Assembly: GCF_013408565.1 (NCBI RefSeq)
Contig: NZ_JACBZX010000001.1
Coordinates: 2,728,001-2,792,000, forward strand
Length of the DNA: 64,000 nucleotides
DNA from: Janibacter alkaliphilus
GTDB lineage: Bacteria; Actinomycetota; Actinomycetes; Actinomycetales; Dermatophilaceae
Direction: 5' to 3'
The stretch's first letter is position 1, and each line of letters opens with the position of its first letter. Both the position numbers and the translations under genes were made by a program. Below the pieces are notes generated by a model. It made no database searches, was not told the DNA's origin, and saw only the letters and a program-made list of their open reading frames with translations. Shown piece after piece: positions 1 to 64,000 of the stretch.

Positions 1-768
1 CACCTTCCGGGCCAGCGAGGCGGCGACCGCCTTGGCGATCATCGTCTTGCCGCAGCCGGGCGGACCGTAGAGCAGGACCCCCTTCGGTGCCTTGAGCTGG
101 TGACGCTCGTAGAGGTCGGCGTGCAGGTAGGGCAGCTCGACCGAGTCGCGGATGGCTTCGATCTGACCGCTCAGCCCGCCGATGTCGTCGTAGGCGAGGT
201 CGGGCACCTCCTCGAGGACGAGGTCGGCGACCTCGGCCCGCGGGATGTGCTCGACGGCGATGTTGCTGCGCGACTCCAGCAGCACGGCGTCGCCGACCCG
301 GACCCCCTCCTCGGCGAGCCGGGCCGCCATCCGACAGACCCGCTCCTCGTCCTGGCGCATGAGCACCAGCAGCCGGCCGTCGTCGAGCAGCTCCTTGACG
401 AGGACGACCTCGCCGCCGACCTCGTGACCGTGCACCGAGACGACGTTCATCGCCTCGTTGAGCAGCACCTCGCGGCCGGTGACCAGGTCCGCGTCCTCGA
501 CCGCCGGGCTGACCGCGACCCGCATCTTGCGGCCGTTGGTGAGGATGTCGACGGTGCGGTCCTCGTGCGGCTCGACGAGGATCGCGTAGGCCGACGGCGG
601 CTCGGCGATCCGGTCGATCTCGGCGCGCAGCGTGACGATCTGCTCGCGGGCCTCCTTGAGGGTGCGCACCAGCCGCTCGTTCTGCGAGCTGACCGTGGCC
701 GTCTTCGAGCGCTCCGCGGCCAGCTGCTGCTCGAGCGCGCGCTGGTCGGGCGTGGTCTCGTCGGTCAT
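1..768 (-). CDS. arc: Proteasome-associated AAA ATPase ARC/Mpa (3' part missing)
   Basis: Forms the hexameric ring that unfolds substrates (in many actinomycetes pupylated proteins) for the 20S proteasome. Only the first 256 codons are visible; the gene runs off the left edge. ATG at 768 follows GGAGGAC at normal spacing. Residues about 1-55 are a Gln/Glu/Arg-rich coiled coil, about 56-190 fit the OB-fold interdomain, and Walker A GPPGCGKT lies at about 233-240, the start of the AAA module. Walker B and the C-terminus lie outside the window. It is 75 nt downstream of trmI on the same strand, the usual actinobacterial order, so co-transcription is likely. Confidence 0.95.
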   Translation of the reverse strand, partial: MTDETTPDQRALEQQLAAERSKTATVSSQNERLVRTLKEAREQIVTLRAEIDRIAEPPSAYAILVEPHEDRTVDILTNGRKMRVAVSPAVEDADLVTGREVLLNEAMNVVSVHGHEVGGEVVLVKELLDDGRLLVLMRQDEERVCRMAARLAEEGVRVGDAVLLESRSNIAVEHIPRAEVADLVLEEVPDLAYDDIGGLSGQIEAIRDSVELPYLHADLYERHQLKAPKGVLLYGPPGCGKTMIAKAVAASLARKV

Positions 769-843
769 CTCACGTCCTCCTCCACGAGCGGTGCCGGCGG
801 CGGCTGGGCGCCGGGCCGACGGCCTCCATCATCCCAGGTGGGT

Positions 844-1902
844 TCAGCGCTCGGTCGGCGGGACCACACCGCGGACGAGCTTGCGCATCTTCTTCGGCGA
901 GGCGACCCGCTCGCCGAGCGCCTCCGGGGTCCACTCCTGCTCGGCCGTCCCGCCGTCGTCGGACCCGTTCGATCCGGCGTCGTCCCCGCTGCTGCCGGCG
1001 TGCTCCCCGGTACCGCTGCCGCTCTCGTCCTCCTGGGGCGCGTAGCCGCGCCCGGGCCGCCGCTTGCGCAGCGGCGGGGTCACCCCGGGGGCGAGCCGGC
1101 GGGTGCTGATGAGGAAGCCGGTGTGCCCGTGCATCCGGTGCTGCGGGCGCACCGCCAGCCCCTCGAGGTGCCAGCCGCGGACCATCGACTCCCAGGCCTC
1201 GGGCTCGGTGAAGGTGCCGTGGTCGCGCATCGCCTCGGCCACCTTGCTCAGCTGGGTCGCGGTGGCGACGTAGCAGATGAGCACCCCGCCGGGGGCCAGC
1301 GCCTGCGACACCACGTCGAGGCAGTCCCAGGGGGCGAGCATGTCCAGCACCACCCGGTCGACGCTGCCGGGCTCCGCCTCGTGCGGCAGCGCCTCGACGA
1401 GGTCGCCGACCTGCACGGTCCAGGCCGGGTGGTCCTCGCCGAAGAAGGCGCGGGCGTTGGCCACCGCGATCTCGGCGAAGTCGGCCCGGCGCTCGAAGGA
1501 GTGCACCCGCCCGGTCTCCCCCACGGCGCGCAGCAGCGACATCGACAGCGCCCCGGAGCCCACCCCGGCCTCGACGACGACGGCGCCGGGGAAGACGTCG
1601 GCCATGGTGATGATCTGGCCGGCGTCCTTGGGGTAGATCACCGCGGCCCCGCGCGGCATGGACATGACGTAGTCCGAGAGCAGCGGCCGCAGCGCGAGGT
1701 ACTGCACGCCGGCGGTGTTGGTCACCGTCGAGCCGTCCGGAGCGCCGATGAGCTCGTCGTGGCGCACGTGCCCCTTGTGCGTGTGGAACTGCTTGCCCGG
1801 GGCGAGGGTGATGGTGTGCATCCGGCCCTTGGGGTCGGTCAGCTGCACCCGGTCCCCCTCACGGAAGGGGCCGCGGCGGTAGCGGGATCCGGTGGCGGTC
1901 AT
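844..1902 (-). CDS. trmI: tRNA (adenine-58-N1)-methyltransferase TrmI
   Basis: Methylates N1 of A58 in the T loop of tRNAs with SAM. An N-terminal small-barrel region is followed by a Rossmann methyltransferase fold: the SAM loop EAGVGSGA is at residues 111-118 and VVLDMLAPWD at 184-193. The core ends near residue 280; the last about 70 residues are a Gly/Ser/Asp low-complexity stretch and a charged end, longer than the usual enzymes of about 280 aa. ATG at 1902 is supported by a leaderless-type -10 at 1911-1916. The gene leads into the proteasome ATPase gene. Confidence 0.93.
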   Translation of the reverse strand: MTATGSRYRRGPFREGDRVQLTDPKGRMHTITLAPGKQFHTHKGHVRHDELIGAPDGSTVTNTAGVQYLALRPLLSDYVMSMPRGAAVIYPKDAGQIITMADVFPGAVVVEAGVGSGALSMSLLRAVGETGRVHSFERRADFAEIAVANARAFFGEDHPAWTVQVGDLVEALPHEAEPGSVDRVVLDMLAPWDCLDVVSQALAPGGVLICYVATATQLSKVAEAMRDHGTFTEPEAWESMVRGWHLEGLAVRPQHRMHGHTGFLISTRRLAPGVTPPLRKRRPGRGYAPQEDESGSGTGEHAGSSGDDAGSNGSDDGGTAEQEWTPEALGERVASPKKMRKLVRGVVPPTER

Positions 1903-1910
1903 GGTGGCGG

Positions 1911-1916
1911 AGTCTA
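1911..1916 (-). promoter_or_regulatory. -10 element of leaderless trmI
   Basis: TAGACT on the minus strand ends 8 nt before the ATG at 1902. There is no Shine-Dalgarno sequence in between, so transcription would start at or next to the start codon. Confidence 0.55.
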
Positions 1917-1923
1917 GGGGTGC

Positions 1924-3024
1924 TCAGCGGCCGCGCAGCGCCGCATTCAGCCGCTCAGCGCGGACCACGCCGCGCAGCCGGCCAGCGTCGGTCACCGCGA
2001 CGACGCCGCTGCCGGAGGTCTGGAAGGCGCGGACCAGGTCCAGCGTCGGCGTCGGCCCGCCCACCTCGGTCGACCAGCCGGACGGGAGCTGGCTGGTCAC
2101 GGCGGCCACCGCCGTCGTCTCCACCCGGTCCGCCGGCACCGCCCGGACGGCGTCGTGGTCGATGAGCCCGACCGGGAGCCCCGCGGCGTCGACGACGACC
2201 GGCAGCGCCCGGGCCTGCAGCAGCCGCGCGACGGGCTCGTCCGCGCCGATCGCCACGGCCGGCTCGAGCAGCGCGCCCACGTCCACCGTCGCCAGCGCCC
2301 GCATCGCCTGCCCGGCGGCGATCGCGCCGGAGGCCCCGGACCACAGGAACGCCCCGATCATGGCCGTCCAGATGAGGGTGACGGCGCTGGCACCGCCGAC
2401 GTAGGTGACGACCAGGGCCACGACGACCACGAGCCCGACGAGCACCCGACCCGACCAGCCGGCGACGATCCGGCCGAGCCCCTGGTCGCCGGTGACCCCC
2501 CACACGAGGGACTCGACGAGCTGGCCGCCGTCCAGGGGCAGCCCGGGCAGCAGGTTGAAGACCCCGAGCAGCAGGTTGACCAGGGTGAAGGCGCCGATCA
2601 TCGCCCCCGGGATGCCCACCGGGCCCACCACCTGCCCGACCAGCCCGCCGAGGGCGGCCAGCAGCAGGTTGGCCCCTGGACCGGCGAGCGCGATGATCGC
2701 CCCGGAGCGCGGGGTGCCGCGGGTGGCGTCGAAGGCGGTGTGCCCGCCCCACAGGTCGGCCACCACCCTCAGCACCCGGTGCCCGTGCGCCCGGGCGGCG
2801 ACGGCGTGGGCCCCCTCGTGGGCGAGCACGCAGACCAGCAGGCCCACCGCGTAGGCGCCCCCGAGCAGGTAGCCGGCGGCGCCGAGGTCCTCGGCGAGGG
2901 TCTGCCCGACGAGCAGCACGACGAGGCCGGCGAGCAGCAGCCAGGACCAGCCGAGATAGACCGGGACCGAGGCGATCGTGGCCAGCCGGATGCCCGAGCG
3001 GGGCGTCTGCGGGGGCTCGGCCAT
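1924..3024 (-). CDS. Site-2-type (M50) membrane zinc metalloprotease with CBS-like C-terminus
   Basis: Intramembrane protease family (Rip/SpoIVFB/sll0862-like); these usually cleave membrane-bound anti-sigma factors or signal proteins, but the substrate here is unknown. The zinc motif H69-E70-G-A-H73 lies in the second membrane helix, and the second motif LPLDGGQ, with the third zinc ligand Asp, is near residue 165. Several hydrophobic helices cover about 17-240; about 245-365 looks like two CBS repeats. ATG at 3024 has a leaderless-type -10. It is divergent from metH. Confidence 0.88.
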
Positions 3025-3030
3025 GCGGCG

Positions 3031-3036
3031 ACCCTA
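3031..3036 (-). promoter_or_regulatory. -10 element of leaderless M50 protease gene
   Basis: TAGGGT on the minus strand ends exactly 6 nt before the ATG at 3024. The stretch 3025-3104 is the shared divergent promoter region with metH, whose own -10 may be GATAAT at about 3057-3062. Confidence 0.6.
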
Positions 3037-3104
3037 GGCTGCGGGGGGCGATGGGTGATAATCGCTGTGGAAGACGGACACCCCATGCGACGTTGAGGAC
3101 ATCT

Positions 3105-6830
<3,726 letters not shown>

Positions 6831-6852
6831 CCCACCTTCGCCCCCAGAGCCT

Positions 6853-6871
6853 TTATCGGGTTACCCGATAA
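6853..6871. repeat. Palindrome TTATCGGGTTACCCGATAA, copy 1
   Basis: Perfect palindromic arms (9 nt each side of one central base), 22 bp after the metH stop. The same palindrome recurs exactly 60 bp later and at 37631-37649. It alternates with a second palindrome (6882-6900). Function unknown; no T-tract follows, so a simple terminator is not obvious. Confidence 0.8.
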
Positions 6872-6881
6872 TCGCTCGCTC

Positions 6882-6900
6882 CCGGGGGAAGCCTTCTCCG
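6882..6900. repeat. GAAG/CTTC palindrome, copy 1
   Basis: Imperfect palindrome built on CCGGGGGAAGCCTTCTCCG. A near-identical copy is at 37601-37619 and a degenerate one at about 6942-6959. In the copies starting at 6882 and 37601 it is followed about 12 bp later by the TTATCGGG palindrome, so the two form one composite repeat unit. Confidence 0.7.
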
Positions 6901-6912
6901 GTGACCGTGCCT

Positions 6913-6931
6913 TTATCGGGTAACCCGATAA
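6913..6931. repeat. Palindrome TTATCGGGTAACCCGATAA, copy 2
   Basis: Second copy, exactly 60 bp after the first, with central A instead of T. The flank CCTTTATCGGG...CGATAATCGCTCG is shared with copy 1. Confidence 0.8.
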
Positions 6932-6984
6932 TCGCTCGGTTGCGCGGGAAGGCTTGTCCGGCGAGCGAGAGGTCCTCGGCAGAT

Positions 6985-7010
6985 CCCGCAGCCCCTCAGG
7001 GGGTTGCGGG
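6985..7010. terminator. GC-rich hairpin between metH and the IS element
   Basis: Arms 6985-6995 and 7000-7010 pair over 11 positions (one G-T) with loop TCAG. There is no clear T-tract. It could end metH transcription, or the transposase transcript on the other strand. Confidence 0.45.
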
Positions 7011-7075
7011 TCAGGCGCAGAGGCGAAGGGGGGCCGGCGCGGTCGAGCCGTCGCCTCCCCGCCCGGCGAAGGGGG

Positions 7076-8412
7076 GTGTCCCTATGGGTTTCGTCAAGCG
7101 GCGGTGGCGGGGCGGGGCTGGTAGGGGGTGCCGTCGCGGAGCATGGCGTAGATGACGTCGCAGCGTCGTCTGGCCAGGCAGATCAGCGCGGCGTTGTGCT
7201 TCTTGCCTTGGGCTCTTTTGCGGTCGTAGTAGGCGCGTGAGGTCGGGTCGGACAGTGCGGCGAACGCGGCGAGGAACATGGCGCGTTTGAGGTTCTTGTT
7301 GCCGGCTCGGGAGGGGTGCTCGCCGCGGATGGAGGAGCCTGATCTGCGGGTGACTGGAGCCAGTCCGGCGTAGGCGGCCAGGTGGCCCGGCGTGGGGAAG
7401 CTCGACCCGTCGCCGACCTCGAGGAGGATCCGCGCTCCGGTCCTGACCCCGATGCCGGGCATCGAGGTCAGGACCGCGGCAAGAGGGTGCGCATCGAGCA
7501 TCCCCTCGACCTGCGTGGCGGCCTGCTCGCGTTGAGCCAGCAGCGAGGTCAGCTGGTCGGCCAGTTGGGGCAGGACCAGCTCGGTGGCCCGGGTGCCGGG
7601 CACGGTCACGCTCTGCTCGTCCAGCGCGGACATGATCGCTTCGACGATCGCGTGGTGGCTGCGTGGAGCCCGCGCCCGGACCGCTGCAGCGATCCGGCGT
7701 TTGCCTGCTTGACGTAGGCCGGTCGGTCCACCGAAGCGGCGGAGCAGTTCCAGGATCGCCTTGTGGTGCAACTTGCCGCCGATAGCCCGTTCGAGGGCGG
7801 GGTGGATCTGGGTGAGCAGCCCGTGGATGCGGTTGGTCACCCGGGTGACCTCGGCGGCCAGGTCGTCGTCGAATCCGACGATGACTTCCAGGTCGGCTAG
7901 GGCTTCGTCGCCGGTGTCGACCCGCCGCAGGGCGTGCGGCATCGACCGTGCCGCCTCGGCGATCACGTACGCGTCGCGGGCATCGGTCTTGGCGTTGCCC
8001 GGGTGCAGGTCAGCGATCCTGCGCATGGCCAGCCCGGGAAGGTAGGCCACGTCCACGCCCACATCGCGCGCGACCGTGACCGGCAGTGCGCCGATCGAGG
8101 CGGGCTGGTCGACCACGACGAGCACGGGCCCGTGCTCGCTCAGCTGCTCGAACAGGCCCCCCAGGGCGTGCTCGTCCTGCGGCAACGGCTTGTCGTGCAC
8201 CCGTCGCCCGTCAGGGTCGAGAGCGGTGGCGTGGTGCTCGCCCTTGCCCACGTCCAACCCGAGGAACACCGCGTACCCATGATCTGCTGATGGCTCTTCC
8301 ATGACGGGCCTCCTTGCCCCACGCGGACAGTGATCATGCTGGCCGCGGTCAGGCGTCAGCAGCCGGCAGCCACGTTACGAAGAGACCACCCGTTCGGGGG
8401 TCGTGTCCCTAT
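7076..8412 (-). mobile_element. IS110-family insertion sequence (ends tentative)
   Basis: Contains one DEDD-type transposase gene. The 10-mer GTGTCCCTAT occurs in direct orientation at 7076-7085, 9 nt beyond the transposase stop, and at 8403-8412, about 100 nt upstream of its start. IS110 elements lack inverted repeats and carry a short repeated core at both junctions, so this direct repeat is a reasonable guess for the ends. The element sits between metH and the RecB-like gene and disrupts no reading frame. A longer left end, up to about 8590, cannot be excluded. Confidence 0.6.
7094..8302 (-). CDS. IS110-family DEDD transposase
   Basis: RNA-guided recombinase of the IS110 family, 402 aa, apparently intact. 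The RuvC-like N-terminus has D17 (GLDVGKGEH), D65 (VVVDQP), D107 and D110 (NAKTDARDAY); the spacing matches the family's D-E-D-D set, but the second position is Asp here. The C-terminal Transposase_20 domain starts at MPGIGVRTG (281-289), and the conserved serine region SGSS is at 321-324. ATG at 8302. Several stretches are visibly less GC-biased than neighbouring genes, consistent with transfer. Confidence 0.95.
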   Translation of the reverse strand: MEEPSADHGYAVFLGLDVGKGEHHATALDPDGRRVHDKPLPQDEHALGGLFEQLSEHGPVLVVVDQPASIGALPVTVARDVGVDVAYLPGLAMRRIADLHPGNAKTDARDAYVIAEAARSMPHALRRVDTGDEALADLEVIVGFDDDLAAEVTRVTNRIHGLLTQIHPALERAIGGKLHHKAILELLRRFGGPTGLRQAGKRRIAAAVRARAPRSHHAIVEAIMSALDEQSVTVPGTRATELVLPQLADQLTSLLAQREQAATQVEGMLDAHPLAAVLTSMPGIGVRTGARILLEVGDGSSFPTPGHLAAYAGLAPVTRRSGSSIRGEHPSRAGNKNLKRAMFLAAFAALSDPTSRAYYDRKRAQGKKHNAALICLARRRCDVIYAMLRDGTPYQPRPATAA

Positions 8413-8605
8413 CAGCGGTCAGACCGACGCCACCAGGCCCGGTGACAACACCCCCCGGATCATCGACGAGACAGGGGCGGTCAGTCATGCCGGACCCAGC
8501 GACCAACACCCCCATCATCGAGGGCACGAAGAAGGTAACGGGGCACACCACGGGACGCAGGGCGATGCCGTTCGCGCCGTCGGTGACGATGCCTAGGCTG
8601 GCTCC
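8303..8605. other. Intergenic region upstream of the IS110 transposase
   Basis: No gene is supported in these 303 bases. The part to about 8402 should be the left-end non-coding segment, where IS110-subgroup elements encode their bridge RNA on the transposase strand; I cannot fold it by eye. The right-hand part carries the -10 of the RecB-like gene at 8594-8599. Confidence 0.5.
8594..8599 (+). promoter_or_regulatory. -10 element of leaderless RecB-like gene
   Basis: TAGGCT ends 6 nt before the ATG at 8606. It lies outside the tentative IS end, so the gene keeps its own promoter despite the insertion. Confidence 0.6.
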
Positions 8606-9502
8606 ATGACCGGCGCGCTCTCCCCCAGCCGCGCGGCCGACTTCAAGCAGTGCCCGCTGAAGTACCGCTTCCGGGCGATCGACGGGCTGGACGAGCCCCC
8701 CTCGCCCGCCGCCGCCCGCGGGACGCTCGTGCACGCCGTGCTCGAGGAGCTCTTCGAGCTGCCGGCACCGGAGCGCACCCCGGAGGCCGCGCAGGCCCTC
8801 GTGCCGGGCCGCTGGGCGGCCATGGTGCAGGAGCGACCCGAGCTCGCCGAGATGCTCGCCGCCGACCCGGAGCGGGACGAGGAGTCCTGGTACGCCGAGG
8901 CGTCCCGCCTTGTCGGCCGATGGTTCGAGCTGGAGGACCCCACCCGTCTGGAGCCCGCCGAGCGTGAGCTGCGGGTCGAGGCCGATGTCGACGGGCTGCT
9001 CCTGCGGGGCATCGTCGACCGCCTCGACGTCGCCCCGACTGGCGAGGTGCGGGTGGTCGACTACAAGACCGGCCGCTCGCCCTCGGAGCGCTTCGAGAGC
9101 CAGGCCCTCTTCCAGATGAAGTTCTACGCGCTGGTGCTGTGGCGCACCACCGGTCGGGTGCCGGACCTGCTGCAGCTGGTCTACCTCGCCGACCGCCAGG
9201 TGGTGCGCTACCAGCCGGACGAGCACGACCTGCGCGGACTGGAGCGCACGGTCCGCGCCATCTGGACGGCGATCGAGCAGGCCAGCGCCACCGGCGACTT
9301 CCGTCCGCGACCCTCGCGGCTGTGCGCGTGGTGCGACTTCAAGCCGCTGTGCCCCGCCTTCGGCGGCACGCCGCCGACGATGCCGGTCCCCGAGGTACCC
9401 GCGGTCCCCACCGGGACGCCCACGGTCGGCGTCCCAGACGTGACAGTCGCGGTCGACGACCCTCCGGCGCTCGCCGGAGAGACGGTGCGCTCAGCCGGCT
9501 GA
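8606..9502 (+). CDS. RecB-family PD-(D/E)XK nuclease with Fe-S cysteines
   Basis: Stand-alone AddB/Cas4-like exonuclease module, 298 aa. Catalytic positions visible: H43, D138 in IVDRLD, and D152-Y-K-T-G. Four cysteines, C16 (KQCPLKYRF) and C240/C243/C249 (CAWCDFKPLC), match the Fe-S cluster set that clamps such nucleases. The last about 45 residues are a Pro/Val-rich tail. No helicase or CRISPR genes are nearby; this is the common single-gene actinobacterial version, of unproved role in DNA repair. Its 3' end overlaps the convergent HAD gene by 12 nt. Confidence 0.88.
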   Translation: MTGALSPSRAADFKQCPLKYRFRAIDGLDEPPSPAAARGTLVHAVLEELFELPAPERTPEAAQALVPGRWAAMVQERPELAEMLAADPERDEESWYAEASRLVGRWFELEDPTRLEPAERELRVEADVDGLLLRGIVDRLDVAPTGEVRVVDYKTGRSPSERFESQALFQMKFYALVLWRTTGRVPDLLQLVYLADRQVVRYQPDEHDLRGLERTVRAIWTAIEQASATGDFRPRPSRLCAWCDFKPLCPAFGGTPPTMPVPEVPAVPTGTPTVGVPDVTVAVDDPPALAGETVRSAG

Positions 9503-10171
9503 GCCGGTCGCGGCCGCCAGACCCCGCAGGTCGGCGACACCCAGCCCCTCCAGCGTGGCGATCTGCCGCGCCCCGGGCACCTGCGGCACCGGCACGACGT
9601 GCGGGATCGCCAGCGTCGGCACCCCGGCGGCGACCGCGGCGCCGACGCCGGCCGGCGAGTCCTCGAGCGCCACGCACTCCCCCGGCGCCACCCCGAGCTC
9701 GGACGCGGCCGTGAGGTAGGCCTCCGGGTCGGGCTTGCCCCGGGCCACCCGGTCGCCGGTCACCTGCAGCGCGAAGGACCCCTCCGGGGTTGCGGCCACC
9801 ACCGCCGAGGCCAACGACGTCCAGGACATCGTCACCAACGCGCAGCGCACCCCGGCCTCCCGGCACGCGGCGAGCAGCTCGCGGGCCCCCGGTCGCCAGG
9901 GCACGCTCTCGGCGATCTGCGCGACCACCCGCGACTCCAGCCGCCGGACGATCTCCTCCGGCGCGAGATCCACCGGGCTGCGGCGGCGGATGATGTCGGC
10001 CGAGACCAGCAGCGGCTGCCCCACGAGCTGGACGGCGAGCTCGTCCGGCCAGGTGCCGCCGTGCTCCTCGACCAGCTCGCGCTCGGCCTGCATCCAGTAC
10101 GGCTCGGTATCAACGAGGGTGCCGTCCATGTCCCACAGGACGGCGGCGGGCAGGTCCGGTGCGGCGCTCAC
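9491..10171 (-). CDS. HAD-superfamily phosphatase (beta-phosphoglucomutase-like)
   Basis: 226 aa from GTG at 10171. Motif I DMDGTLVD has the nucleophile D14 and acid/base D16; motif II is LVTMSW, the motif III lysine is in RGKPDPEAYL, and motif IV is ALEDSPAGVGAA. The helical cap sits between motifs I and II as in the sugar-phosphatase/PGM-like subclass. Substrate unknown. Convergent with the nuclease gene and divergent from the PAC2 gene, with a leaderless-type -10 at 10180-10185. Confidence 0.88.
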   Translation of the reverse strand: MSAAPDLPAAVLWDMDGTLVDTEPYWMQAERELVEEHGGTWPDELAVQLVGQPLLVSADIIRRRSPVDLAPEEIVRRLESRVVAQIAESVPWRPGARELLAACREAGVRCALVTMSWTSLASAVVAATPEGSFALQVTGDRVARGKPDPEAYLTAASELGVAPGECVALEDSPAGVGAAVAAGVPTLAIPHVVPVPQVPGARQIATLEGLGVADLRGLAAATGSAG

Positions 10172-10179
10172 GTGAGGCC

Positions 10180-10185
10180 ACGCTA
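10180..10185 (-). promoter_or_regulatory. -10 element of leaderless HAD gene
   Basis: TAGCGT on the minus strand ends 8 nt before the GTG at 10171; it supports that start rather than a longer upstream reading frame. Confidence 0.5.
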
Positions 10186-10255
10186 CGCGGCTTAGGGTGG
10201 GGCCAGCGACGGCGCCCGCCCCGGGCGCGACAGGCACGAAGGAGGGAGCGCACCG

Positions 10256-11107
10256 GTGATCGAGATCGCAGACGTCCCCGAGCTGCAGGATCCGGTGATG
10301 ATCCTCGCCTTCGAGGGCTGGAACGACGCCGGCGAGGCCGCCACCACCGCCGTGGAGCACCTCAGCGAGCTGTGGGAGGCCGAGCCGATCGCGGCGATCG
10401 ACCCCGAGGACTACTACGACTTCCAGGTCAACCGGCCGCGCGCGGTCGCCGACGGCGGCACCCGCCGCATCCAGTGGCGCACCACCCGGGTGCTGCTCGC
10501 CTCCCCCGAGTCGCTGGGGCGCGACGTCGTCATCGTCAGCGGGGTCGAGCCCTCCTTCCGCTGGCGCGCCTTCACCGGCGAGCTGATGACCCTGGCCGAC
10601 GAGCTCGGCGTCACCACCGTGGTCACCCTCGGGGCGCTGCTCGCGGACGTCGCGCACACCCGGCCGGTCCCGGTGACCACCACCAGCGACGACGAGGAGA
10701 CGGCCCACCGGCTGGACCTGGAGAAGGGGCGCTACGAGGGGCCGACCGGGATCGTCGGGGTGCTCGCCGACGCCGCCCGCCAGCAGGGCCTGACCTCGGT
10801 CTCCTGCTGGGCCGCGGTCCCTCACTACGTCGGGCACGCCGCCTGCCCGAAGGCCGCCGACGCGCTGCTCGGGGCGCTGGAGGACCTGCTGGAGTCGGCG
10901 ATCGACCACGGGGAGCTCGAGGATGAGGGCCGCGCCTGGGAGCGTGGCGTCGACGAGCTGGCCGAAGGGGACGAGGAGATCGGCGAGTACGTCTCCAGCC
11001 TGGAGACCGCTCAGGACACCACCGAGCTGCCCGAGGCGAGCGGCGACGCCATCGCGAAGGAGTTCGAGCGCTACCTGCGACGCCGCGACGGCGGCCAGGA
11101 CGGCTGA
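10256..11107 (+). CDS. PAC2-family protein
   Basis: 283 aa. PAC2 proteins resemble eukaryotic proteasome assembly chaperones; the bacterial function is not settled. Typical family start IADVPELQDPVMILAFEGWNDAGEAA spans residues about 3-28, and TLGALLADVAHTRPVPV is near 121. The C-terminus, about 215-283, is strongly acidic and helical. GTG at 10256 follows GGAGGGAG. A TAGGGT at 10194-10199 could be its -10, giving a leader of about 55 nt. It lies 9.5 kb from the proteasome ATPase gene, which makes a proteasome link tempting but unproved. Confidence 0.85.
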   Translation: MIEIADVPELQDPVMILAFEGWNDAGEAATTAVEHLSELWEAEPIAAIDPEDYYDFQVNRPRAVADGGTRRIQWRTTRVLLASPESLGRDVVIVSGVEPSFRWRAFTGELMTLADELGVTTVVTLGALLADVAHTRPVPVTTTSDDEETAHRLDLEKGRYEGPTGIVGVLADAARQQGLTSVSCWAAVPHYVGHAACPKAADALLGALEDLLESAIDHGELEDEGRAWERGVDELAEGDEEIGEYVSSLETAQDTTELPEASGDAIAKEFERYLRRRDGGQDG

Positions 11108-11155
11108 CCAGGCTCGGCGCAGCGGGTCAGAGCAGCATTGGTCAGCGCAGCAGCG

Positions 11156-12421
11156 TCAGAGCGGCAGGCCGAGCAGCGCCCGGCACAGCGCCGCGACCTC
11201 ACCGGGCGCCGCCGGGTCGGCCGGCGACGTCGGGTCGGCCGTCTCGCTGAGCGCAGCGTCGACCCAGGCATCGACCGCCGCGACGGCACCGACCGTGTCC
11301 AGGTCGTCGGCGGTCCGCGCCCGCACGGCCTCCAGGGTCGGGGCGGCGGCGGGTCCGCCCGGCCGGGCGAAGGCCTCGCGCCACCGCGCCAGCCGGCTCT
11401 CCGCGGCCGGCAGATCCTCCGGGGTCCACTCCCAGTCGGTGCGGTAGTGGTGCCCGAGCAGCGCCAGCCGGATCGCCGCCGGGTCGTGCCCCTCGGCACG
11501 CAGCGTCGAGACCCGCACGAGGTTGCCCTTGGACTTGCTCATCTTCTCGCCGTCGTAGCCGACCATCGCCTGGTGCGTGGTGTGCCCGGCGAAGGGCGGG
11601 TCGTGGGTGATCGCCTCGGCCTGCAGCACCGACATCTCGTGGTGCGGGAAGACCAGGTCGCTGCCGCCGCCCTGCACGTCGATCTGCGGGCCCAGGTGGT
11701 GCATGGCGATCGCGGTGCACTCGATGTGCCAGCCCGGGCGACCGTCGCCGAGCACCCCGCCGGGCCACGCCGGCTCGCCCTCCCGGGCGCCGCGCCACAG
11801 CAGCGGGTCCAGCGGGTCGCGCTTGCCGGGGCGCTCCGGGTCCCCGCCGCGCTCGGCCGAGAGCACGGTCATCTCCTCCCGCGGCAGGTGGCACAGCACC
11901 CCGGCCCCGGCGGTCACCGACAGGTCGAGGTAGGTGTCCCGGGCCCCGGTGGACTCGTCGACCACCTCGTAGGTCGCACCCTCCTCGCGCAGCGCGGTGA
12001 CGGCGGCGACGATGACCTCCATCGACTCCACGACCCCGACGAGGTGGTCCGGCGGGATGACCGCCAGGGCCGCCATGTCCTCGGTGTAGAGACCGGTCTG
12101 GTCCTGCGCCAGCTCACGCCAGTCGATCCCGTCCCGGGCGGCCCGCTCCAGCAGCGGGTCGTCGATGTCGGTGACGTTCTGCACGTAGCTCACCTCGTGC
12201 CCTGCGTCGAGCAGCGCCCGGTGCACCAGGTCGAAGGTGACGTAGGTCGCCGCGTGCCCCAGATGGGTGGTGTCGTAGGGGGTCACCCCGCAGACGTAGA
12301 GCCGGGCGTGGTCGCCACGTACCTCGACGGGGCGGACCTCGTCGCGGGCCACGTCGTGGAGCCGCAGCGGGACCCCTTCGCCGTCGACGGTGGGCAGGGT
12401 CGGACGCGGCCACGATCTCAC
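11156..12421 (-). CDS. mshC: L-cysteine:1D-myo-inositol 2-amino-2-deoxy-alpha-D-glucopyranoside ligase
   Basis: ATP-dependent ligation of cysteine to GlcN-Ins, the third step of mycothiol synthesis. It is a cysteinyl-tRNA-synthetase paralogue of 421 aa: zinc-binding C44 in YVCGVTPYD, the HIGH-type motif HLGH at 53-56, and KMSKSKG near 290. The anticodon-binding half of CysS is absent, which separates MshC from CysS. GTG at 12421 has a TAGGGT exactly 6 nt upstream. It follows SCO1664, DUF3090 and the histidine phosphatase on the same strand, the standard actinobacterial order. Confidence 0.95.
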   Translation of the reverse strand: MRSWPRPTLPTVDGEGVPLRLHDVARDEVRPVEVRGDHARLYVCGVTPYDTTHLGHAATYVTFDLVHRALLDAGHEVSYVQNVTDIDDPLLERAARDGIDWRELAQDQTGLYTEDMAALAVIPPDHLVGVVESMEVIVAAVTALREEGATYEVVDESTGARDTYLDLSVTAGAGVLCHLPREEMTVLSAERGGDPERPGKRDPLDPLLWRGAREGEPAWPGGVLGDGRPGWHIECTAIAMHHLGPQIDVQGGGSDLVFPHHEMSVLQAEAITHDPPFAGHTTHQAMVGYDGEKMSKSKGNLVRVSTLRAEGHDPAAIRLALLGHHYRTDWEWTPEDLPAAESRLARWREAFARPGGPAAAPTLEAVRARTADDLDTVGAVAAVDAWVDAALSETADPTSPADPAAPGEVAALCRALLGLPL

Positions 12422-12427
12422 GGGGTC

Positions 12428-12433
12428 ACCCTA
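12428..12433 (-). promoter_or_regulatory. -10 element of leaderless mshC
   Basis: TAGGGT on the minus strand, 6 nt before the GTG at 12421, within the 68-bp gap after the SCO1664-family gene. Confidence 0.6.
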
Positions 12434-12489
12434 ACCAGCCGCACCGACCGCCTCCGTCGCCGACCCGGTGCGGGGTCCGGCGCGGCGGC

Positions 12490-13275
12490 CTAGAGCGGCG
12501 GCCAGGGCACCGACGGCCAGTCCCCCGAGGGCTGCGGGTGCCGACCGGAGCTCAGCAGCGCCTCCACCCGCTCGCGCAGCGCGGCCACCTCGGAGATCGT
12601 CAGCAGCTCGTCGAGCTCGGCCTCCCCGTCGGTCCCTGGGGCGATGGCCTCAGCCAGCCGGCGGAGCCGGTCGAGGTCGGCGTCGGCGATCGGCTCTCCG
12701 GCCCACCCCCAGAGCACGGTGCGCAGCTTGGGCTCGGCGTGCAGGCACACGCCGTGGTCGATGCCGAGGGTGGCGCCGTCGCGGTCGAGGACGTGGCTGC
12801 CCTTGCGGTCGGAGTTGTTGAGCACGGCGTCGAGCACGGCCAGGGAGCGCAGCGGCGCGCTGTCCGGGTGGCTGACCACGACGGGGTCGCCGACCTCGTC
12901 CTCGCCGTGCAGCACCGGGAGGTAGCTTGCCGGCACCTCGTCCGGGTCGGTGACGGTGATGGGGCTCGGCGCGGTGACCGGCTGCTCGCCCACCCAGCGC
13001 TGCACCGCGCCGGGCCCGAGCGGCCCGTCGCGCAGCACCGTCTCCGGCACGAGGTCGAAGCCGCCCAGCCGGGAGACGACGTAGGTGGCCACCTCGCGCC
13101 CGGCGAGGGTGCCGTCGGGGAAGTCCCACAGCGGGCGCTCCCCGGCCACCGGCTTGTAGATCACCGGGATGCGGCGCTGGTCCGTGACGACCTCGGCGAG
13201 CACGGCCAGGTTGCTGGCCCGCGGGTGCGCCCCCAGCAGCTCCAGCTCGCCGTCGCGCAGCGCGCCCTCCTCCAC
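12490..13275 (-). CDS. SCO1664-family protein (PI3/4-kinase-like fold)
   Basis: Conserved actinobacterial protein of 261 aa, function unknown. Kinase-like signs: lysine in VIYKPVAGERPLWDFPDG (about 38-55), catalytic-loop-like NNSDRKGSH and metal-loop-like GIDHG, both in the second half. The same two motifs recur in the HipA-like protein at 22322. The start GTG lies 2 nt after the TGA of the DUF3090 gene, so the two are probably translated together. Confidence 0.8.
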   Translation of the reverse strand: MEEGALRDGELELLGAHPRASNLAVLAEVVTDQRRIPVIYKPVAGERPLWDFPDGTLAGREVATYVVSRLGGFDLVPETVLRDGPLGPGAVQRWVGEQPVTAPSPITVTDPDEVPASYLPVLHGEDEVGDPVVVSHPDSAPLRSLAVLDAVLNNSDRKGSHVLDRDGATLGIDHGVCLHAEPKLRTVLWGWAGEPIADADLDRLRRLAEAIAPGTDGEAELDELLTISEVAALRERVEALLSSGRHPQPSGDWPSVPWPPL

Positions 13276-13277
13276 GC

Positions 13278-13811
13278 TCAGCGGCGGTAGCCGTTGGCCC
13301 GCGGGCAGATGTGGCCGTCGGGGTCGATCGGGCCGCCGCAGAAGGGGCAGGACGGCCGTCCGGCCTGCACGACGGTCTCGCAGCGCCGGGCGAAGGCGCG
13401 GGCCTGGGCCGGGTCCAGCACGACCCGAAGGGTGTTGAGGTCGGCCGCCTCGCCGGCGGCCTGCTCCCCCACCTCGTCCGGGTCGTGGTCGTGGGCCTCG
13501 ATGACGACGACGTGCCGGTCCTCGTCCCAGGCCAGCGAGATGGCCGAGACCCGGAAGTCCTCCGAGATCGGGGTGTCCAGCGGGGCGTTGTCCGCGGCCT
13601 CGGCAGCCGCGGCCACCGTGGACTCGGTGCCGGCGAGCTGGTCGAGCAGCTCGCCGATCCGCTCGGCGAGCACCTGGGCGTGCACCTTCTCCACGGCGAC
13701 ATGCACCCGGCGCTCGTGGCTGCTGGCCTGCAGGAAGAAGGTCCGCTCACCGGCAGGACCGACGGTGCCCACGACGAAGCGCTGCGGCGGGTCGAACTCG
13801 ACGACGGTCAT
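13278..13811 (-). CDS. DUF3090 family protein
   Basis: 177 aa, conserved in Actinobacteria, no known function. Begins VVEFDPPQRFVVGTVGPAGERTFFLQA and ends with a small cysteine pair (CPFCGGPIDPDGHICPR) that may bind zinc. Always found with SCO1664 and the phosphoglycerate-mutase-like gene near mshC. ATG at 13811, leaderless-type -10 overlapping the stop of the preceding gene. Confidence 0.85.
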   Translation of the reverse strand: MTVVEFDPPQRFVVGTVGPAGERTFFLQASSHERRVHVAVEKVHAQVLAERIGELLDQLAGTESTVAAAAEAADNAPLDTPISEDFRVSAISLAWDEDRHVVVIEAHDHDPDEVGEQAAGEAADLNTLRVVLDPAQARAFARRCETVVQAGRPSCPFCGGPIDPDGHICPRANGYRR

Positions 13812-13817
13812 GCTCCG

Positions 13818-13823
13818 ACCCTA
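13818..13823 (-). promoter_or_regulatory. -10 of DUF3090 gene, overlapping upstream stop codon
   Basis: TAGGGT on the minus strand ends 6 nt before the ATG at 13811. Its first three bases (13823-13821) are also the TAG stop of the histidine-phosphatase gene. Confidence 0.6.
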
Positions 13824-14513
13824 GCCCGCGCCGCCACCGACGACGGCGTCGCCGTCCCGCCCGGCCTCGGGCGGGGCGATCGTCAGCCGCCGGCCGGTGT
13901 CGTTGGTGCGCAGCAGCATCGAGCGACCCTCGCGGCGCTGCACCACCGACACCGAGGCCGGGTCGACGTGCTGGCGCTGCAGGTGCGCCAGGCCGCCGCC
14001 GGCGGCCTCGGCGAGCACCGCCTTGATGACGTCGCCGTGCGAGACCGCCAGCCAGGCGGCGTGCGGGCCGTGCTCGGCGGCGACCTCCGCGTCGATCTCG
14101 GCCACCGCCGCCACCGCGCGGTGGTACATCTGGCGCAGCGACTCAGCCGGATACTCCTCCCCCGGCGGGAAGGCGGCGCTCTCCGGGTCGTCCTGCACGG
14201 TGCGCCACAGCGGCTCCGCGGCGAGCTCCTTGAGGGGGCGCCCGGTCCAGGCGCCGTAGCGGCACTCGGCCAGGCCCTCGTGCTGCTGATCCTGCATCCC
14301 GCGGGCCCGCAGCAGCGGCTCCGCGGTCTGCCGGCAGCGCAGCAGCGGAGAGGTCACCACCCGCACCAGGGGCACCTCGGCGAGCCGGTCGGCGAGGTCG
14401 GTGGCCTGCTCCCGGCCGGTGTCGTCGAGGGCGACGTCGGGGGTCCAGCCCGCCAGCACCCCGGCGGTGTTGGCGCTGGAGCGGCCGTGGCGGGCGAGGA
14501 TGCAGTAGGGCAC
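13821..14513 (-). CDS. Histidine phosphatase (MSMEG_4193-like phosphomutase family)
   Basis: 230 aa with the histidine-phosphatase signature R8-H9-G10 (ILARHGRSSANTAG) and the second histidine in WLAVSHGDVIKAVL. Family members are called phosphoglycerate mutases, but the substrate of this conserved actinobacterial version is not known. GTG at 14513 has a TATCCT -10. Divergent from corA; heads the gene run toward mshC. Confidence 0.85.
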   Translation of the reverse strand: MPYCILARHGRSSANTAGVLAGWTPDVALDDTGREQATDLADRLAEVPLVRVVTSPLLRCRQTAEPLLRARGMQDQQHEGLAECRYGAWTGRPLKELAAEPLWRTVQDDPESAAFPPGEEYPAESLRQMYHRAVAAVAEIDAEVAAEHGPHAAWLAVSHGDVIKAVLAEAAGGGLAHLQRQHVDPASVSVVQRREGRSMLLRTNDTGRRLTIAPPEAGRDGDAVVGGGAG

Positions 14514-14520
14514 GGGCGGC

Positions 14521-14526
14521 AGGATA
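14521..14526 (-). promoter_or_regulatory. -10 element of leaderless histidine-phosphatase gene
   Basis: TATCCT on the minus strand, 7 nt before the GTG at 14513, in a 49-bp divergent gap shared with corA. Confidence 0.5.
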
Positions 14527-14550
14527 CGTGCGCGATCGTGGCCGTCCGGC

Positions 14551-14556
14551 GAGACT
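14551..14556 (+). promoter_or_regulatory. Weak -10 of corA
   Basis: GAGACT ends 6 nt before the GTG at 14563. The first base departs from TANNNT, so the call is weaker than the others. Confidence 0.35.
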
Positions 14557-14562
14557 GGGGGC

Positions 14563-15756
14563 GTGATCGTCGACCAGGCCCGCTACCGCGACGGGCAGCG
14601 CACCGGCTGCCAGGACATCCACGCCGAGCTGCAGGCCATCCGCAGTCATCGTCGGGCCGAGGCGGAGGCGGAGAATGCGACCCCGTCGAGCGCCGCCGGA
14701 GGCGACGGACCGGACCCGACCGGCTCCGGGGCGCCGAGCAGCGACTTCCTCTGGGTCGGCCTGAAGGACCCGAGCACCGAGACCTTCGACCGGGTCGTCG
14801 GCGACCAGCTCCACCTGCACCCGCTGGCCGTCGAGGACGCCGTCCAGGGCGACCAGCGTCCCAAGCTGGAGCGCTACGACGGCGGCTACTTCGCGGTGCT
14901 GCGGCCGCTGCGCTACCTCGAGGACACCCAGGACATCGAGTCCGGTGAGCTCATGGTCTTCCTCGAGGAGGACGTGCTGCTGACCGTGCGGCTCGGCGAG
15001 GCCACCCCGCTGGACGGGCTGCGCTCCCGGCTGGAGCACGAGCAGCCGGAGGCGCTGGCGCAGGGGCCGTGGGGCGTCTTCTGGGCGATCCTCGACCTCA
15101 TCGTCGACCAGTACCTCGACATCGAGGACCGGGTGCAGGAGGACCTCGAGGAGCTGGAGGCCGGCATCTTCTCCGCCGACCGACGGGTGACCTCGGAGCA
15201 GATCTACCGGCTCAAGCGCGAGGTGCTGGAGTTCAAGCGGGCGGCGCTGCCGCTGCAGCGGGCGATGCGGCTGCTGCTGGGCCCCTCCAGCCCGGTGCCG
15301 ATGGAGGAGATGCGGCTCTACTACCGCGACGTGGCCGACCACCTCAACCTCGTCATCGACAACACCGAGAGCCAGAGCCGGCTGCTCAGCGACATGCTCA
15401 GCGCCCACCTGGCCCAGCTGGGGGTGCGGCAGAACGAGGACATGCGCCGGATCTCGGCGTGGGTCGGCATCGCCGCCCTGCCGACGCTGGTCGCCGGGAT
15501 CTACGGGATGAACTTCCAAGTCATGCCCGAGCTGACCGCCAGCGTCACCGTCGGCGGCCGGGAGGTCTACTACGGCTACTACCTGGCGATCGGCTTCATG
15601 CTGCTGATCTGCCTGGGCCTCTACGTCGTGCTGCACCGGGCCGGATGGCTGGGCCCCTCGCTCACCGAGCGGCTACGGGCCGAGCAGGAGCGCGACCGGC
15701 AGCGTCGCGCGGACGCGCGCGGCGGCGAGCCTCAGCGGCGGTCGTCGGCGTCGTAG
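14563..15756 (+). CDS. corA: CorA-family magnesium/cobalt channel
   Basis: Pentameric divalent-cation channel of the inner membrane, 397 aa. Long acidic cytoplasmic N-terminal domain (about 1-300) ending in the stalk helix, then two membrane helices: one ending with the selectivity loop YGMNFQVMPEL (GMN near residue 315) and the last at about YLAIGFMLLICLGLYVVL. The short C-terminal tail is Arg-rich. Start GTG at 14563. The 3' end overlaps the convergent acidic-protein gene by 25 nt. Confidence 0.93.
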   Translation: MIVDQARYRDGQRTGCQDIHAELQAIRSHRRAEAEAENATPSSAAGGDGPDPTGSGAPSSDFLWVGLKDPSTETFDRVVGDQLHLHPLAVEDAVQGDQRPKLERYDGGYFAVLRPLRYLEDTQDIESGELMVFLEEDVLLTVRLGEATPLDGLRSRLEHEQPEALAQGPWGVFWAILDLIVDQYLDIEDRVQEDLEELEAGIFSADRRVTSEQIYRLKREVLEFKRAALPLQRAMRLLLGPSSPVPMEEMRLYYRDVADHLNLVIDNTESQSRLLSDMLSAHLAQLGVRQNEDMRRISAWVGIAALPTLVAGIYGMNFQVMPELTASVTVGGREVYYGYYLAIGFMLLICLGLYVVLHRAGWLGPSLTERLRAEQERDRQRRADARGGEPQRRSSAS

Positions 15757-16070
15757 TCCTCGTCGTCGAGGCCGGAGTAGGACTGCTCGTCCTCGTCCTC
15801 GTCATAGTCCTCGTCGTCGCCCTGACCGCTACGGTCACGGTCCTCGCCCACGATCTCGTCGGCGAGCTGCTCGTCGACGACGATCAGCGGGGTCATCTCG
15901 CCGGTCGCCTCGTGCAGGGCGTCGTCGTAGGCCTCGAAGGCGTCGGCGAGGTCCTCGTAGGCGGCGATCACCCGCGGGTCGTCCTCCCCGCGACGCTGGG
16001 AGGAGGCCTCGAGGTGGCGCTCGAGCGCGGCGATCAGCTTGTTGAGCTCAGGGCGCGGGTCGGACGGCAT
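15732..16070 (-). CDS. Small acidic protein, unknown function
   Basis: 112 aa. Residues 1-72 look helical and soluble; from about 73 the chain is almost only Asp, Glu, Gly, Tyr and Arg, with repeated DEDYD units. No domain recognised. ATG at 16070 is supported by a TACGGT -10 placed 6 nt upstream, and the frame reads against corA only for its last 25 nt, so I take it as real. Confidence 0.65.
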   Translation of the reverse strand: MPSDPRPELNKLIAALERHLEASSQRRGEDDPRVIAAYEDLADAFEAYDDALHEATGEMTPLIVVDEQLADEIVGEDRDRSGQGDDEDYDEDEDEQSYSGLDDEDYDADDRR

Positions 16071-16076
16071 GGCACG

Positions 16077-16082
16077 ACCGTA
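16077..16082 (-). promoter_or_regulatory. -10 element of leaderless acidic-protein gene
   Basis: TACGGT on the minus strand, 6 nt before the ATG at 16070. Confidence 0.55.
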
Positions 16083-16094
16083 CCGCCCGTGGGC

Positions 16095-16100
16095 CAGAAT
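16095..16100 (+). promoter_or_regulatory. -10 element of DUF5703 gene
   Basis: CAGAAT ends 8 nt before the ATG at 16109; divergent from the promoter at 16077. Confidence 0.45.
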
Positions 16101-16108
16101 GGCCGACG

Positions 16109-16312
16109 ATGACCGAGTACGAGTTCCGTGTCCTGCACTTCTCCCGGGAGACGACCCGCGCCGACGTGCGTCAGGCCCTGGCCGACCACGCCGAGTACGG
16201 CCGCTGGGAGCTGCACCGGACGATCACCTACCTCGGCGGCGGCCGCAAGGCGTGGCTGCGCCGCAAGATCCTGCGGGTGCCGCACCCGCGCACCCTCAGC
16301 CCGAGCAGCTGA
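16109..16312 (+). CDS. DUF5703 family small protein
   Basis: 67 aa, basic. Matches the conserved actinobacterial pattern YEFRVLHFSRETTRADVR followed by LADHAEYGRWELHRT and a lysine/arginine-rich WLRRKILR end. Function unknown. No Shine-Dalgarno; leaderless start likely. Confidence 0.8.
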   Translation: MTEYEFRVLHFSRETTRADVRQALADHAEYGRWELHRTITYLGGGRKAWLRRKILRVPHPRTLSPSS

Positions 16313-16315
16313 CCC

Positions 16316-16335
16316 GCGCCCGGTCTGACCGGCGC
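16316..16335. terminator. Possible bidirectional terminator hairpin
   Basis: In the 24-bp gap between two convergent genes, GCGCCCGGTC and GACCGGCGC can pair with one bulged base. The loop is very tight and there is no T-tract. Confidence 0.3.
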
Positions 16336-16336
16336 C

Positions 16337-17671
16337 TCAGCAGGTGTCGATGAGCCGCGCCAGCACCCGGGTGCCGAAGCGCAGGCTCTCCACCGGCACC
16401 TTCTCGTCGATCCCGTGGAACATCGGCGCGAAATCGATGTCGGCCGGCAGCCGCAGCGGGGCGAAGCCGTAGCCGGTGATCCCCAGCAGCGAGAGGGCCT
16501 TGTTGTCGGTGCCGCCGGAGAGGCAGTAGGGCAGGATCTCCGCGCCGGGGTCCTCGGTGGTCAGCGCCGCCGTCATCGCCTCGACGAGGTCCCCCTCGAA
16601 GGGGGCGTCGATGGCGATGTCGCTGTGCTCCACCCGCACCTCGACCCGGTCGCCGGCCAGCTCGCGGATGGTCGCCAGCAGGTCCTCCTCGTGGCCGGGC
16701 AGGTAGCGGCAGTCCACCCGCGCCTCGGCGTGCTGCGGGATGACGTTGTGCTTGTAGCCGGCGTCGAGCATGGTGACGTTCGCGGTGTCCTGCAGGGTCC
16801 CGCGCACGAAGCCCTCGGCGCCGCCGAGGTGCCCGACGAGCTCGTCGAGGTCCTCGTCGGAGTAGGCGGTGCCGGTGATCTCGGAGAGCCGGTCGAGCAG
16901 CTCGCGGACGCTGACGATGAACTCCCGCGGCCACTTGTGCGCGGCGATCCGGGTCAGCGCCTCGGCGAGGTGGACGATGGCGTTGTCGTCGTTGGGCACC
17001 GAGCCGTGCCCGGCCCGTCCCTGGGCGGTGAGGGTGAGCCAGGCGATCCCCTTCTCCTGGGTCTGCAGCAGGTAGGCCCGCTGCTGGCCGCCCTCGGGGG
17101 TGGGCACGGTGACGCTGTAGCCGCCGACCTCGCTGATCGCCTCGGTGATGCCGTCGAAGAGCTCGGGGTGCTCCTTGACGAGGAAGTGGCTGCCGAGGTC
17201 GCCGCCGGCCTCCTCGTCGGCGAAGAAGATGACCAGCAGGTCCCGGGGCGGCACGACGCCGTCGCGGGCCATCCGGCGCACGTTCGCGAGGATCATCGCG
17301 TCCATGTCCTTCATGTCGACGGCGCCGCGGCCCCAGATGCACCCGTCCTTCTCGACGGCCTCGAAGGGCGGGACGCTCCAGTCCTCGGCGTTGGCCGGGA
17401 CGACGTCGAGGTGGCCGTGCAGGCACAGCCCGCCGCGCTCCCGGTCCTGGCCGGGGATGCGCACGACGACGCTGACCCGGCCCGGCTCTGACTCGAAGAG
17501 CTGCGGCTCCAGGCCGACCTCGCGCAGCTGCGCCGCGACGTAGTCGGCGGCCTCGGCCTCGCCCGGCCCGGCGACGTCCGGGCCGTAGTTCGTCGTGTCG
17601 ATCCGGATGAGGTCGCGGCAGATGCGGACGACCTCGTCCTCGGGATCGGTGCTGGTGGCCTGCTCGCTCAT
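16337..17671 (-). CDS. M20/M25/M40-family zinc metallohydrolase
   Basis: 444 aa; dipeptidase/acetylornithine-deacetylase/DapE superfamily with a two-zinc site. Visible ligands: LHGHLDVVP, GRGAVDMKDMDAM, and FFADEEAGGDLGS; the dimerisation domain is in the middle (about 190-310) and the final histidine is in MFHGIDEKVP. The substrate cannot be deduced; DapE itself usually sits with dapD and this one does not. ATG at 17671 with a leaderless-type -10. Confidence 0.9.
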   Translation of the reverse strand: MSEQATSTDPEDEVVRICRDLIRIDTTNYGPDVAGPGEAEAADYVAAQLREVGLEPQLFESEPGRVSVVVRIPGQDRERGGLCLHGHLDVVPANAEDWSVPPFEAVEKDGCIWGRGAVDMKDMDAMILANVRRMARDGVVPPRDLLVIFFADEEAGGDLGSHFLVKEHPELFDGITEAISEVGGYSVTVPTPEGGQQRAYLLQTQEKGIAWLTLTAQGRAGHGSVPNDDNAIVHLAEALTRIAAHKWPREFIVSVRELLDRLSEITGTAYSDEDLDELVGHLGGAEGFVRGTLQDTANVTMLDAGYKHNVIPQHAEARVDCRYLPGHEEDLLATIRELAGDRVEVRVEHSDIAIDAPFEGDLVEAMTAALTTEDPGAEILPYCLSGGTDNKALSLLGITGYGFAPLRLPADIDFAPMFHGIDEKVPVESLRFGTRVLARLIDTC

Positions 17672-17677
17672 GCCGCC

Positions 17678-17683
17678 ACTGTA
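17678..17683 (-). promoter_or_regulatory. -10 element of leaderless M20 gene
   Basis: TACAGT on the minus strand, 6 nt before the ATG at 17671. Confidence 0.6.
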
Positions 17684-17721
17684 GGGGCCGTCGGCGTGGG
17701 CGCTGAGGGCGGCGGGGCGGG

Positions 17722-18381
17722 TCAGTTCGGGTTGGCCTCGCCGCGGGGCACCGGCACGGCGCGGAAGGTGGTGACGATGCCGAGCTCGCGCTGCACCAGG
17801 GCCAGGGCGGCCCGCAGCCGCTCGCCGTCGCCGCCGGCCTCGAGGATCTGCTGCCTCTCTCGCACCGGCAGCGGCATCGCCTGGGTGACCTGGGCGGCGA
17901 CCCGCTCCAGCGGGCCGGTGACCAGGGTCTCCGGGCTGCCCACCGCGCGCTGGTACCTGGCGAAGGTGACGACGAGTCGCTCGGCCAGGCGCCGGGCCTC
18001 GGCGCGGGTGACGCTCTCGTCGTCGCTCAGCGCGGTGACCTCCGCAGTGAGGTATGGCCGTCCGGTGTCGACGAGCTCGTCGAGGCGGAAGCGGCGCACC
18101 CCGGTGGTGGCGATCCGGATGGTGTGCGGGCGCCCTTCCTCGCGGACGACGTCGGCAGCCTCGACGCGGGCGGTGCAGCCGACGGCGAAGAGGTCCTCGG
18201 CCCGGCCGGCGCCGACCTCGTGACCGCGGCGGATGGCGACCACCCCGAAGAGGCGCTCGGCGGGCTCCCGCTCGCGCAGGTCCTGCAGCAGGGTGAGGTA
18301 GCGCGGCTCGAAGATCTGCAGCGGCAGGTGGCCCCCGGGCAGCAGGACGGTGCCCAGCGGGAAGATCGGCAGCACTGCCAT
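17722..18381 (-). CDS. LON-substrate-binding-domain protein
   Basis: 219 aa consisting of the N-terminal LON domain alone (AVLPIFPLGTVLLPGGHLPLQ; IFEPRYLTLLQDL), without ATPase or protease parts. Such proteins are widespread in actinomycetes and of unknown job. I prefer ATG at 18381, giving the usual family start; a GTG at 18399 would add six residues. Confidence 0.8.
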   Translation of the reverse strand: MAVLPIFPLGTVLLPGGHLPLQIFEPRYLTLLQDLREREPAERLFGVVAIRRGHEVGAGRAEDLFAVGCTARVEAADVVREEGRPHTIRIATTGVRRFRLDELVDTGRPYLTAEVTALSDDESVTRAEARRLAERLVVTFARYQRAVGSPETLVTGPLERVAAQVTQAMPLPVRERQQILEAGGDGERLRAALALVQRELGIVTTFRAVPVPRGEANPN

Positions 18382-18507
18382 GGGCACAGTGTGCGCCACG
18401 CCGGCCCGCGACGGGTCCGGCGCCGCCCGGTGATTCGGTCGGCTCCGGCGCTGCGTGCTACCTTTTCTCCTCGGTGCGCAGCCCTCCCCGGGCCGCTCGC
18501 CCCACTC

Positions 18508-18596
18508 GTCCGGGTGGCGGAATTGGCAGACGCGCTAGCTTGAGGTGCTAGTGCCCGTATTAGGGCATGGGGGTTCAAGTCCCCCCTCGGACACCA
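18508..18596 (+). tRNA. tRNA-Leu (anticodon GAG)
   Basis: Class II tRNA of 89 nt with encoded CCA. Acceptor GTCCGGG pairs with CTCGGAC; the D arm is GGCGGAATTGGCAGACGC; the anticodon stem is CTAGC/GCTAG with loop TTGAGGT, so the anticodon is GAG at 18542-18544. It has a long variable arm and the T loop GGTTCAAGTCC. Followed at once by a strong terminator hairpin. Confidence 0.97.
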
Positions 18597-18600
18597 TCTG

Positions 18601-18637
18601 ACGAAGGCCCCGACCGATCCTCGGTCGGGGCCTTCGT
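18601..18637 (+). terminator. Terminator of tRNA-Leu
   Basis: Perfect 17-bp stem (18601-18617 with 18621-18637) and 3-nt loop TCC, starting 5 nt after the tRNA. No long T run, as usual in high-GC genomes. It may also end the convergent AraC gene. Confidence 0.85.
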
Positions 18638-18671
18638 CGTGCTCTGCCTCAGGGGTGGGTGCGACCCGGGA

Positions 18672-19679
18672 TCACCCGGCCAGCGCGGCCCGGTAGGCCC
18701 GCGGCGAGGTCGCGTACCAGCGCCGGAAGGAGCGGGTGAAGGCGCTCTGCTCGCTGTAGCCCAGCAGCGAGGCGATGTGTGCCAGGGCCATCTCGGGGTC
18801 GGCGAGGTGGTGCACGGCGAGCTCGCGGCGCTGGGCGTCGACGATCTCGGCGAAGCCGCCGCCCTCCGCGCGCAGCCGCCGCTGCAGCGTCCGCGGGTGC
18901 AGGCTCAGCTGGTCGGCGACCACCTCGACCGTGCACTGCCCGGTGGGCAGCAGCCGACGCACCAGCCCGGCCACCGTCTCGGTGGTGCTGGCCCGCACGC
19001 TCGGATAGGTCGCCTCGAGGTAGGCCGTGGCGACCCGCGCGGTCTGCGGGTCGGCGTGGTCGATGCGGCGCTCGGCCAGCTCGGTGGTGACCTCGAAGCC
19101 GCACCAGGACGCGCCGAAGGCCACCGGGCAGCCCAGCGCCTCCTCGTAGGCCCACGTCGGGGCCACGCGCCCGTGCTGGAAGGACACCAGCGACAGCCGG
19201 GCCCCCTCCCCCGCGAGCATCCGCAGGATGCCGGCGGCGTTGCCCATGCTCATCTCGTACGGCAGGTGCTCGCCCGTCGTCGGTGGCTCGGTGATCCGGT
19301 AGAGGCAGCGCACCCGCCCGGGATCCTCGGCGGGCACCTGGCTCAGCTGCAGCGCCGGGCTGTGCACGTAGAGGTAGCGACCGATCGCGGCGAATCCCTC
19401 CTGGACCGTGGCGGCGTTGCGGGCGACCACCGCCAGCGGCCCGAGCATCGGCAGCCCCTGCCGGCGGGACATCCGCAGCCCCAGGTCCGGGCAGCCCAGC
19501 TCGGCCGCGGTGCGCTCCAGCAGGGCGCAGAAGGTGGCGAAGGGGACGAAGGCGTCCGGCTCGTGCTCGATCCCCGGGCGGATCCCGGCCACCGTCATGA
19601 AAGCGGCCGGGTCGGCGCCGAGGTCGCGGACCAGCTCGGCGTAGCCCCAGAGGTTGGTGGAGCGGATGAGGTTCGCCAT
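18672..19679 (-). CDS. AraC-family transcriptional regulator
   Basis: 335 aa. N-terminal half resembles the arabinose-binding-like domain of OruR/ArgR-type AraC proteins (AELVRDLGADPAAFMTVAGI at the start); the C-terminus has two helix-turn-helix motifs (VADQLSLHPRTLQRRL and IASLLGYSEQSAFTRSFRRW). ATG at 19679 follows GGGGAG. Divergent from a monooxygenase-hydrolase pair, which it probably controls; a direct repeat in the gap is a candidate binding site. Effector unknown, possibly the substrate of the monooxygenase. Confidence 0.9.
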   Translation of the reverse strand: MANLIRSTNLWGYAELVRDLGADPAAFMTVAGIRPGIEHEPDAFVPFATFCALLERTAAELGCPDLGLRMSRRQGLPMLGPLAVVARNAATVQEGFAAIGRYLYVHSPALQLSQVPAEDPGRVRCLYRITEPPTTGEHLPYEMSMGNAAGILRMLAGEGARLSLVSFQHGRVAPTWAYEEALGCPVAFGASWCGFEVTTELAERRIDHADPQTARVATAYLEATYPSVRASTTETVAGLVRRLLPTGQCTVEVVADQLSLHPRTLQRRLRAEGGGFAEIVDAQRRELAVHHLADPEMALAHIASLLGYSEQSAFTRSFRRWYATSPRAYRAALAG

Positions 19680-19715
19680 CCCGCTCCCCTCGCCGTCCGT
19701 CGAGGTGTCGTCTGA

Positions 19716-19745
19716 TGTCAAGACTATGTCGCACGGTGTCAAGAC
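19716..19745. promoter_or_regulatory. Candidate AraC operator: two TGTCAAGAC direct repeats
   Basis: TGTCAAGAC occurs at 19716-19724 and again at 19737-19745, a 21-bp step (two helix turns), in the 96-bp gap between the AraC gene and the monooxygenase. Direct repeats one or two turns apart are what AraC-type dimers usually bind. Confidence 0.6.
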
Positions 19746-19775
19746 CTCAGGTATGGCGGCGATCACAGTAGATGC

Positions 19776-21365
19776 ATGAGCACCGACATCGACAACGGCG
19801 TCGAGACCGCGGCCCACCCCCAGGCCCCCGGCGACGCGTCCGCGAACGACCGCACCCACTTCGACGTCCTCATCATCGGCGCCGGCCTCTCCGGCATCGG
19901 CACCGCGGCCCACCTGGCCGACACGCACCCCGAGCGCAGCCTCGGCATCCTCGAGCGCCGCGAGCGCGTCGGCGGCACCTGGGATCTCTTCACCTACCCC
20001 GGCATCCGCTCCGACTCCGACATGTTCTCCTTCGGCTACGCCTTCCGCCCCTGGGACGACCTGAAGATCCTCGCCGACGGCGGCTCCATCCGTGAGTACA
20101 TCGAGGAGACCGCCCGCGAGCGGGGCATCACCGACGAGATCCACCACGGCCTGAAGACGCTCAGCGCCGACTTCTCCAGCGAGGACGCCACCTGGACGGT
20201 CACCGCGCTGCACGAGGCCACCGGTGAGACCCGGACCTTCACCTGCTCCTTCCTCATCAGCTGCACCGGCTACTACAACCACGATGAGGGGCACCGGCCC
20301 GCCTTCCCGGGCGAGGAGCGCTTCACCGGCGAGCTGATCCACCCGCAGCACTGGCCGGAGGAGCTCGACCACGCCGGCAAGCGGGTCGTCGTCATCGGCA
20401 GCGGGGCCACCGCGGTCACCCTCGTCCCGGCGATGGCCGAGACCGCCGGGCACGTGACGATGCTGCAGCGCTCCCCCTCCTACGTGCTCTCGCTGCCCGC
20501 CTTCGACAAGATCTCCGAGCAGCTGCGCCGGGTGCTGCCCGAGGAGACCGTCTACCGCTTCGGCCGGTGGCGCAACGTCGCCATCCAGCGCGGCCTCTAC
20601 CTCGCCTGCAAGCGCTGGCCGACGGCGATGCGTCGCGCCCTGCTCGCCCAGGTCCGCCACCAGGTCGGCCCGGACGTCGACATGGAGCACTTCTCGCCGC
20701 GCTACATGCCGTGGGACGAGCGGCTGTGCGCCGTCCCCGACGGCGACCTCTTCAAGGCGCTGCGGGCCGGCACCGCCTCGGTGGTCACCGACCAGATCGA
20801 GACCTTCACCGAGACCGGTGTCCGGCTCGCCTCCGGCGAGGAGCTCGAGGCCGACATCATCGTCACCGCCACCGGGCTGCAGATCCAGATGCTCGGCGGC
20901 ATGGAGATCTCCGTCGACGGGCAGCCGCGGATCTTCCACGACCAGCTGACGTACAAGGCGACGCTCATCGAGGACGTGCCCAACTACGGCTGGATCTTCG
21001 GCTACACCAACGCGCCGTGGACGCTGAAGTCGGACATCGCCGCCGAGTACCTGTGCAACCTCATGACGCACATGGACCGCCACGGCTACGACGTCGTCGT
21101 CCCCCGCGACCTGCGCGGCAGCGCGCTGGACTCCGGGATGCTCGACTCGCTGCAGTCCGGATACGTGCAGCGCGCCAAGGACACCCTGCCGCGGCAGGGC
21201 ACCGAGGCGCCGTGGCGGGTGGAGATGCACTACGGCAAGGACAAGAAGATGCTGCTCGACCCGCAGGTCGACGACGAGATGCTCGAGTTCACCCGGCTGG
21301 ACCAGCAGCGGGACCGGGACCGGGCCGACGACGGCAGCCGCGCGTCCGTGGGTGCGGTGGCCTGA
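19776..21365 (+). CDS. Flavin monooxygenase, Baeyer-Villiger type
   Basis: 529 aa FAD/NADPH enzyme that would insert one oxygen into a carbonyl substrate or oxidise a soft heteroatom. FAD Rossmann loop GAGLSGIGTA at about 32-41, NADPH Rossmann loop VIGSGATAVTL in the middle, and between them FTGELIHPQHWP, which fits the FxGxxxHxxxW fingerprint. The hydrolase gene overlaps its stop by 1 nt, suggesting a catabolic pair: ester formation then cleavage. Substrate unknown; ketones or long-chain carbonyls are guesses. Confidence 0.9.
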   Translation: MSTDIDNGVETAAHPQAPGDASANDRTHFDVLIIGAGLSGIGTAAHLADTHPERSLGILERRERVGGTWDLFTYPGIRSDSDMFSFGYAFRPWDDLKILADGGSIREYIEETARERGITDEIHHGLKTLSADFSSEDATWTVTALHEATGETRTFTCSFLISCTGYYNHDEGHRPAFPGEERFTGELIHPQHWPEELDHAGKRVVVIGSGATAVTLVPAMAETAGHVTMLQRSPSYVLSLPAFDKISEQLRRVLPEETVYRFGRWRNVAIQRGLYLACKRWPTAMRRALLAQVRHQVGPDVDMEHFSPRYMPWDERLCAVPDGDLFKALRAGTASVVTDQIETFTETGVRLASGEELEADIIVTATGLQIQMLGGMEISVDGQPRIFHDQLTYKATLIEDVPNYGWIFGYTNAPWTLKSDIAAEYLCNLMTHMDRHGYDVVVPRDLRGSALDSGMLDSLQSGYVQRAKDTLPRQGTEAPWRVEMHYGKDKKMLLDPQVDDEMLEFTRLDQQRDRDRADDGSRASVGAVA

Positions 21366-22300
21366 TGCTCCGCGAGACCAGCGTCACCAGCGCAGGCGAG
21401 CGGTGCGGCGCCTGGTACCTCCCCGGCGAGGGTGACGCCTTCGCCGGGCAGCACGGCCGCCCGTGCGTGGTCATGGCGCACGGCTTCGGCGGCACCCGGG
21501 ACACCGGGCTGCTCGCCTTCGCCGAGGGCTTCGCCGAGGCCGGTCTGGCGGTGCTGCTCTTCGACTACCGCGGCTTCGCCGACTCCACCGGCGAGCCCCG
21601 CCAGGACGTCGCCTACCGGCGCCAGCGCGCCGACTACCACGCGGCGATCGCCGCGGCCCGGCGGCTGCCCGGGGTGGACCCGCGCCGGATCGTGCTCTGG
21701 GGCACGTCCTACTCCGGCGGGCACGTGCTGCCGGTCGGGACCCGTGACGGGGCGGTCGCCGCGGCCATCGCGATGACCCCGGCCACGGACGGCGCGGCTG
21801 CGCTGGCGCTCATCGCCCGGCGCGACGGCCTGGCCCCGCTGCTGCGGCTGACCGGGCACGGGCTGCGCGACCTCGGGCGGGCGGTGCGCCGGCGAGAGCC
21901 GCACCGCGTCCCGATCGCCGCCGAGCCCGGCGAGCTGGGCGTGCTCACCGCCCCCGGCGCGCTGGCCGGCTACACCGAGATCGCCGGCCCCACCTGGCGC
22001 AACGAGGTCTGCGCCCGCGCCTGCCTCGAGGTGGGCCTGAACCGGCCGACGATCTACGCCCGGCGGGTCGGCTTCCCGCTGCTCGTCCAGGTCGGCGACC
22101 AGGACCGCACCGCCCCACCGGCAGCGGCCCGTCGGGCCGCGGAGAAGGCCGGCGCCGAACTGCGCTCCTACCCGGTGGACCACTTCGACGTCTACACCGG
22201 CGAGGGCCAGCAGCGGATGCTCGCCGACCAGCTCGCCTTCCTGCAGGACCGGCTCGGTGCCCGGCCCCGCGAGGAGGTGACCACGGCGCCCGCCGGCTGA
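21365..22300 (+). CDS. Alpha/beta hydrolase
   Basis: 311 aa. Oxyanion motif MAHGFGGTR, nucleophile Ser in WGTSYSGGH, acid Asp in QVGDQDRTAP and His in PVDHFDVYTG; the triad is complete. ATG overlaps the TGA of the monooxygenase (TGATG), so the two are translationally coupled. Likely hydrolyses the ester or lactone made by the monooxygenase (inference from context). Confidence 0.87.
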   Translation: MLRETSVTSAGERCGAWYLPGEGDAFAGQHGRPCVVMAHGFGGTRDTGLLAFAEGFAEAGLAVLLFDYRGFADSTGEPRQDVAYRRQRADYHAAIAAARRLPGVDPRRIVLWGTSYSGGHVLPVGTRDGAVAAAIAMTPATDGAAALALIARRDGLAPLLRLTGHGLRDLGRAVRRREPHRVPIAAEPGELGVLTAPGALAGYTEIAGPTWRNEVCARACLEVGLNRPTIYARRVGFPLLVQVGDQDRTAPPAAARRAAEKAGAELRSYPVDHFDVYTGEGQQRMLADQLAFLQDRLGARPREEVTTAPAG

Positions 22301-22309
22301 GCCACCTCG

Positions 22310-22315
22310 TAGGCT
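22310..22315 (+). promoter_or_regulatory. -10 element of leaderless HipA-like gene
   Basis: TAGGCT ends 6 nt before the GTG at 22322 in a 21-bp gap after the hydrolase stop, so the HipA-like gene has its own start of transcription. Confidence 0.6.
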
Positions 22316-22321
22316 GCCGCC

Positions 22322-23095
22322 GTGCTCGAACGCGTCGCCGCCGTCCGCTACGCGGTCCCCCTGCGCGAAGGGGGATCGCTGCCCGGCGTCGTCGAGGCCA
22401 GCGACGACGGCACCTACGTGGCCAAGCTGCGCGGCGCCGGGCAGGGGCTTAAGGTGCTCGTCGCCGAGGTGATCGTCGGCGAGATCGGCCGGCTGCTGGG
22501 CGTCGCCGTGCCCCGCATGGTCGTGCTCGACCTGCCCCGGGCGATCGCCCGCTACGAGGCGGACGAGGAGGTCCAGGACCTGCTCACCGCCTCGATCGGC
22601 GACAACCTCGGCGTGGACTACCTCCCGGGCTCCTTCGGCTACGACGGCTCCCGCCCGGCGGCGGCCGAGGTGGCCGCGCCGATCCTCTGGCTGGACGCCT
22701 TCACCGCCAACGTCGACCGCACCTGGGCCAACCCCAACCTGCTGCTCTGGCACCGCGAGGTGTGGGCGATCGACCACGGCGCTGCGCTGTACGTCCACCA
22801 CGCGTGGGCACGCCGGGCCCCGGACGCCGCCCGCTTCGCCGCGCTGCCCTTCGACGCGAGCGAGCACGTGCTCGCCGAGCTGGTCCCCGCCGGGCAGCTC
22901 GCCGCCCAGCAGGAGCGGGCGGCTGCCACGCTCACCGAGCCGGCGCTGCGCGCGGTGGTCGATCTCGTGCCGCAGGAGTGGCTGGAGACGAGCGAGGCGC
23001 TGCCGACCGCCGACGGCGTGCGCGAGGCCTACGTCGAGCACCTGCGCGCCCGGCTCGCCGCGCCGCAGCACTGGCTGCCCGGAGGGTCCTCATGA
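22322..23095 (+). CDS. HipA-like kinase-fold protein
   Basis: 257 aa, a compact version without the N-terminal HipA subdomain. Kinase-like residues: lysine in TYVAKLRGAGQG, catalytic loop NVDRTWANPN (D followed by N), and metal site IDHG. Toxin HipA phosphorylates GltX, but short HipA-like proteins next to DUF3037 have no assigned role. No HipB-type DNA-binding partner is adjacent; DUF3037 overlaps its stop by ATGA. Confidence 0.8.
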   Translation: MLERVAAVRYAVPLREGGSLPGVVEASDDGTYVAKLRGAGQGLKVLVAEVIVGEIGRLLGVAVPRMVVLDLPRAIARYEADEEVQDLLTASIGDNLGVDYLPGSFGYDGSRPAAAEVAAPILWLDAFTANVDRTWANPNLLLWHREVWAIDHGAALYVHHAWARRAPDAARFAALPFDASEHVLAELVPAGQLAAQQERAAATLTEPALRAVVDLVPQEWLETSEALPTADGVREAYVEHLRARLAAPQHWLPGGSS

Positions 23096-23475
23096 GCGCG
23101 CTGCTGCCCTACGCCTACGTCGTGCTGCGGGTGGTGCCGGTCGCCGACCGCGAGGAGTTCGTCAACGTCGGGATCGTGCTGCGCTGCCAGGAGGCGGACT
23201 ACCTCGGTGCCGGTTTCCACGTGGACACCGCCCGCCTGGCCGCCCTCGCACCCGACCTCGACCTCGTCGAGGTCGAGCAGGCGCTGCGGGTGGTCTGCGA
23301 GGTCGCCGACGGGGTCGAAGGGGGCGGGCGCCCCCGACTGGGCAGCGACGTGCGCCGCTTCGGCTGGCTCAGCGCCCCGCGCTCGACGGTGGTGCGTCCC
23401 GGTCCGGTGCATTCGGGGCTCGCCGCTGACCCGGCCGCCGAGCTCGACCGGCTGCTCACCCGCCTCGTGCGCTGA
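23092..23475 (+). CDS. DUF3037 domain protein
   Basis: 127 aa, soluble, beginning LLPYAYVVLRVVPVADREEF and VNVGIVLRC. Typically found beside HipA-like kinases, as here (4-nt overlap). Possible partner or substrate of the kinase; no function is known. Confidence 0.8.
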   Translation: MSALLPYAYVVLRVVPVADREEFVNVGIVLRCQEADYLGAGFHVDTARLAALAPDLDLVEVEQALRVVCEVADGVEGGGRPRLGSDVRRFGWLSAPRSTVVRPGPVHSGLAADPAAELDRLLTRLVR

Positions 23476-23522
23476 GGCGCTGCGGCGTGCACCCGGGACT
23501 GCACAGCCAGCGGTGCAGCACC

Positions 23523-23528
23523 TAGGGT
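23523..23528 (+). promoter_or_regulatory. -10 element of leaderless PEBP gene
   Basis: TAGGGT ends 7 nt before the ATG at 23536. Confidence 0.6.
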
Positions 23529-23535
23529 CGGGACC

Positions 23536-24081
23536 ATGGATCTCAACTCCCGCCCGACCGCACCGGACCCGTACGCGCTGCTGCCGGAGGTCCCCTCCTT
23601 CGAGCTGACCAGCGAGGCCTTCGCCGACGGCGGCACGCTGCCCGACGACCAGGTCGGCGCGGCGGGCAACACCAGCCCGCAGCTGGCCTGGAGCGGCGCC
23701 CCCGAGGGCACCAAGAGCTACGCGGTCTCCTGCTTCGACCCCGATGCCCCGACCCCGGCCGGCTTCTGGCACTGGACGGTCCTCGGCATCCCGGCCGAGG
23801 TGACCTCGCTGGCGACCGGCGCCGGCGCCGAGGGCGGCGCGGGGCTGCCCGAGGGGGCCTTCATGACGACCGCGGACACCGGGGCCCAGGCGTTCTACGG
23901 CGCCGCTCCCCCGGCCGGTGACCGCCCGCACCGCTACGTCTTCGCCGTGCACGCCCTCGACGCCGAGCCCGACGAGCTGGGGCTCGACGGCTCGGCCACC
24001 TGCACGGTGGCGGCCTTCACCTACCTCTTCTCGACGATCGGGCGGGCGACCCTCACCGGGACGTACCAGGAGCCGGCCTGA
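23536..24081 (+). CDS. YbhB/YbcL-family (PEBP) protein
   Basis: 181 aa phosphatidylethanolamine-binding-protein fold. Ligand-pocket motifs [20 protein letters not shown] in the middle and [13 protein letters not shown] near the end. Cytoplasmic, no signal peptide. Physiological role in bacteria unknown. The 3' end overlaps the convergent PP-loop gene by 29 nt. Confidence 0.88.
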
Positions 24082-25564
24082 CCCACCGCTGACGCCAGGC
24101 GTCCAGCCGCGGCGTCGGCATCACTGCGCCGTGGTGGGCGCCGGCCGGCTCGTCCCCGACGAGCATCCGAGGCTCGTCGCGGAGGCCCGGGCGGGCGAGC
24201 TGGGCGTCGGTGCGCGCCGGCACGACCTCCAGGGCGGCGCGGGCCACCTCCTGGGCCAGCGGCGCGGCCGCGGTGATCGCGTCCGGGTCGATCGTCGCCG
24301 CCCCCGGGAAGGGGCGCGCCCACGCGGCGTGCATGTCCCGCAGGTTCCGCAGCCCGGGCGTGGCCGTCATCCGCTCCGGACCCAGCCGGAGGCCGGCCCG
24401 GTGCAGCGCGTGGCAGAAGGACGCGAAGTGGGTGCGCGTCCCGATCTCGGGGTGGTAGGGCGCGATCCCCCAGGCGGTCCGCTCGCCCGCGCTGCGGCGG
24501 GCGGCCTCCGCCAGCCGCTGCGCTCGCGGTGAGGTGAAGGCGCGCTCCGGGTCGAAGCCGCGGCCCTGCACGCCGGTGGCCAGGGCGAAGAGCCCGTGCT
24601 CGAGGCACTTGCTGCAGGCCAGGCACCAGCGGCGCATCCTGGTCGTGCGCATGCACATCACCACCCGTCGGGCGGCGGCCGGGTCGAGCGCCGCCAGCGC
24701 GGTGTACGAGACCAGCTCGCTGATCGCCTCGTGGGTGCCCTGCAGGGAGAGCGGATAGCCGTGCACCGCGGCGAGGTAGTCGCTGGTCGCCTCGAGCTGC
24801 TCTCGCCTGCCGGTGGGGTTGGAGAAGCGCAACGAACCGTCGGCTCTCGGGGTGCTGCGGTAGCCGGCCGCGGTCCGGGAGAAGGTGATCGTCTCGACGC
24901 CCTCGGCCATGAGCAGCGGCAGCAGGGCCGGGCCGTAGAAGTTGACGTGCGGCGCCCGCCGTCGGCCGGCCGCCGTGAGGGTGGCCAGGAAGTCGTTGTC
25001 GACGACCCGGACCGCCGACCGGGTCGCCACGGCGGTGGGCAGCACGACGAGCAGCGCCGAGCGCAGCGCGGTCTCGAGCCGGGCGCGCCGGGCGTTGGCC
25101 GAGTGCTGGATGACGTGCACCGGGAGCACGTCGCGCCGACGGCGGGAGCCGCGCAGCACGCTGAGCGCCAGCGAGCTGTCCTTGCCGCCGCCGAAGGAGA
25201 CGGCGATCCGCCCGGGGCGGGTCGGCGGCGCCGGTGTCGACGGCAGGGGGTCGCCGCTCGTCTGCAGGGTGACGTGGTCGCTGCCGTGGATCGCGGTCCA
25301 CCACTCCCGCTGGGCGGCCGGGACCCCTTCGGGCAGGACGACGGTCACCGGTCCGGGCTCGCCGGCCCACACCCGCAGCTGCAGGGAGAGGAAGACGTCC
25401 CAGATGGCCGCCCGCGGCAGCCGGTCCAGCCGGACCCCGACGAAGTGGGCCCGCCACCGGGTGCGCCGCTGCAGCGCCGACCCGCCCGGGTGGGTCCAGG
25501 AGAAGCCGACCCGCCCGCCGCGGACCACGGGTGGGTTCACGACGATGGTCAGCGGGGCGTTCAT
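24053..25564 (-). CDS. Orphan PP-loop ATP pyrophosphatase with QueC-like zinc site
   Basis: 503 aa, unassigned. The PP-loop SFGGGKDS is at 123-130, so it likely adenylates a substrate with release of pyrophosphate. Cysteines C304, C314, C317 and C320 ([17 protein letters not shown]) resemble the zinc site of QueC, but the protein is twice QueC length and no queuosine genes are nearby. Residues 1-115 form an unrecognised N-terminal domain, and about 340-503 another. Some ATP-dependent epimerases (MurL type) also adenylate their substrate, a speculative alternative. ATG at 25564 with a TAGCGT 8 nt upstream. Confidence 0.75.
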
Positions 25565-25572
25565 GGCCGGTG

Positions 25573-25578
25573 ACGCTA
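25573..25578 (-). promoter_or_regulatory. -10 element of PP-loop gene
   Basis: TAGCGT on the minus strand, 8 nt before the ATG at 25564. Confidence 0.45.
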
Positions 25579-25609
25579 CGCCGCGTTCACCCGCTGGTCA
25601 TGAAACGTG

Positions 25610-25627
25610 CATGAGGTTTCCCTCATG
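25610..25627. other. Small hairpin upstream of the PP-loop gene
   Basis: CATGAGG (25610-25616) and CCTCATG (25621-25627) pair perfectly around TTTC. It lies between the SpoU stop and the PP-loop promoter. A second weaker pair, GGTCACCA/TGGTGATC, follows at about 25634-25656. Could be the end signal of the SpoU gene or an operator. Confidence 0.4.
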
Positions 25628-25673
25628 GACGGCGGTCACCATGCCCCCTGGTGATCACTGCTCCTGATGGTCA

Positions 25674-26480
25674 TCAGGCGCGCAGCGCCCAGGCAGCCAC
25701 GGCGGCGGCCGCCGCGACGTTGAGCGAGTCGACCTCTCCGGCCATCGGGATGGTCACCGTCAGATCGGCGGCGGTCATGGTCGCCCGGGAGAGCCCGTCG
25801 CCCTCGGTGCCGAGCACCAGCGCCAGCCGCTCCGGCGGGTCCGTGGCGAGCCGGTCGAGCGGCACCGCGTGCTCCCCCAGGCCGAGCGCGGCGACCGTGA
25901 GGCCGAGCCCGCGCAGGACGTCTGCACCGCCGGGCCAGGGGTCGATCCGGGTCCACGGCACCTGGAAGACGGTGCCCATCGACACCCGCACCGCGCGCCG
26001 GTAGAGGGGGTCGGCGCAGCGCGGGGTGATCAGCACGGCGTCGGTGCCGAGCCCGGCGGCGCTGCGGAAGATCGCGCCGACGTTGGTGTGGTCGACGACG
26101 TCCTCGATGACCAGCACCCGCCGGGCCTCGGCCAGGGTCGCCTCCACCGAGGGCAGCGCCGGCCGGTGCATCGACGCCAGCGCCCCGCGGTGCACGTCGT
26201 AGCCGGTGACCGTCTCGATGACCCGCGGGTCGCCGACGTAGACCGGCGCGCCGCCCTGCTCGACCGTGTCGATGACGTCGGCGAGGTCCTCCAGCCAGCG
26301 CGGTGCCATGAGCAGCGACCGGGGGCGGTGCCCGGCGGCCAGGGCGCGGCGGATCACCTTCGCCGACTCGGCGATGTAGAGCCCGCCCTCGGGCTCCAGC
26401 GCCGTGCGCAGCTTCACGTCGGTGAGCCTGACGTAGTCCCGCAGCCGCGGGTCGTCCGGGTCGGTGATCTCGGTGGGCAC
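25674..26480 (-). CDS. SpoU/TrmH-family RNA 2'-O-methyltransferase
   Basis: 268 aa. N-terminal RNA-binding L30e-like part, then the SPOUT knot with motif 1 HTNVGAIFRSAAGLG, motif 2 LVLGTEGDGL and motif 3 IPMAGEVDSLNVAAAAAV. Probably methylates a ribose in tRNA or rRNA; the exact site cannot be told. GTG at 26480 has a -10 overlapping the TAG stop of the upstream permease gene. Confidence 0.9.
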   Translation of the reverse strand: MPTEITDPDDPRLRDYVRLTDVKLRTALEPEGGLYIAESAKVIRRALAAGHRPRSLLMAPRWLEDLADVIDTVEQGGAPVYVGDPRVIETVTGYDVHRGALASMHRPALPSVEATLAEARRVLVIEDVVDHTNVGAIFRSAAGLGTDAVLITPRCADPLYRRAVRVSMGTVFQVPWTRIDPWPGGADVLRGLGLTVAALGLGEHAVPLDRLATDPPERLALVLGTEGDGLSRATMTAADLTVTIPMAGEVDSLNVAAAAAVAAWALRA

Positions 26481-26486
26481 CGCGGC

Positions 26487-26492
26487 AGCCTA
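26487..26492 (-). promoter_or_regulatory. -10 of SpoU gene, overlapping upstream stop codon
   Basis: TAGGCT on the minus strand ends 6 nt before the GTG at 26480; its TAG (26492-26490) is the stop codon of the TSUP gene. Confidence 0.55.
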
Positions 26493-27206
26493 GGACAGCG
26501 CCGCGCGGACCAGGACGACGACGCTGGCCAGGACGCACAGCGCCAGCACCCCGGCGCGCATCCGACGCTGGTCGACGTGCCGGCGCACCGGCCCGGACAG
26601 CAGCAGCCCGACGACGAGGAAGGGCAGCCAGACGAGCCCGGCCCGCAGCTGGTCCCCGGTGACCTGGCCAGCGAGGGCCAGCCCGGCCAGCGACCCCGTC
26701 GAGCCGACGACGAAGAAGGCGGCCAGGGTCGAGCGGATCCGGTCCGGGGCCTCGTGCTGCAGCACCAGCGCGAAGAACGGGCCGCCGATCGCCGCGGCCG
26801 TCCCGGACACCCCGGTGATCGCGCCGGCCAGCGCCGCGTTGCGCGGCGTCGCGGTCGCCTCCAGCCGGACCAGCGAGAGCACCACCGAGACGAGCACGAG
26901 CACCCCGACGACCGCGGCGATCCCGGCCGCGGGCAGCACCGCGACCAGCCACACGCCCGGTGCGGTGAGCAGCAGCCGCCAGCCGAGCGCCCAGCCCAGC
27001 AGCCGCCAGGCGATGTCGCGGGGCTGGGTGAGCAGCTGCATCGTGGGCAGGGCGAAGCCGAGCAGCAGCAGCGAGGTCGGCATGAGCTCCGGCTCGGCGA
27101 CGATGATGGCCGGCGCCGCGACGACCGCCAGGCCGAAGCCGAGGGTGGACTGCACCACGGTGCCCAGCAGCACGGCGAGGCCGAGCAGGAGCAGGGTGGT
27201 GCTCAC
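26490..27206 (-). CDS. TSUP-family (TauE/SafE) membrane permease, second of a pair
   Basis: 238 aa, seven to eight hydrophobic helices; family exports sulfite, sulfonates or other organic anions. Starts LLLLGLAVLLGTVVQSTLGFGL, typical of the family. Overlaps the other TSUP gene by 4 nt and probably forms an operon or heteromer with it. Substrate unknown. Confidence 0.87.
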   Translation of the reverse strand: MSTTLLLLGLAVLLGTVVQSTLGFGLAVVAAPAIIVAEPELMPTSLLLLGFALPTMQLLTQPRDIAWRLLGWALGWRLLLTAPGVWLVAVLPAAGIAAVVGVLVLVSVVLSLVRLEATATPRNAALAGAITGVSGTAAAIGGPFFALVLQHEAPDRIRSTLAAFFVVGSTGSLAGLALAGQVTGDQLRAGLVWLPFLVVGLLLSGPVRRHVDQRRMRAGVLALCVLASVVVLVRAALS

Positions 27207-27976
27207 CCGAAGAACACCATGCGCACGATGCCGACGATCCCGATGACGACGATCACCGCACGCAGCGCGTTCGGCGGCAGCCGGCGACCCACCTTCGCCC
27301 CGAGCACCCCGCCGATCAGGGCACCGACGGCGATGAGCCCGGCGATGCTCCAGTCCACGAGCTCCGGGGAGACGAGGACGAACATCAGCGCCGCGACCGC
27401 GTTGACGACCGTGCCGAGGACGTTCTTGATCCCGTTGAGGCGCTGCAGCGGCTCGCTGCTCAGCGCGCTGAGCAGCCCCATGAGGATGACGCCCTGGGCG
27501 GCACCGAAGTAGCCGCCGTAGACGCCGGCGACGAGCACCCCGACCATGAGCGCCACGAGGTGCCAGGCCGGCGCGCGCCCGTCCTCGTCATGGTGGCCCC
27601 GGGCCCATCGCTGGATGCGGGGGCCGGTGACGACGAGCAGCACCCCGAGCGCGATGAGCACCGGCACCACCGAGGCGAAGGCCTCCTCGGGCAGCACGAG
27701 CAGCAGCAGGGCGCCGGTGACCGCGCCGAGCACCGACATCGGCACCAGCCGGGCGACGAAGCGGCCGGCCCCCTTCAGCTCGGGCAGGTAGCCGGCCGTG
27801 CCGGAGATGCCGCCGGCGACGAGGCCGATGTTGTTGGAGACGTTGGCGGTCACCGGGGGCACGCCGAGCGCGATGAGCGTCGGGAAGGTGACCAGGGTGC
27901 CGGAGCCGACGACGGTGTTGATGCCGCCGGCCCAGACGCCGACGACGACGACCAGCAGCACCTCCCACCACGACAC
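27203..27976 (-). CDS. TSUP-family (TauE/SafE) membrane permease, first of a pair
   Basis: 257 aa with two related halves of about four helices each; family signature GGINTVVGSGTLVTFPTLI near 17-35. GTG at 27976 has a TAGGGT 6 nt upstream which lies within a 16-bp inverted repeat. ATGA-type overlap with the downstream TSUP gene. Confidence 0.87.
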   Translation of the reverse strand: MSWWEVLLVVVVGVWAGGINTVVGSGTLVTFPTLIALGVPPVTANVSNNIGLVAGGISGTAGYLPELKGAGRFVARLVPMSVLGAVTGALLLLVLPEEAFASVVPVLIALGVLLVVTGPRIQRWARGHHDEDGRAPAWHLVALMVGVLVAGVYGGYFGAAQGVILMGLLSALSSEPLQRLNGIKNVLGTVVNAVAALMFVLVSPELVDWSIAGLIAVGALIGGVLGAKVGRRLPPNALRAVIVVIGIVGIVRMVFFG

Positions 27977-28007
27977 CCGGTCACCCTACGTGGGTGACCG
28001 GGTGTCG
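27971..28007. promoter_or_regulatory. 16-bp perfect inverted repeat over a start codon and -10
   Basis: 27971-27986 is the exact reverse complement of 27992-28007, with 5-nt centre TACGT. It covers the GTG (27974-27976) and the -10 TAGGGT (27983-27988, minus) of the first TSUP gene and begins 34 nt after the SPFH stop. It could be terminator of the SPFH gene, operator of the TSUP pair, or both. Confidence 0.7.
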
Positions 28008-28040
28008 ACCGGGGCCCGGTGGTCGGCGCTGCGCGCCGGG

Positions 28041-29303
28041 TCAGCGGGGCCGGGTGTCGTCGTCCGTGCCCGGGCCCGCGGGCGGGGTGGGCGGCGGGAC
28101 GTCGGCCGGGGGGCCGGACGGCGGCGGGCTGCCCTGGCTGCTGCCGGGCGGGGGTCCGGCCGGGCCGGTAGGTGCCGGGTCGGCCGGGAAGGGCGCCGCA
28201 GGCGGGGCCGACGCGGGGGTCGGGTCCGGCACGTCCCCGCCGCGGCTGGAGCTCGGCTGGACCCGCCCGACCGGGGTGGCGTGCTCGGTGGCCTCGCGGC
28301 TGGCCTGCCCGGCCTGGCCGCGGGCCTCCTTCAGCGCCTGGGCCGGGTCCTCGAGGATGGTGTCGTCGAAGGGGTTGTCCTCCGGGCGGTCCGGCTCCAC
28401 CCACCCTTCGTCGTCGTCGCCGAGGTCCGGGGCCTTGCTGCCCAGGGAGCCGCCGATGCCACGCAGCGCGTCGGTGAGCTCGCTGGGGATGACCCACATC
28501 TTGTTGGAGTCGCCGCGAGCGATCTGCGGCAGCACCTGCAGGTACTGGTAGGCGAGCAGCTTCTGCGTCGGCTTGCCGCGGTGGATCGCGTCGAAGACCT
28601 GCTGGATGGCCCGGGCCTGACCCTGGGCCTCGAGGATGCGGGCCTGGGCCGAACCCTCGGCGCGGAGGATCTGGCTCTGCTTCTCACCCTCGGCGGTGAG
28701 GATCTGGGACTGCTTGACGCCCTCGGCGTTGAGGATGGCCGCGCGCCGGTCGCGCTCGGCCTTCATCTGCTTCTCCATCGACTCCTGGACGCTCATCGGC
28801 GGGTCGATCGCCTTGAGCTCGACCCGGTTGACCCGGATGCCCCAGCGGCCCGTCGCCTCGTCCAGCGCCCCGCGCAGCTGGCCGTTGATCTGGTCACGGC
28901 TGGTGAGGGTCTGCTCCAGGTCGAGGGAACCGATGACGTTGCGCAGCGTGGTGACCGTCAGCTGCTCGATGCCCTGGATGAAGTTGGCGATCTCGTAGAC
29001 GGCGCGCTTGGAGTCGATGACCGTGTAGTAGATGACGGTGTCGATGTTGACGACGAGGTTGTCGCTGGTGATCACCGGCTGCGGCGGGAAGCTGACCACC
29101 TGCTCGCGCAGGTCGATGCTGGCGCGCACCTTGTCGACGAAGGGCACGAGGATGTGGATGCCGCCCTCGAGGGTGCGCGAGTAGCGACCCAGCCGCTCGA
29201 TGATGAGCGAGGTCTGCTGCGGCACGATCCGCACGGTCTTGAAGAGGATGACCAGTGCGAAGACGACGAGGACGGCAAGGAAGATCAGGACTCCGAGTCC
29301 CAT
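28041..29303 (-). CDS. SPFH/Band-7 (stomatin/paraslipin-like) membrane protein
   Basis: 420 aa. One N-terminal membrane helix (about 3-23), the SPFH domain (IVPQQTSLIIERLGRYSRTL onward, to about 205), then a long Ala/Gln/Glu coiled coil with AEGEKQSQILRAEGSAQARI. Residues about 300-420 are a Pro/Gly/Ser-rich tail. Assembles into membrane microdomain rings; the NfeD partner is encoded just upstream. Start ATG with GAAAGGACC upstream. Confidence 0.92.
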   Translation of the reverse strand: MGLGVLIFLAVLVVFALVILFKTVRIVPQQTSLIIERLGRYSRTLEGGIHILVPFVDKVRASIDLREQVVSFPPQPVITSDNLVVNIDTVIYYTVIDSKRAVYEIANFIQGIEQLTVTTLRNVIGSLDLEQTLTSRDQINGQLRGALDEATGRWGIRVNRVELKAIDPPMSVQESMEKQMKAERDRRAAILNAEGVKQSQILTAEGEKQSQILRAEGSAQARILEAQGQARAIQQVFDAIHRGKPTQKLLAYQYLQVLPQIARGDSNKMWVIPSELTDALRGIGGSLGSKAPDLGDDDEGWVEPDRPEDNPFDDTILEDPAQALKEARGQAGQASREATEHATPVGRVQPSSSRGGDVPDPTPASAPPAAPFPADPAPTGPAGPPPGSSQGSPPPSGPPADVPPPTPPAGPGTDDDTRPR

Positions 29304-29324
29304 GCGTCGGTCCTTTCGGTGAGC

Positions 29325-29368
29325 GGACCGGCGGGGCCGGTCCTTCGTGGTCGGCGGGCGGACCCGCC
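29325..29368. other. Two hairpins between nfeD and the SPFH gene
   Basis: GGACCGG/CCGGTCC (29325-29331 with 29337-29343) and GGCGGG/CCCGCC (29353-29358 with 29363-29368). In a 75-nt gap inside a likely operon, they might partly stop transcription or stabilise an RNA end. Confidence 0.4.
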
Positions 29369-29378
29369 GGTGAGCGGG

Positions 29379-29834
29379 TCAGGCGAGCGGCTGGTTGGTG
29401 ACGATCGCGGTGGCCCCGTCGATGGCGACGACGCGCACCTCCTCACCGGGGGCGCACGGGGGTTCGCCGTCGGGGACGCGGGCGCTCCACATCTCTCCGG
29501 CGAGCTTGACCCGGCCGTCGGTCTCGGTGACGGTCTCGACCACCCGGGCCAGCCGTCCGGTGAGGGCGGCCGAGCCGATGCCGTGGGAGGCCTCGGAGTC
29601 CATGAACTGGCGCTTGACCAGCGGCCGGACGATTCCGACGAGCAGCAGCGCGACGACGACCGCGAGCACCACCTGCACGGCCACGGGGGCACCGAGGGCG
29701 GCGGCCAGCGCACCGACGGCGGCGCCGCCGGCGAGCATGACGAAGACGAAGTCGACGGTGACCGCCTCGACGGCGACGAGCACGAGCACGAGGCCCATCC
29801 ACGCCAACCAGAGGTTGTCGCTCAGCCAGTCCAT
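29379..29834 (-). CDS. NfeD-family membrane protein
   Basis: 151 aa. Three or four hydrophobic helices at about 7-80, then the OB-fold NfeD domain (LTGRLARVVETVTETDGRVKL to the end). Partner of SPFH proteins in membrane domain organisation. ATG at 29834 with AAGGGGGCGGG upstream. Short form, lacking the protease domain of long NfeD. Confidence 0.88.
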   Translation of the reverse strand: MDWLSDNLWLAWMGLVLVLVAVEAVTVDFVFVMLAGGAAVGALAAALGAPVAVQVVLAVVVALLLVGIVRPLVKRQFMDSEASHGIGSAALTGRLARVVETVTETDGRVKLAGEMWSARVPDGEPPCAPGEEVRVVAIDGATAIVTNQPLA

Positions 29835-30020
29835 GCCCGCCCCCTTCGTCGTCGGTCGTCGCCCGGTCGGCGCGACCGGCCCATCGTGCCCGATCCTGCC
29901 CGTCCGACCGCACCCCGGTGCCCCGACCAGCCCAGACGTGACCACACCGTTGCCCCACCCCCCTTCGTCCGCAGCACCCCGGAAGCTCCCCGGTCGGCCG
30001 ACCCCGCACGCCCACCAGAC

Positions 30021-30092
30021 CCGCAACTGCCTAGGCAGCTGAGTTTGCTCATCTTGCAAGGTGAGCGAAGTCAGCTGCCTAGGCAGTTGCGG
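30021..30092. repeat. Long inverted repeat, arms carry TGCCTAGGCA palindromes
   Basis: 30021-30042 is the exact reverse complement of 30071-30092 (22 bp). After one mismatch the stem goes on with TTTGCTCA (30044-30051) and TGAGCGAA (30062-30069), one T-G pair, and the loop contains the palindrome CTTGCAAG. Total stem is about 31 positions. Each arm has its own GCAACTGCCTAGGCAG palindrome, related to the 48-kb array. No T-tract. Confidence 0.85.
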
Positions 30093-30128
30093 CTTGAAGT
30101 GCAGTTGCGGCTTGAAGTGCAGCTGCGG
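30085..30128. repeat. 18-bp tandem repeat, 2.4 copies
   Basis: AGTTGCGGCTTGAAGTGC at 30085-30102 and 30103-30120, then a partial AGCTGCGG. It starts inside the right arm of the long inverted repeat. Confidence 0.8.
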
Positions 30129-30157
30129 AGAAGGAGTAGCCGCGGGAGGGAAGGGGC

Positions 30158-30940
30158 TCAGCGGGCGCGGGCGGCCCAGCGGTCGCCGTGCCGGTCCAGG
30201 ACGAGATCGAGGCCGAAGGTGGCCGAGAGGTTCTCCTGGGTCAGCGTCAGCTCCAGCGGGCCCTGGGCGACCACCTCGCCCTGGCGCAGCAGCAGCACGT
30301 CGGTGAAGCCCGGCGGGATCTCCTCGACGTGGTGGGTGACCATCACCAGCGCGGGCGCCTCGAGGTCGGCGGCGATCGCGCCCAGCCGACCGACCAGGTC
30401 CTCCCGACCGCCGAGGTCGAGGCCGGCGGCCGGCTCGTCGAGCAGCATCAGCTCCGGGTCGGTCATCAGCGCCCGGGCGATCTGCACCCGCTTGCGCTCC
30501 CCCTCCGACAGCGTCCCGTAGCGACGCTCCAGCAGGTGCTCGGCGCCCAGGGCCACGAGCAGCTCACGCGCCCGGTCGTGGTCGAGGTCGTCGTAGGACT
30601 CGCGCCACCGGCCGACGACCCCCCACGAGGCGGTGACGACGACGTCGACGACCCGCTCCTGGGCGGGGATGCCCTCGGCCAGCGACGAGGAGGCCAGACC
30701 GATCCGCGGCCGCAGGTCGAAGACGTCGGTGGCGCCGAGGACCTCGCCGAGCACCCCGGCGACCCCGGAGGTCGGGTGCATCCGCCCCGCCGCGAGCTGC
30801 AGCAGGGTCGTCTTGCCGGCACCGTTCGGGCCGAGCACGACCCAGCGCTGCCCCTCCTCGACCTCCCAGTCGACGTCGCGCAGCAGCCGCGACCCGCTCC
30901 GCACGACGTAGACACCGGCGAAGGCGAGGACGTCACTCAT
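30158..30940 (-). CDS. ABC transporter ATP-binding protein (stand-alone)
   Basis: 260 aa. Walker A GPNGAGKTT, signature LSEGERKRVQIARAL, Walker B LMLLDEPAAGLD, and switch histidine in MVTHHVEEI. No permease gene is adjacent. ATG at 30940, 7 nt after a TAGGGT; an upstream GTG at 30961 is less likely. The closest family relatives are cytosolic-looking ATPases of unknown partner. Confidence 0.88.
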   Translation of the reverse strand: MSDVLAFAGVYVVRSGSRLLRDVDWEVEEGQRWVVLGPNGAGKTTLLQLAAGRMHPTSGVAGVLGEVLGATDVFDLRPRIGLASSSLAEGIPAQERVVDVVVTASWGVVGRWRESYDDLDHDRARELLVALGAEHLLERRYGTLSEGERKRVQIARALMTDPELMLLDEPAAGLDLGGREDLVGRLGAIAADLEAPALVMVTHHVEEIPPGFTDVLLLRQGEVVAQGPLELTLTQENLSATFGLDLVLDRHGDRWAARAR

Positions 30941-30947
30941 GGCCCCG

Positions 30948-30953
30948 ACCCTA
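30948..30953 (-). promoter_or_regulatory. -10 element of leaderless ABC ATPase gene
   Basis: TAGGGT on the minus strand, 7 nt before the ATG at 30940; supports that start. Confidence 0.6.
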
Positions 30954-30965
30954 ACCGGCACCGCC

Positions 30966-30971
30966 TACGAT
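30966..30971 (+). promoter_or_regulatory. -10 element of leaderless hypothetical gene
   Basis: TACGAT ends 7 nt before the ATG at 30979; divergent from the promoter at 30948. Confidence 0.55.
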
Positions 30972-30978
30972 CGGTCAG

Positions 30979-31737
30979 ATGCCCGAGATGCCTGCCTCCG
31001 TCCGCGTCGCGCTCTGGGTGACGCACGCGTGGAGCGGCGCGATGCCGCTGGCCGGGGCCCTGCAGCGCGCCCTCCCCGACGTCGACCACGTCGAGGGGCT
31101 GGTCGAGCAGCTGCGGGTCTGGCACGACCTCGGCGAGGGTGCCCTGCTGGTCGCGCTCCCCTCCCCCGGCGACGTCACCGGGCTGCCACGCACCGGCCCG
31201 GTGGCGCTGCAGGACGCCGTCGACGGCGGCGAGGCCGTCTTCGTCCCCGGCATCGGCGGCATGCTCGTCCCGCACGGCTCCACCTTCGGCTCCCCCGGCG
31301 CCCAGGGCTACCGGCTGGACTGGATGGCCCACGAGGCAGACCCGGTGCCCACCCACCGGATCGAGGCGCTGGACCCCGGCGAGCTGGAGCGACGGCTCCA
31401 GCAGGCGGTGCGCGAGGCGACCATGGAGGGCGAACGGCTGGGCGGCCAGCCCTTCGCCGGGGAGATGGCCCGGGAGGTCGCCGACGCCCGCCTCGGCGGG
31501 GACTGGGCGCTGCCGGAGAGCCTCGGGGAGCGGGCCCGTCGGGTGATCGTCTCGGCGGGCACCGCCGCGGTGGTCGCCGAGCTCGGACTGAACCAGCCCG
31601 ACGGCGCCCTGGACGCCGCGACACGCGCGGCCCGGGACGGGGTGCTGCGCCGGCTCGGCCGCGAGGCCGACAGCGTGCTCGCCGAGGTCACCAACGCCGC
31701 CTGCGCGGCCATCGCCGGCTGGGTGCCGGCCCGCTGA
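30979..31737 (+). CDS. Conserved hypothetical protein
   Basis: 252 aa, soluble, no signal peptide. I recognise no domain. Visible blocks: WVTHAWSGAMPLAGALQ at the start, FVPGIGGMLVPHGSTFG in the middle, and an Ala-rich helical C-terminus. Codon use is like its neighbours, and a promoter sits at the right distance, so it is a real gene. Stand-alone between the ABC ATPase and glgA. Confidence 0.7.
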   Translation: MPEMPASVRVALWVTHAWSGAMPLAGALQRALPDVDHVEGLVEQLRVWHDLGEGALLVALPSPGDVTGLPRTGPVALQDAVDGGEAVFVPGIGGMLVPHGSTFGSPGAQGYRLDWMAHEADPVPTHRIEALDPGELERRLQQAVREATMEGERLGGQPFAGEMAREVADARLGGDWALPESLGERARRVIVSAGTAAVVAELGLNQPDGALDAATRAARDGVLRRLGREADSVLAEVTNAACAAIAGWVPAR

Positions 31738-31818
31738 GCCGACGTCCGCTCGACCGCCGAGGTCCGCCGAGCCCGGCGCCTGAGAGCCCCGGTGATCCCG
31801 CGACCAGCCGACGACTGC

Positions 31819-33009
31819 TCAGCCGAGCACCTGCTGGTAGACCTCCAGCGTCCGGTCGCCGATGGTCGCCCAGGAGAACTCCTCGACCGCCCGACGCCGC
31901 CCGGCCAGGCCACGCTCCCGCGCCCGCTCGGGGTCGGTCACCGCCGCGGTCAGCGCGGCCGCGAGATCGGCGACGAAGCGGTCCGGGTCGACCGGGGTGC
32001 CGGTGCCGTCGTCGACCTGCTCGATCGGCACCAGCCAGCCGGTCTCGCCGTCGACGACCACCTCGGGGATGCCTCCGGTGGCGGTGGCGACCACCGGCAG
32101 GTCGCAGGCCATCGCCTCGAGGTTGACGATGCCCAGCGGCTCGTAGACCGACGGGCAGGCGAAGACCGTCGACGCCGACAGCAGCGCGATCACCTCGGCC
32201 CGCGGGAGCATCTCGGCGATCCAGACCACCCCGTCGCGGGTGGCCCGCAGCTCGTCCATGAGCGCCTCGACCTCGGCCCGGATCTCCGGGGTGTCTGGCT
32301 GCCCGGCGCAGAGCACGAGCTGGACCTCCGGCGGCAGCTCCTGGGCGGCGCGCAGCAGGAAGGGCAGCCCCTTCTGCCGGGTGATCCGCCCGACGAAGAT
32401 GACCGCCGGCCGGTCCGGGTCGATGCCGTGCCGGCGCACCACGTCCGGGTCCTCGGCCCGCTGCCACAGCTGGCTGTCGATCCCGTTGTGCACCACGTGC
32501 ACCCGGCCCGGGTCGGTCGCCGGGTAGCTGCGCAGGATGTCCCGTCGCATCCCGTCGCTCACCGCGATGACGCCGGCAGCGGCCTCGTACGCGGTGCGTT
32601 CGACCCACGAGGAGAGCCGGTAGCCGCCGCCGAGCTGCTCGGCCTTCCACGGGCGCAGCGGCTCCAGGCTGTGCGCGCTGACGACGTGCGGGACGTCCAG
32701 GAGCAGCGAGGCGGTGTGCCCGGCGAAGTTGGCGTACCAGGTGTGCGAGTGCACCAGGTCGGTCCCCTCGCAGCCGCCGGCCATGGCCAGGTCGACGCCC
32801 ATCGTCACCAGGGCGGCGTTCGCCCCCTGCAGCGAGGGCGGGTCGGGGTAGCCGGTGGTGCCCTCCTCCTCGCGCGGGTCGCCGAAGCAGCGCACCCGCA
32901 CGTCGAGGTCACCACGGCTGCGCAGGGCCCGGGTCAGCTCGGCGACATGGACCCCCGCTCCCCCGTAGATGGCCGGCGGGTACTCCTTGCTGAGGATGTC
33001 GACGCGCAC
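31819..33009 (-). CDS. glgA: Glycogen synthase / maltose-1-phosphate synthase (GT4 family)
   Basis: 396 aa retaining GT-B glycosyltransferase. The N-terminal glycine loop is [17 protein letters not shown] and the C-terminal donor site [21 protein letters not shown] holds the catalytic-type E-x7-E. The short actinobacterial form (mycobacterial GlgM/GlgA) rather than the bacterial GT5 enzyme; in mycobacteria it uses ADP-glucose to make maltose-1-phosphate. Divergent from glgC, which makes that donor. GTG at 33009, TAGTCT 6 nt upstream. Confidence 0.92.
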
Positions 33010-33015
33010 CCGCCC

Positions 33016-33021
33016 AGACTA
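33016..33021 (-). promoter_or_regulatory. -10 element of leaderless glgA
   Basis: TAGTCT on the minus strand, 6 nt before the GTG at 33009. On the other strand TACGTT at about 33037 could drive glgC with a leader of about 45 nt. Confidence 0.55.
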
Positions 33022-33086
33022 GGGCTCGGGGCAGTACGTTGGGGCTGAGCGACGCCGCCGTCGACGGACCAGCCAAGGAGGGTGCC

Positions 33087-34358
33087 ATGCGCAGCCACGG
33101 ACAGCCCAGGGTTCTCGCGATCGTGCTGGCCGGGGGTGAGGGCAAGAGGCTCATGCCGCTGACCGCGGACCGGGCCAAGCCGGCGGTCCCCTTCGGTGGG
33201 ATCTACCGGCTCATCGACTTCGCCCTGAGCAACGTCATCAACTCCGGGTACATGAAGGTCGTCGTGCTCACCCAGTACAAGAGCCACAGCCTCGACCGGC
33301 ACGTCAGCCGGGCCTGGCGGATGTCCACGCTGCTGGGCAACTACGTCGCCGCGATCCCGGCCCAGCAGCGGATGGGCAAGAGCTGGTACATGGGCAGCGC
33401 GGACGCGATCTACCAGTCGCTCAACGCGATCAACGACGAGCGGCCGGACATCGTCGTGGTCGTCGGCGCCGACCACGTCTACCAGATGGACTTCAGCCAG
33501 ATGGTCGACCAGCACATCGAGTCCGGAGCCGGGTGCACGGTCGCCGCGATCCGCCAGCCGATCGAGATGGCCGACCAGTTCGGGGTGATCGAGGTGGACG
33601 CCGAGAACCCCCGCAAGATCCAGGCCTTCCGGGAGAAGCCGACCGATGCCGTGGGGCTGCCGGACAACCCGCAGGAGGTCTACGCCTCCATGGGTAACTA
33701 CGTCTTCACCACGGACGCGCTCATCGACGCGGTGTGCGCCGACGCCGAGACCGAGGGCAGCAAGCACGACATGGGCGGCGACATCGTGCCCGCCTTCGTC
33801 GCGCAGGGCGGCGCGTACGCCTACGACTTCTCCGACAACGAGGTGCCCGGCAGCACCGACCGGGACCGCGGCTACTGGCGCGACGTGGGCACCATCGACA
33901 GCTACTACGACGCGCACATGGACCTCACCTCGGTGCACCCGGTCTTCAACCTCTACAACTCCGACTGGGCGATCTACACCCACTACGGGCAGCACCCGCC
34001 GGCGAAGTTCGTGCACGGCCAGGGCAACCGGGTCGGCGAGGCCCTGAGCTCGCTGGTCTCCCCCGGGGTCGTCGTCTCCGGCGGCCGGGTGCACAACTCG
34101 GTGCTCTCCCCCGGCACCGTGATCCACAGCTTCAGCACCGTCGACGACTCGGTGATCCTCGGCGAGGTCGACATCGGTCGGCACTGCAGCCTGCGCAAGG
34201 TGATCATCGACAAGTCGGTGCAGATCCCCAACGGCACCCGCATCGGCTACGACCGGGAGGAGGACGAGGCCCGCGGCTTCGTCGTCACCGACTCCGGGAT
34301 CACGGTCATCGGCAAGGGCCAGGAGGTGACCGTCTCCCCGGACGACGGGCTGACGTGA
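33087..34358 (+). CDS. glgC: Glucose-1-phosphate adenylyltransferase
   Basis: Makes ADP-glucose from ATP and glucose-1-phosphate. 423 aa: nucleotidyltransferase loop [20 protein letters not shown] near the start, DHVYQMD in the middle, AFREKPT lysine, and a left-handed beta-helix C-terminus. ATG at 33087 follows AAGGAGGG; an upstream in-frame GTG at 33039 lacks a ribosome site. The last bases overlap the next gene (GTGA). Confidence 0.95.
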
Positions 34359-35158
34359 GCGACGTCCGGATCGGGGTGCAGATCCAGCCGCAGCACGCCG
34401 ACTACGCCGAGATCCGCCGCGCCGTCGCGGCCGCCGAGGAGGCCGGCGCGGACGTCGTCTTCACCTGGGACCACTTCTTCCCGCTGCACGGCGACCCCGA
34501 CGGCAAGCACTTCGAGTGCTGGACCGTGCTCGGGGCCTGGGCCGAGGCGACCGAGAAGGTGGAGATCGGCGCCCTGGTCACCTGCAACAGCTACCGCAAC
34601 CCGCAGCTGCTCGCCGACATGGCCCGCACCGTCGACCACATCAGCGACGGGCGGCTCATCCTCGGCCTCGGCGCCGGCTGGTTCGAGCGCGACTACGACG
34701 AGTACGGCTACGAGTTCGGTACCTCCCCGGGCCAGCGGCTGGACGCCCTGGCCCGGGACCTGCCGCTCATCGAGCAGCGGTGGGCCCGGCTGAACCCGCC
34801 GCCCACCCGGGACATCCCGGTGCTCATCGGTGGTGGCGGGGAGCGCAAGACGCTGCGGATCGTGGCCGAGCACGCGACCATCTGGCACGGCTTCGGCGAT
34901 GCCGCGCAGATCGCCCGCAAGCACGAGGTGCTCGACTCCTGGTGCCGGCGGGTGGGCCGCGACCCGGCGGAGATCGAGCGCTCCGCGGGCGTCTCACCCA
35001 CCCCGGGGCGGCTGCCGGAGGACGTGGCCGACTACGCCGCCGGTGCGCAGGCGCTCTACGACGTCGGCACCCGGCTACTCACCTACGGCACCGACGGGCC
35101 GGACCACGACCTCGGACCGCTGCGCGACCTCCTCGCCTGGCGAGACGGGCTGAGCTGA
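34355..35158 (+). CDS. LLM-class F420-dependent oxidoreductase
   Basis: 267 aa TIM-barrel flavin-like/F420 enzyme: [23 protein letters not shown] at the start, [15 protein letters not shown] [21 protein letters not shown] in the middle. Substrate unknown. GTG overlaps the glgC stop by 4 nt, so it is translated with glgC, though I see no metabolic link. Confidence 0.87.
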
Positions 35159-35174
35159 GCCGGGCTGCGGCGGC

Positions 35175-35180
35175 TACGGT
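35175..35180 (+). promoter_or_regulatory. -10 element of leaderless serB
   Basis: TACGGT ends 7 nt before the GTG at 35188. Confidence 0.55.
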
Positions 35181-35187
35181 CGCCGGT

Positions 35188-35868
35188 GTGATCGAGCCTG
35201 CCGCCCCCACCCTGCCCGCCTCGCTGCGCGGTGACGAGCCGATCCTGCTCGTCATGGATGTCGACTCCACGCTCATCCAGGACGAGGTCATCGAGCTGCT
35301 CGCGGAGCACGCCGGCACCCGGGACCAGGTGGCGGCGGTGACCGAGTCGGCGATGCGTGGCGAGATCGACTTCCCCCAGAGCCTGCACGCCCGGGTGGCT
35401 ACGCTGGCCGGTGTCGAGGTCGAGGCGCTGGCGCAGGTGCGCGCGGCCGCCCGGCTGACCCCGGGGGCCCGCGAGCTCGTGGGCACGCTGCAGGAGCGCG
35501 GGCACGTCGTGGGGCTGGTCAGCGGCGGCTTCATCGAGGTCGTCGGCGCGCTGGCGGCCGACCTTGGGATCACCGAGGCCCGGGCCAACGCGCTCGAGGT
35601 CGCCGACGGGCGCCTCACCGGCCGGGTGCACGGCGAGGTGGTCGACCGGGCCGCCAAGGCACGCTTCCTGCGCGAGGTCGCGCAGCGTCACCGCATCCCG
35701 GCCGGGCGCACCGTCGCGGTCGGCGACGGCGCCAACGACCTCGACATGATGGCGGCAGCCGCGCTCGGGGTCGCCTTCTGCGCCAAGCCCGCGGTGCGGG
35801 AGGCCGCCGACGTCAGCATCACCGAGCCGCGGCTCGACGCGGTGCTGGACGTGCTCGGGATGCGCTGA
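35188..35868 (+). CDS. serB: Phosphoserine phosphatase
   Basis: Last step of serine synthesis. 226 aa HAD enzyme with motif I DVDSTLIQDEVIELLAE (Asp nucleophile and acid), SGGF motif II, the lysine in RAAKARFLRE, and motif IV GDGANDLDMMAAAALGVAF. It lacks the ACT domain of some actinobacterial SerB forms. Convergent with fabI, 12 nt apart. Confidence 0.92.
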   Translation: MIEPAAPTLPASLRGDEPILLVMDVDSTLIQDEVIELLAEHAGTRDQVAAVTESAMRGEIDFPQSLHARVATLAGVEVEALAQVRAAARLTPGARELVGTLQERGHVVGLVSGGFIEVVGALAADLGITEARANALEVADGRLTGRVHGEVVDRAAKARFLREVAQRHRIPAGRTVAVGDGANDLDMMAAAALGVAFCAKPAVREAADVSITEPRLDAVLDVLGMR

Positions 35869-35880
35869 CGGCGCGGGCGC

Positions 35881-36636
35881 TCAGGCGCCCATCGCGTGCA
35901 CGCCGCCGTCGACGTGCACGATCTCGCCGGTCGTCGCCGGGAACCAGTCGGACAGCAGCGCGACGCAGGCCTGCGCGGCCGGGCGGCCGTCCTCGACGTC
36001 CCAGCCGAGCGGCGCCCGGCTGTCCCACATCTCCTCGAACTGCTCGAAGCCCGGGATGGACTTGGCCGCGGTGGTCCGGATCGGGCCGGCCGCGACGAGG
36101 TTGCAGCGCACCCCCTTCGGTCCGAGGTCGCGGGCGAGGTAGCGGCTGGTGGACTCGAAGGCCGCCTTGGCCACGCCCATCCAGTCGTAGACCGGCCAGG
36201 CGAAGGAGGCGTCGAAGGTGAGGCCGACGATGCTGCCCCCGTCGCGCATCCGGGGCAGGGCCGCCACGCCGAGCGCCTTGAGGGAGTATGCGGAGACGTG
36301 CATCGCGGTGGCGACGTCCTCCCAGCTCGCGTCGAGGAAGGTGAAAGCGCCCTCCGGTGCGAAGCCGATCGAGTGCAGCACCCCGTCGAGCTGGTCGCAG
36401 TGCTCACCGAGCCGGTCGGCGAGGGTGGCCAGGTGCTCCTCGTCCTGGACGTCGAGCTCGATCACCGGCGCCGGCTCCGGGAGCCGACGGGCGATGGCCT
36501 GGGTGATCTTCATCGTGCGGCCGAAGGAGGTGAGGATCACGGTGGCGCCGTTCTCCTGGGCCAGCCGGGCGACGTGGAAGGCGATGGAGGACTCCATGAG
36601 CACGCCGGTGATGAGGAGGGTCTTGCCGTGGAGCAT
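35881..36636 (-). CDS. fabI: Enoyl-[acyl-carrier-protein] reductase (NADH), InhA/FabI type
   Basis: Reduces trans-2-enoyl-ACP in fatty acid elongation. 251 aa SDR fold: ITGVLMESSIAFHVARLAQ NAD loop and the catalytic Y-x-x-M-x-x-x-K as VYDWMGVAKAA. Second in the order fabG-fabI, matching mycobacterial mabA-inhA. AAAGG precedes the ATG. In mycobacteria this enzyme is the isoniazid target; the same sequence class is seen here. Confidence 0.93.
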   Translation of the reverse strand: MLHGKTLLITGVLMESSIAFHVARLAQENGATVILTSFGRTMKITQAIARRLPEPAPVIELDVQDEEHLATLADRLGEHCDQLDGVLHSIGFAPEGAFTFLDASWEDVATAMHVSAYSLKALGVAALPRMRDGGSIVGLTFDASFAWPVYDWMGVAKAAFESTSRYLARDLGPKGVRCNLVAAGPIRTTAAKSIPGFEQFEEMWDSRAPLGWDVEDGRPAAQACVALLSDWFPATTGEIVHVDGGVHAMGA

Positions 36637-36736
36637 CGGGGGGCCTTTCGTCGGGATGGGGGGCGGCGAGGCGGCCGGGGTCGTGGGTGGTCGGCCGGGA
36701 CGGGCGTGGTCGCGTGCGGGCTGCCGTCGGGGCCGG

Positions 36737-37441
36737 TCAGTGCCCCATGCCGAGGCCGCCGTCGACCGGGATGACCGCGCCGGAGATGTAGCCGGCGTCC
36801 TCGGAGACGAGGAAGGAGACGGCGCCGGCGACCTCGTCGGGCCGGGCGAAGCGTCGGGCCGGGATCGCCGCCTGGTACTCCTTCTGCGTCTTCTCCGGCA
36901 GCTCGGCGGTCATGTCGGTCTCGACGAAGCCGGGGGCGACGACGTTGGCGGTGATCCCGCGGGCACCGAGCTCGCGGGTGACCGAGCGGGCCATGCCGAC
37001 GAGACCGGCCTTGCTCGCCGCGTAGTTCACCTGGCCGGGCGAGCCGTAGAGGCCGACGACGCTGGAGAGCAGCACGATCCGGCCGGAGCGGGCACGGACC
37101 ATCGCGGTGACCGCGCGGCGCACGCAGCGGAAGGTCCCGGCGAGATTGGTGTCGACAACAGCCTCGAAGTCCTCGTCGCTCATCCGCATGAGCAGGGTGT
37201 CCCGGGTGACCCCCGCGTTGGCGACCAGCGCCTCGACCGGGCCGCCGAGGATCCCCTCGGCGGCGGTGAAGGCGGCGTCCACGGAGTCCCCGTCGGTGAT
37301 CTCGCAGGCGACGACGTCGAGCCCGTCCACGGGGTCGCCGGAGCGGGAGGTCACCACCACCTGGTGCCCGTCGTCGAGCAGTCGCCGGGCGACCGCCTCT
37401 CCGATGCCGCGGTTGCCGCCGGTGACCAGCACCCGACTCAT
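36737..37441 (-). CDS. fabG: 3-oxoacyl-[acyl-carrier-protein] reductase FabG (MabA-like)
   Basis: NADPH-dependent second step of fatty acid elongation. 234 aa SDR: cofactor loop VTGGNRGIGEAVARRL, NAG motif VANAGVTRD, catalytic S and YAASK (LLSSVVGLYGSPGQVNYAASKAG). Start ATG with GAGGAGGAA. 100 bp upstream of fabI on the same strand. Confidence 0.94.
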   Translation of the reverse strand: MSRVLVTGGNRGIGEAVARRLLDDGHQVVVTSRSGDPVDGLDVVACEITDGDSVDAAFTAAEGILGGPVEALVANAGVTRDTLLMRMSDEDFEAVVDTNLAGTFRCVRRAVTAMVRARSGRIVLLSSVVGLYGSPGQVNYAASKAGLVGMARSVTRELGARGITANVVAPGFVETDMTAELPEKTQKEYQAAIPARRFARPDEVAGAVSFLVSEDAGYISGAVIPVDGGLGMGH

Positions 37442-37600
37442 GGCCCGTTCCTCCTCAGCTCGATGGCGACGTGGCGTGCGTCACGTCGCTACCCCAGACG
37501 CTAGAGCACTACCCCCCGGTAGCGGTGGCCGGGACCGGTCACCGGCGCTCGCCCTCACCCCCTTCGAGCCCCTCACCGGACGTCGAGAACCTCTCGCTCG

Positions 37601-37649
37601 CCGGGGAAGCCTTCTCCGGGGACCGGCGCATTATCGGGTAACCCGATAA
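37601..37649. repeat. Composite palindromic repeat, single copy
   Basis: CCGGGGAAGCCTTCTCCGG at 37601-37619 followed at 37631-37649 by TTATCGGGTAACCCGATAA, the same two modules in the same order as around 6882-6931. It sits in the 252-bp divergent gap between fabG and the DUF3099 gene, 33 bp before that gene's -10. Confidence 0.85.
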
Positions 37650-37681
37650 TGGGGTGACGGGTGTGGCGCGACGGGGGCGCG

Positions 37682-37687
37682 TAGGGT
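37682..37687 (+). promoter_or_regulatory. -10 element of leaderless DUF3099 gene
   Basis: TAGGGT ends 6 nt before the GTG at 37694. Confidence 0.6.
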
Positions 37688-37693
37688 GAAGGG

Positions 37694-37972
37694 GTGTCCA
37701 CCTCGCCCGTGCAGTCCGTCACCAGCGCGCCGGTGTCGGCGCGCGACGAACGGGCCGGACGGACCCGGCGCTACCTCGTCATGATGGGCATCCGCACCCT
37801 CTGCTTCGTGGCCGCCTTCGTCACCGACGGGTGGGTGCGCTGGACGTGCGTCGCCCTGGCCGTGCTGCTGCCCTACGTCGCGGTGGTCCTGGCGAACACC
37901 GTCCGCCACCCGGGCGCCCCGCTGCCGCAGACGGTGGCCGTGAACCACCGGCGGCAGCTGGACGCGGGATGA
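37694..37972 (+). CDS. DUF3099 small membrane protein
   Basis: 92 aa, two membrane helices (about 29-45 and 49-66) and basic ends. Conserved in Actinobacteria near SURF1, unknown function. First of three overlapping genes (DUF3099, a cysteine protein, SURF1). Confidence 0.85.
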   Translation: MSTSPVQSVTSAPVSARDERAGRTRRYLVMMGIRTLCFVAAFVTDGWVRWTCVALAVLLPYVAVVLANTVRHPGAPLPQTVAVNHRRQLDAG

Positions 37973-38196
37973 GCGCCGCCCCCGACGGCGGGCACCTCAT
38001 CTGCAGCCGCCGCGGCTGCGGCGCGGCCGCGACCCGGGCCGTGCTGTGGCGCAACCCGCGGATCCACGCGCAGGACCGCACGAAAGTGTGGCTGGCCTGC
38101 GACGAGCACGAGGAGGTGCTGCGCGAGCACCTCGCGCTGCGCGCCTTCCCGGTGCGCACCTGCGCCGTCGAGGACATCCCGGAGGGCGCCGGCTGA
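37969..38196 (+). CDS. Small zinc-ribbon-like protein upstream of SURF1
   Basis: 75 aa. The pattern CSRRGC (12-17), then C45-x2-H48, suggests a small metal-binding module. Overlaps DUF3099 (ATGA) and SURF1 (TGATG). Conserved in actinomycetes at this place; possible role in cytochrome oxidase assembly is only inferred from position. Confidence 0.7.
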   Translation: MSAAPDGGHLICSRRGCGAAATRAVLWRNPRIHAQDRTKVWLACDEHEEVLREHLALRAFPVRTCAVEDIPEGAG

Positions 38197-38996
38197 TGCT
38201 CCGGCTGGCCCTCACCCCGCGCTGGCTGGGGTGGTTCTCGCTCGTCGCCGTGGCCTGCGTCGCCTTCCTCCTGCTCGGCCAGTGGCAGTGGGACCGCTAC
38301 GAGACCAAGCAGGCCCGCGCGGACCGGGTCGAGGCGCACTACACCGCCCCGGCCGTCCCGGTGGAGGAGGTGCTCGGGCAGGACCCGGTGCCGATCGACG
38401 AGGAGTGGCGCCGGGTGGAGGCGACCGGCACCTACGACGTCGCGCAGACCGTGCTGGCCCGCAACCGCCCGCACGAGGACGGCTACGGCTCGGAGGTGCT
38501 CGTCCCGCTCCGGCTGGAGGACGGCCGCACCCTGATCGTCGACCGGGGCTGGGTCGCCAACTCGCCCCAGGGCGCCGAGGTGCGCCCGGAAGTGCCCGAG
38601 CCACCCACCGGCGAGGTCGAGGTCACCGGCTGGGTCCGTCCCGGCGAGCCCGACCTGGACCGGGACATGCCCGACGACCTCGTCGCCAGCATCAACCTCG
38701 ACCAGCTCGCCGACCGGGTCGGCGGGGACGTGCTCGGCGGCTACGTGATCATGCAGGACGAGCAGCCGCTGGGCGCCTCGGGCGGGGCCAGCGCCGAGCG
38801 CCCCACGCCTCTGGAGGAGCCGGACACCGGGATCGGCCCGCACCTGGCCTACGCGATCCAGTGGTGGCTGGGCATCCCGGCGGCGATCGCCTTCGTCCTC
38901 GTCGCGCTGCGCCGCGAGGCACGGGTCGAGGCCGGCCTGCCGGCGCGGGAGCCGAGGCCGAAGAAGGTGCGGATCTGGGACGAGGAGGACGGCTGA
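38196..38996 (+). CDS. SURF1-family cytochrome oxidase assembly protein
   Basis: Helps insert heme A into subunit I of cytochrome aa3. 266 aa with membrane helices at about 10-29 and about 216-234 flanking an extracytoplasmic domain; LGQWQWDRYETKQA and VDRGWVANSP are typical motifs. The C-terminal tail is charged. ctaA and ctaB are 19-20 kb away in the same window. Confidence 0.9.
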   Translation: MLRLALTPRWLGWFSLVAVACVAFLLLGQWQWDRYETKQARADRVEAHYTAPAVPVEEVLGQDPVPIDEEWRRVEATGTYDVAQTVLARNRPHEDGYGSEVLVPLRLEDGRTLIVDRGWVANSPQGAEVRPEVPEPPTGEVEVTGWVRPGEPDLDRDMPDDLVASINLDQLADRVGGDVLGGYVIMQDEQPLGASGGASAERPTPLEEPDTGIGPHLAYAIQWWLGIPAAIAFVLVALRREARVEAGLPAREPRPKKVRIWDEEDG

Positions 38997-39000
38997 CGAC

Positions 39001-39022
39001 GGCCCGGCTGGGTACGCGGGCC
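39001..39022. terminator. Possible terminator between convergent SURF1 and ABC exporter genes
   Basis: GGCCCG/CGGGCC (39001-39006 with 39017-39022), 10-nt loop. Only 6 bp, no T-tract. Confidence 0.3.
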
Positions 39023-39049
39023 TGCTGAGCCCTCGGTCCTGGCGGGCTG

Positions 39050-40936
39050 TCAGGCCGGCTGGGCGCTCTCCCCCGGTGCCAGCTGGGTCTCGTGCAGGTG
39101 CGCGTAGAGCCCACCTTCGACGAGCAGCGCGCTGTGCGTGCCGCGCTCGACCACCCGGCCCTGGTCGACGACGAGGATCTCGTCGGCCGCCCGCACCGTG
39201 GAGAGCCGGTGCGCGATGACGATCGCCGTGCGCCCCTCCAGGGCGGTGTCCAGCGCCCGCTGCACGGCCACCTCGGAGTCGCTGTCGAGGTGGGCGGTGG
39301 CCTCGTCGAGGACGACCACCGGCGGGGCCTTGAGCAGCATCCGGGCGATCGCCAGGCGCTGCTTCTCGCCGCCGGAGAGCCGGTGGCCACGGTCACCGAC
39401 GATCGTGTCCAGCCCGGCCGGCAGACCGGCGACCAGCGACCAGATCTGGGCGTCCTTGAGGGCGAGGATCATCTCCCCCTCGGTGGCGTCGGGCCGGGCG
39501 TAGGCGAGGTTGGCGCGGATCGTGTCGTGGAAGAGATGCGCGTCCTGGGTGACCGTGCCGACGGTCGCCGCCACCGACGCCAGTGTGGCGGTGCGCAGGT
39601 CCTGACCACCGATCCGGACCACGCCAGAGGTCGGGTCGTAGAGCCGGGAGACCAGGGCCGTGGTGGTCGTCTTGCCGGCGCCGCTCGGCCCGACCAGGGC
39701 GACCATCCGCCCGGGCTCGACCCGCAGGGACACCCCGTCGAGCACCGGGCCCGACCCGGCCCGGTCGCCGGTGGTGCGCGCCTCCAGCGAGCGCAGCGAG
39801 ACCTCGTCCGCCGAGGGGTAGGCGAAGCGGACGTCCTCGAGCTCGACGGACAGCGCCTCGCCGGTCGGCAGCGCGGTGGCGTCCGGCGCCTCGCGCACGG
39901 TGCCGCGCAGGTCGAGCACCTCGAAGAGCCGGGAGAAAGAGACCAGCGCGGTCAGGATGTCCACCCGCACGTTGGAGATCGCGGTCAGCGGGGTGTAGAG
40001 GCGGGCGAGCAGCGCGGCCAGGGCGAGCAGCGTGCCGACGGTCATCTGTCCCTCGACCGCGAGCAGGCCGCCGGCCCCGTAGACCATGGCGGTGGCCAGC
40101 GAGGCGACCAGGGTCAGCAGCACGAAGAAGAGCGCCCGGTTGACCGCGATCCGTACCCCGATGTCGCGGACCCGCTCGGCCCGGTCGGCGTACTCGGCGA
40201 CCTCGCGCTCCGGGGTGCCGAAGATCTTCACCAGCAGCGCGCCGCCGACGTTGAAGCGCTCGGTCATCTGCGAGCCGAGGTCGGCGTTGAGGTTCATCTG
40301 CTCGCGCGTGAGCTCGGCCAGCCGGCGCCCCATCCACCGCGCCGGGAGCAGGAAGAGCGGCACCAGCAGCAGCGCCGCCAGCGTCAGCTGCCAGGAGAGG
40401 GTGAGCATGGCGCCGACGATGAGCACCAGCGCGATGGCGTTGCTCACCACGGAGGACAGCACGGTGGTGAAGGCCTGCTGGGCGCCGATGACGTCGTTGT
40501 TGAGCCGGGTCACCAGCGCGCCGGTCTGGGCACGGGTGAAGAAGGCGATCGGCTGGCGCACGACGTGGTCGAAGACCTCTTCGCGCAGGTGCAGGATCAG
40601 GCCCTCCCCGACCTTCGCCGACAACCAGCGCTGGACCAGCGTCGTCACCGCCTCGAGCAGGGCGATGCCGGCGACGAGCAGCGCCAGGGTGATGACGACG
40701 CCCCGGTCCCCGGGGGTCACCCCGTCGTCGATGAGGCGCTGCAGCAGCAGCGGCACGGCGACCACGGTCGCCGAGCTGAGCGCGACGACGAGCAGGAAGG
40801 CGGCGATGGTGCCGCGGAAGGGCCGGGCGTAGCCCAGCACCCGCCGGGTGGTCCCCTTCGCCAGCCGCTGACCCTTCAGCTCACGGCCCTTGGTCATCGA
40901 CTGCATCGCGGCCCACTGGCCGCCGGTCATCGACAT
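39050..40936 (-). CDS. ABC exporter, fused membrane and ATPase domains
   Basis: 628 aa type IV (MsbA/LmrA-like) half-transporter: six membrane helices at about 30-330, then the ATPase with Walker A GPSGAGKTTT, signature LSGGEKQRLAIARML, Walker B VVVLDEATAHLD and IAHRLSTVR. I chose ATG at 40936; an upstream ATG at 41014 would add a low-quality stretch. Likely homodimer; substrate unknown. An RBS-like GAGGACGAGG precedes the start. Confidence 0.9.
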   Translation of the reverse strand: MSMTGGQWAAMQSMTKGRELKGQRLAKGTTRRVLGYARPFRGTIAAFLLVVALSSATVVAVPLLLQRLIDDGVTPGDRGVVITLALLVAGIALLEAVTTLVQRWLSAKVGEGLILHLREEVFDHVVRQPIAFFTRAQTGALVTRLNNDVIGAQQAFTTVLSSVVSNAIALVLIVGAMLTLSWQLTLAALLLVPLFLLPARWMGRRLAELTREQMNLNADLGSQMTERFNVGGALLVKIFGTPEREVAEYADRAERVRDIGVRIAVNRALFFVLLTLVASLATAMVYGAGGLLAVEGQMTVGTLLALAALLARLYTPLTAISNVRVDILTALVSFSRLFEVLDLRGTVREAPDATALPTGEALSVELEDVRFAYPSADEVSLRSLEARTTGDRAGSGPVLDGVSLRVEPGRMVALVGPSGAGKTTTTALVSRLYDPTSGVVRIGGQDLRTATLASVAATVGTVTQDAHLFHDTIRANLAYARPDATEGEMILALKDAQIWSLVAGLPAGLDTIVGDRGHRLSGGEKQRLAIARMLLKAPPVVVLDEATAHLDSDSEVAVQRALDTALEGRTAIVIAHRLSTVRAADEILVVDQGRVVERGTHSALLVEGGLYAHLHETQLAPGESAQPA

Positions 40937-41012
40937 GCTGCCTCGTCCTCCTCGCGCGCCCGGTCCGGTCCGGCACGACCACCAGCCTGGTGGCTCAAGC
41001 GCACCTGAGGTC

Positions 41013-41033
41013 AACCCGGCGCGGCGCCGGCTT
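41013..41033 (-). terminator. Terminator-like hairpin after the sulfur operon
   Basis: AACCCGGCG and CGCCGGCTT pair (one mismatch) around CGG, 9 nt beyond the chelatase stop. A likely end of the sir-cysH-chelatase transcript. Confidence 0.45.
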
Positions 41034-41041
41034 GTTCCGGC

Positions 41042-41692
41042 TCAGCCGGAGACCCGCTCCAGCACCACCGCCAGCGCCGCCTCGGTGTCGGCGAGCCCGC
41101 CGCGGACGAAGGGGGCTCCGTGACCGGCCGCCCACTCCCCCACCCGGTCGTGCAGCACCCCTTCGGCGAGGGTGAAGGCCATCACCGGACGGTCCGGCGG
41201 CTGCTCGTCGAGCTCGGTGAGGGCGCACCCGCGCCAGCTGTCCGGCGCGTGCGCGGCGAGCAGGTCGCGCAGCGCCTGCAGCGCCGATCCGTCGCTGTTG
41301 CCGCCGGCGACGAGGACCACCCCGTCGCCCGGGTCGTGGCCGGCCACCTCGAGCCGCTCGGCGACCGCCTCGACGAGACCCGGGTGCCCGCCCAGCGGCG
41401 GCTGCAGCCGGACCGTCGCGCCGTGGGACCCGAGCTGCTCGGCGGCCTCGGGGATGTCCACCCGGGCGTGGTAGGCGGGGGTGATGAGCATCGGCACGAC
41501 CGCGACCGGCCCGTCGAGCGCAGGGGCGACCTCGGTCGCGCTCGGCGGCTCGTGCTCGAGGTAGGCGACGTGCACGTCGCTGCCGCAGCGCTCGGCGAGG
41601 CGACCGGCGGTGCGCACCATGGTCTGCCCGTGCCGCGGGTCCGGCGAACCGTGCGCCACGAGGACCACGCCGCCCGCGCCCCGGTCGCTCAC
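41042..41692 (-). CDS. Sirohydrochlorin chelatase-like (CbiX/SirB) protein
   Basis: 216 aa, two CbiX half-domains. AHGSPDPRHGQTM at the start has the metal-binding histidine of the first half; ITPAYHARVDIPEA carries the second. With Sir on the same transcript it most likely inserts iron into sirohydrochlorin to make siroheme. GTG overlaps the cysH stop (GTGA). Confidence 0.85.
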   Translation of the reverse strand: MSDRGAGGVVLVAHGSPDPRHGQTMVRTAGRLAERCGSDVHVAYLEHEPPSATEVAPALDGPVAVVPMLITPAYHARVDIPEAAEQLGSHGATVRLQPPLGGHPGLVEAVAERLEVAGHDPGDGVVLVAGGNSDGSALQALRDLLAAHAPDSWRGCALTELDEQPPDRPVMAFTLAEGVLHDRVGEWAAGHGAPFVRGGLADTEAALAVVLERVSG

Positions 41693-42420
41693 GTGTGCAG
41701 GCCGCACTCGGTCTTCGTCTGGCCGGACCAGCGCCCGGCTCGCGGGTCCTCGCCCTCGGCCACCGGTCGGGTGCACGGGGCGCAGCCGATCGAGGCGTAG
41801 CCGCTGTCGCGCAGCGGGTTGAGGAAGACCCCGTGCTCGGCGACGTAGCGGTCCACGTCGTCCTGGGTCCAGCCGGCGATCGGGTTGAGCTTGACCATGT
41901 CCCGCTTGGCGTCCCAGCCGACGACGTCGATGTCGCCGCGGGTGGGGGCGTCCTCGCGACGCATCCCGGTCACCCAGGCGTCGTAGTCCTCCAGCGCCCG
42001 CTCCATCGGCTCCACCTTGCGCATGAAGCAGCACAGGTTGGGGTCCCGGTCGTGCAGCTTCTCGCCGTACTCGGCGTCCTGCTCGGGCACGGTCAGGCGC
42101 GGCAGGATCGTGCGGATCTGCAGCGGCAGCATGGCCGCGTAGGCGTCCCGGGTGCCGAGGGTCTCGGCGAAGTGGTAGCCGGTGTCGAGGAAGAAGACGT
42201 CGGCGTCGGTCAGGGTGGTGCCGACGAGGTGCACGAGGACCTCGTCGCCCATCGAGCTGGCGACGGTCAGCCGCTCGCCGAAGGTGCTGCTGGCCCACTG
42301 CAGGGCGCGGCGAGCGATCTCGACCCGGCCCTCGTAGGTGCCGCCGAGGTCGCTCTCCAGGGCGGCGAAGAGGCGCTGCCCCTCCTCGGCGCGAGTGCTC
42401 AGGCTGGTGGTGGTGCTCAT
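41689..42420 (-). CDS. cysH: Assimilatory adenylyl-sulfate (APS) reductase
   Basis: Reduces APS to sulfite with thioredoxin. 243 aa PP-loop-fold protein; the CC...CxxC set (LCCFMRKVEP and GCAPCTRP) means a 4Fe-4S cluster and APS rather than PAPS as substrate; the catalytic cysteine is in the C-terminal ECGLHT. Linked by overlaps to the genes on both sides. Confidence 0.94.
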   Translation of the reverse strand: MSTTTSLSTRAEEGQRLFAALESDLGGTYEGRVEIARRALQWASSTFGERLTVASSMGDEVLVHLVGTTLTDADVFFLDTGYHFAETLGTRDAYAAMLPLQIRTILPRLTVPEQDAEYGEKLHDRDPNLCCFMRKVEPMERALEDYDAWVTGMRREDAPTRGDIDVVGWDAKRDMVKLNPIAGWTQDDVDRYVAEHGVFLNPLRDSGYASIGCAPCTRPVAEGEDPRAGRWSGQTKTECGLHT

Positions 42421-42596
42421 CGGGAGGTGCTCCCTTCGGAGGGTCCGGACGCCAGGTCGGTGTCGGTCCGGTGCATGGTGACGGTGAAGACGCGGACGCA
42501 CGAGCCGCACGCCCAGGCCCCGGCGGGCTCGGCCACCGGGCGCAGGTCGTCCTCCCCGCAGTAGGGGCAGTGGAAGACCGGCGCGCTGCGGCTCAT
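42417..42596 (-). CDS. Small zinc-ribbon protein between sir and cysH
   Basis: 59 aa with CPYCGEDD and ACGSCVRVF, a CxxC-x(about 18)-CxxC ribbon. Its ATG overlaps the sir stop and its TGA overlaps the cysH start (ATGA). Too short for function prediction; similar small proteins are common in actinobacterial sulfite-reduction operons and could be an electron or metal helper. Confidence 0.75.
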   Translation of the reverse strand: MSRSAPVFHCPYCGEDDLRPVAEPAGAWACGSCVRVFTVTMHRTDTDLASGPSEGSTSR

Positions 42597-44260
42597 CGGA
42601 TGTCGTCCTCCTCGGCCCGGCGCACCCAGGAGGCGAAGGACTCGCCCTGCTCGCGCTGGTCGAGGTAGGTGCGGGCCAGCCGCTCGATGTAGTCGGGCAG
42701 CTCGTCCGCGGCGACCTTGAGGTTGCGGGTCTTGCGGGCCAGGCCCGGGTCGGTGCCGAGGCTGCCGCCGAGGTGGACCTGGTAGATCTCCACCAGCTCG
42801 CCGTCGTCGTCCTTGGCGACCATGCCCTTGAGGCCGACGTCGGCGACCTGGCTGCGGGCGCACGAGTTCGGGCAGCCGTTGACGTGGATGGAGAAGGGGA
42901 CGTCGAGGTCGGGCAGCGCCGCCTCCAGCCGCTCCACGGTCCACCGGGCGCGCGCCTTGGTCTCGGTCAGCGCCAGCTTGCAGAACTCGATGCCGGTGCA
43001 GGCCATCACGCCACGGCGCCACTCGCTGGGCCGGGCGGGCAGGTCCAGGGCGTCGAGGGAGGCGACGAGCTGGTCCGCCTTCGCCGGGTCGACGTCGAGG
43101 ACGAGGATCTTCTGGTGCGGGGTCAGGCGCACCCGGCTGCTGCCGGCGGCCTCGGCGAGGTCGGCGATCTCGGTGAGCCGGGTGCCGCTGACCCGGCCGG
43201 CGATCGGGGCGACACCGACCCAGACGCGCCCGTCGGCCTGCTCGTGCACGCCGACGTGGTCACGCCGCAGGCTGCCGGGGGCGGCCGGCTCCGGGCCGTC
43301 GGCGAGCTCGCGGCCGAGGTAGTCCTGCTCGAGCACCTCGCGGAACTTCTCGGCGCCCCAGTCGGCGACGAGGAACTTCAGCCGGGCCCGGTTGCGCAGC
43401 CGCCGGTAGCCGTGGTCGCGGAAGATGCCGACGACCCCGGCCCACACGTCCGGGACGTCCTCGAGCGGCACCCAGGTGCCCAGGCGCTGGGCGAAGTGCG
43501 GGTTGGTGGACAGTCCGCCGCCGACCCAGAGGTCGAAGCCGGGTCCGTGCTCGGGGTGCTCGACGCCGACGAAGGAGACGTCGTTGATCTCGTGGGTGAT
43601 GTCCAGGCTGGGCGAGCCAGAGATCGCGGTCTTGAACTTGCGCGGCAGGTTCGAGTACTCGGGGTTGCCGATGAACCGCCGCTTGATCTCCTCGACCGCG
43701 GGGGTGCCGTCGACGACCTCGTCGGCGGCGACGCCGGCCACCGGGGAGCCGAGGACGACGCGCGGGCAGTCGCCGCAGGCCTCGGTGCTGCCCAGACCGA
43801 CCGCCTCCAGCCGCTCCCAGATGGTGGGGACGTCCTCGACCCGGATCCAGTGCAGCTGGATGTTCTGCCGGTCGGAGACGTCGGCGGTGTCCCGGGCGAA
43901 GTCGGTGGAGATGCCGGCGACGACCCGCAGCTGCTCGGTGCTCATCGCGCCGCCGTCGGTGCGGATGCGCATCATGAAGTACTCGTCGTCGAGGTCGTCT
44001 TCGCCGGTGTGGCTGCCGTCGAGCCCCTGCTTGCGCTGGGTGTAGAGGCCCCACCAGCGCATCCGGCCCTTGAGGTCGTCGGGGCTGATCGCGCCGAAGC
44101 CCTGCTTGCTGTAGACGTCGACGATGCGCTGACGGACGTTCAGCCCGTCGTCCTCCTGCTTGAACTCCTCGTTGTGGTTCAGCGGGGTACGGTCACCGTC
44201 GGCCCAGGCGCCGGTCGCCTTGGTGCGAGTGGGTCGAGTCGTCACAGTCACGCGATCCAT
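42593..44260 (-). CDS. sir: Ferredoxin-dependent sulfite reductase
   Basis: Six-electron reduction of sulfite to sulfide with siroheme and 4Fe-4S. 555 aa with two ferrodoxin-like halves; cluster ligands are in TGIEFCKLALTETK and NGCPNSCARSQ. Nitrite reductases share the fold; cysH and chelatase neighbours argue for sulfite. In the mycobacterial SirA a Tyr-Cys cross-link sits near the heme; candidate residues here are in GLYTQRKQ and ACGDCPR. ATG at 44260; a GTG four codons on is an alternative. Confidence 0.92.
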   Translation of the reverse strand: MDRVTVTTRPTRTKATGAWADGDRTPLNHNEEFKQEDDGLNVRQRIVDVYSKQGFGAISPDDLKGRMRWWGLYTQRKQGLDGSHTGEDDLDDEYFMMRIRTDGGAMSTEQLRVVAGISTDFARDTADVSDRQNIQLHWIRVEDVPTIWERLEAVGLGSTEACGDCPRVVLGSPVAGVAADEVVDGTPAVEEIKRRFIGNPEYSNLPRKFKTAISGSPSLDITHEINDVSFVGVEHPEHGPGFDLWVGGGLSTNPHFAQRLGTWVPLEDVPDVWAGVVGIFRDHGYRRLRNRARLKFLVADWGAEKFREVLEQDYLGRELADGPEPAAPGSLRRDHVGVHEQADGRVWVGVAPIAGRVSGTRLTEIADLAEAAGSSRVRLTPHQKILVLDVDPAKADQLVASLDALDLPARPSEWRRGVMACTGIEFCKLALTETKARARWTVERLEAALPDLDVPFSIHVNGCPNSCARSQVADVGLKGMVAKDDDGELVEIYQVHLGGSLGTDPGLARKTRNLKVAADELPDYIERLARTYLDQREQGESFASWVRRAEEDDIR

Positions 44261-44272
44261 CCTACGGGTTGT

Positions 44273-44289
44273 GTTATCGCTCCCATAAC
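44273..44289. promoter_or_regulatory. Candidate operator upstream of sir
   Basis: GTTAT (44273-44277) and ATAAC (44285-44289) form an inverted repeat with 7-nt centre in an A/T-rich patch 13 nt upstream of the sir start; TATAAG-like sequence follows near 44297. It overlaps the expected promoter, so repressor binding is plausible. Confidence 0.4.
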
Positions 44290-44324
44290 GCATCCTTATA
44301 CATGGACATTCCGGCCCCACCTCT

Positions 44325-44343
44325 GCGCAACTGCCCGGGCAAA
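44325..44343. repeat. Single copy of the GCGCAACTGCCCGGGCAAA repeat
   Basis: Same unit as the array at 48023-48232, here alone between sir and the ABC-F gene. Confidence 0.85.
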
Positions 44344-44395
44344 CTCCACCCCACCTGCGTCGGACCGCAGGAGGGGTCGCGCAGGGCACGCGGGC

Positions 44396-45994
<1,599 letters not shown>

Positions 45995-46162
45995 GCGGGA
46001 GGCTCCTGGGCTGCGGGGTCGGTCACGGGCGCCGGGCAGGGCCACGGCCACCTAGACCAGTGTAGGTCGCCGGCCCGCTCGTCTCGACCGCCGCCCGCAC
46101 GGGGCCGGTGGCGGACGTCTCACCACCACGCTCCCCCGCTCGACGCCGCCGGCCTGCAGGGG

Positions 46163-46168
46163 CAGACT
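46163..46168 (+). promoter_or_regulatory. -10 element of ppk2
   Basis: CAGACT ends 6 nt before the ATG at 46175; first base departs from consensus. Confidence 0.4.
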
Positions 46169-46174
46169 CCGCTC

Positions 46175-46987
46175 ATGGCGAAGACGACCGCGAGCGGGCT
46201 GCCCCGGATGAAGAAGTCGAGCTACGAGGCCGAGCTGGCCCGGCTGCAGCAGGAGCTCGTCGCGCTGCAGGAGTGGCTCAAGGTCTCCGGAGCCCGGGTG
46301 GTGGTGCTCTTCGAGGGCCGGGACGCGGCGGGCAAGGGCGGGGCGATCAAGCGGATCACCGAGCCGCTGAGTCCTCGCGTCGTGCGGGTGGCGGCGCTGC
46401 CGGCACCCAACGAGCGGGAGAAGACCCAGTGGTACTTCCAGCGCTACGTGCCGCACCTGCCGGCGGCCGGCGAGATGGTCCTCTTCGACCGCTCCTGGTA
46501 CAACCGCGCCGGGGTGGAGCGGGTCATGGGCTTCTGCACCGACGAGGAGTACGAGACCTTCCTGCACCAGGCGCCGCTCTTCGAGCAGATGCTCGTCGAG
46601 GACGGGATCATCCTGCTGAAGTACTGGTTCTCGGTCTCCGACGTCGAGCAGGAGGCCCGCTTCCGGTCCCGGGCGAACGACCCGATGCGGCAGTGGAAGC
46701 TCTCCCCGATGGACGTGCAGTCGATCAGCCGGTGGGAGGACTACTCGCGCGCCAAGGACCGGATGATGGCCGAGACCGACCTGGACGCCACCCCGTGGTG
46801 GACCGTGGAGTCCGAGGACAAGCGCTCGGCGCGGATCAACGTCATCGCCCACCTGCTCGGCAGCATCCCCTACGAGCGCACCACCCCGGACCCGGTGCCG
46901 ATCCCGGACCGGCCCGAGGCGAAGGGGTACGACCGCCCGCCGCGGGAGTCGCAGCGCTACGTCCCGGATCACGCCAGCCAGGTGTGA
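46175..46987 (+). CDS. ppk2: Polyphosphate kinase 2
   Basis: 270 aa. Phosphorylates nucleoside di- or monophosphates with polyphosphate. P-loop FEGRDAAGKGGAIKRI, lid DRSWYNRAGVERVMGF with conserved Arg/Tyr, and the WKLSPMDVQS motif. Single-domain class I length fits NDP phosphorylation. No ppk1 is nearby. Stand-alone transcription. Confidence 0.93.
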   Translation: MAKTTASGLPRMKKSSYEAELARLQQELVALQEWLKVSGARVVVLFEGRDAAGKGGAIKRITEPLSPRVVRVAALPAPNEREKTQWYFQRYVPHLPAAGEMVLFDRSWYNRAGVERVMGFCTDEEYETFLHQAPLFEQMLVEDGIILLKYWFSVSDVEQEARFRSRANDPMRQWKLSPMDVQSISRWEDYSRAKDRMMAETDLDATPWWTVESEDKRSARINVIAHLLGSIPYERTTPDPVPIPDRPEAKGYDRPPRESQRYVPDHASQV

Positions 46988-47022
46988 CAGGTGTGATCCG
47001 CCGCGGGCGCACTACGCTGAGC

Positions 47023-47053
47023 GGTCCCTGGACGCCACCGACGGCGTCGGACC
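47023..47053 (+). promoter_or_regulatory. Hairpin in the 5' leader of the zinc metallopeptidase gene
   Basis: GGTCC and GGACC at the ends and GACGCC/GGCGTC inside pair with a 3-nt bulge (CTG) and loop ACCGAC. It lies just after the likely -10 TACGCT (47013-47018) and before the AGGAG at about 47059, so it would sit at the RNA 5' end. Confidence 0.45.
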
Positions 47054-47069
47054 CCTCAGGAGTGTGCCG

Positions 47070-47990
47070 ATGAGCTTCGACGACAACGCCTCGCTGGACA
47101 CCTCGAGGGTGGGCTCCGGCGGCGGGGGCCGCGGGGTGGGCCGGGGACCGGTGATCGCCGGCGGCGGGGTCGTCGGGCTCATCATCACCGTCCTGGTCGT
47201 GCTGCTCGGCGGCGGCGACATGCTCGGCACCGACACCTCCTCGCAGGGCGAGCAGGGCGAGGACCTGGCGCAGCGCTGCCAGACCGGCGCGGACGCCAAC
47301 GCCGACCGGGACTGCCGGGCGGTGGCCACCGAGAACAGCCTCTACGACTACTGGAGCCAGCAGCCGGACCTGGCCGCCGACCTGCGGGCGGCCGGGCAGG
47401 ACTTCCGGGCACCGGCGCAGGTGACGATCTACGAGGGGCAGACCCAGTCCCGGTGCGGCACGGCGAGCAACCAGATCGGTCCCTTCTACTGCCCCCTGGA
47501 CGAGCGGATCTTCCTCGACACCGACTTCTTCGACATCCTGCAGCAGCGGCTGGGCGCGCAGGACGGGGCGCTGGCCGAGGAGTACGTGCTCGCCCACGAG
47601 TACGGTCACCACATCCAGAACCTCTACGGGGTGCTGGAGGAGAGCCAGCGCGACCCGCAGGGCGCGGACTCCGGCGCGGTGCGGGTCGAGCTCATGGCGG
47701 ACTGCTTCGCCGGGATGTGGATCCAGCACGCCGGCAGCACCCAGGACAGCAACGGCAACCGGCTCATGGAGGGCGTCACCGAAGAGGACGTCGCCGACGC
47801 GATGAGCGCGGCGAAGGCGGTCGGCGACGACGTCATCCAGGAGCGCTCCGGCGGCGAGGTGAACCCCGACGGGTGGACCCACGGCTCCGCGCAGGCCCGC
47901 CAGACCTGGCTGGGGATCGGCATGCAGGCGAGCACGCTCGACGACTGCGACACCTTCGCGGTGGCCGACCCCAACAACCCCGGCTCCTGA
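47070..47990 (+). CDS. Neutral zinc metallopeptidase (YpfJ family)
   Basis: 306 aa. Short glycine-rich cytoplasmic start, one membrane helix at about 29-46, then an extracytoplasmic domain with HEYGHH (zinc ligands and catalytic Glu) and the third ligand Glu in ELMADCFAGMW. Four cysteines probably form disulfides. ATG at 47070 after AGGAG. Substrate unknown. Confidence 0.9.
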   Translation: MSFDDNASLDTSRVGSGGGGRGVGRGPVIAGGGVVGLIITVLVVLLGGGDMLGTDTSSQGEQGEDLAQRCQTGADANADRDCRAVATENSLYDYWSQQPDLAADLRAAGQDFRAPAQVTIYEGQTQSRCGTASNQIGPFYCPLDERIFLDTDFFDILQQRLGAQDGALAEEYVLAHEYGHHIQNLYGVLEESQRDPQGADSGAVRVELMADCFAGMWIQHAGSTQDSNGNRLMEGVTEEDVADAMSAAKAVGDDVIQERSGGEVNPDGWTHGSAQARQTWLGIGMQASTLDDCDTFAVADPNNPGS

Positions 47991-48022
47991 CCCGTCCTCC
48001 CCAAAGCCGCTCTGGTCACCCT

Positions 48023-48232
48023 GCGCAACTGCCCGGGCAAATTACGGCTCGTGCGCAACTGCCCGGGCAAATTCGCCCCACCCTGCGCAACTGCCCGGGC
48101 AAATCACGGCTCGTGCGCAACTGCCCGGGCAAATGACACCCACCGTGAGCAACTGCCCGGGCAAATCACCCACCGTGCGCAACTGCCCGGGCAAATTCGG
48201 CCCAGGTCGCGCAACTACCCGGGCAGTTGCGC
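48023..48232. repeat. Array of seven palindromic repeats (GCGCAACTGCCCGGGCAAAT)
   Basis: Copies start at 48023, 48053, 48085, 48115, 48147, 48177 and 48209, steps of 30, 32, 30, 32, 30, 32. The core TGCCCGGGCA is self-complementary. Spacers of 9-12 nt are of two related kinds (ACGGCTCGT and CCCACCGT-like), so the real unit is about 62 bp. Copy 5 has GAGC in place of GCGC; copy 7 is a nearly perfect 24-bp palindrome. Spacers are too short and too similar for CRISPR. Confidence 0.9.
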
Positions 48233-48760
48233 AGGCGAGGGCGGGTCGTCGATCGTCACCCGGACCGCACGGCCCCGGCCCAGGGCGTCCTGCAGCACGG
48301 TCAGGCGCGGGTCGGGCAGGTCCCACAGCTCGCGCCGCGGCAGGTCGGCGAGCGGGAGCAGCGAGGGCGCGAGAAGCACCTGCCCGGCCAGGGCCCTGTC
48401 GCCGCCGACGACGAGGCCGGCCGCCGACCCCGGCGGGCAGATCCGGCCCAGGTGGCGCACCACGGTCTCGACGAGCTCGTCCGCCTGGTTGCCGCGGCGC
48501 CGGGCATACCGCTGCTGGGACCAGCCGCCGGCCGCGGTGCGGGACTGGACGTAGCGGGTGCCGGTCTTGTGCGCGGTCAGCACCTCGCCGCGCGCCAGCC
48601 CGATGGCGTAGCCGCCGCGGCGGACGAGGACGAGCCCCAGCGGGTCGTGGTCGAAGGTCTCGACCGCGACGACCCGCTGGGGCCCGTCGGGGTTGTTGGC
48701 GTCGAAGCGCTCGCGCCAGCGCGGGTAGCGCGCGGGCGCCACCTCGACGACGCGGCTCAC
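48215..48760 (-). CDS. acVLRF1-type peptidyl-tRNA hydrolase
   Basis: 181 aa actinobacterial relative of Vms1/eRF1-like factors that cut nascent chains from peptidyl-tRNA on stalled ribosomes. Catalytic-loop motif GGWSQQRYARRRGNQ is near residues 78-92. GTG at 48760. The last five residues AQLPG and the stop are encoded by the final copy of the palindrome array. Convergent with the metallopeptidase gene; directly downstream of the suf genes on the same strand. Confidence 0.85.
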   Translation of the reverse strand: MSRVVEVAPARYPRWRERFDANNPDGPQRVVAVETFDHDPLGLVLVRRGGYAIGLARGEVLTAHKTGTRYVQSRTAAGGWSQQRYARRRGNQADELVETVVRHLGRICPPGSAAGLVVGGDRALAGQVLLAPSLLPLADLPRRELWDLPDPRLTVLQDALGRGRAVRVTIDDPPSPAQLPG

Positions 48761-48761
48761 C

Positions 48762-49085
48762 TCAGATGTTGAAGCCGAGGGCGCGCAGCTGGTCGCGGCC
48801 GTCGTCGGTGATTTTGTCCGGGCCCCACGGCGGCATCCACACCCAGTTGATCCGGTGGCCGTTGACGAGCCCCTCGAGGCTCTGCCCGACCTGGTCCTCG
48901 ATGACGTCGGTCAGCGGGCAGGCCGCCGAGGTGAGCGTCATGTCGATGACCGCGTGGTTGGTGGGGTCGACGGTGATCCCGTAGACGAGGCCGAGGTCGA
49001 CGACGTTGATCCCGAGCTCGGGGTCGACGACGTCGCGCATGGCCTCCTCGACGTCCGCGACGTTGGTGGCGGTGGTCTCGCTCAT
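48762..49085 (-). CDS. sufT: SufT-like Fe-S assembly factor (MIP18/DUF59)
   Basis: 107 aa; MIP18-family protein that helps Fe-S cluster assembly or insertion. Typical DPELGINVVDLGLVYGI and the conserved cysteine in TSAACPLTD. Last gene of the suf operon; ATG overlaps the sufU stop (ATGA). Confidence 0.9.
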   Translation of the reverse strand: MSETTATNVADVEEAMRDVVDPELGINVVDLGLVYGITVDPTNHAVIDMTLTSAACPLTDVIEDQVGQSLEGLVNGHRINWVWMPPWGPDKITDDGRDQLRALGFNI

Positions 49086-49540
49086 GCCGGGTCTCCTTCT
49101 CGGATCTCGTGGCCTGACTGGTGCAACGCGTCGGTGAAGGCCATCCATCCCAGCAGGGCGCACTTCACCCTCGCCGGGTAGCGGGCGACCCCGGCCAGGG
49201 CGACCCCGTCGCCGATGACCTCCTCATCGCCGGTGTCCTCGCCCTTGCTGGTCAGCATGGTGCGCATCGCCTCGTAGGTGTTCAGCGCCTCGGACAGCGG
49301 GTGCCCGACGACCTCCTCGGCGAGGATCGAGGTGGAGGCGGTCGAGATCGAGCAGCCCTGCGCGTCGTAGCTGACGTCCTCGACGACCGGGTCCTCCCCC
49401 GCGCCGACGTGCAGTCGCAGGGTCACCTCGTCGCCGCAGGTCGGGTTGACGTGGTGCACCTCGGCCTCGAAGGGCTCGCGCAGCCCGGCGTGCCGGGGGT
49501 GCTTGCTGTGGTCGAGGATGAGCTCCTGGTAGAGGTCCAT
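49082..49540 (-). CDS. sufU: SufU zinc-dependent sulfurtransferase
   Basis: 152 aa; takes sulfur from SufS. Zinc/cysteine ligands in NPTCGDEV, QGCSIS and KCALLGW, and the insertion typical of SufU versus IscU is present. ATG at 49540, 1 nt after the sufS stop. Confidence 0.93.
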   Translation of the reverse strand: MDLYQELILDHSKHPRHAGLREPFEAEVHHVNPTCGDEVTLRLHVGAGEDPVVEDVSYDAQGCSISTASTSILAEEVVGHPLSEALNTYEAMRTMLTSKGEDTGDEEVIGDGVALAGVARYPARVKCALLGWMAFTDALHQSGHEIREGDPA

Positions 49541-49541
49541 C

Positions 49542-50861
<1,320 letters not shown>

Positions 50862-51620
50862 TCAGGCCCCCGCGGTGATGTAGCGGTCGTAGCCCTCGGC
50901 CTCGAGGCGGTCGGCCAGCTCGGGGCCGCCCTCCTCGGCGATCCGGCCGTCGACGAAGACGTGCACGTGGTCGGGGCGGATGTAGCGCAGGATCCGGGTG
51001 TAGTGGGTGATCAGCAGCACGCCGGTGTCGTCGCTCTCCCGGACCCGGTTGACGCCCTCGGAGACGACCCGGAGGGCGTCGACGTCCAGCCCGGAGTCGG
51101 TCTCGTCGAGCACCGCGATCTTGGGCTGCAGCAGCTCCATCTGGAGGATCTCGTGGCGCTTCTTCTCCCCGCCGGAGAAGCCCTCGTTGACGTTGCGGTC
51201 GGCGAAGGCGGAGTCCATCCGCAGCTGGTCCATGCTCGTGCGCACGTCCTTGACCCAGGTGCGCAGCTTCGGCGCCTCGCCGGAGACCGCGGTCTTGGCG
51301 GTGCGCAAGAAGTTGCTCACGGTCACGCCGGGCACCTCGACGGGGTACTGCATGGCCAGGAAGAGCCCGGCCCGGGCGCGCTCGTCGACGCTCATCGCCA
51401 GCACGTCCTCACCGTCGAGGGTGACGCTGCCGGAGGTCACCGTGTACTTGGGGTGACCGGCGATGGAGTAGGCGAGGGTGGACTTGCCGGATCCGTTGGG
51501 GCCCATGATCGCGTGGGTCTGCCCGGACTCGATGGTCAGCGTGACGCCCTTGAGGATCTCCTTGGTGCCCTCTTCGGTCTCCACGCCGACGTGCAGGTCG
51601 GTGATCTGAAGGGTTGCCAT
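50862..51620 (-). CDS. sufC: Fe-S assembly ATPase SufC
   Basis: 252 aa ABC-type ATPase of the SufBCD scaffold: GPNGSGKSTLAYSIAG, FSGGEKKRHEILQMELL (signature) and AVLDETDSGLDVDAL. Cytosolic. Confidence 0.96.
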   Translation of the reverse strand: MATLQITDLHVGVETEEGTKEILKGVTLTIESGQTHAIMGPNGSGKSTLAYSIAGHPKYTVTSGSVTLDGEDVLAMSVDERARAGLFLAMQYPVEVPGVTVSNFLRTAKTAVSGEAPKLRTWVKDVRTSMDQLRMDSAFADRNVNEGFSGGEKKRHEILQMELLQPKIAVLDETDSGLDVDALRVVSEGVNRVRESDDTGVLLITHYTRILRYIRPDHVHVFVDGRIAEEGGPELADRLEAEGYDRYITAGA

Positions 51621-51677
51621 GTCTCTCGTCTCTCGTTCTCGTTCGTGTCGAAGGGGGTTCGACGTCGGTCTTCGGGC

Positions 51678-52013
51678 TCAGGCGGTGCGGGCCGGCTGGT
51701 CGGACAGGGCCACGTGGACGTCGCCGTCGACGACCTCCACCTGGTGCACGACCACCGGCACGGTGGCCGGCAGGCCGCTCGGGGCCCCGGTGCGCAGGTC
51801 GAAGGTCGAGCCGTGCAGCCAGCACTCGATCTGGCAGCCCTCGACCTCGCCCTCGGCGAGCGAGACCTTGCCGTGGGTGCACTCGTCGTCGATGCAGTGC
51901 ACCGAGCCGTCCTCGGCGCGCACGATGGCCACGACGCGACCGTCGATCTCGGCGCGCGCGGCGCCGACCTCGGGCAGCTCGTCGAGGGCGCAGACCCTCA
52001 CCCCGGCGGTCAC
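51678..52013 (-). CDS. Rieske-type [2Fe-2S] ferredoxin in the suf operon
   Basis: 111 aa. Cluster ligands CTHG and CWLHG. Standard member of actinobacterial suf operons; possible electron donor in assembly. Its start overlaps the sufD stop by 4 nt. Confidence 0.92.
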   Translation of the reverse strand: MTAGVRVCALDELPEVGAARAEIDGRVVAIVRAEDGSVHCIDDECTHGKVSLAEGEVEGCQIECWLHGSTFDLRTGAPSGLPATVPVVVHQVEVVDGDVHVALSDQPARTA

Positions 52014-53194
52014 TGCTCCGCCGTCGCCAGCTCGGCCTCGATCGCGCTCATCACGCGCTCGGTGACCTCGGGGACGCCGATCCGCTGGACGATGCTGGCG
52101 AAGAAGCCGCGCACCACCAGCCGGCGGGCCTCGTCCTGCGGGATCCCGCGGGACTGCAGGTAGAAGAGCTGCTCGTCGTCGAAGCGGCCGGTGGTCGAGG
52201 CGTGCCCGGCACCGGCGATCTCGCCGGTCTCGATCTCCAGGTTGGGGACCGAGTCGGCGCGGGCGCCGTCGGTGAGCACGAGGTTGCGGTTGAGCTCGTA
52301 GGTGTCGGTGCCCTCGGCGGCGGCCTGGATGAGGACGTCACCGATCCACACGGTGCGCGCGGTCTCGCCCTGCAGGGCGCCCTTGTACTCGACGTTGCTG
52401 CGGCAGTGCGGCGCCTCATGGTCGACGAAGAGCCGGTGCTCGAGGTGCTGCCCGGCGTCGGCGAAGTACACGCCGAGCCCGTCGAAGGACCCGCCGGGGC
52501 CGGCGTAGGCGATGCTCGTGTCGTGGCGCACCACGTCGCCGCCGAGGGTGACGACGATGTGCTTGAGGCTGGCGTCCCGGCCGACGAGGCCGTGGTGGCT
52601 GGCCAGCTGGACGCTGTCGTCGCGCCACTCGCCGACGGTCACCAGGGTCAGCTCGGCGCCGTCCTCGACGACGATCTCGACGTTCTCGCTGGTGGTCGCC
52701 GAGCCGGAGTAGGCCAGCACGACGGTCGCCCGCGAGTGCCGCCCGGCGACGACGACGGTGTGCCCGGCGCTGGCGCCCTCGCTGGAGGCGCCGGTGGTCT
52801 CTAGCACGAAGGGCTCGGCCAGCTCGGCCTCCCGCGGGACGGTGAGCAGCCGGACCTCGTCGGCGGCCGCCCAGGCGAGCGCGCTGGCCCGCGAGCCGGG
52901 CACGTAGCCGGAGGAGCCGACGGCCTCGTGGTCACGCCCGACGGTCTGCACGGTCACCTGGTCGCTGCCGCGCCCGGAGACGCTCAGCGAGCCGCCCTCG
53001 AAGGTGGCGTCGGCGGTCAGCCCGCGCAGCCGGTCCAGCGGGGTGAAGCGCCAGTCCTCCTCGCGGCCGGTGGGGACCTCGAAGTCCTCCGGCCGGTAGG
53101 AGCGGGCGCGCTCGGCCCGGGACTGGTCCGGGACGAAGGCCGCGGCGCTGTCGGAGTGCGACCCGGCGCGCGGGGTGTCGGTGAGCAGGCTCAT
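52010..53194 (-). CDS. sufD: SufD scaffold subunit
   Basis: 394 aa beta-helix protein, partner of SufB and SufC. C-terminal block DDEQLFYLQSRGIPQDEARRLV matches the SufB/D family. Starts 1 nt after the sufB stop. Confidence 0.95.
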   Translation of the reverse strand: MSLLTDTPRAGSHSDSAAAFVPDQSRAERARSYRPEDFEVPTGREEDWRFTPLDRLRGLTADATFEGGSLSVSGRGSDQVTVQTVGRDHEAVGSSGYVPGSRASALAWAAADEVRLLTVPREAELAEPFVLETTGASSEGASAGHTVVVAGRHSRATVVLAYSGSATTSENVEIVVEDGAELTLVTVGEWRDDSVQLASHHGLVGRDASLKHIVVTLGGDVVRHDTSIAYAGPGGSFDGLGVYFADAGQHLEHRLFVDHEAPHCRSNVEYKGALQGETARTVWIGDVLIQAAAEGTDTYELNRNLVLTDGARADSVPNLEIETGEIAGAGHASTTGRFDDEQLFYLQSRGIPQDEARRLVVRGFFASIVQRIGVPEVTERVMSAIEAELATAEQ

Positions 53195-54616
53195 TCAGCC
53201 CACGGCTCCTTCCATCTGCAGCTCGATGAGGCGGTTGAGCTCGAGGGCGTACTCCATCGGCAGCTCCTTGGCGATCGGCTCGACGAAGCCGCGCACGATC
53301 ATCGCCATCGCCTCCTCCTCGGTCATCCCGCGGGACATGAGGTAGAAGAGCTGGTCCTCGGAGACCTTCGAGACGGTCGCCTCGTGGCCCATCTGCACGT
53401 CGTCCTCGCGGACGTCGACGTAGGGGTAGGTGTCGGAGCGGCTGATCGTGTCGACCAGCAGCGCGTCGCAGACCACCGAGCTCTTCGACCCGGCGGCGCC
53501 CTCGAGCACCTGCACCAGCCCGCGGTAGGAGGTCCGGCCGCCGCCACGGGCGACGGACTTGCTGATGATCGAGCTCGAGGTGTTCGGCGCGGCGTGCACC
53601 ATCTTCGCGCCGGCGTCCTGGTGCTGGCCCTCGCCGGCGAAGGCGATCGAGAGGGTCTCCCCCTTCGCCTGCTCGCCCATGAGGAAGACGGCCGGGTACT
53701 TCATCGTCACCTTGGACCCGATGTTGCCGTCGACCCACTCCATGGTGGCGCCCTCGGCGCAGGTGGCCCGCTTGGTGACGAGGTTGTAGACGTTGTTCGA
53801 CCAGTTCTGGATGGTCGTGTACCGGACCCGGGCGTCCTTCTTCACGACGATCTCGACGACCGCGCTGTGCAGGCTGTCGGTCTTGTAGATCGGCGCGGTG
53901 CACCCCTCGACGTAGTGCACGTAGCTGCCCTCGTCGGCGATGATCAGCGTCCGCTCGAACTGGCCCATGTTCTCGGTGTTGATCCGGAAGTAGGCCTGCA
54001 GCGGGATGTCGACGTGCACGCCCGGCGGGACGTAGATGAAGGAGCCGCCGGACCACACCGCGGTGTTCAGCGCGGAGAACTTGTTGTCGCCGGCCGGGAT
54101 GACGGTGCCGAAGTACTCGCGGAAGAGGTCCTCGTGCTCGCGCAGCCCGCTGTCGGTGTCGACGAAGATGACGCCCTGCTCCTCCAGGTCCTCGCGGATC
54201 TGGTGGTAGACGACCTCGGACTCGTACTGGGCGGCGACGCCGGCGACGAGGCGCTGCTTCTCCGCCTCGGGGATGCCGAGCTTGTCGTAGGTGTTCTTGA
54301 TGTCCTCGGGCAGGTCCTCCCAGCTCGTGGCCTGCTGCTCGGTGGACTTCACGAAGTACTTGATGTTCTGGAAGTCGATCCCGGTGAGGTCGCTGCCCCA
54401 GGACGGCATCGGCTTCTTGCCGAAGAGGCGCAGCGCCTTCAGCCGGAGGTCCCGCATCCACTGCGGCTCGGACTTGCGGTCGGCGATGTCGGTGACGACC
54501 GCCTCGTTCAGCCCGCGCTGCGCGGAGGCGCCGGCGCTGTCGGAGTCGGACCAGCCGTACTCGTAGCGGCCGATGCCCTTGAGTCCGGGGTTGAGCTCTT
54601 CGATGTTCGTGCTCAT
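53195..54616 (-). CDS. sufB: SufB scaffold subunit
   Basis: 473 aa; carries the nascent cluster. Blocks [17 protein letters not shown], the cysteine-bearing VEGCTAPIY and C-terminal [23 protein letters not shown] at 54616 overlaps the sufR stop (ATGA), tying repressor and scaffold in one transcript. Confidence 0.97.
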
Positions 54617-55323
54617 CGCTTGGACCTCTCTGTCGTGGGGACGAAGGTGGTGCAGACGTGGTCGCCGTGGGCCAGGGTGGCCAGGCGCTGGACATGGACG
54701 CCGAGCAGCCGGGAGAAGGCGTCCGCCTCCGCCTCGCACAGCTCGGGGAACTCGCTGGCGACGTGCTGCACCGGGCAGTGCCCCTGGCACAGCTGGACGC
54801 CCACGGTGCGGCGGCCGCGACGGTCGTCGGGGCCCTGCAGCGGTCGCGCGCTGGCGGCGAAGCCGTCGCCGCGCAGCGCCTCGACCAGCGCGTCGGTGCG
54901 GGCCCGGGGGTCGTCCCCGGCGGCGGCGATCTCGTCGGCGTAGCGGGTCTCGACCTCGCGCACCCGTTGCTCGGCGAAGGCACGCACGGCACCGTCGCCG
55001 GCGTGCTCCCGCAGGAAGCGTACGGCGTCGGCGGCCAGCACGTCGTAGTCGGCCGGCAGCGCGTCGTGGCCGGTGTCGCTGAGCACCCAGGACCGGGCGG
55101 GTCGGCCGCGGCCGCGCTTGCCGCCGGTCTCGCGGCTGACGATGAGGCCGCCGGCGGCCAGGTGGTCGAGGTGGCGGCGAACGCCGGTGGCGGTCAGACC
55201 GAGCTCGTCGGCCACCTGGGCAGCGGTGATCGGCCCGCCCTCGGTGATCGCCTCGAGGACGCGGTCACGGGTGCGGGCGTCGGCTGGTTCCGCCGCGCTC
55301 TGGTGCACATCCGTATTAACCAC
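54613..55323 (-). CDS. sufR: SufR-like Fe-S-sensing repressor
   Basis: 236 aa: DeoR/ArsR-type winged helix at about 30-75 ([21 protein letters not shown]) and C-terminal cysteines ([11 protein letters not shown] and [10 protein letters not shown], plus HVCTTF) that can hold a cluster. In mycobacteria and cyanobacteria SufR represses suf when Fe-S is sufficient. GTG at 55323; the A/T-rich stretch around 55318-55345 is the likely promoter/operator. Confidence 0.9.
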
Positions 55324-55412
55324 ACAGCCATGTTATGTAATTCCCGGGCGGTGGCAACGAAGGCAGTCCTTACCCCCTTCGCCTCTCCAGGCGCCGCCAA
55401 GACACCCCTGAA

Positions 55413-55478
55413 CCGCTGACAGATGGCGACACGCGGATGCCGTCCGCCGGAGGTCGGCGTGTCACCATCCGTCAGCGG
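55413..55478. repeat. 22-bp inverted repeat between divergent sufR and an ABC operon
   Basis: 55413-55434 pairs with 55457-55478 at 20 of 22 positions; 22-nt loop. It sits between two divergent promoters, so it is not a plain terminator. Confidence 0.75.
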
Positions 55479-55539
55479 GTGCGGATGCGCCCGGTCTGGC
55501 ACGCACGCCCCTGACCGCACGGCCCCGACCGGGCGCCCG

Positions 55540-55545
55540 TAGACT
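55540..55545 (+). promoter_or_regulatory. -10 element of leaderless ABC ATPase gene
   Basis: TAGACT ends 8 nt before the GTG at 55554. Confidence 0.5.
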
Positions 55546-55553
55546 GCCCGCCC

Positions 55554-56261
55554 GTGAGCGAGGCCGTGCGCGTCGAGAACCTCCGCCGGGCCTTCGGCTC
55601 GACGGTGGCCGTCGCCGATGCCTCCTGGAGCGCGGCCGCCGGGGCGATCACCTGCGTGCTCGGACCCAACGGCGCGGGCAAAACCACGGTCATGGAGTGC
55701 CTCGGCGGGCTGCAGCGCCCCGACGACGGGCGGGCCCGGGTGCTCGGCACCGACCCCTGGCGCGCGCCCGCCGCGCACCGCGCCCGGGTCGGGGTGATGC
55801 TGCAGGACGGCGGGCTCCCCCAGTCCGCGACCCCCCGGCGGCTGCTGACGCACCTCTCCCGGCTGGTGGCTGGCCCCACCCGGACCGCCGAGCTGATGGA
55901 GCGGCTCGACCTGGACGGTCGGGCGGGCCGCCCGATCCGCCGGCTCAGCGGCGGCGAGAAGCAGCGGGTCGCCCTGGTCGCGGCGCTGCTGCACCGCCCC
56001 GAGGTGGCCCTGCTCGACGAGCCGTCGGCCGGCCTGGACCCGCACGCCCGGCGCGAGGTCTGGCGGCTGCTGCGCCAGGTCGCCGACGACGGCGCCGCGG
56101 TCGTGGTCACCACGCACTCCTTCGACGAGGCCGAGCGCATCGGCGACCGGGTGGTCATCTTGCACCGCGGCCGGGTCGCCGCCGACGCCCCCACCGCGGA
56201 GCTCGCCCAGGGCACCGGGCTCGAGGCCCGCTACTTCGCCCTCACCGAGGAGCAGGCATGA
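55554..56261 (+). CDS. ABC transporter ATP-binding protein
   Basis: 235 aa: GPNGAGKTTVMECLGG, signature LSGGEKQRVALVAALL, Walker B VALLDEPSAGLDPHA and VVTTHSFDEAERI. With the overlapping permease it forms an ABC-2-type exporter; position before ctaA/ctaB is usual in actinobacteria and may relate to heme or cytochrome assembly (inference). Confidence 0.92.
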   Translation: MSEAVRVENLRRAFGSTVAVADASWSAAAGAITCVLGPNGAGKTTVMECLGGLQRPDDGRARVLGTDPWRAPAAHRARVGVMLQDGGLPQSATPRRLLTHLSRLVAGPTRTAELMERLDLDGRAGRPIRRLSGGEKQRVALVAALLHRPEVALLDEPSAGLDPHARREVWRLLRQVADDGAAVVVTTHSFDEAERIGDRVVILHRGRVAADAPTAELAQGTGLEARYFALTEEQA

Positions 56262-57037
56262 CGTCGCCCGCCCCCACCTCGGGCACCGGCCCCACCCGCC
56301 CGGCGCCGCCGGCCCGCCGGGTCCTCGCCCAGGCCGCCTTCGAGACCCGCACCCTGCTCGGCAACGGCGAGCAGCTGCTCGTCGCCGTGGTGCTGCCGGC
56401 GCTGGCGCTGATCGCGCTGCACCTGACCGACGTCCCCGACCTCGGCCCCGGATCCCGCACCGACCTCGCCACGGCTGGGGTGCTCGGCCTGGCCGTGGTC
56501 TCCACCGCCTTCACCGGGCAGGCAATCCAGACCGGCTTCGACCGGCGCTACGGCGTGCTCCGGCTGCTCGGGACGACACCCCTGGGCCGCGACGGGCTGC
56601 TGCTGGCGAAGATGCTCGCGGTGGCCGTGGTCCTGGCCGTCCAGGTGGTGCTGCTCTCCGTCCTCGCCCTGGCGCTGGGCTGGTGGCCCGAGCTCGCCGC
56701 CCTGCCGGGCGCGGTGCTCACCCTGGCCCTGGGCGGCGCCGCCTTCGTCGCCCTGGCGCTGGTGCTCGCCGGGACCATGCGCGCCGAGGCGGTGCTGGCC
56801 GTCGCCAACCTGCTCTGGGTGCTGCTGCTCGGTGCCGGCGGGCTGGTCCTGTCCGCCGACCAGATGCCCGACGCGGTCGGCGGCCTGGTGCGCTGGCTGC
56901 CGTCGGCGGCCCTCGGTGACGCGCTGCGGGCCGGCCTCGTCGACGGCGTGGTGCCCTGGCGCGAGTGGGGCCTGCTCGCGCTGTGGGCGCTGGGTCTGGG
57001 CGCGCTGGCCGCCCGCACCTTCCGATGGGACGACTGA
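56258..57037 (+). CDS. ABC-2-type permease
   Basis: 259 aa, six hydrophobic helices from about 40 to the end, N-terminal Pro/Thr-rich cytoplasmic tail. ATG overlaps the ATPase stop (ATGA). Substrate unknown. Confidence 0.88.
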   Translation: MTSPAPTSGTGPTRPAPPARRVLAQAAFETRTLLGNGEQLLVAVVLPALALIALHLTDVPDLGPGSRTDLATAGVLGLAVVSTAFTGQAIQTGFDRRYGVLRLLGTTPLGRDGLLLAKMLAVAVVLAVQVVLLSVLALALGWWPELAALPGAVLTLALGGAAFVALALVLAGTMRAEAVLAVANLLWVLLLGAGGLVLSADQMPDAVGGLVRWLPSAALGDALRAGLVDGVVPWREWGLLALWALGLGALAARTFRWDD

Positions 57038-57067
57038 GCCGCTGACGTGCCGCTGGAGCGCGCCGCA

Positions 57068-57073
57068 TACCGT
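57068..57073 (+). promoter_or_regulatory. -10 element of leaderless ctaA
   Basis: TACCGT ends exactly 6 nt before the GTG at 57080; this favours that start over the in-frame GTG at 57047. Confidence 0.5.
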
Positions 57074-57079
57074 GGAGGG

Positions 57080-58033
57080 GTGAGCGCGACCCTGGCCCCG
57101 ACCTCCCCCGACCGGGCGCTGCGCCCGGCGACCCACCCCTGGCTGCGCCGCATCCTCTGGCTCAACCTCGTCGTCGAGGTCGGCATCGTCGTCACCGGCG
57201 GGCTGGTCCGGCTCACCGGCAGCGGGCTGGGATGCCCGACCTGGCCCGAGTGCGTCCCCGGGTCGTACACCCCGACGGTCGAGCAGGCCGAGGGCTTCCA
57301 CAAGGTCATCGAGTTCGGCAACCGCACCCTCACCGGGCTGCTGGGCCTGGTCGCCGTCGCTCTCGTCGTCGCGCTGTGGCGCTGGGCCCGGGAGCGGCGC
57401 GAGCTGCTGCTGGGCGCCCTCGGCGTGCTCGTCGGGGTCGCCGCGCAGGCCGTGGTCGGCGGCATCACCGTACTCACCGGCCTGAACCCGTGGATCGTCG
57501 CCTTCCACCTGCTCGCGTCGATGTTCCTCATCGCCGTCTCCGCCTGGCTGGTGTGGCGCTCCGGCCAGCCCGGCGGGCGGCTGCCGCTGGCCGTGCACCC
57601 GCTGGTGCACCGGCTCAGCTGGGCGGTGGTCGCGATGACCGCGGTCGTGCTCGTCCTCGGCACGATCGTCACCGGCTCCGGCCCGCACTCCGGGGATGCC
57701 GACGAGCCGGCCCGCACCGGCTTCGACCCGCGCACGGTCTCCTGGCTCCACGCCGACAGCGTCATGCTCTTCGCCGGGCTGGTCGTCGCGGTGTGGGTCG
57801 GTGCCCGGCTCAGCGGCCGGAGCCCGGCCCCGGCGCGAGCCTGGGGGGTCGTCGCGCTGGTCACGCTCGCCCAGGGCGGCATCGGCTACGTGCAGTACCT
57901 CACCGACCTGCCGGAGGCGCTGGTGCTGGCCCACATGCTCGGCGCCTGCCTCCTCGTCGTCGCGGTCACCCGAGCGATGGTGCTGCAGCGTCAGCCCGTC
58001 GGGGCGGATGCTCAGACTGCTGTGCACGGCTAG
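57080..58033 (+). CDS. ctaA: Heme A synthase (COX15/CtaA)
   Basis: Oxidises the methyl group of heme O to a formyl group. 317 aa, eight membrane helices. Heme ligand/active-site histidines lie in GFHKVIEFGNRTLTG, AFHLLASMF, WLHADSV and LAHMLGA; the cysteine pair of the first loop is reduced to the single GCPTWPEC motif. Pairs with ctaB downstream on the opposite strand. Confidence 0.93.
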   Translation: MSATLAPTSPDRALRPATHPWLRRILWLNLVVEVGIVVTGGLVRLTGSGLGCPTWPECVPGSYTPTVEQAEGFHKVIEFGNRTLTGLLGLVAVALVVALWRWARERRELLLGALGVLVGVAAQAVVGGITVLTGLNPWIVAFHLLASMFLIAVSAWLVWRSGQPGGRLPLAVHPLVHRLSWAVVAMTAVVLVLGTIVTGSGPHSGDADEPARTGFDPRTVSWLHADSVMLFAGLVVAVWVGARLSGRSPAPARAWGVVALVTLAQGGIGYVQYLTDLPEALVLAHMLGACLLVVAVTRAMVLQRQPVGADAQTAVHG

Positions 58034-58069
58034 CGAGCGCTCTGGTGCACTGCCCCGCCCGACTGCATG

Positions 58070-58124
58070 CTGCCGGTGCGGCCACGGTCGGGCCCTGAGG
58101 CGGCGACCGTGCCCGCACCGGCAG
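58070..58124 (+). terminator. Long hairpin after ctaA
   Basis: 58070-58090 pairs with 58104-58124 at 20 of 21 positions, 13-nt loop, 36 nt after the ctaA stop. No T-tract. Most likely the ctaA terminator. Confidence 0.65.
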
Positions 58125-58288
58125 CCATCCCTCGTCCCGACTTGGTTCCCCCCAGGTACGGGATGAAGGACTGGCCTCCCCCCCGGGCGGCACCCCGGAC
58201 GTGTCGCCGGGGCCAGTGGTCCCACTCTCCGCCCACCTGAGAGAAGGGTCAAGAGACCGTCAAGAAAACACCAAGAAACAGTAAGGGG

Positions 58289-58322
58289 GGCCTAGTTCTT
58301 GCTAGTTCGGTCGAACTAGGCC
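58289..58322. terminator. Nested hairpin over the ctaB stop codon
   Basis: GGCCTAGTTC (58289-58298) pairs with GAACTAGGCC (58313-58322); an inner CTAGTTC (58302-58308) can pair with the same right arm around GGTC. The TAG stop of ctaB (58316-58318) is part of the arm. The neighbouring stretch 58250-58285 is A-rich with CAAGA repeats, and I see no gene in 58034-58315. Confidence 0.6.
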
Positions 58323-59260
58323 AACGGGAGGTGCAGCAGTGGGTCGACAGCGACCCCGAGGAAGAGCACCGAGACGTAGGTGATCGAGAAGTGGAAGAGG
58401 CGCATCGGGCGCAGCACGGACTGCGCGGCGCCACGCCGGGCCTCCCGCAGCAGCCGGTGCGCCTCGAGGACGAACATCGCCCCGGAGACCAGCGCCGCCA
58501 CCAGGTAGACCCAGCCCATGTTGGCGACCGGGACGAGCACCAGCGAGGTCGCCACCATCACCCAGGAGTAGGCGACGATCTGCTTCGCCACGGTGGTCTG
58601 CTGGTGGACCACCGGGGCCATCGGCACGCCCGCCCGGGCGTAGTCCTCGGTGAACCGCATCGACAGCGGCCAGTAGTGCGGCGGGGTCCAGAAGAAGATG
58701 ACGAGGAAGAGGATGACCGCCGGCCAGCCGACCTCGTCCCGGACCGCGGACCAGCCGATGAGCGTGGGCATGCATCCGGCGACCCCGCCCCAGACGATGT
58801 TCTGCGCCGTGCGGCGCTTGAGGATCATCGTGTAGCCGACCGCGTAGAGCACGATCGCGCCGAGGCTGAGCATCGCCGAGAGCGGGTTGACCAGCCACCA
58901 GAGCCAGGCCGTGGAGAGAGCGGCCAGCGCCACCCCGAAGATCGTCGCGGCCCGCGGGGAGACCGCACCGGTGACCAGCGGGCGGTGCGCGGTGCGGCCC
59001 ATCTGGGCATCGATGTCCCGGTCGTAGACCATGTTGAAGGTGTTCGCGGCGCCGGCGCTGAGCGTCCCGCCGACGAGGGTGGCCAGCACCAGCCACAGGT
59101 CCGGGACGCCGCGCTCGGCGAGGAACATCACCGGGACCGTGGTGACCAGCAGCAGCTCGATGATCCGCGGCTTGGTCAGGGCGACGTACGCCGCGAGGGT
59201 CGCCCGCCACCCGGGTGAGGTCGTCGCCGCAGGGGTGCGGGTCGACTCGGCGGTGGTCAC
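58316..59260 (-). CDS. ctaB: Protoheme IX farnesyltransferase (heme O synthase)
   Basis: Adds the farnesyl tail to heme B. 314 aa UbiA-type prenyltransferase with nine helices; the Asp-rich site is [21 protein letters not shown] at 59260 after GAGGTT. Product goes to CtaA. Confidence 0.94.
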
Positions 59261-59390
59261 GAAGCAACCTCAGACATCGGACGGTGGCAGGAGGGGTGCG
59301 GCCGGGGCCGCAGGCAGAAGTCTACCGCCGCACGATCGGGGGTGGACGCCCACCCGCCGGGACGACGTGGCGTCCGCCCGCGGGTCTAGG

Positions 59391-59407
59391 GTGGTGCGTG
59401 ACACCAC
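59391..59407 (+). promoter_or_regulatory. tkt promoter/leader with small hairpin
   Basis: TAGGGT at 59387-59392 is a probable -10; GTGGTG (59391-59396) and CACCAC (59402-59407) form a hairpin at the expected RNA start. GAAAGG precedes the ATG. Confidence 0.4.
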
Positions 59408-59428
59408 AGCACCGTTGCGAAAGGCCTG

Positions 59429-61651
59429 ATGTTGAGCACGGACACCGCCACCCCGAAGGCCACGAAGAAGAAGGCCTCGACGAAGTCCTCCGGGAAGCGC
59501 ACCAAGACCTCGTCCGCCGCGACCGCCGGTCGCTCCCCCGAGCTGGCACCGCCGACGGCGAAGAAGGCCGGCTGGAGCGACCTGGACGTCCGCGCCGTGG
59601 ACACCGTGCGGGTGCTCGCCGCCGACGCGGTGCAGCACAAGGGTGACGGGCACCCCGGCACCGCGATGAGCCTCGCCCCTGCCGCCTACCTGCTCTACCA
59701 GCAGGTGATGACGCACGACCCCAGCGACCCGGCCTGGCTCGGCCGCGATCGCTTCGTCCTCTCCTGCGGGCACTCCAGCCTCACCCAGTACCTGCAGCTC
59801 TACCTCAGCGGCTACGGCCTCGAGATCGAGGACCTGCAGCAGCTGCGCACCTGGGGCTCGCTGACCCCCGGCCACCCCGAGGTGGGGCACACCGCCGGGG
59901 TCGAGGTGACCACCGGGCCGCTGGGCTCCGGGCTGGCCACCGCGGTCGGAATGGCCATGGCGCAGCGCCGCCAGCGCGGGATGCTCGACCCCGACGCCAA
60001 GGCCGGGGAGTCCCCCTTCGACCACCACGTCTGGGTGCTCGCCTCCGACGGCGACATCATGGAGGGCGTCGCCAGCGAGGCCTCCTCGCTGGCCGGTCAC
60101 CAGGAGCTGGCCAACCTCACGGTCATCTACGACGCCAACCAGATCTCCATCGAGGACGACACCGACATCTCCTTCAGCGAGGACGCCGCCGCCCGCTACG
60201 CCGCCTACGGCTGGGACACCGTCGTCGTCGACTGGCGCAAGAAGGGCGACGGCTCCGCCTACGTCGAGGACGTCGACGCCCTGCTCAAGGCCTGCGAGAA
60301 GTCCAAGCGCTCGAAGAAGCCCACCTTCATCGAGCTGCGCACGATCATCGCCTGGCCGGCCCCCACCAAGCAGGACACCGGCGCCGCGCACGGCTCCGCG
60401 CTCGGCGAGGACGAGGTCGCCGAGACCAAGAAGCTGCTCGGCTTCGACCCGGAGAAGTCCTTCGCCGTCGAGCCCAAGGTCGTCAACCACGCCCGCAAGG
60501 TCGTCACCCGCGGCAAGAAGGCGCACCAGGCCTGGGACAAGACCTACGCGGCGTGGCGCACGGCCAACCCGGAGCGGGCCGAGCTGCTCGACCGGCTCGT
60601 CGCCGGCGAGCCGCCGAAGGGCCTGGCCCGTGCGCTGCCGCGCTTCCCGGCGGACGAGAAGGGGATGGCCACCCGGGCTGCGTCCGGCGACGTGCTCAGC
60701 GCGCTCGCCGACGTCATGCCCGAGCTGTGGGGCGGCTCGGCCGACCTGGCCGGCAGCAACAACACGACGATGGACGACGTCACCTCGTTCGTGCCGAAGA
60801 AGAAGGCCACCGAGAAGTTCCCCGGCGGGCCCTACGGGCGCACCCTGCACTTCGGCATCCGCGAGAACGCCATGGGCATGGCCCTCAACGGCATCGCCCT
60901 GGAGGGCCTGACCCGCCCCTACGGCGGCACCTTCCTCGTCTTCTCCGACTACATGCGCCCGGCGGTGCGTCTGGCCAGCCTGCAGCAGCTGCCGGTGACC
61001 TTCGTGTGGACGCACGACTCCATCGGCCTCGGCGAGGACGGACCCACCCACCAGCCGATCGAGCACCTGGCCAGCCTGCGGGCGATGCCCGGCCTCGACG
61101 TCGTCCGTCCGGCCGACGCCAACGAGACCTCGGTCGTCTGGGGCCAGATCCTCAAGCAGCGCGGGACCGCGGCCCTGGCGCTGAGCCGGCAGAAGCTGCC
61201 GGTGCTGGACCGGTCCACCTACGCCAAGGCGTCCGGGGCGGCGAAGGGCGGCTACGTCCTGTCCGAGGCGAGCGACGGCAGCCCGCAGGTCATCCTCGTG
61301 GCCACCGGCTCCGAGGTGGCCATCGCCCTGGAGGCGCAGCGCACCCTCGAGCGCCGCGGCACCCCGACCCGGGTGGTCTCGATGCCCTGCCGCGAGTGGT
61401 TCGACCGGCAGACCGCCCGCTACCGCGAGTCGGTGCTCCCGGCCGCGGTCCGCGCCCGGGTCAGCGTCGAGGCCGGCGTCGCGATGCCCTGGCGGGACAT
61501 CGTCGGCGACGCCGGGCGCAGCGTGTCCGTCGAGCACTTCGGCGCCAGCGCCGACTACCAGACCCTGTACGAGAAGTTCGGCCTCACCCCGGCCGCGGTC
61601 GTCAAGGCCGCCAAGGAGTCGATCAAGGCCGCGTCCACGAGCGGAGAGTGA
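59429..61651 (+). CDS. tkt: Transketolase
   Basis: 740 aa thiamine-diphosphate enzyme. [30 protein letters not shown], ThDP motif SDGDIMEG to [11 protein letters not shown], catalytic Glu region [10 protein letters not shown]-terminus carries an extra 45 residues rich in Lys, Thr, Ser and Ala ([20 protein letters not shown]) ahead of the usual start at about [11 protein letters not shown]. First gene of tkt-tal-pgi. Confidence 0.96.
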
Positions 61652-61653
61652 CC

Positions 61654-62775
61654 ATGACCCAGCCCGCACCCATCCAGGCCCTGGCCGACGCCGGAGTCTC
61701 CGTCTGGCTCGACGACCTCTCCCGCGAGCGGCTGCGCAGCGGCAACCTCGCCGAGGTCATCGAGACCAAGGGGATCGTCGGCGTCACCACCAACCCGTCG
61801 ATCTTCCAGGCCGCGCTCGCCGAGGGCGACGCCTACGATGCGCAGGCGGCCGAGCTCGCCGGCTCCGGCGCCGACGTCGACGAGGCCGTCTTCCGGATGA
61901 CCACCGACGACGTTCGCGAGGCGTGCGACCTCTTCCGGCCGATCTACGAGCGCACCGACGGCCTCGATGGCCGGGTCTCCATCGAGGTCGACCCGCGCCT
62001 GGCCCGCAAGACCGAGGAGACCGTCGCCGAGGCGAAGAAGCTCGCCGCCGCGGTGGACCGGCCGCAGGTCTACATCAAGATCCCGGCCACCCAGGAGGGC
62101 CTGCCGGCGATCACCGCGGTCATCGCCGAGGGAATCAGCGTCAACGTCACCCTGATCTTCTCCCTGGAGCGCTACCGCGCGGTGATGAACGCCTACCTCG
62201 AGGGCCTGGAGCAGGCGCTCGCGGCCGGCAAGGACCTGTCCACGATCCACTCGGTCGCCTCCTTCTTCGTCTCCCGGGTCGACAGCGAGATCGACTCCCG
62301 CCTCGAGGCGATCGGGAGCAAGGAGGCGCTGGCGCTGCGCGGCAAGGCGGCGGTGGCCAACGCCCGGTTGGCCTACCAGGCCTTCGAGGAGGTCTTCGCC
62401 ACCCCGCGCTGGCAGCGCCTGGCCGACGAGGGCGCCAACCTGCAGCGTCCGCTGTGGGCCTCCACCGGCGTGAAGAACCCCGACTACCCGGACACCCTCT
62501 ACGTCACCGACCTGGTCGCCGCCAGCACGGTCAACACCATGCCGGAGAATACCCTGGACGCGGTGATCGACCACGGCGAGGTCACCGGCGACGAGGTCAC
62601 CGGCCGCTACGCCGAGGCGCAGCAGGTCCTCGACGACCTGGACGGCCTCGGCATCTCCTACACCGACGTCACCGAGCAGCTCGAGCGCGAGGGCGTGGAG
62701 AAGTTCGAGCAGGCCTGGGGCGAGCTCCTCGAGGGTGTCTCGGCCGAGCTGGCGAAGGCCGTGACCGCCCGATGA
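61654..62775 (+). CDS. tal: Transaldolase
   Basis: 373 aa; Schiff-base lysine in [10 protein letters not shown] and the conserved [15 protein letters not shown] is 2 nt after the tkt stop; stop overlaps the pgi start. Confidence 0.96.
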
Positions 62776-64000
62776 GCGGGCTGTCGGTGACCGCGGCCGG
62801 CGTCGCCGCCGACGCGGTCGAGGAGCACCTGCCCGCGCTCGTCGAGGAACGCTTCGCCAGCCGCCTTTTCGACCAGGACGCCACGCTGTGGGGCGAGGAC
62901 GCGCAGGACGAGGCGAGCAAGCGCCTCTCCTGGGTCGGGCTGGCCCGCGGCTCCCGGCACCTCGTCGGCGAGATCGCCGCTCTGCGGGACACGCTGCGCG
63001 AGCGCGGGGTCGACCGGATCGTGCTGTGCGGCATGGGCGGCTCGTCGCTGGCCCCGGAGGTCATCTGCGGCACCGCTGACGTGCCGCTCGTGGTGCTCGA
63101 CTCCAGCCACCCGGACGTCGTCCGGGCTGCCGCGGCGGACGTCTCCACCACCGCCGTCGTCGTCTCCAGCAAGTCCGGCTCCACGGTGGAGACCGACAGC
63201 CAGCGCCGGGTCTTCGAGCAGGCCTTCCGCGACGCCGGCATCGACCCGGCCGAGCGGATCGTCGTGGTCACCGACCCGGGCAGCCCGCTGGACGAGCAGT
63301 CCCGGGAGCAGGGCTACCACGTCATCAACGCCGACCCCGGTGTCGGCGGGCGCTACTCCGCGCTCACCGCCTTCGGCCTCGTCCCCTCCGGCCTGGCCGG
63401 CGCCGACGTCGAGCAGCTGCTCGACGACGCCGAGACCATGACCGACCTGCTCGCCGAGGACGACGAGGCCAACCCCGGCCTGCGCCTCGGCGCGGCGCTG
63501 GGCGGCACCGACCCGCTGCGGGACAAGATCTACCTCGTCGACCACGGCACCGAGCTCGTCGGCTTCGGCGACTGGGCCGAGCAGCTCATCGCCGAGTCCA
63601 CCGGCAAGCTGGGCACCGGCCTGCTGCCGGTCGTGCTCGGCCGCGCCAGCAGCACCCCTCCCCCGGCCGACGCCACCGTGGTGCGTCTGGTGGCGGCCGA
63701 CGACGAGGACCCCGAGCCGGGCAGCGCCCCCTCGACGGTCGACGTCTCCGGCAGCCTCGGCGGGCAGTTCCTGCTCTGGGAGGTGGCCACGGCGGTGGCC
63801 GGTCGCCTGCTGGCGATCAACCCCTTCGACCAGCCGGACGTGGAGAGCGCGAAGGCGGCCGCCCGCGAGCTGCTCGACGGCTCGACCGGGAGCGCCGCCC
63901 CGGCCGCGGCCACCGACGGCGCCGTCGAGATCCGGCAGGCCGGCGGCGACTGGCTCGACGGGGCGACCACCGTATCCGGGGCCCTGGACGCCCTGCTGGC
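62772..64000 (+). CDS. pgi: Glucose-6-phosphate isomerase, actinobacterial type (3' part missing)
   Basis: First 409 codons. SIS fold: [15 protein letters not shown] and [16 protein letters not shown] bind the sugar phosphate, [19 protein letters not shown] follows. This is the short, diverged actinobacterial/tal-pgi type rather than classic PGI. ATGA overlap with tal. Runs off the right edge. Confidence 0.93.

Follow-up and report, generated by a model that had tools for sequence, protein, structure and literature searches.

Short REP palindromes, present in more than 100 copies, are mostly extragenic, clustered and located near gene 3' ends according to PMC2817692 and PMC3733652, the latter of which also records REPs inside repair genes, recBCD among them. 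Several proteins reportedly bind to REPs and BIMEs (PMC2817692), and CGTC-tagged REPs, including Rickettsia RPE-4 and RPE-6, apparently have no dedicated transposase, are in some cases intragenic and rarely form clusters (PMC3733652, Table 1). What REP-like palindromes are for, and by what route they spread, is a long-standing question. Plasmid iteron arrays are direct repeats in helical phase.

The array described here lies in the genome of Janibacter alkaliphilus, in a window (the whole stretch of DNA analysed, 64,000 nucleotides, G000:C1:2728001-2792000) of a single 3,323,277-bp contig with DNA of 73% GC, and it would represent one locus of a dispersed, REP/BIME-like family of extragenic palindromes. 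With the GTAG-tagged REP/RAYT systems of Enterobacteria, Pseudomonas and Stenotrophomonas the family shares short palindromes of high copy number that are mostly extragenic, near 3' ends and clustered, and just as some GTAG-tagged REPs are found in repair genes, units were detected in the dnaX and recD genes of a congener, G011. Unlike GTAG REP/RAYT, however, the present units carry no GTAG/GTGG tag, no Y1 transposase was found, and they are arranged head to tail at near whole-turn spacing. GTAG, CTAC, GTGG and CCAC were seen at just 6, 8, 2 and 3 of 440 units, respectively, the consensus being without a tag, and a search for RAYT (Y1_Tnp, PF01797) returned none in 29 genomes, including the present one and G011, compared with 5 of 14 controls, E. 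coli included. Regular palindrome spacing is common to the family and BIMEs, but BIME orientation alternates, whereas only 11 of 77 arrays here hold any clearly opposed unit. CGTC-tagged REPs are likewise dispersed palindromes without an apparent dedicated transposase; in the present family, by contrast, clustering is the rule and the CGTC tag is absent (CGTC 4 and GACG 4 of 440 units). The family also differs from plasmid iterons, as its palindrome arrays are dispersed at no fewer than 81 chromosomal places. It thus resembles REPs and BIMEs but departs from them in tag, transposase and orientation. In the openly licensed literature, a full-text search for the string CAACTGCCCGGGCA gave no hit, and nothing on this palindrome family was found in the accessible parts of papers including RepRanger (PMC12306157), PMC3733652 and PMC2817692. 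On balance, the reading slightly favoured is that of a new REP/BIME-like palindrome family, RAYT-less and held in helical register by a putative DNA-binding protein.

Structure of the array and its surroundings

The seven palindromic units occupy window positions 48023..48046, 48053..48076, 48085..48108, 48115..48138, 48147..48170, 48177..48200 and 48209..48232, the site scan assigning the first six to the plus strand and the terminal, nearly full palindrome being without strand. Start-to-start steps are 30, 32, 30, 32, 30 and 32 bp, in full agreement with the alternating 30/32-bp period reported in the earlier note. Unit 1 reads GCGCAACTGCCC to the left and GGGCAAATTACG to the right of its centre at 48034/48035. 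The 20-mer GCGCAACTGCCCGGGCAAAT is exact in five copies (48023, 48053, 48085, 48115 and 48177), the copy at 48147 (unit 5) differs by a single change and starts with GAGC, and the seventh, GCGCAACTACCCGGGCAGTTGCGC, is a near-perfect 24-bp palindrome (GCGCAACTACCC and GGGCAGTTGCGC about its centre) with the core TACCCGGGCA; thus the core TGCCCGGGCA is exact in six of the seven copies. The sevenfold recurrence of one unit, as claimed before, therefore holds in number but not in strict identity. In the window, TGCCCGGGCA occurs seven times (six within the array and one at 44332) versus 0.23 expected, and 100 shuffles gave a maximum of 2, which excludes chance. Spacer 1 resembles spacer 3 and spacer 4 resembles spacer 5, which fits local duplication; growth by a 62-bp dimer, as proposed earlier, fits this array just in part, as a single dimer that simply doubled would not give this pattern.

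The array takes up the space separating two convergently transcribed genes. These are a putative neutral zinc metallopeptidase gene (PF04228, 47064..47990, plus strand), which ends 32 bp before the array, and an acVLRF1 release-factor family gene (PF18859, 48215..48760, minus strand), whose last codons lie inside unit 7, this unit also supplying the stop codon of the ORF. Among six scanned neighbour genes of the array, none was a replication gene, and Rfam models at gathering thresholds matched one tRNA and nothing else in the window. A solitary unit of the same family (44325..44348, plus strand) is located 47 bp from the 3' end of a called ABC-ATPase gene (44396-45994, minus strand).

A dispersed family in helical register

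Genome-wide, the pattern TGCCCGGGCAAAT occurred 176 times (85 + 91), its reversed-pattern control giving 0. Scanning of 75 stretches around the listed sites yielded 474 raw sites, of which 440 were kept because another site lay no more than 36 bp away or because CCCGGGC accompanied a near-perfect half-site, with no kept unit at loci L058 and L075. The 3.32-Mb chromosome accordingly holds at least 440 units in at least 81 clusters, possible false members of this set being the two-unit array 1204256 and some weak units; the largest cluster comprises 17 units, and at least 77 of the 81 comprise two or more. Along the contig the distribution is mildly uneven (KS p=0.034), and no clear pattern in the strand or replichore order of arrays was seen.

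Spacings between adjacent raw sites were 29 (4), 30 (43), 31 (134), 32 (164), 33 (10), 34 (1) and 35 bp (1), the remaining ones being 60-66 bp (4) and three larger. Among kept units, 341 of the 359 spacings under 70 bp measured 30-32 bp, and the modal spacing was 30-33 bp in each of the 77 arrays that hold at least two units. The exact 30/32 alternation is a local feature, spacings of mainly 31 and 32 bp being found genome-wide. The earlier suggestion that copies share one helix face can be extended to whole-turn spacing over these 77 arrays and, among the sites listed, over the spacings of 31-32 and 41-44 bp in G011. Whole-turn spacing of this kind is a prediction of a protein-read array or of a self-spreading palindrome family.

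The unit consensus is conserved from -11 to +5, plus a T at +8 (CGCAACTGCCC and GGGCANNT on the two sides of the centre), and spacer positions mostly carry 0.1-0.5 bit, with 0.9 bit at +11. Non-last units are complementary at +/-1 to 5 (0.92-0.99) and +/-8 (0.96), with low symmetry at +/-6 (0.10), +/-7 (0.36) and +/-9-12 (0.16-0.26), a pattern more reminiscent of a dyad in DNA than of a stem in RNA. Two or fewer right-arm mismatches were counted in 40 of 72 last units versus 21 of 282 inner and 9 of 72 first units, and a fuller palindrome often closes an array. Units run head to tail, 366 with their array, 12 against it and 58 ambiguous. REPs in the general sense are high-copy palindromes of 20-40 bp, and the 440 units, in a 24-bp frame, correspond to this, those other than the last being only partly palindromic.

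Spacer identity was 0.41 between arrays (shuffled, 0.36) and 0.69 within arrays, and in within-array spacer pairs below 50% identity the lengths differed by at most 2 in 180 of 188 cases (0 in 55, 1 in 90 and 2 in 35), which local duplication combined with a length rule explains better than free slippage. Neutral or selfish slippage repeats, whose spacing would be inherited from founder units without any protein, would account for the within-array identity, for the high turnover between species and for the spacer string GGTCTGG, which recurs in G011 and G013. This explanation is nonetheless judged unlikely, as the spacing is kept across arrays despite little spacer similarity, the unit holds its sequence even where the spacer has diverged, and the spacings in G011 (among the sites listed) and in the G013 sample fall into two classes that differ by about one turn, with no value in between. 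Common descent through dimer copying could also mimic phasing if spacers diverged fast.

Location relative to genes and RNA folding

The 81 clusters comprised 38 in co-directional, 31 in convergent and 11 in divergent gene contexts and one within an ORF, to which no Pfam family matched, meaning that 1 of 81 lies inside a called gene (own gene caller) and the family is extragenic and near 3' ends, as REPs are. The 30 window gaps of at least 50 bp included 16 co-directional, 5 convergent and 9 divergent ones, revealing a convergent excess of clusters (31/81 vs 5/30, Fisher p=0.04) against a small background that was defined by our own gene caller and whose 5 convergent gaps include that of the array itself. 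In co-directional gaps, 34 of 38 clusters lie nearer the 3' end of the upstream gene, the median distance being 32 bp from that end and 119 bp from the start of the following gene, and their orientation is independent of transcription (20 same, 18 opposite).

The 3'-end location and the convergent excess would also be expected of bidirectional terminators or mRNA 3'-end stabilisers, in which the units form RNA hairpins and the arrays act as reinforced terminators between convergent genes. As RNA, the whole array of the window folds more stably than shuffled sequence whichever strand is taken (z -6.83 and -7.26), for which reason an RNA role is retained as a rival, and the fuller palindrome at the end of many arrays (40/72 last units) points the same way. 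Most single units do not behave accordingly: non-terminal ones fold on average at -4.0 kcal/mol, just 17 of 354 non-last units fall below -10 kcal/mol compared with 31 of 72 last units, and the pairing arm is lost in non-last units at +/-6, +/-7 and +/-9-12. Furthermore, separate strong hairpins adjoin the arrays at 1664134 and 1946458 (-31.8 and -37.4 kcal/mol; both of the two examined), a fold below -22 was obtained for 59 of the 162 stretches of 60 bp that flank arrays, a scan for terminators (GC-rich hairpin plus T run) found no site in window positions 47000-49000, 11 of the 81 clusters lie between divergent genes, and an RNA function offers no reason for spacing by 10.5-bp turns. A terminator or stabiliser role is therefore considered improbable. 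Pair-specific complementarity of the outer flanks of arrays was rejected as a feature, being not above that of permuted pairs (p=0.78).

The orthologous locus in relatives

The metallopeptidase gene was detected in 12 of 16 genomes of the genus, the present one included, and the array was absent in all seven relatives in which the same two genes adjoin. In four of these (G009, G006, G013 and G003) the aligned ends of the gene pair lie 12-28 bp apart, and in three (G011, G012 and G010) 228-406 bp of other sequence separates them. A half-site scan recovered all seven units at the array's own locus (L154) and none at 13 loci of relatives (L155-L167). Owing to this absence at the orthologous site, the array was most likely gained in the lineage of J. 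alkaliphilus. The intergenic sequences of 228-406 bp at L156, L157 and L159 contain inverted CCGAAGTCC/GACTTCGG-like parts at the array site.

Within the DNA of relatives that was compared, five array loci had an ortholog. For the array at 1946458, the corresponding gap in G014 contains a related pair, and no related pair was found in relatives for those at 1664134, 2157799, 2495268 and 2776023; the one shared position (1/5 loci) suggests that some arrays are old. The array locus L095 and two loci of relatives (L188 and L224) represent one convergent gene pair, which is marked in the two relatives by long hairpins, e.g., ACTCGGGCCCCACGACCG...CGGTCGTGGGGCCCGAGT, and another strong hairpin adjoins the array at L095.

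Distribution and spacing in relatives

With two mismatches allowed, the CCCGGG-core pattern was matched 106 times in the present genome and 121 times in G011, and at most twice in each of the other 184 genomes of the family, and an exact 13-mer was present in 2 of 58 genomes, the present one and G011 (one copy). With three mismatches, the other 14 congeners gave 1-18 matches versus 0-6 in reversed controls, the highest being G014 (18 vs 0). A genus-wide conserved site is thereby rejected, the CCCGGG-core form exceeding two copies in just 2 of 186 family genomes, and the conserved docking or segregation site envisaged in the earlier note is not supported, given this distribution together with the absence of the array in 7/7 relatives. 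The refutation that the note itself had named, absence or random spacing in close relatives, was borne out at the orthologous site, yet the repeat spacing in relatives is mostly not random. Regulatory operators, and nucleoid or segregation sites like parS, matS or iterons, would share the dyad-symmetric core and helical phasing, but the units lie at 3' ends rather than promoters, are mildly unevenly distributed along the contig without a visible strand order, are rare or absent in their CCCGGG-core form in all but 2 of 186 family genomes and were not matched by any plasmid, phage or viral sequence of the collections searched, all of which makes such a role highly improbable.

In G011, the arms are GCGCAT..ATGCGC and many units read GCGCATNTNCCCGGGNANATGCGC. 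Among the sites listed (95 centres), spacings were 31 (2), 32 (9), 41 (1), 42 (12), 43 (4) and 44 bp (1), with further ones of 77, 84 and 88 bp and none of 33-40 bp; two rows (C4:45430 and C44:21271) were left out as non-family with no close pair, and one G011 listing covered 100 of 278 rows. Wherever units of a G011 array lie less than 60 bp apart, which among the sites listed applies to 20 arrays, their spacing corresponds to 3 or 4 turns, and spacer identity over 11 arrays was 0.41 versus 0.37 when shuffled.

Since the CCCGGG-core pattern is blind to CCTAGG-core cousins, scanning was extended to 400-kb samples of three congeners, G004, G013 and G014. G013 harbored a CCTAGG/CCTGGG-core cousin, e.g., GCGCAACTGCCTAGGCTCCTGCGC, with spacings of 31 (2), 32 (4) and 42 bp (3) in its sample. 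Strict half-sites (reversed controls in brackets) numbered 16 (1) in G013, 3 (0) in G014 and 0 (0) in G004, and looser ones 19 (4), 8 (10) and 4 (10), respectively. Motif-score pairs were spaced at 31, 32 and 42 bp in G013 and at 42 bp plus one overlap at 12 bp in G014, with none in shuffles, and the G004 sample had no pairs. A 24-bp palindrome test proved too blunt, as it found no tandem pair in these three samples nor in the array-bearing window. G014 pairs at 30-32 and 42 bp are accompanied by others at 40 and 50 bp and argue only weakly for phasing, and G001 and G003 had pairs at 31 and 32 bp. In total, 47 of 49 spacings in relatives (29 of them from G011) fell at 30-33 or 41-44 bp and one at 34-40 bp, a tally that leaves out overlaps of 12 and 20 bp, distances above 200 bp and the 77, 84 and 88 bp of G011. 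Whole helical turns are kept largely irrespective of spacer sequence, the exceptions being the 40 and 50 bp of G014. With two spacing classes (~31.5 and 42 bp) available, a function in DNA could be told apart from one in RNA.

Proposed mechanism

The family is dispersed and located at 3' ends, and its spacing stays close to whole turns even where spacer sequences have little in common. Considering that 3'-end preference, turnover, absence at the orthologous site and in-frame copies are all REP habits, a REP/BIME-like way of working is suggested. A unit of ~20-24 bp (CGCAACTGCCCGGGCANNT) may settle beside gene 3' ends, perhaps mobilised in trans, and would then expand locally by tandem duplication, taking neighbouring bases along; copies would survive just at ~3 helical turns (30-32 bp), or at 4 turns in relatives, where a dimeric protein could contact neighbouring sites on one helix face, possibly in a cooperative manner. 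Such limited survival makes it most likely that a dimeric protein recognises the units in duplex form, and the whole-turn spacing, the dyad-like conservation and the independence of orientation point to a protein reading the duplex from one side. No candidate for this binding protein was found. The host might benefit through chromosome structuring or the docking of gyrase or nucleoid proteins, or might not benefit at all. In a family for which a search for the known REP transposase gave none, whole-turn spacing differences within and between species would provide a sharp test for a protein that sees one helix face.

A more tentative possibility, to which less weight is given than to the REP/BIME-like family favoured above, is an undescribed kind of phased palindrome array in one genus, in which a fast-evolving DNA-binding or transposition protein would place or keep units only at 3 or 4 turns, with the site sequence turning over between species and the geometry conserved. 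If true, the arrays would amount to a DNA ruler spanning the chromosome, in contrast to the RAYT/REP system.

Related palindromes and in-frame units

Further palindromes were also observed in the window. At 30021..30092, without strand assignment, two related CCTAGG-core palindromes, a cousin arrangement, form an inverted pair with 36-nt arms that are 92% complementary; this REPIN-like pair, CCGCAACTGCCTAGGCAG...CTGCCTAGGCAGTTGCGG, is followed by two exact 18-bp repeats, GCAGTTGCGGCTTGAAGT. At 6849-6967, a different palindrome, GCCTTTATCGGGTTACCCGATAATCGC, is present in two copies with 60-bp spacing.

Outside the genus, G121 has one unit, apparently between two gene ends. An 18-mer search of genome contigs hit 16 stretches from unrelated taxa, once in each, where ~8 were expected by chance under equal base frequencies, and no match was found in the viral contigs or the plasmid and phage collections searched. 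In the G013 samples (L204-L218), all 16 strict half-sites are on the plus strand of their contig. The G011 dnaX gene (L148:721-2931, minus strand) contains four in-frame units with linker repeats such as APAHSPGEVRDS, and the G011 recD gene (L141:1244-3016, plus strand) contains three in-frame units at 42-bp steps.
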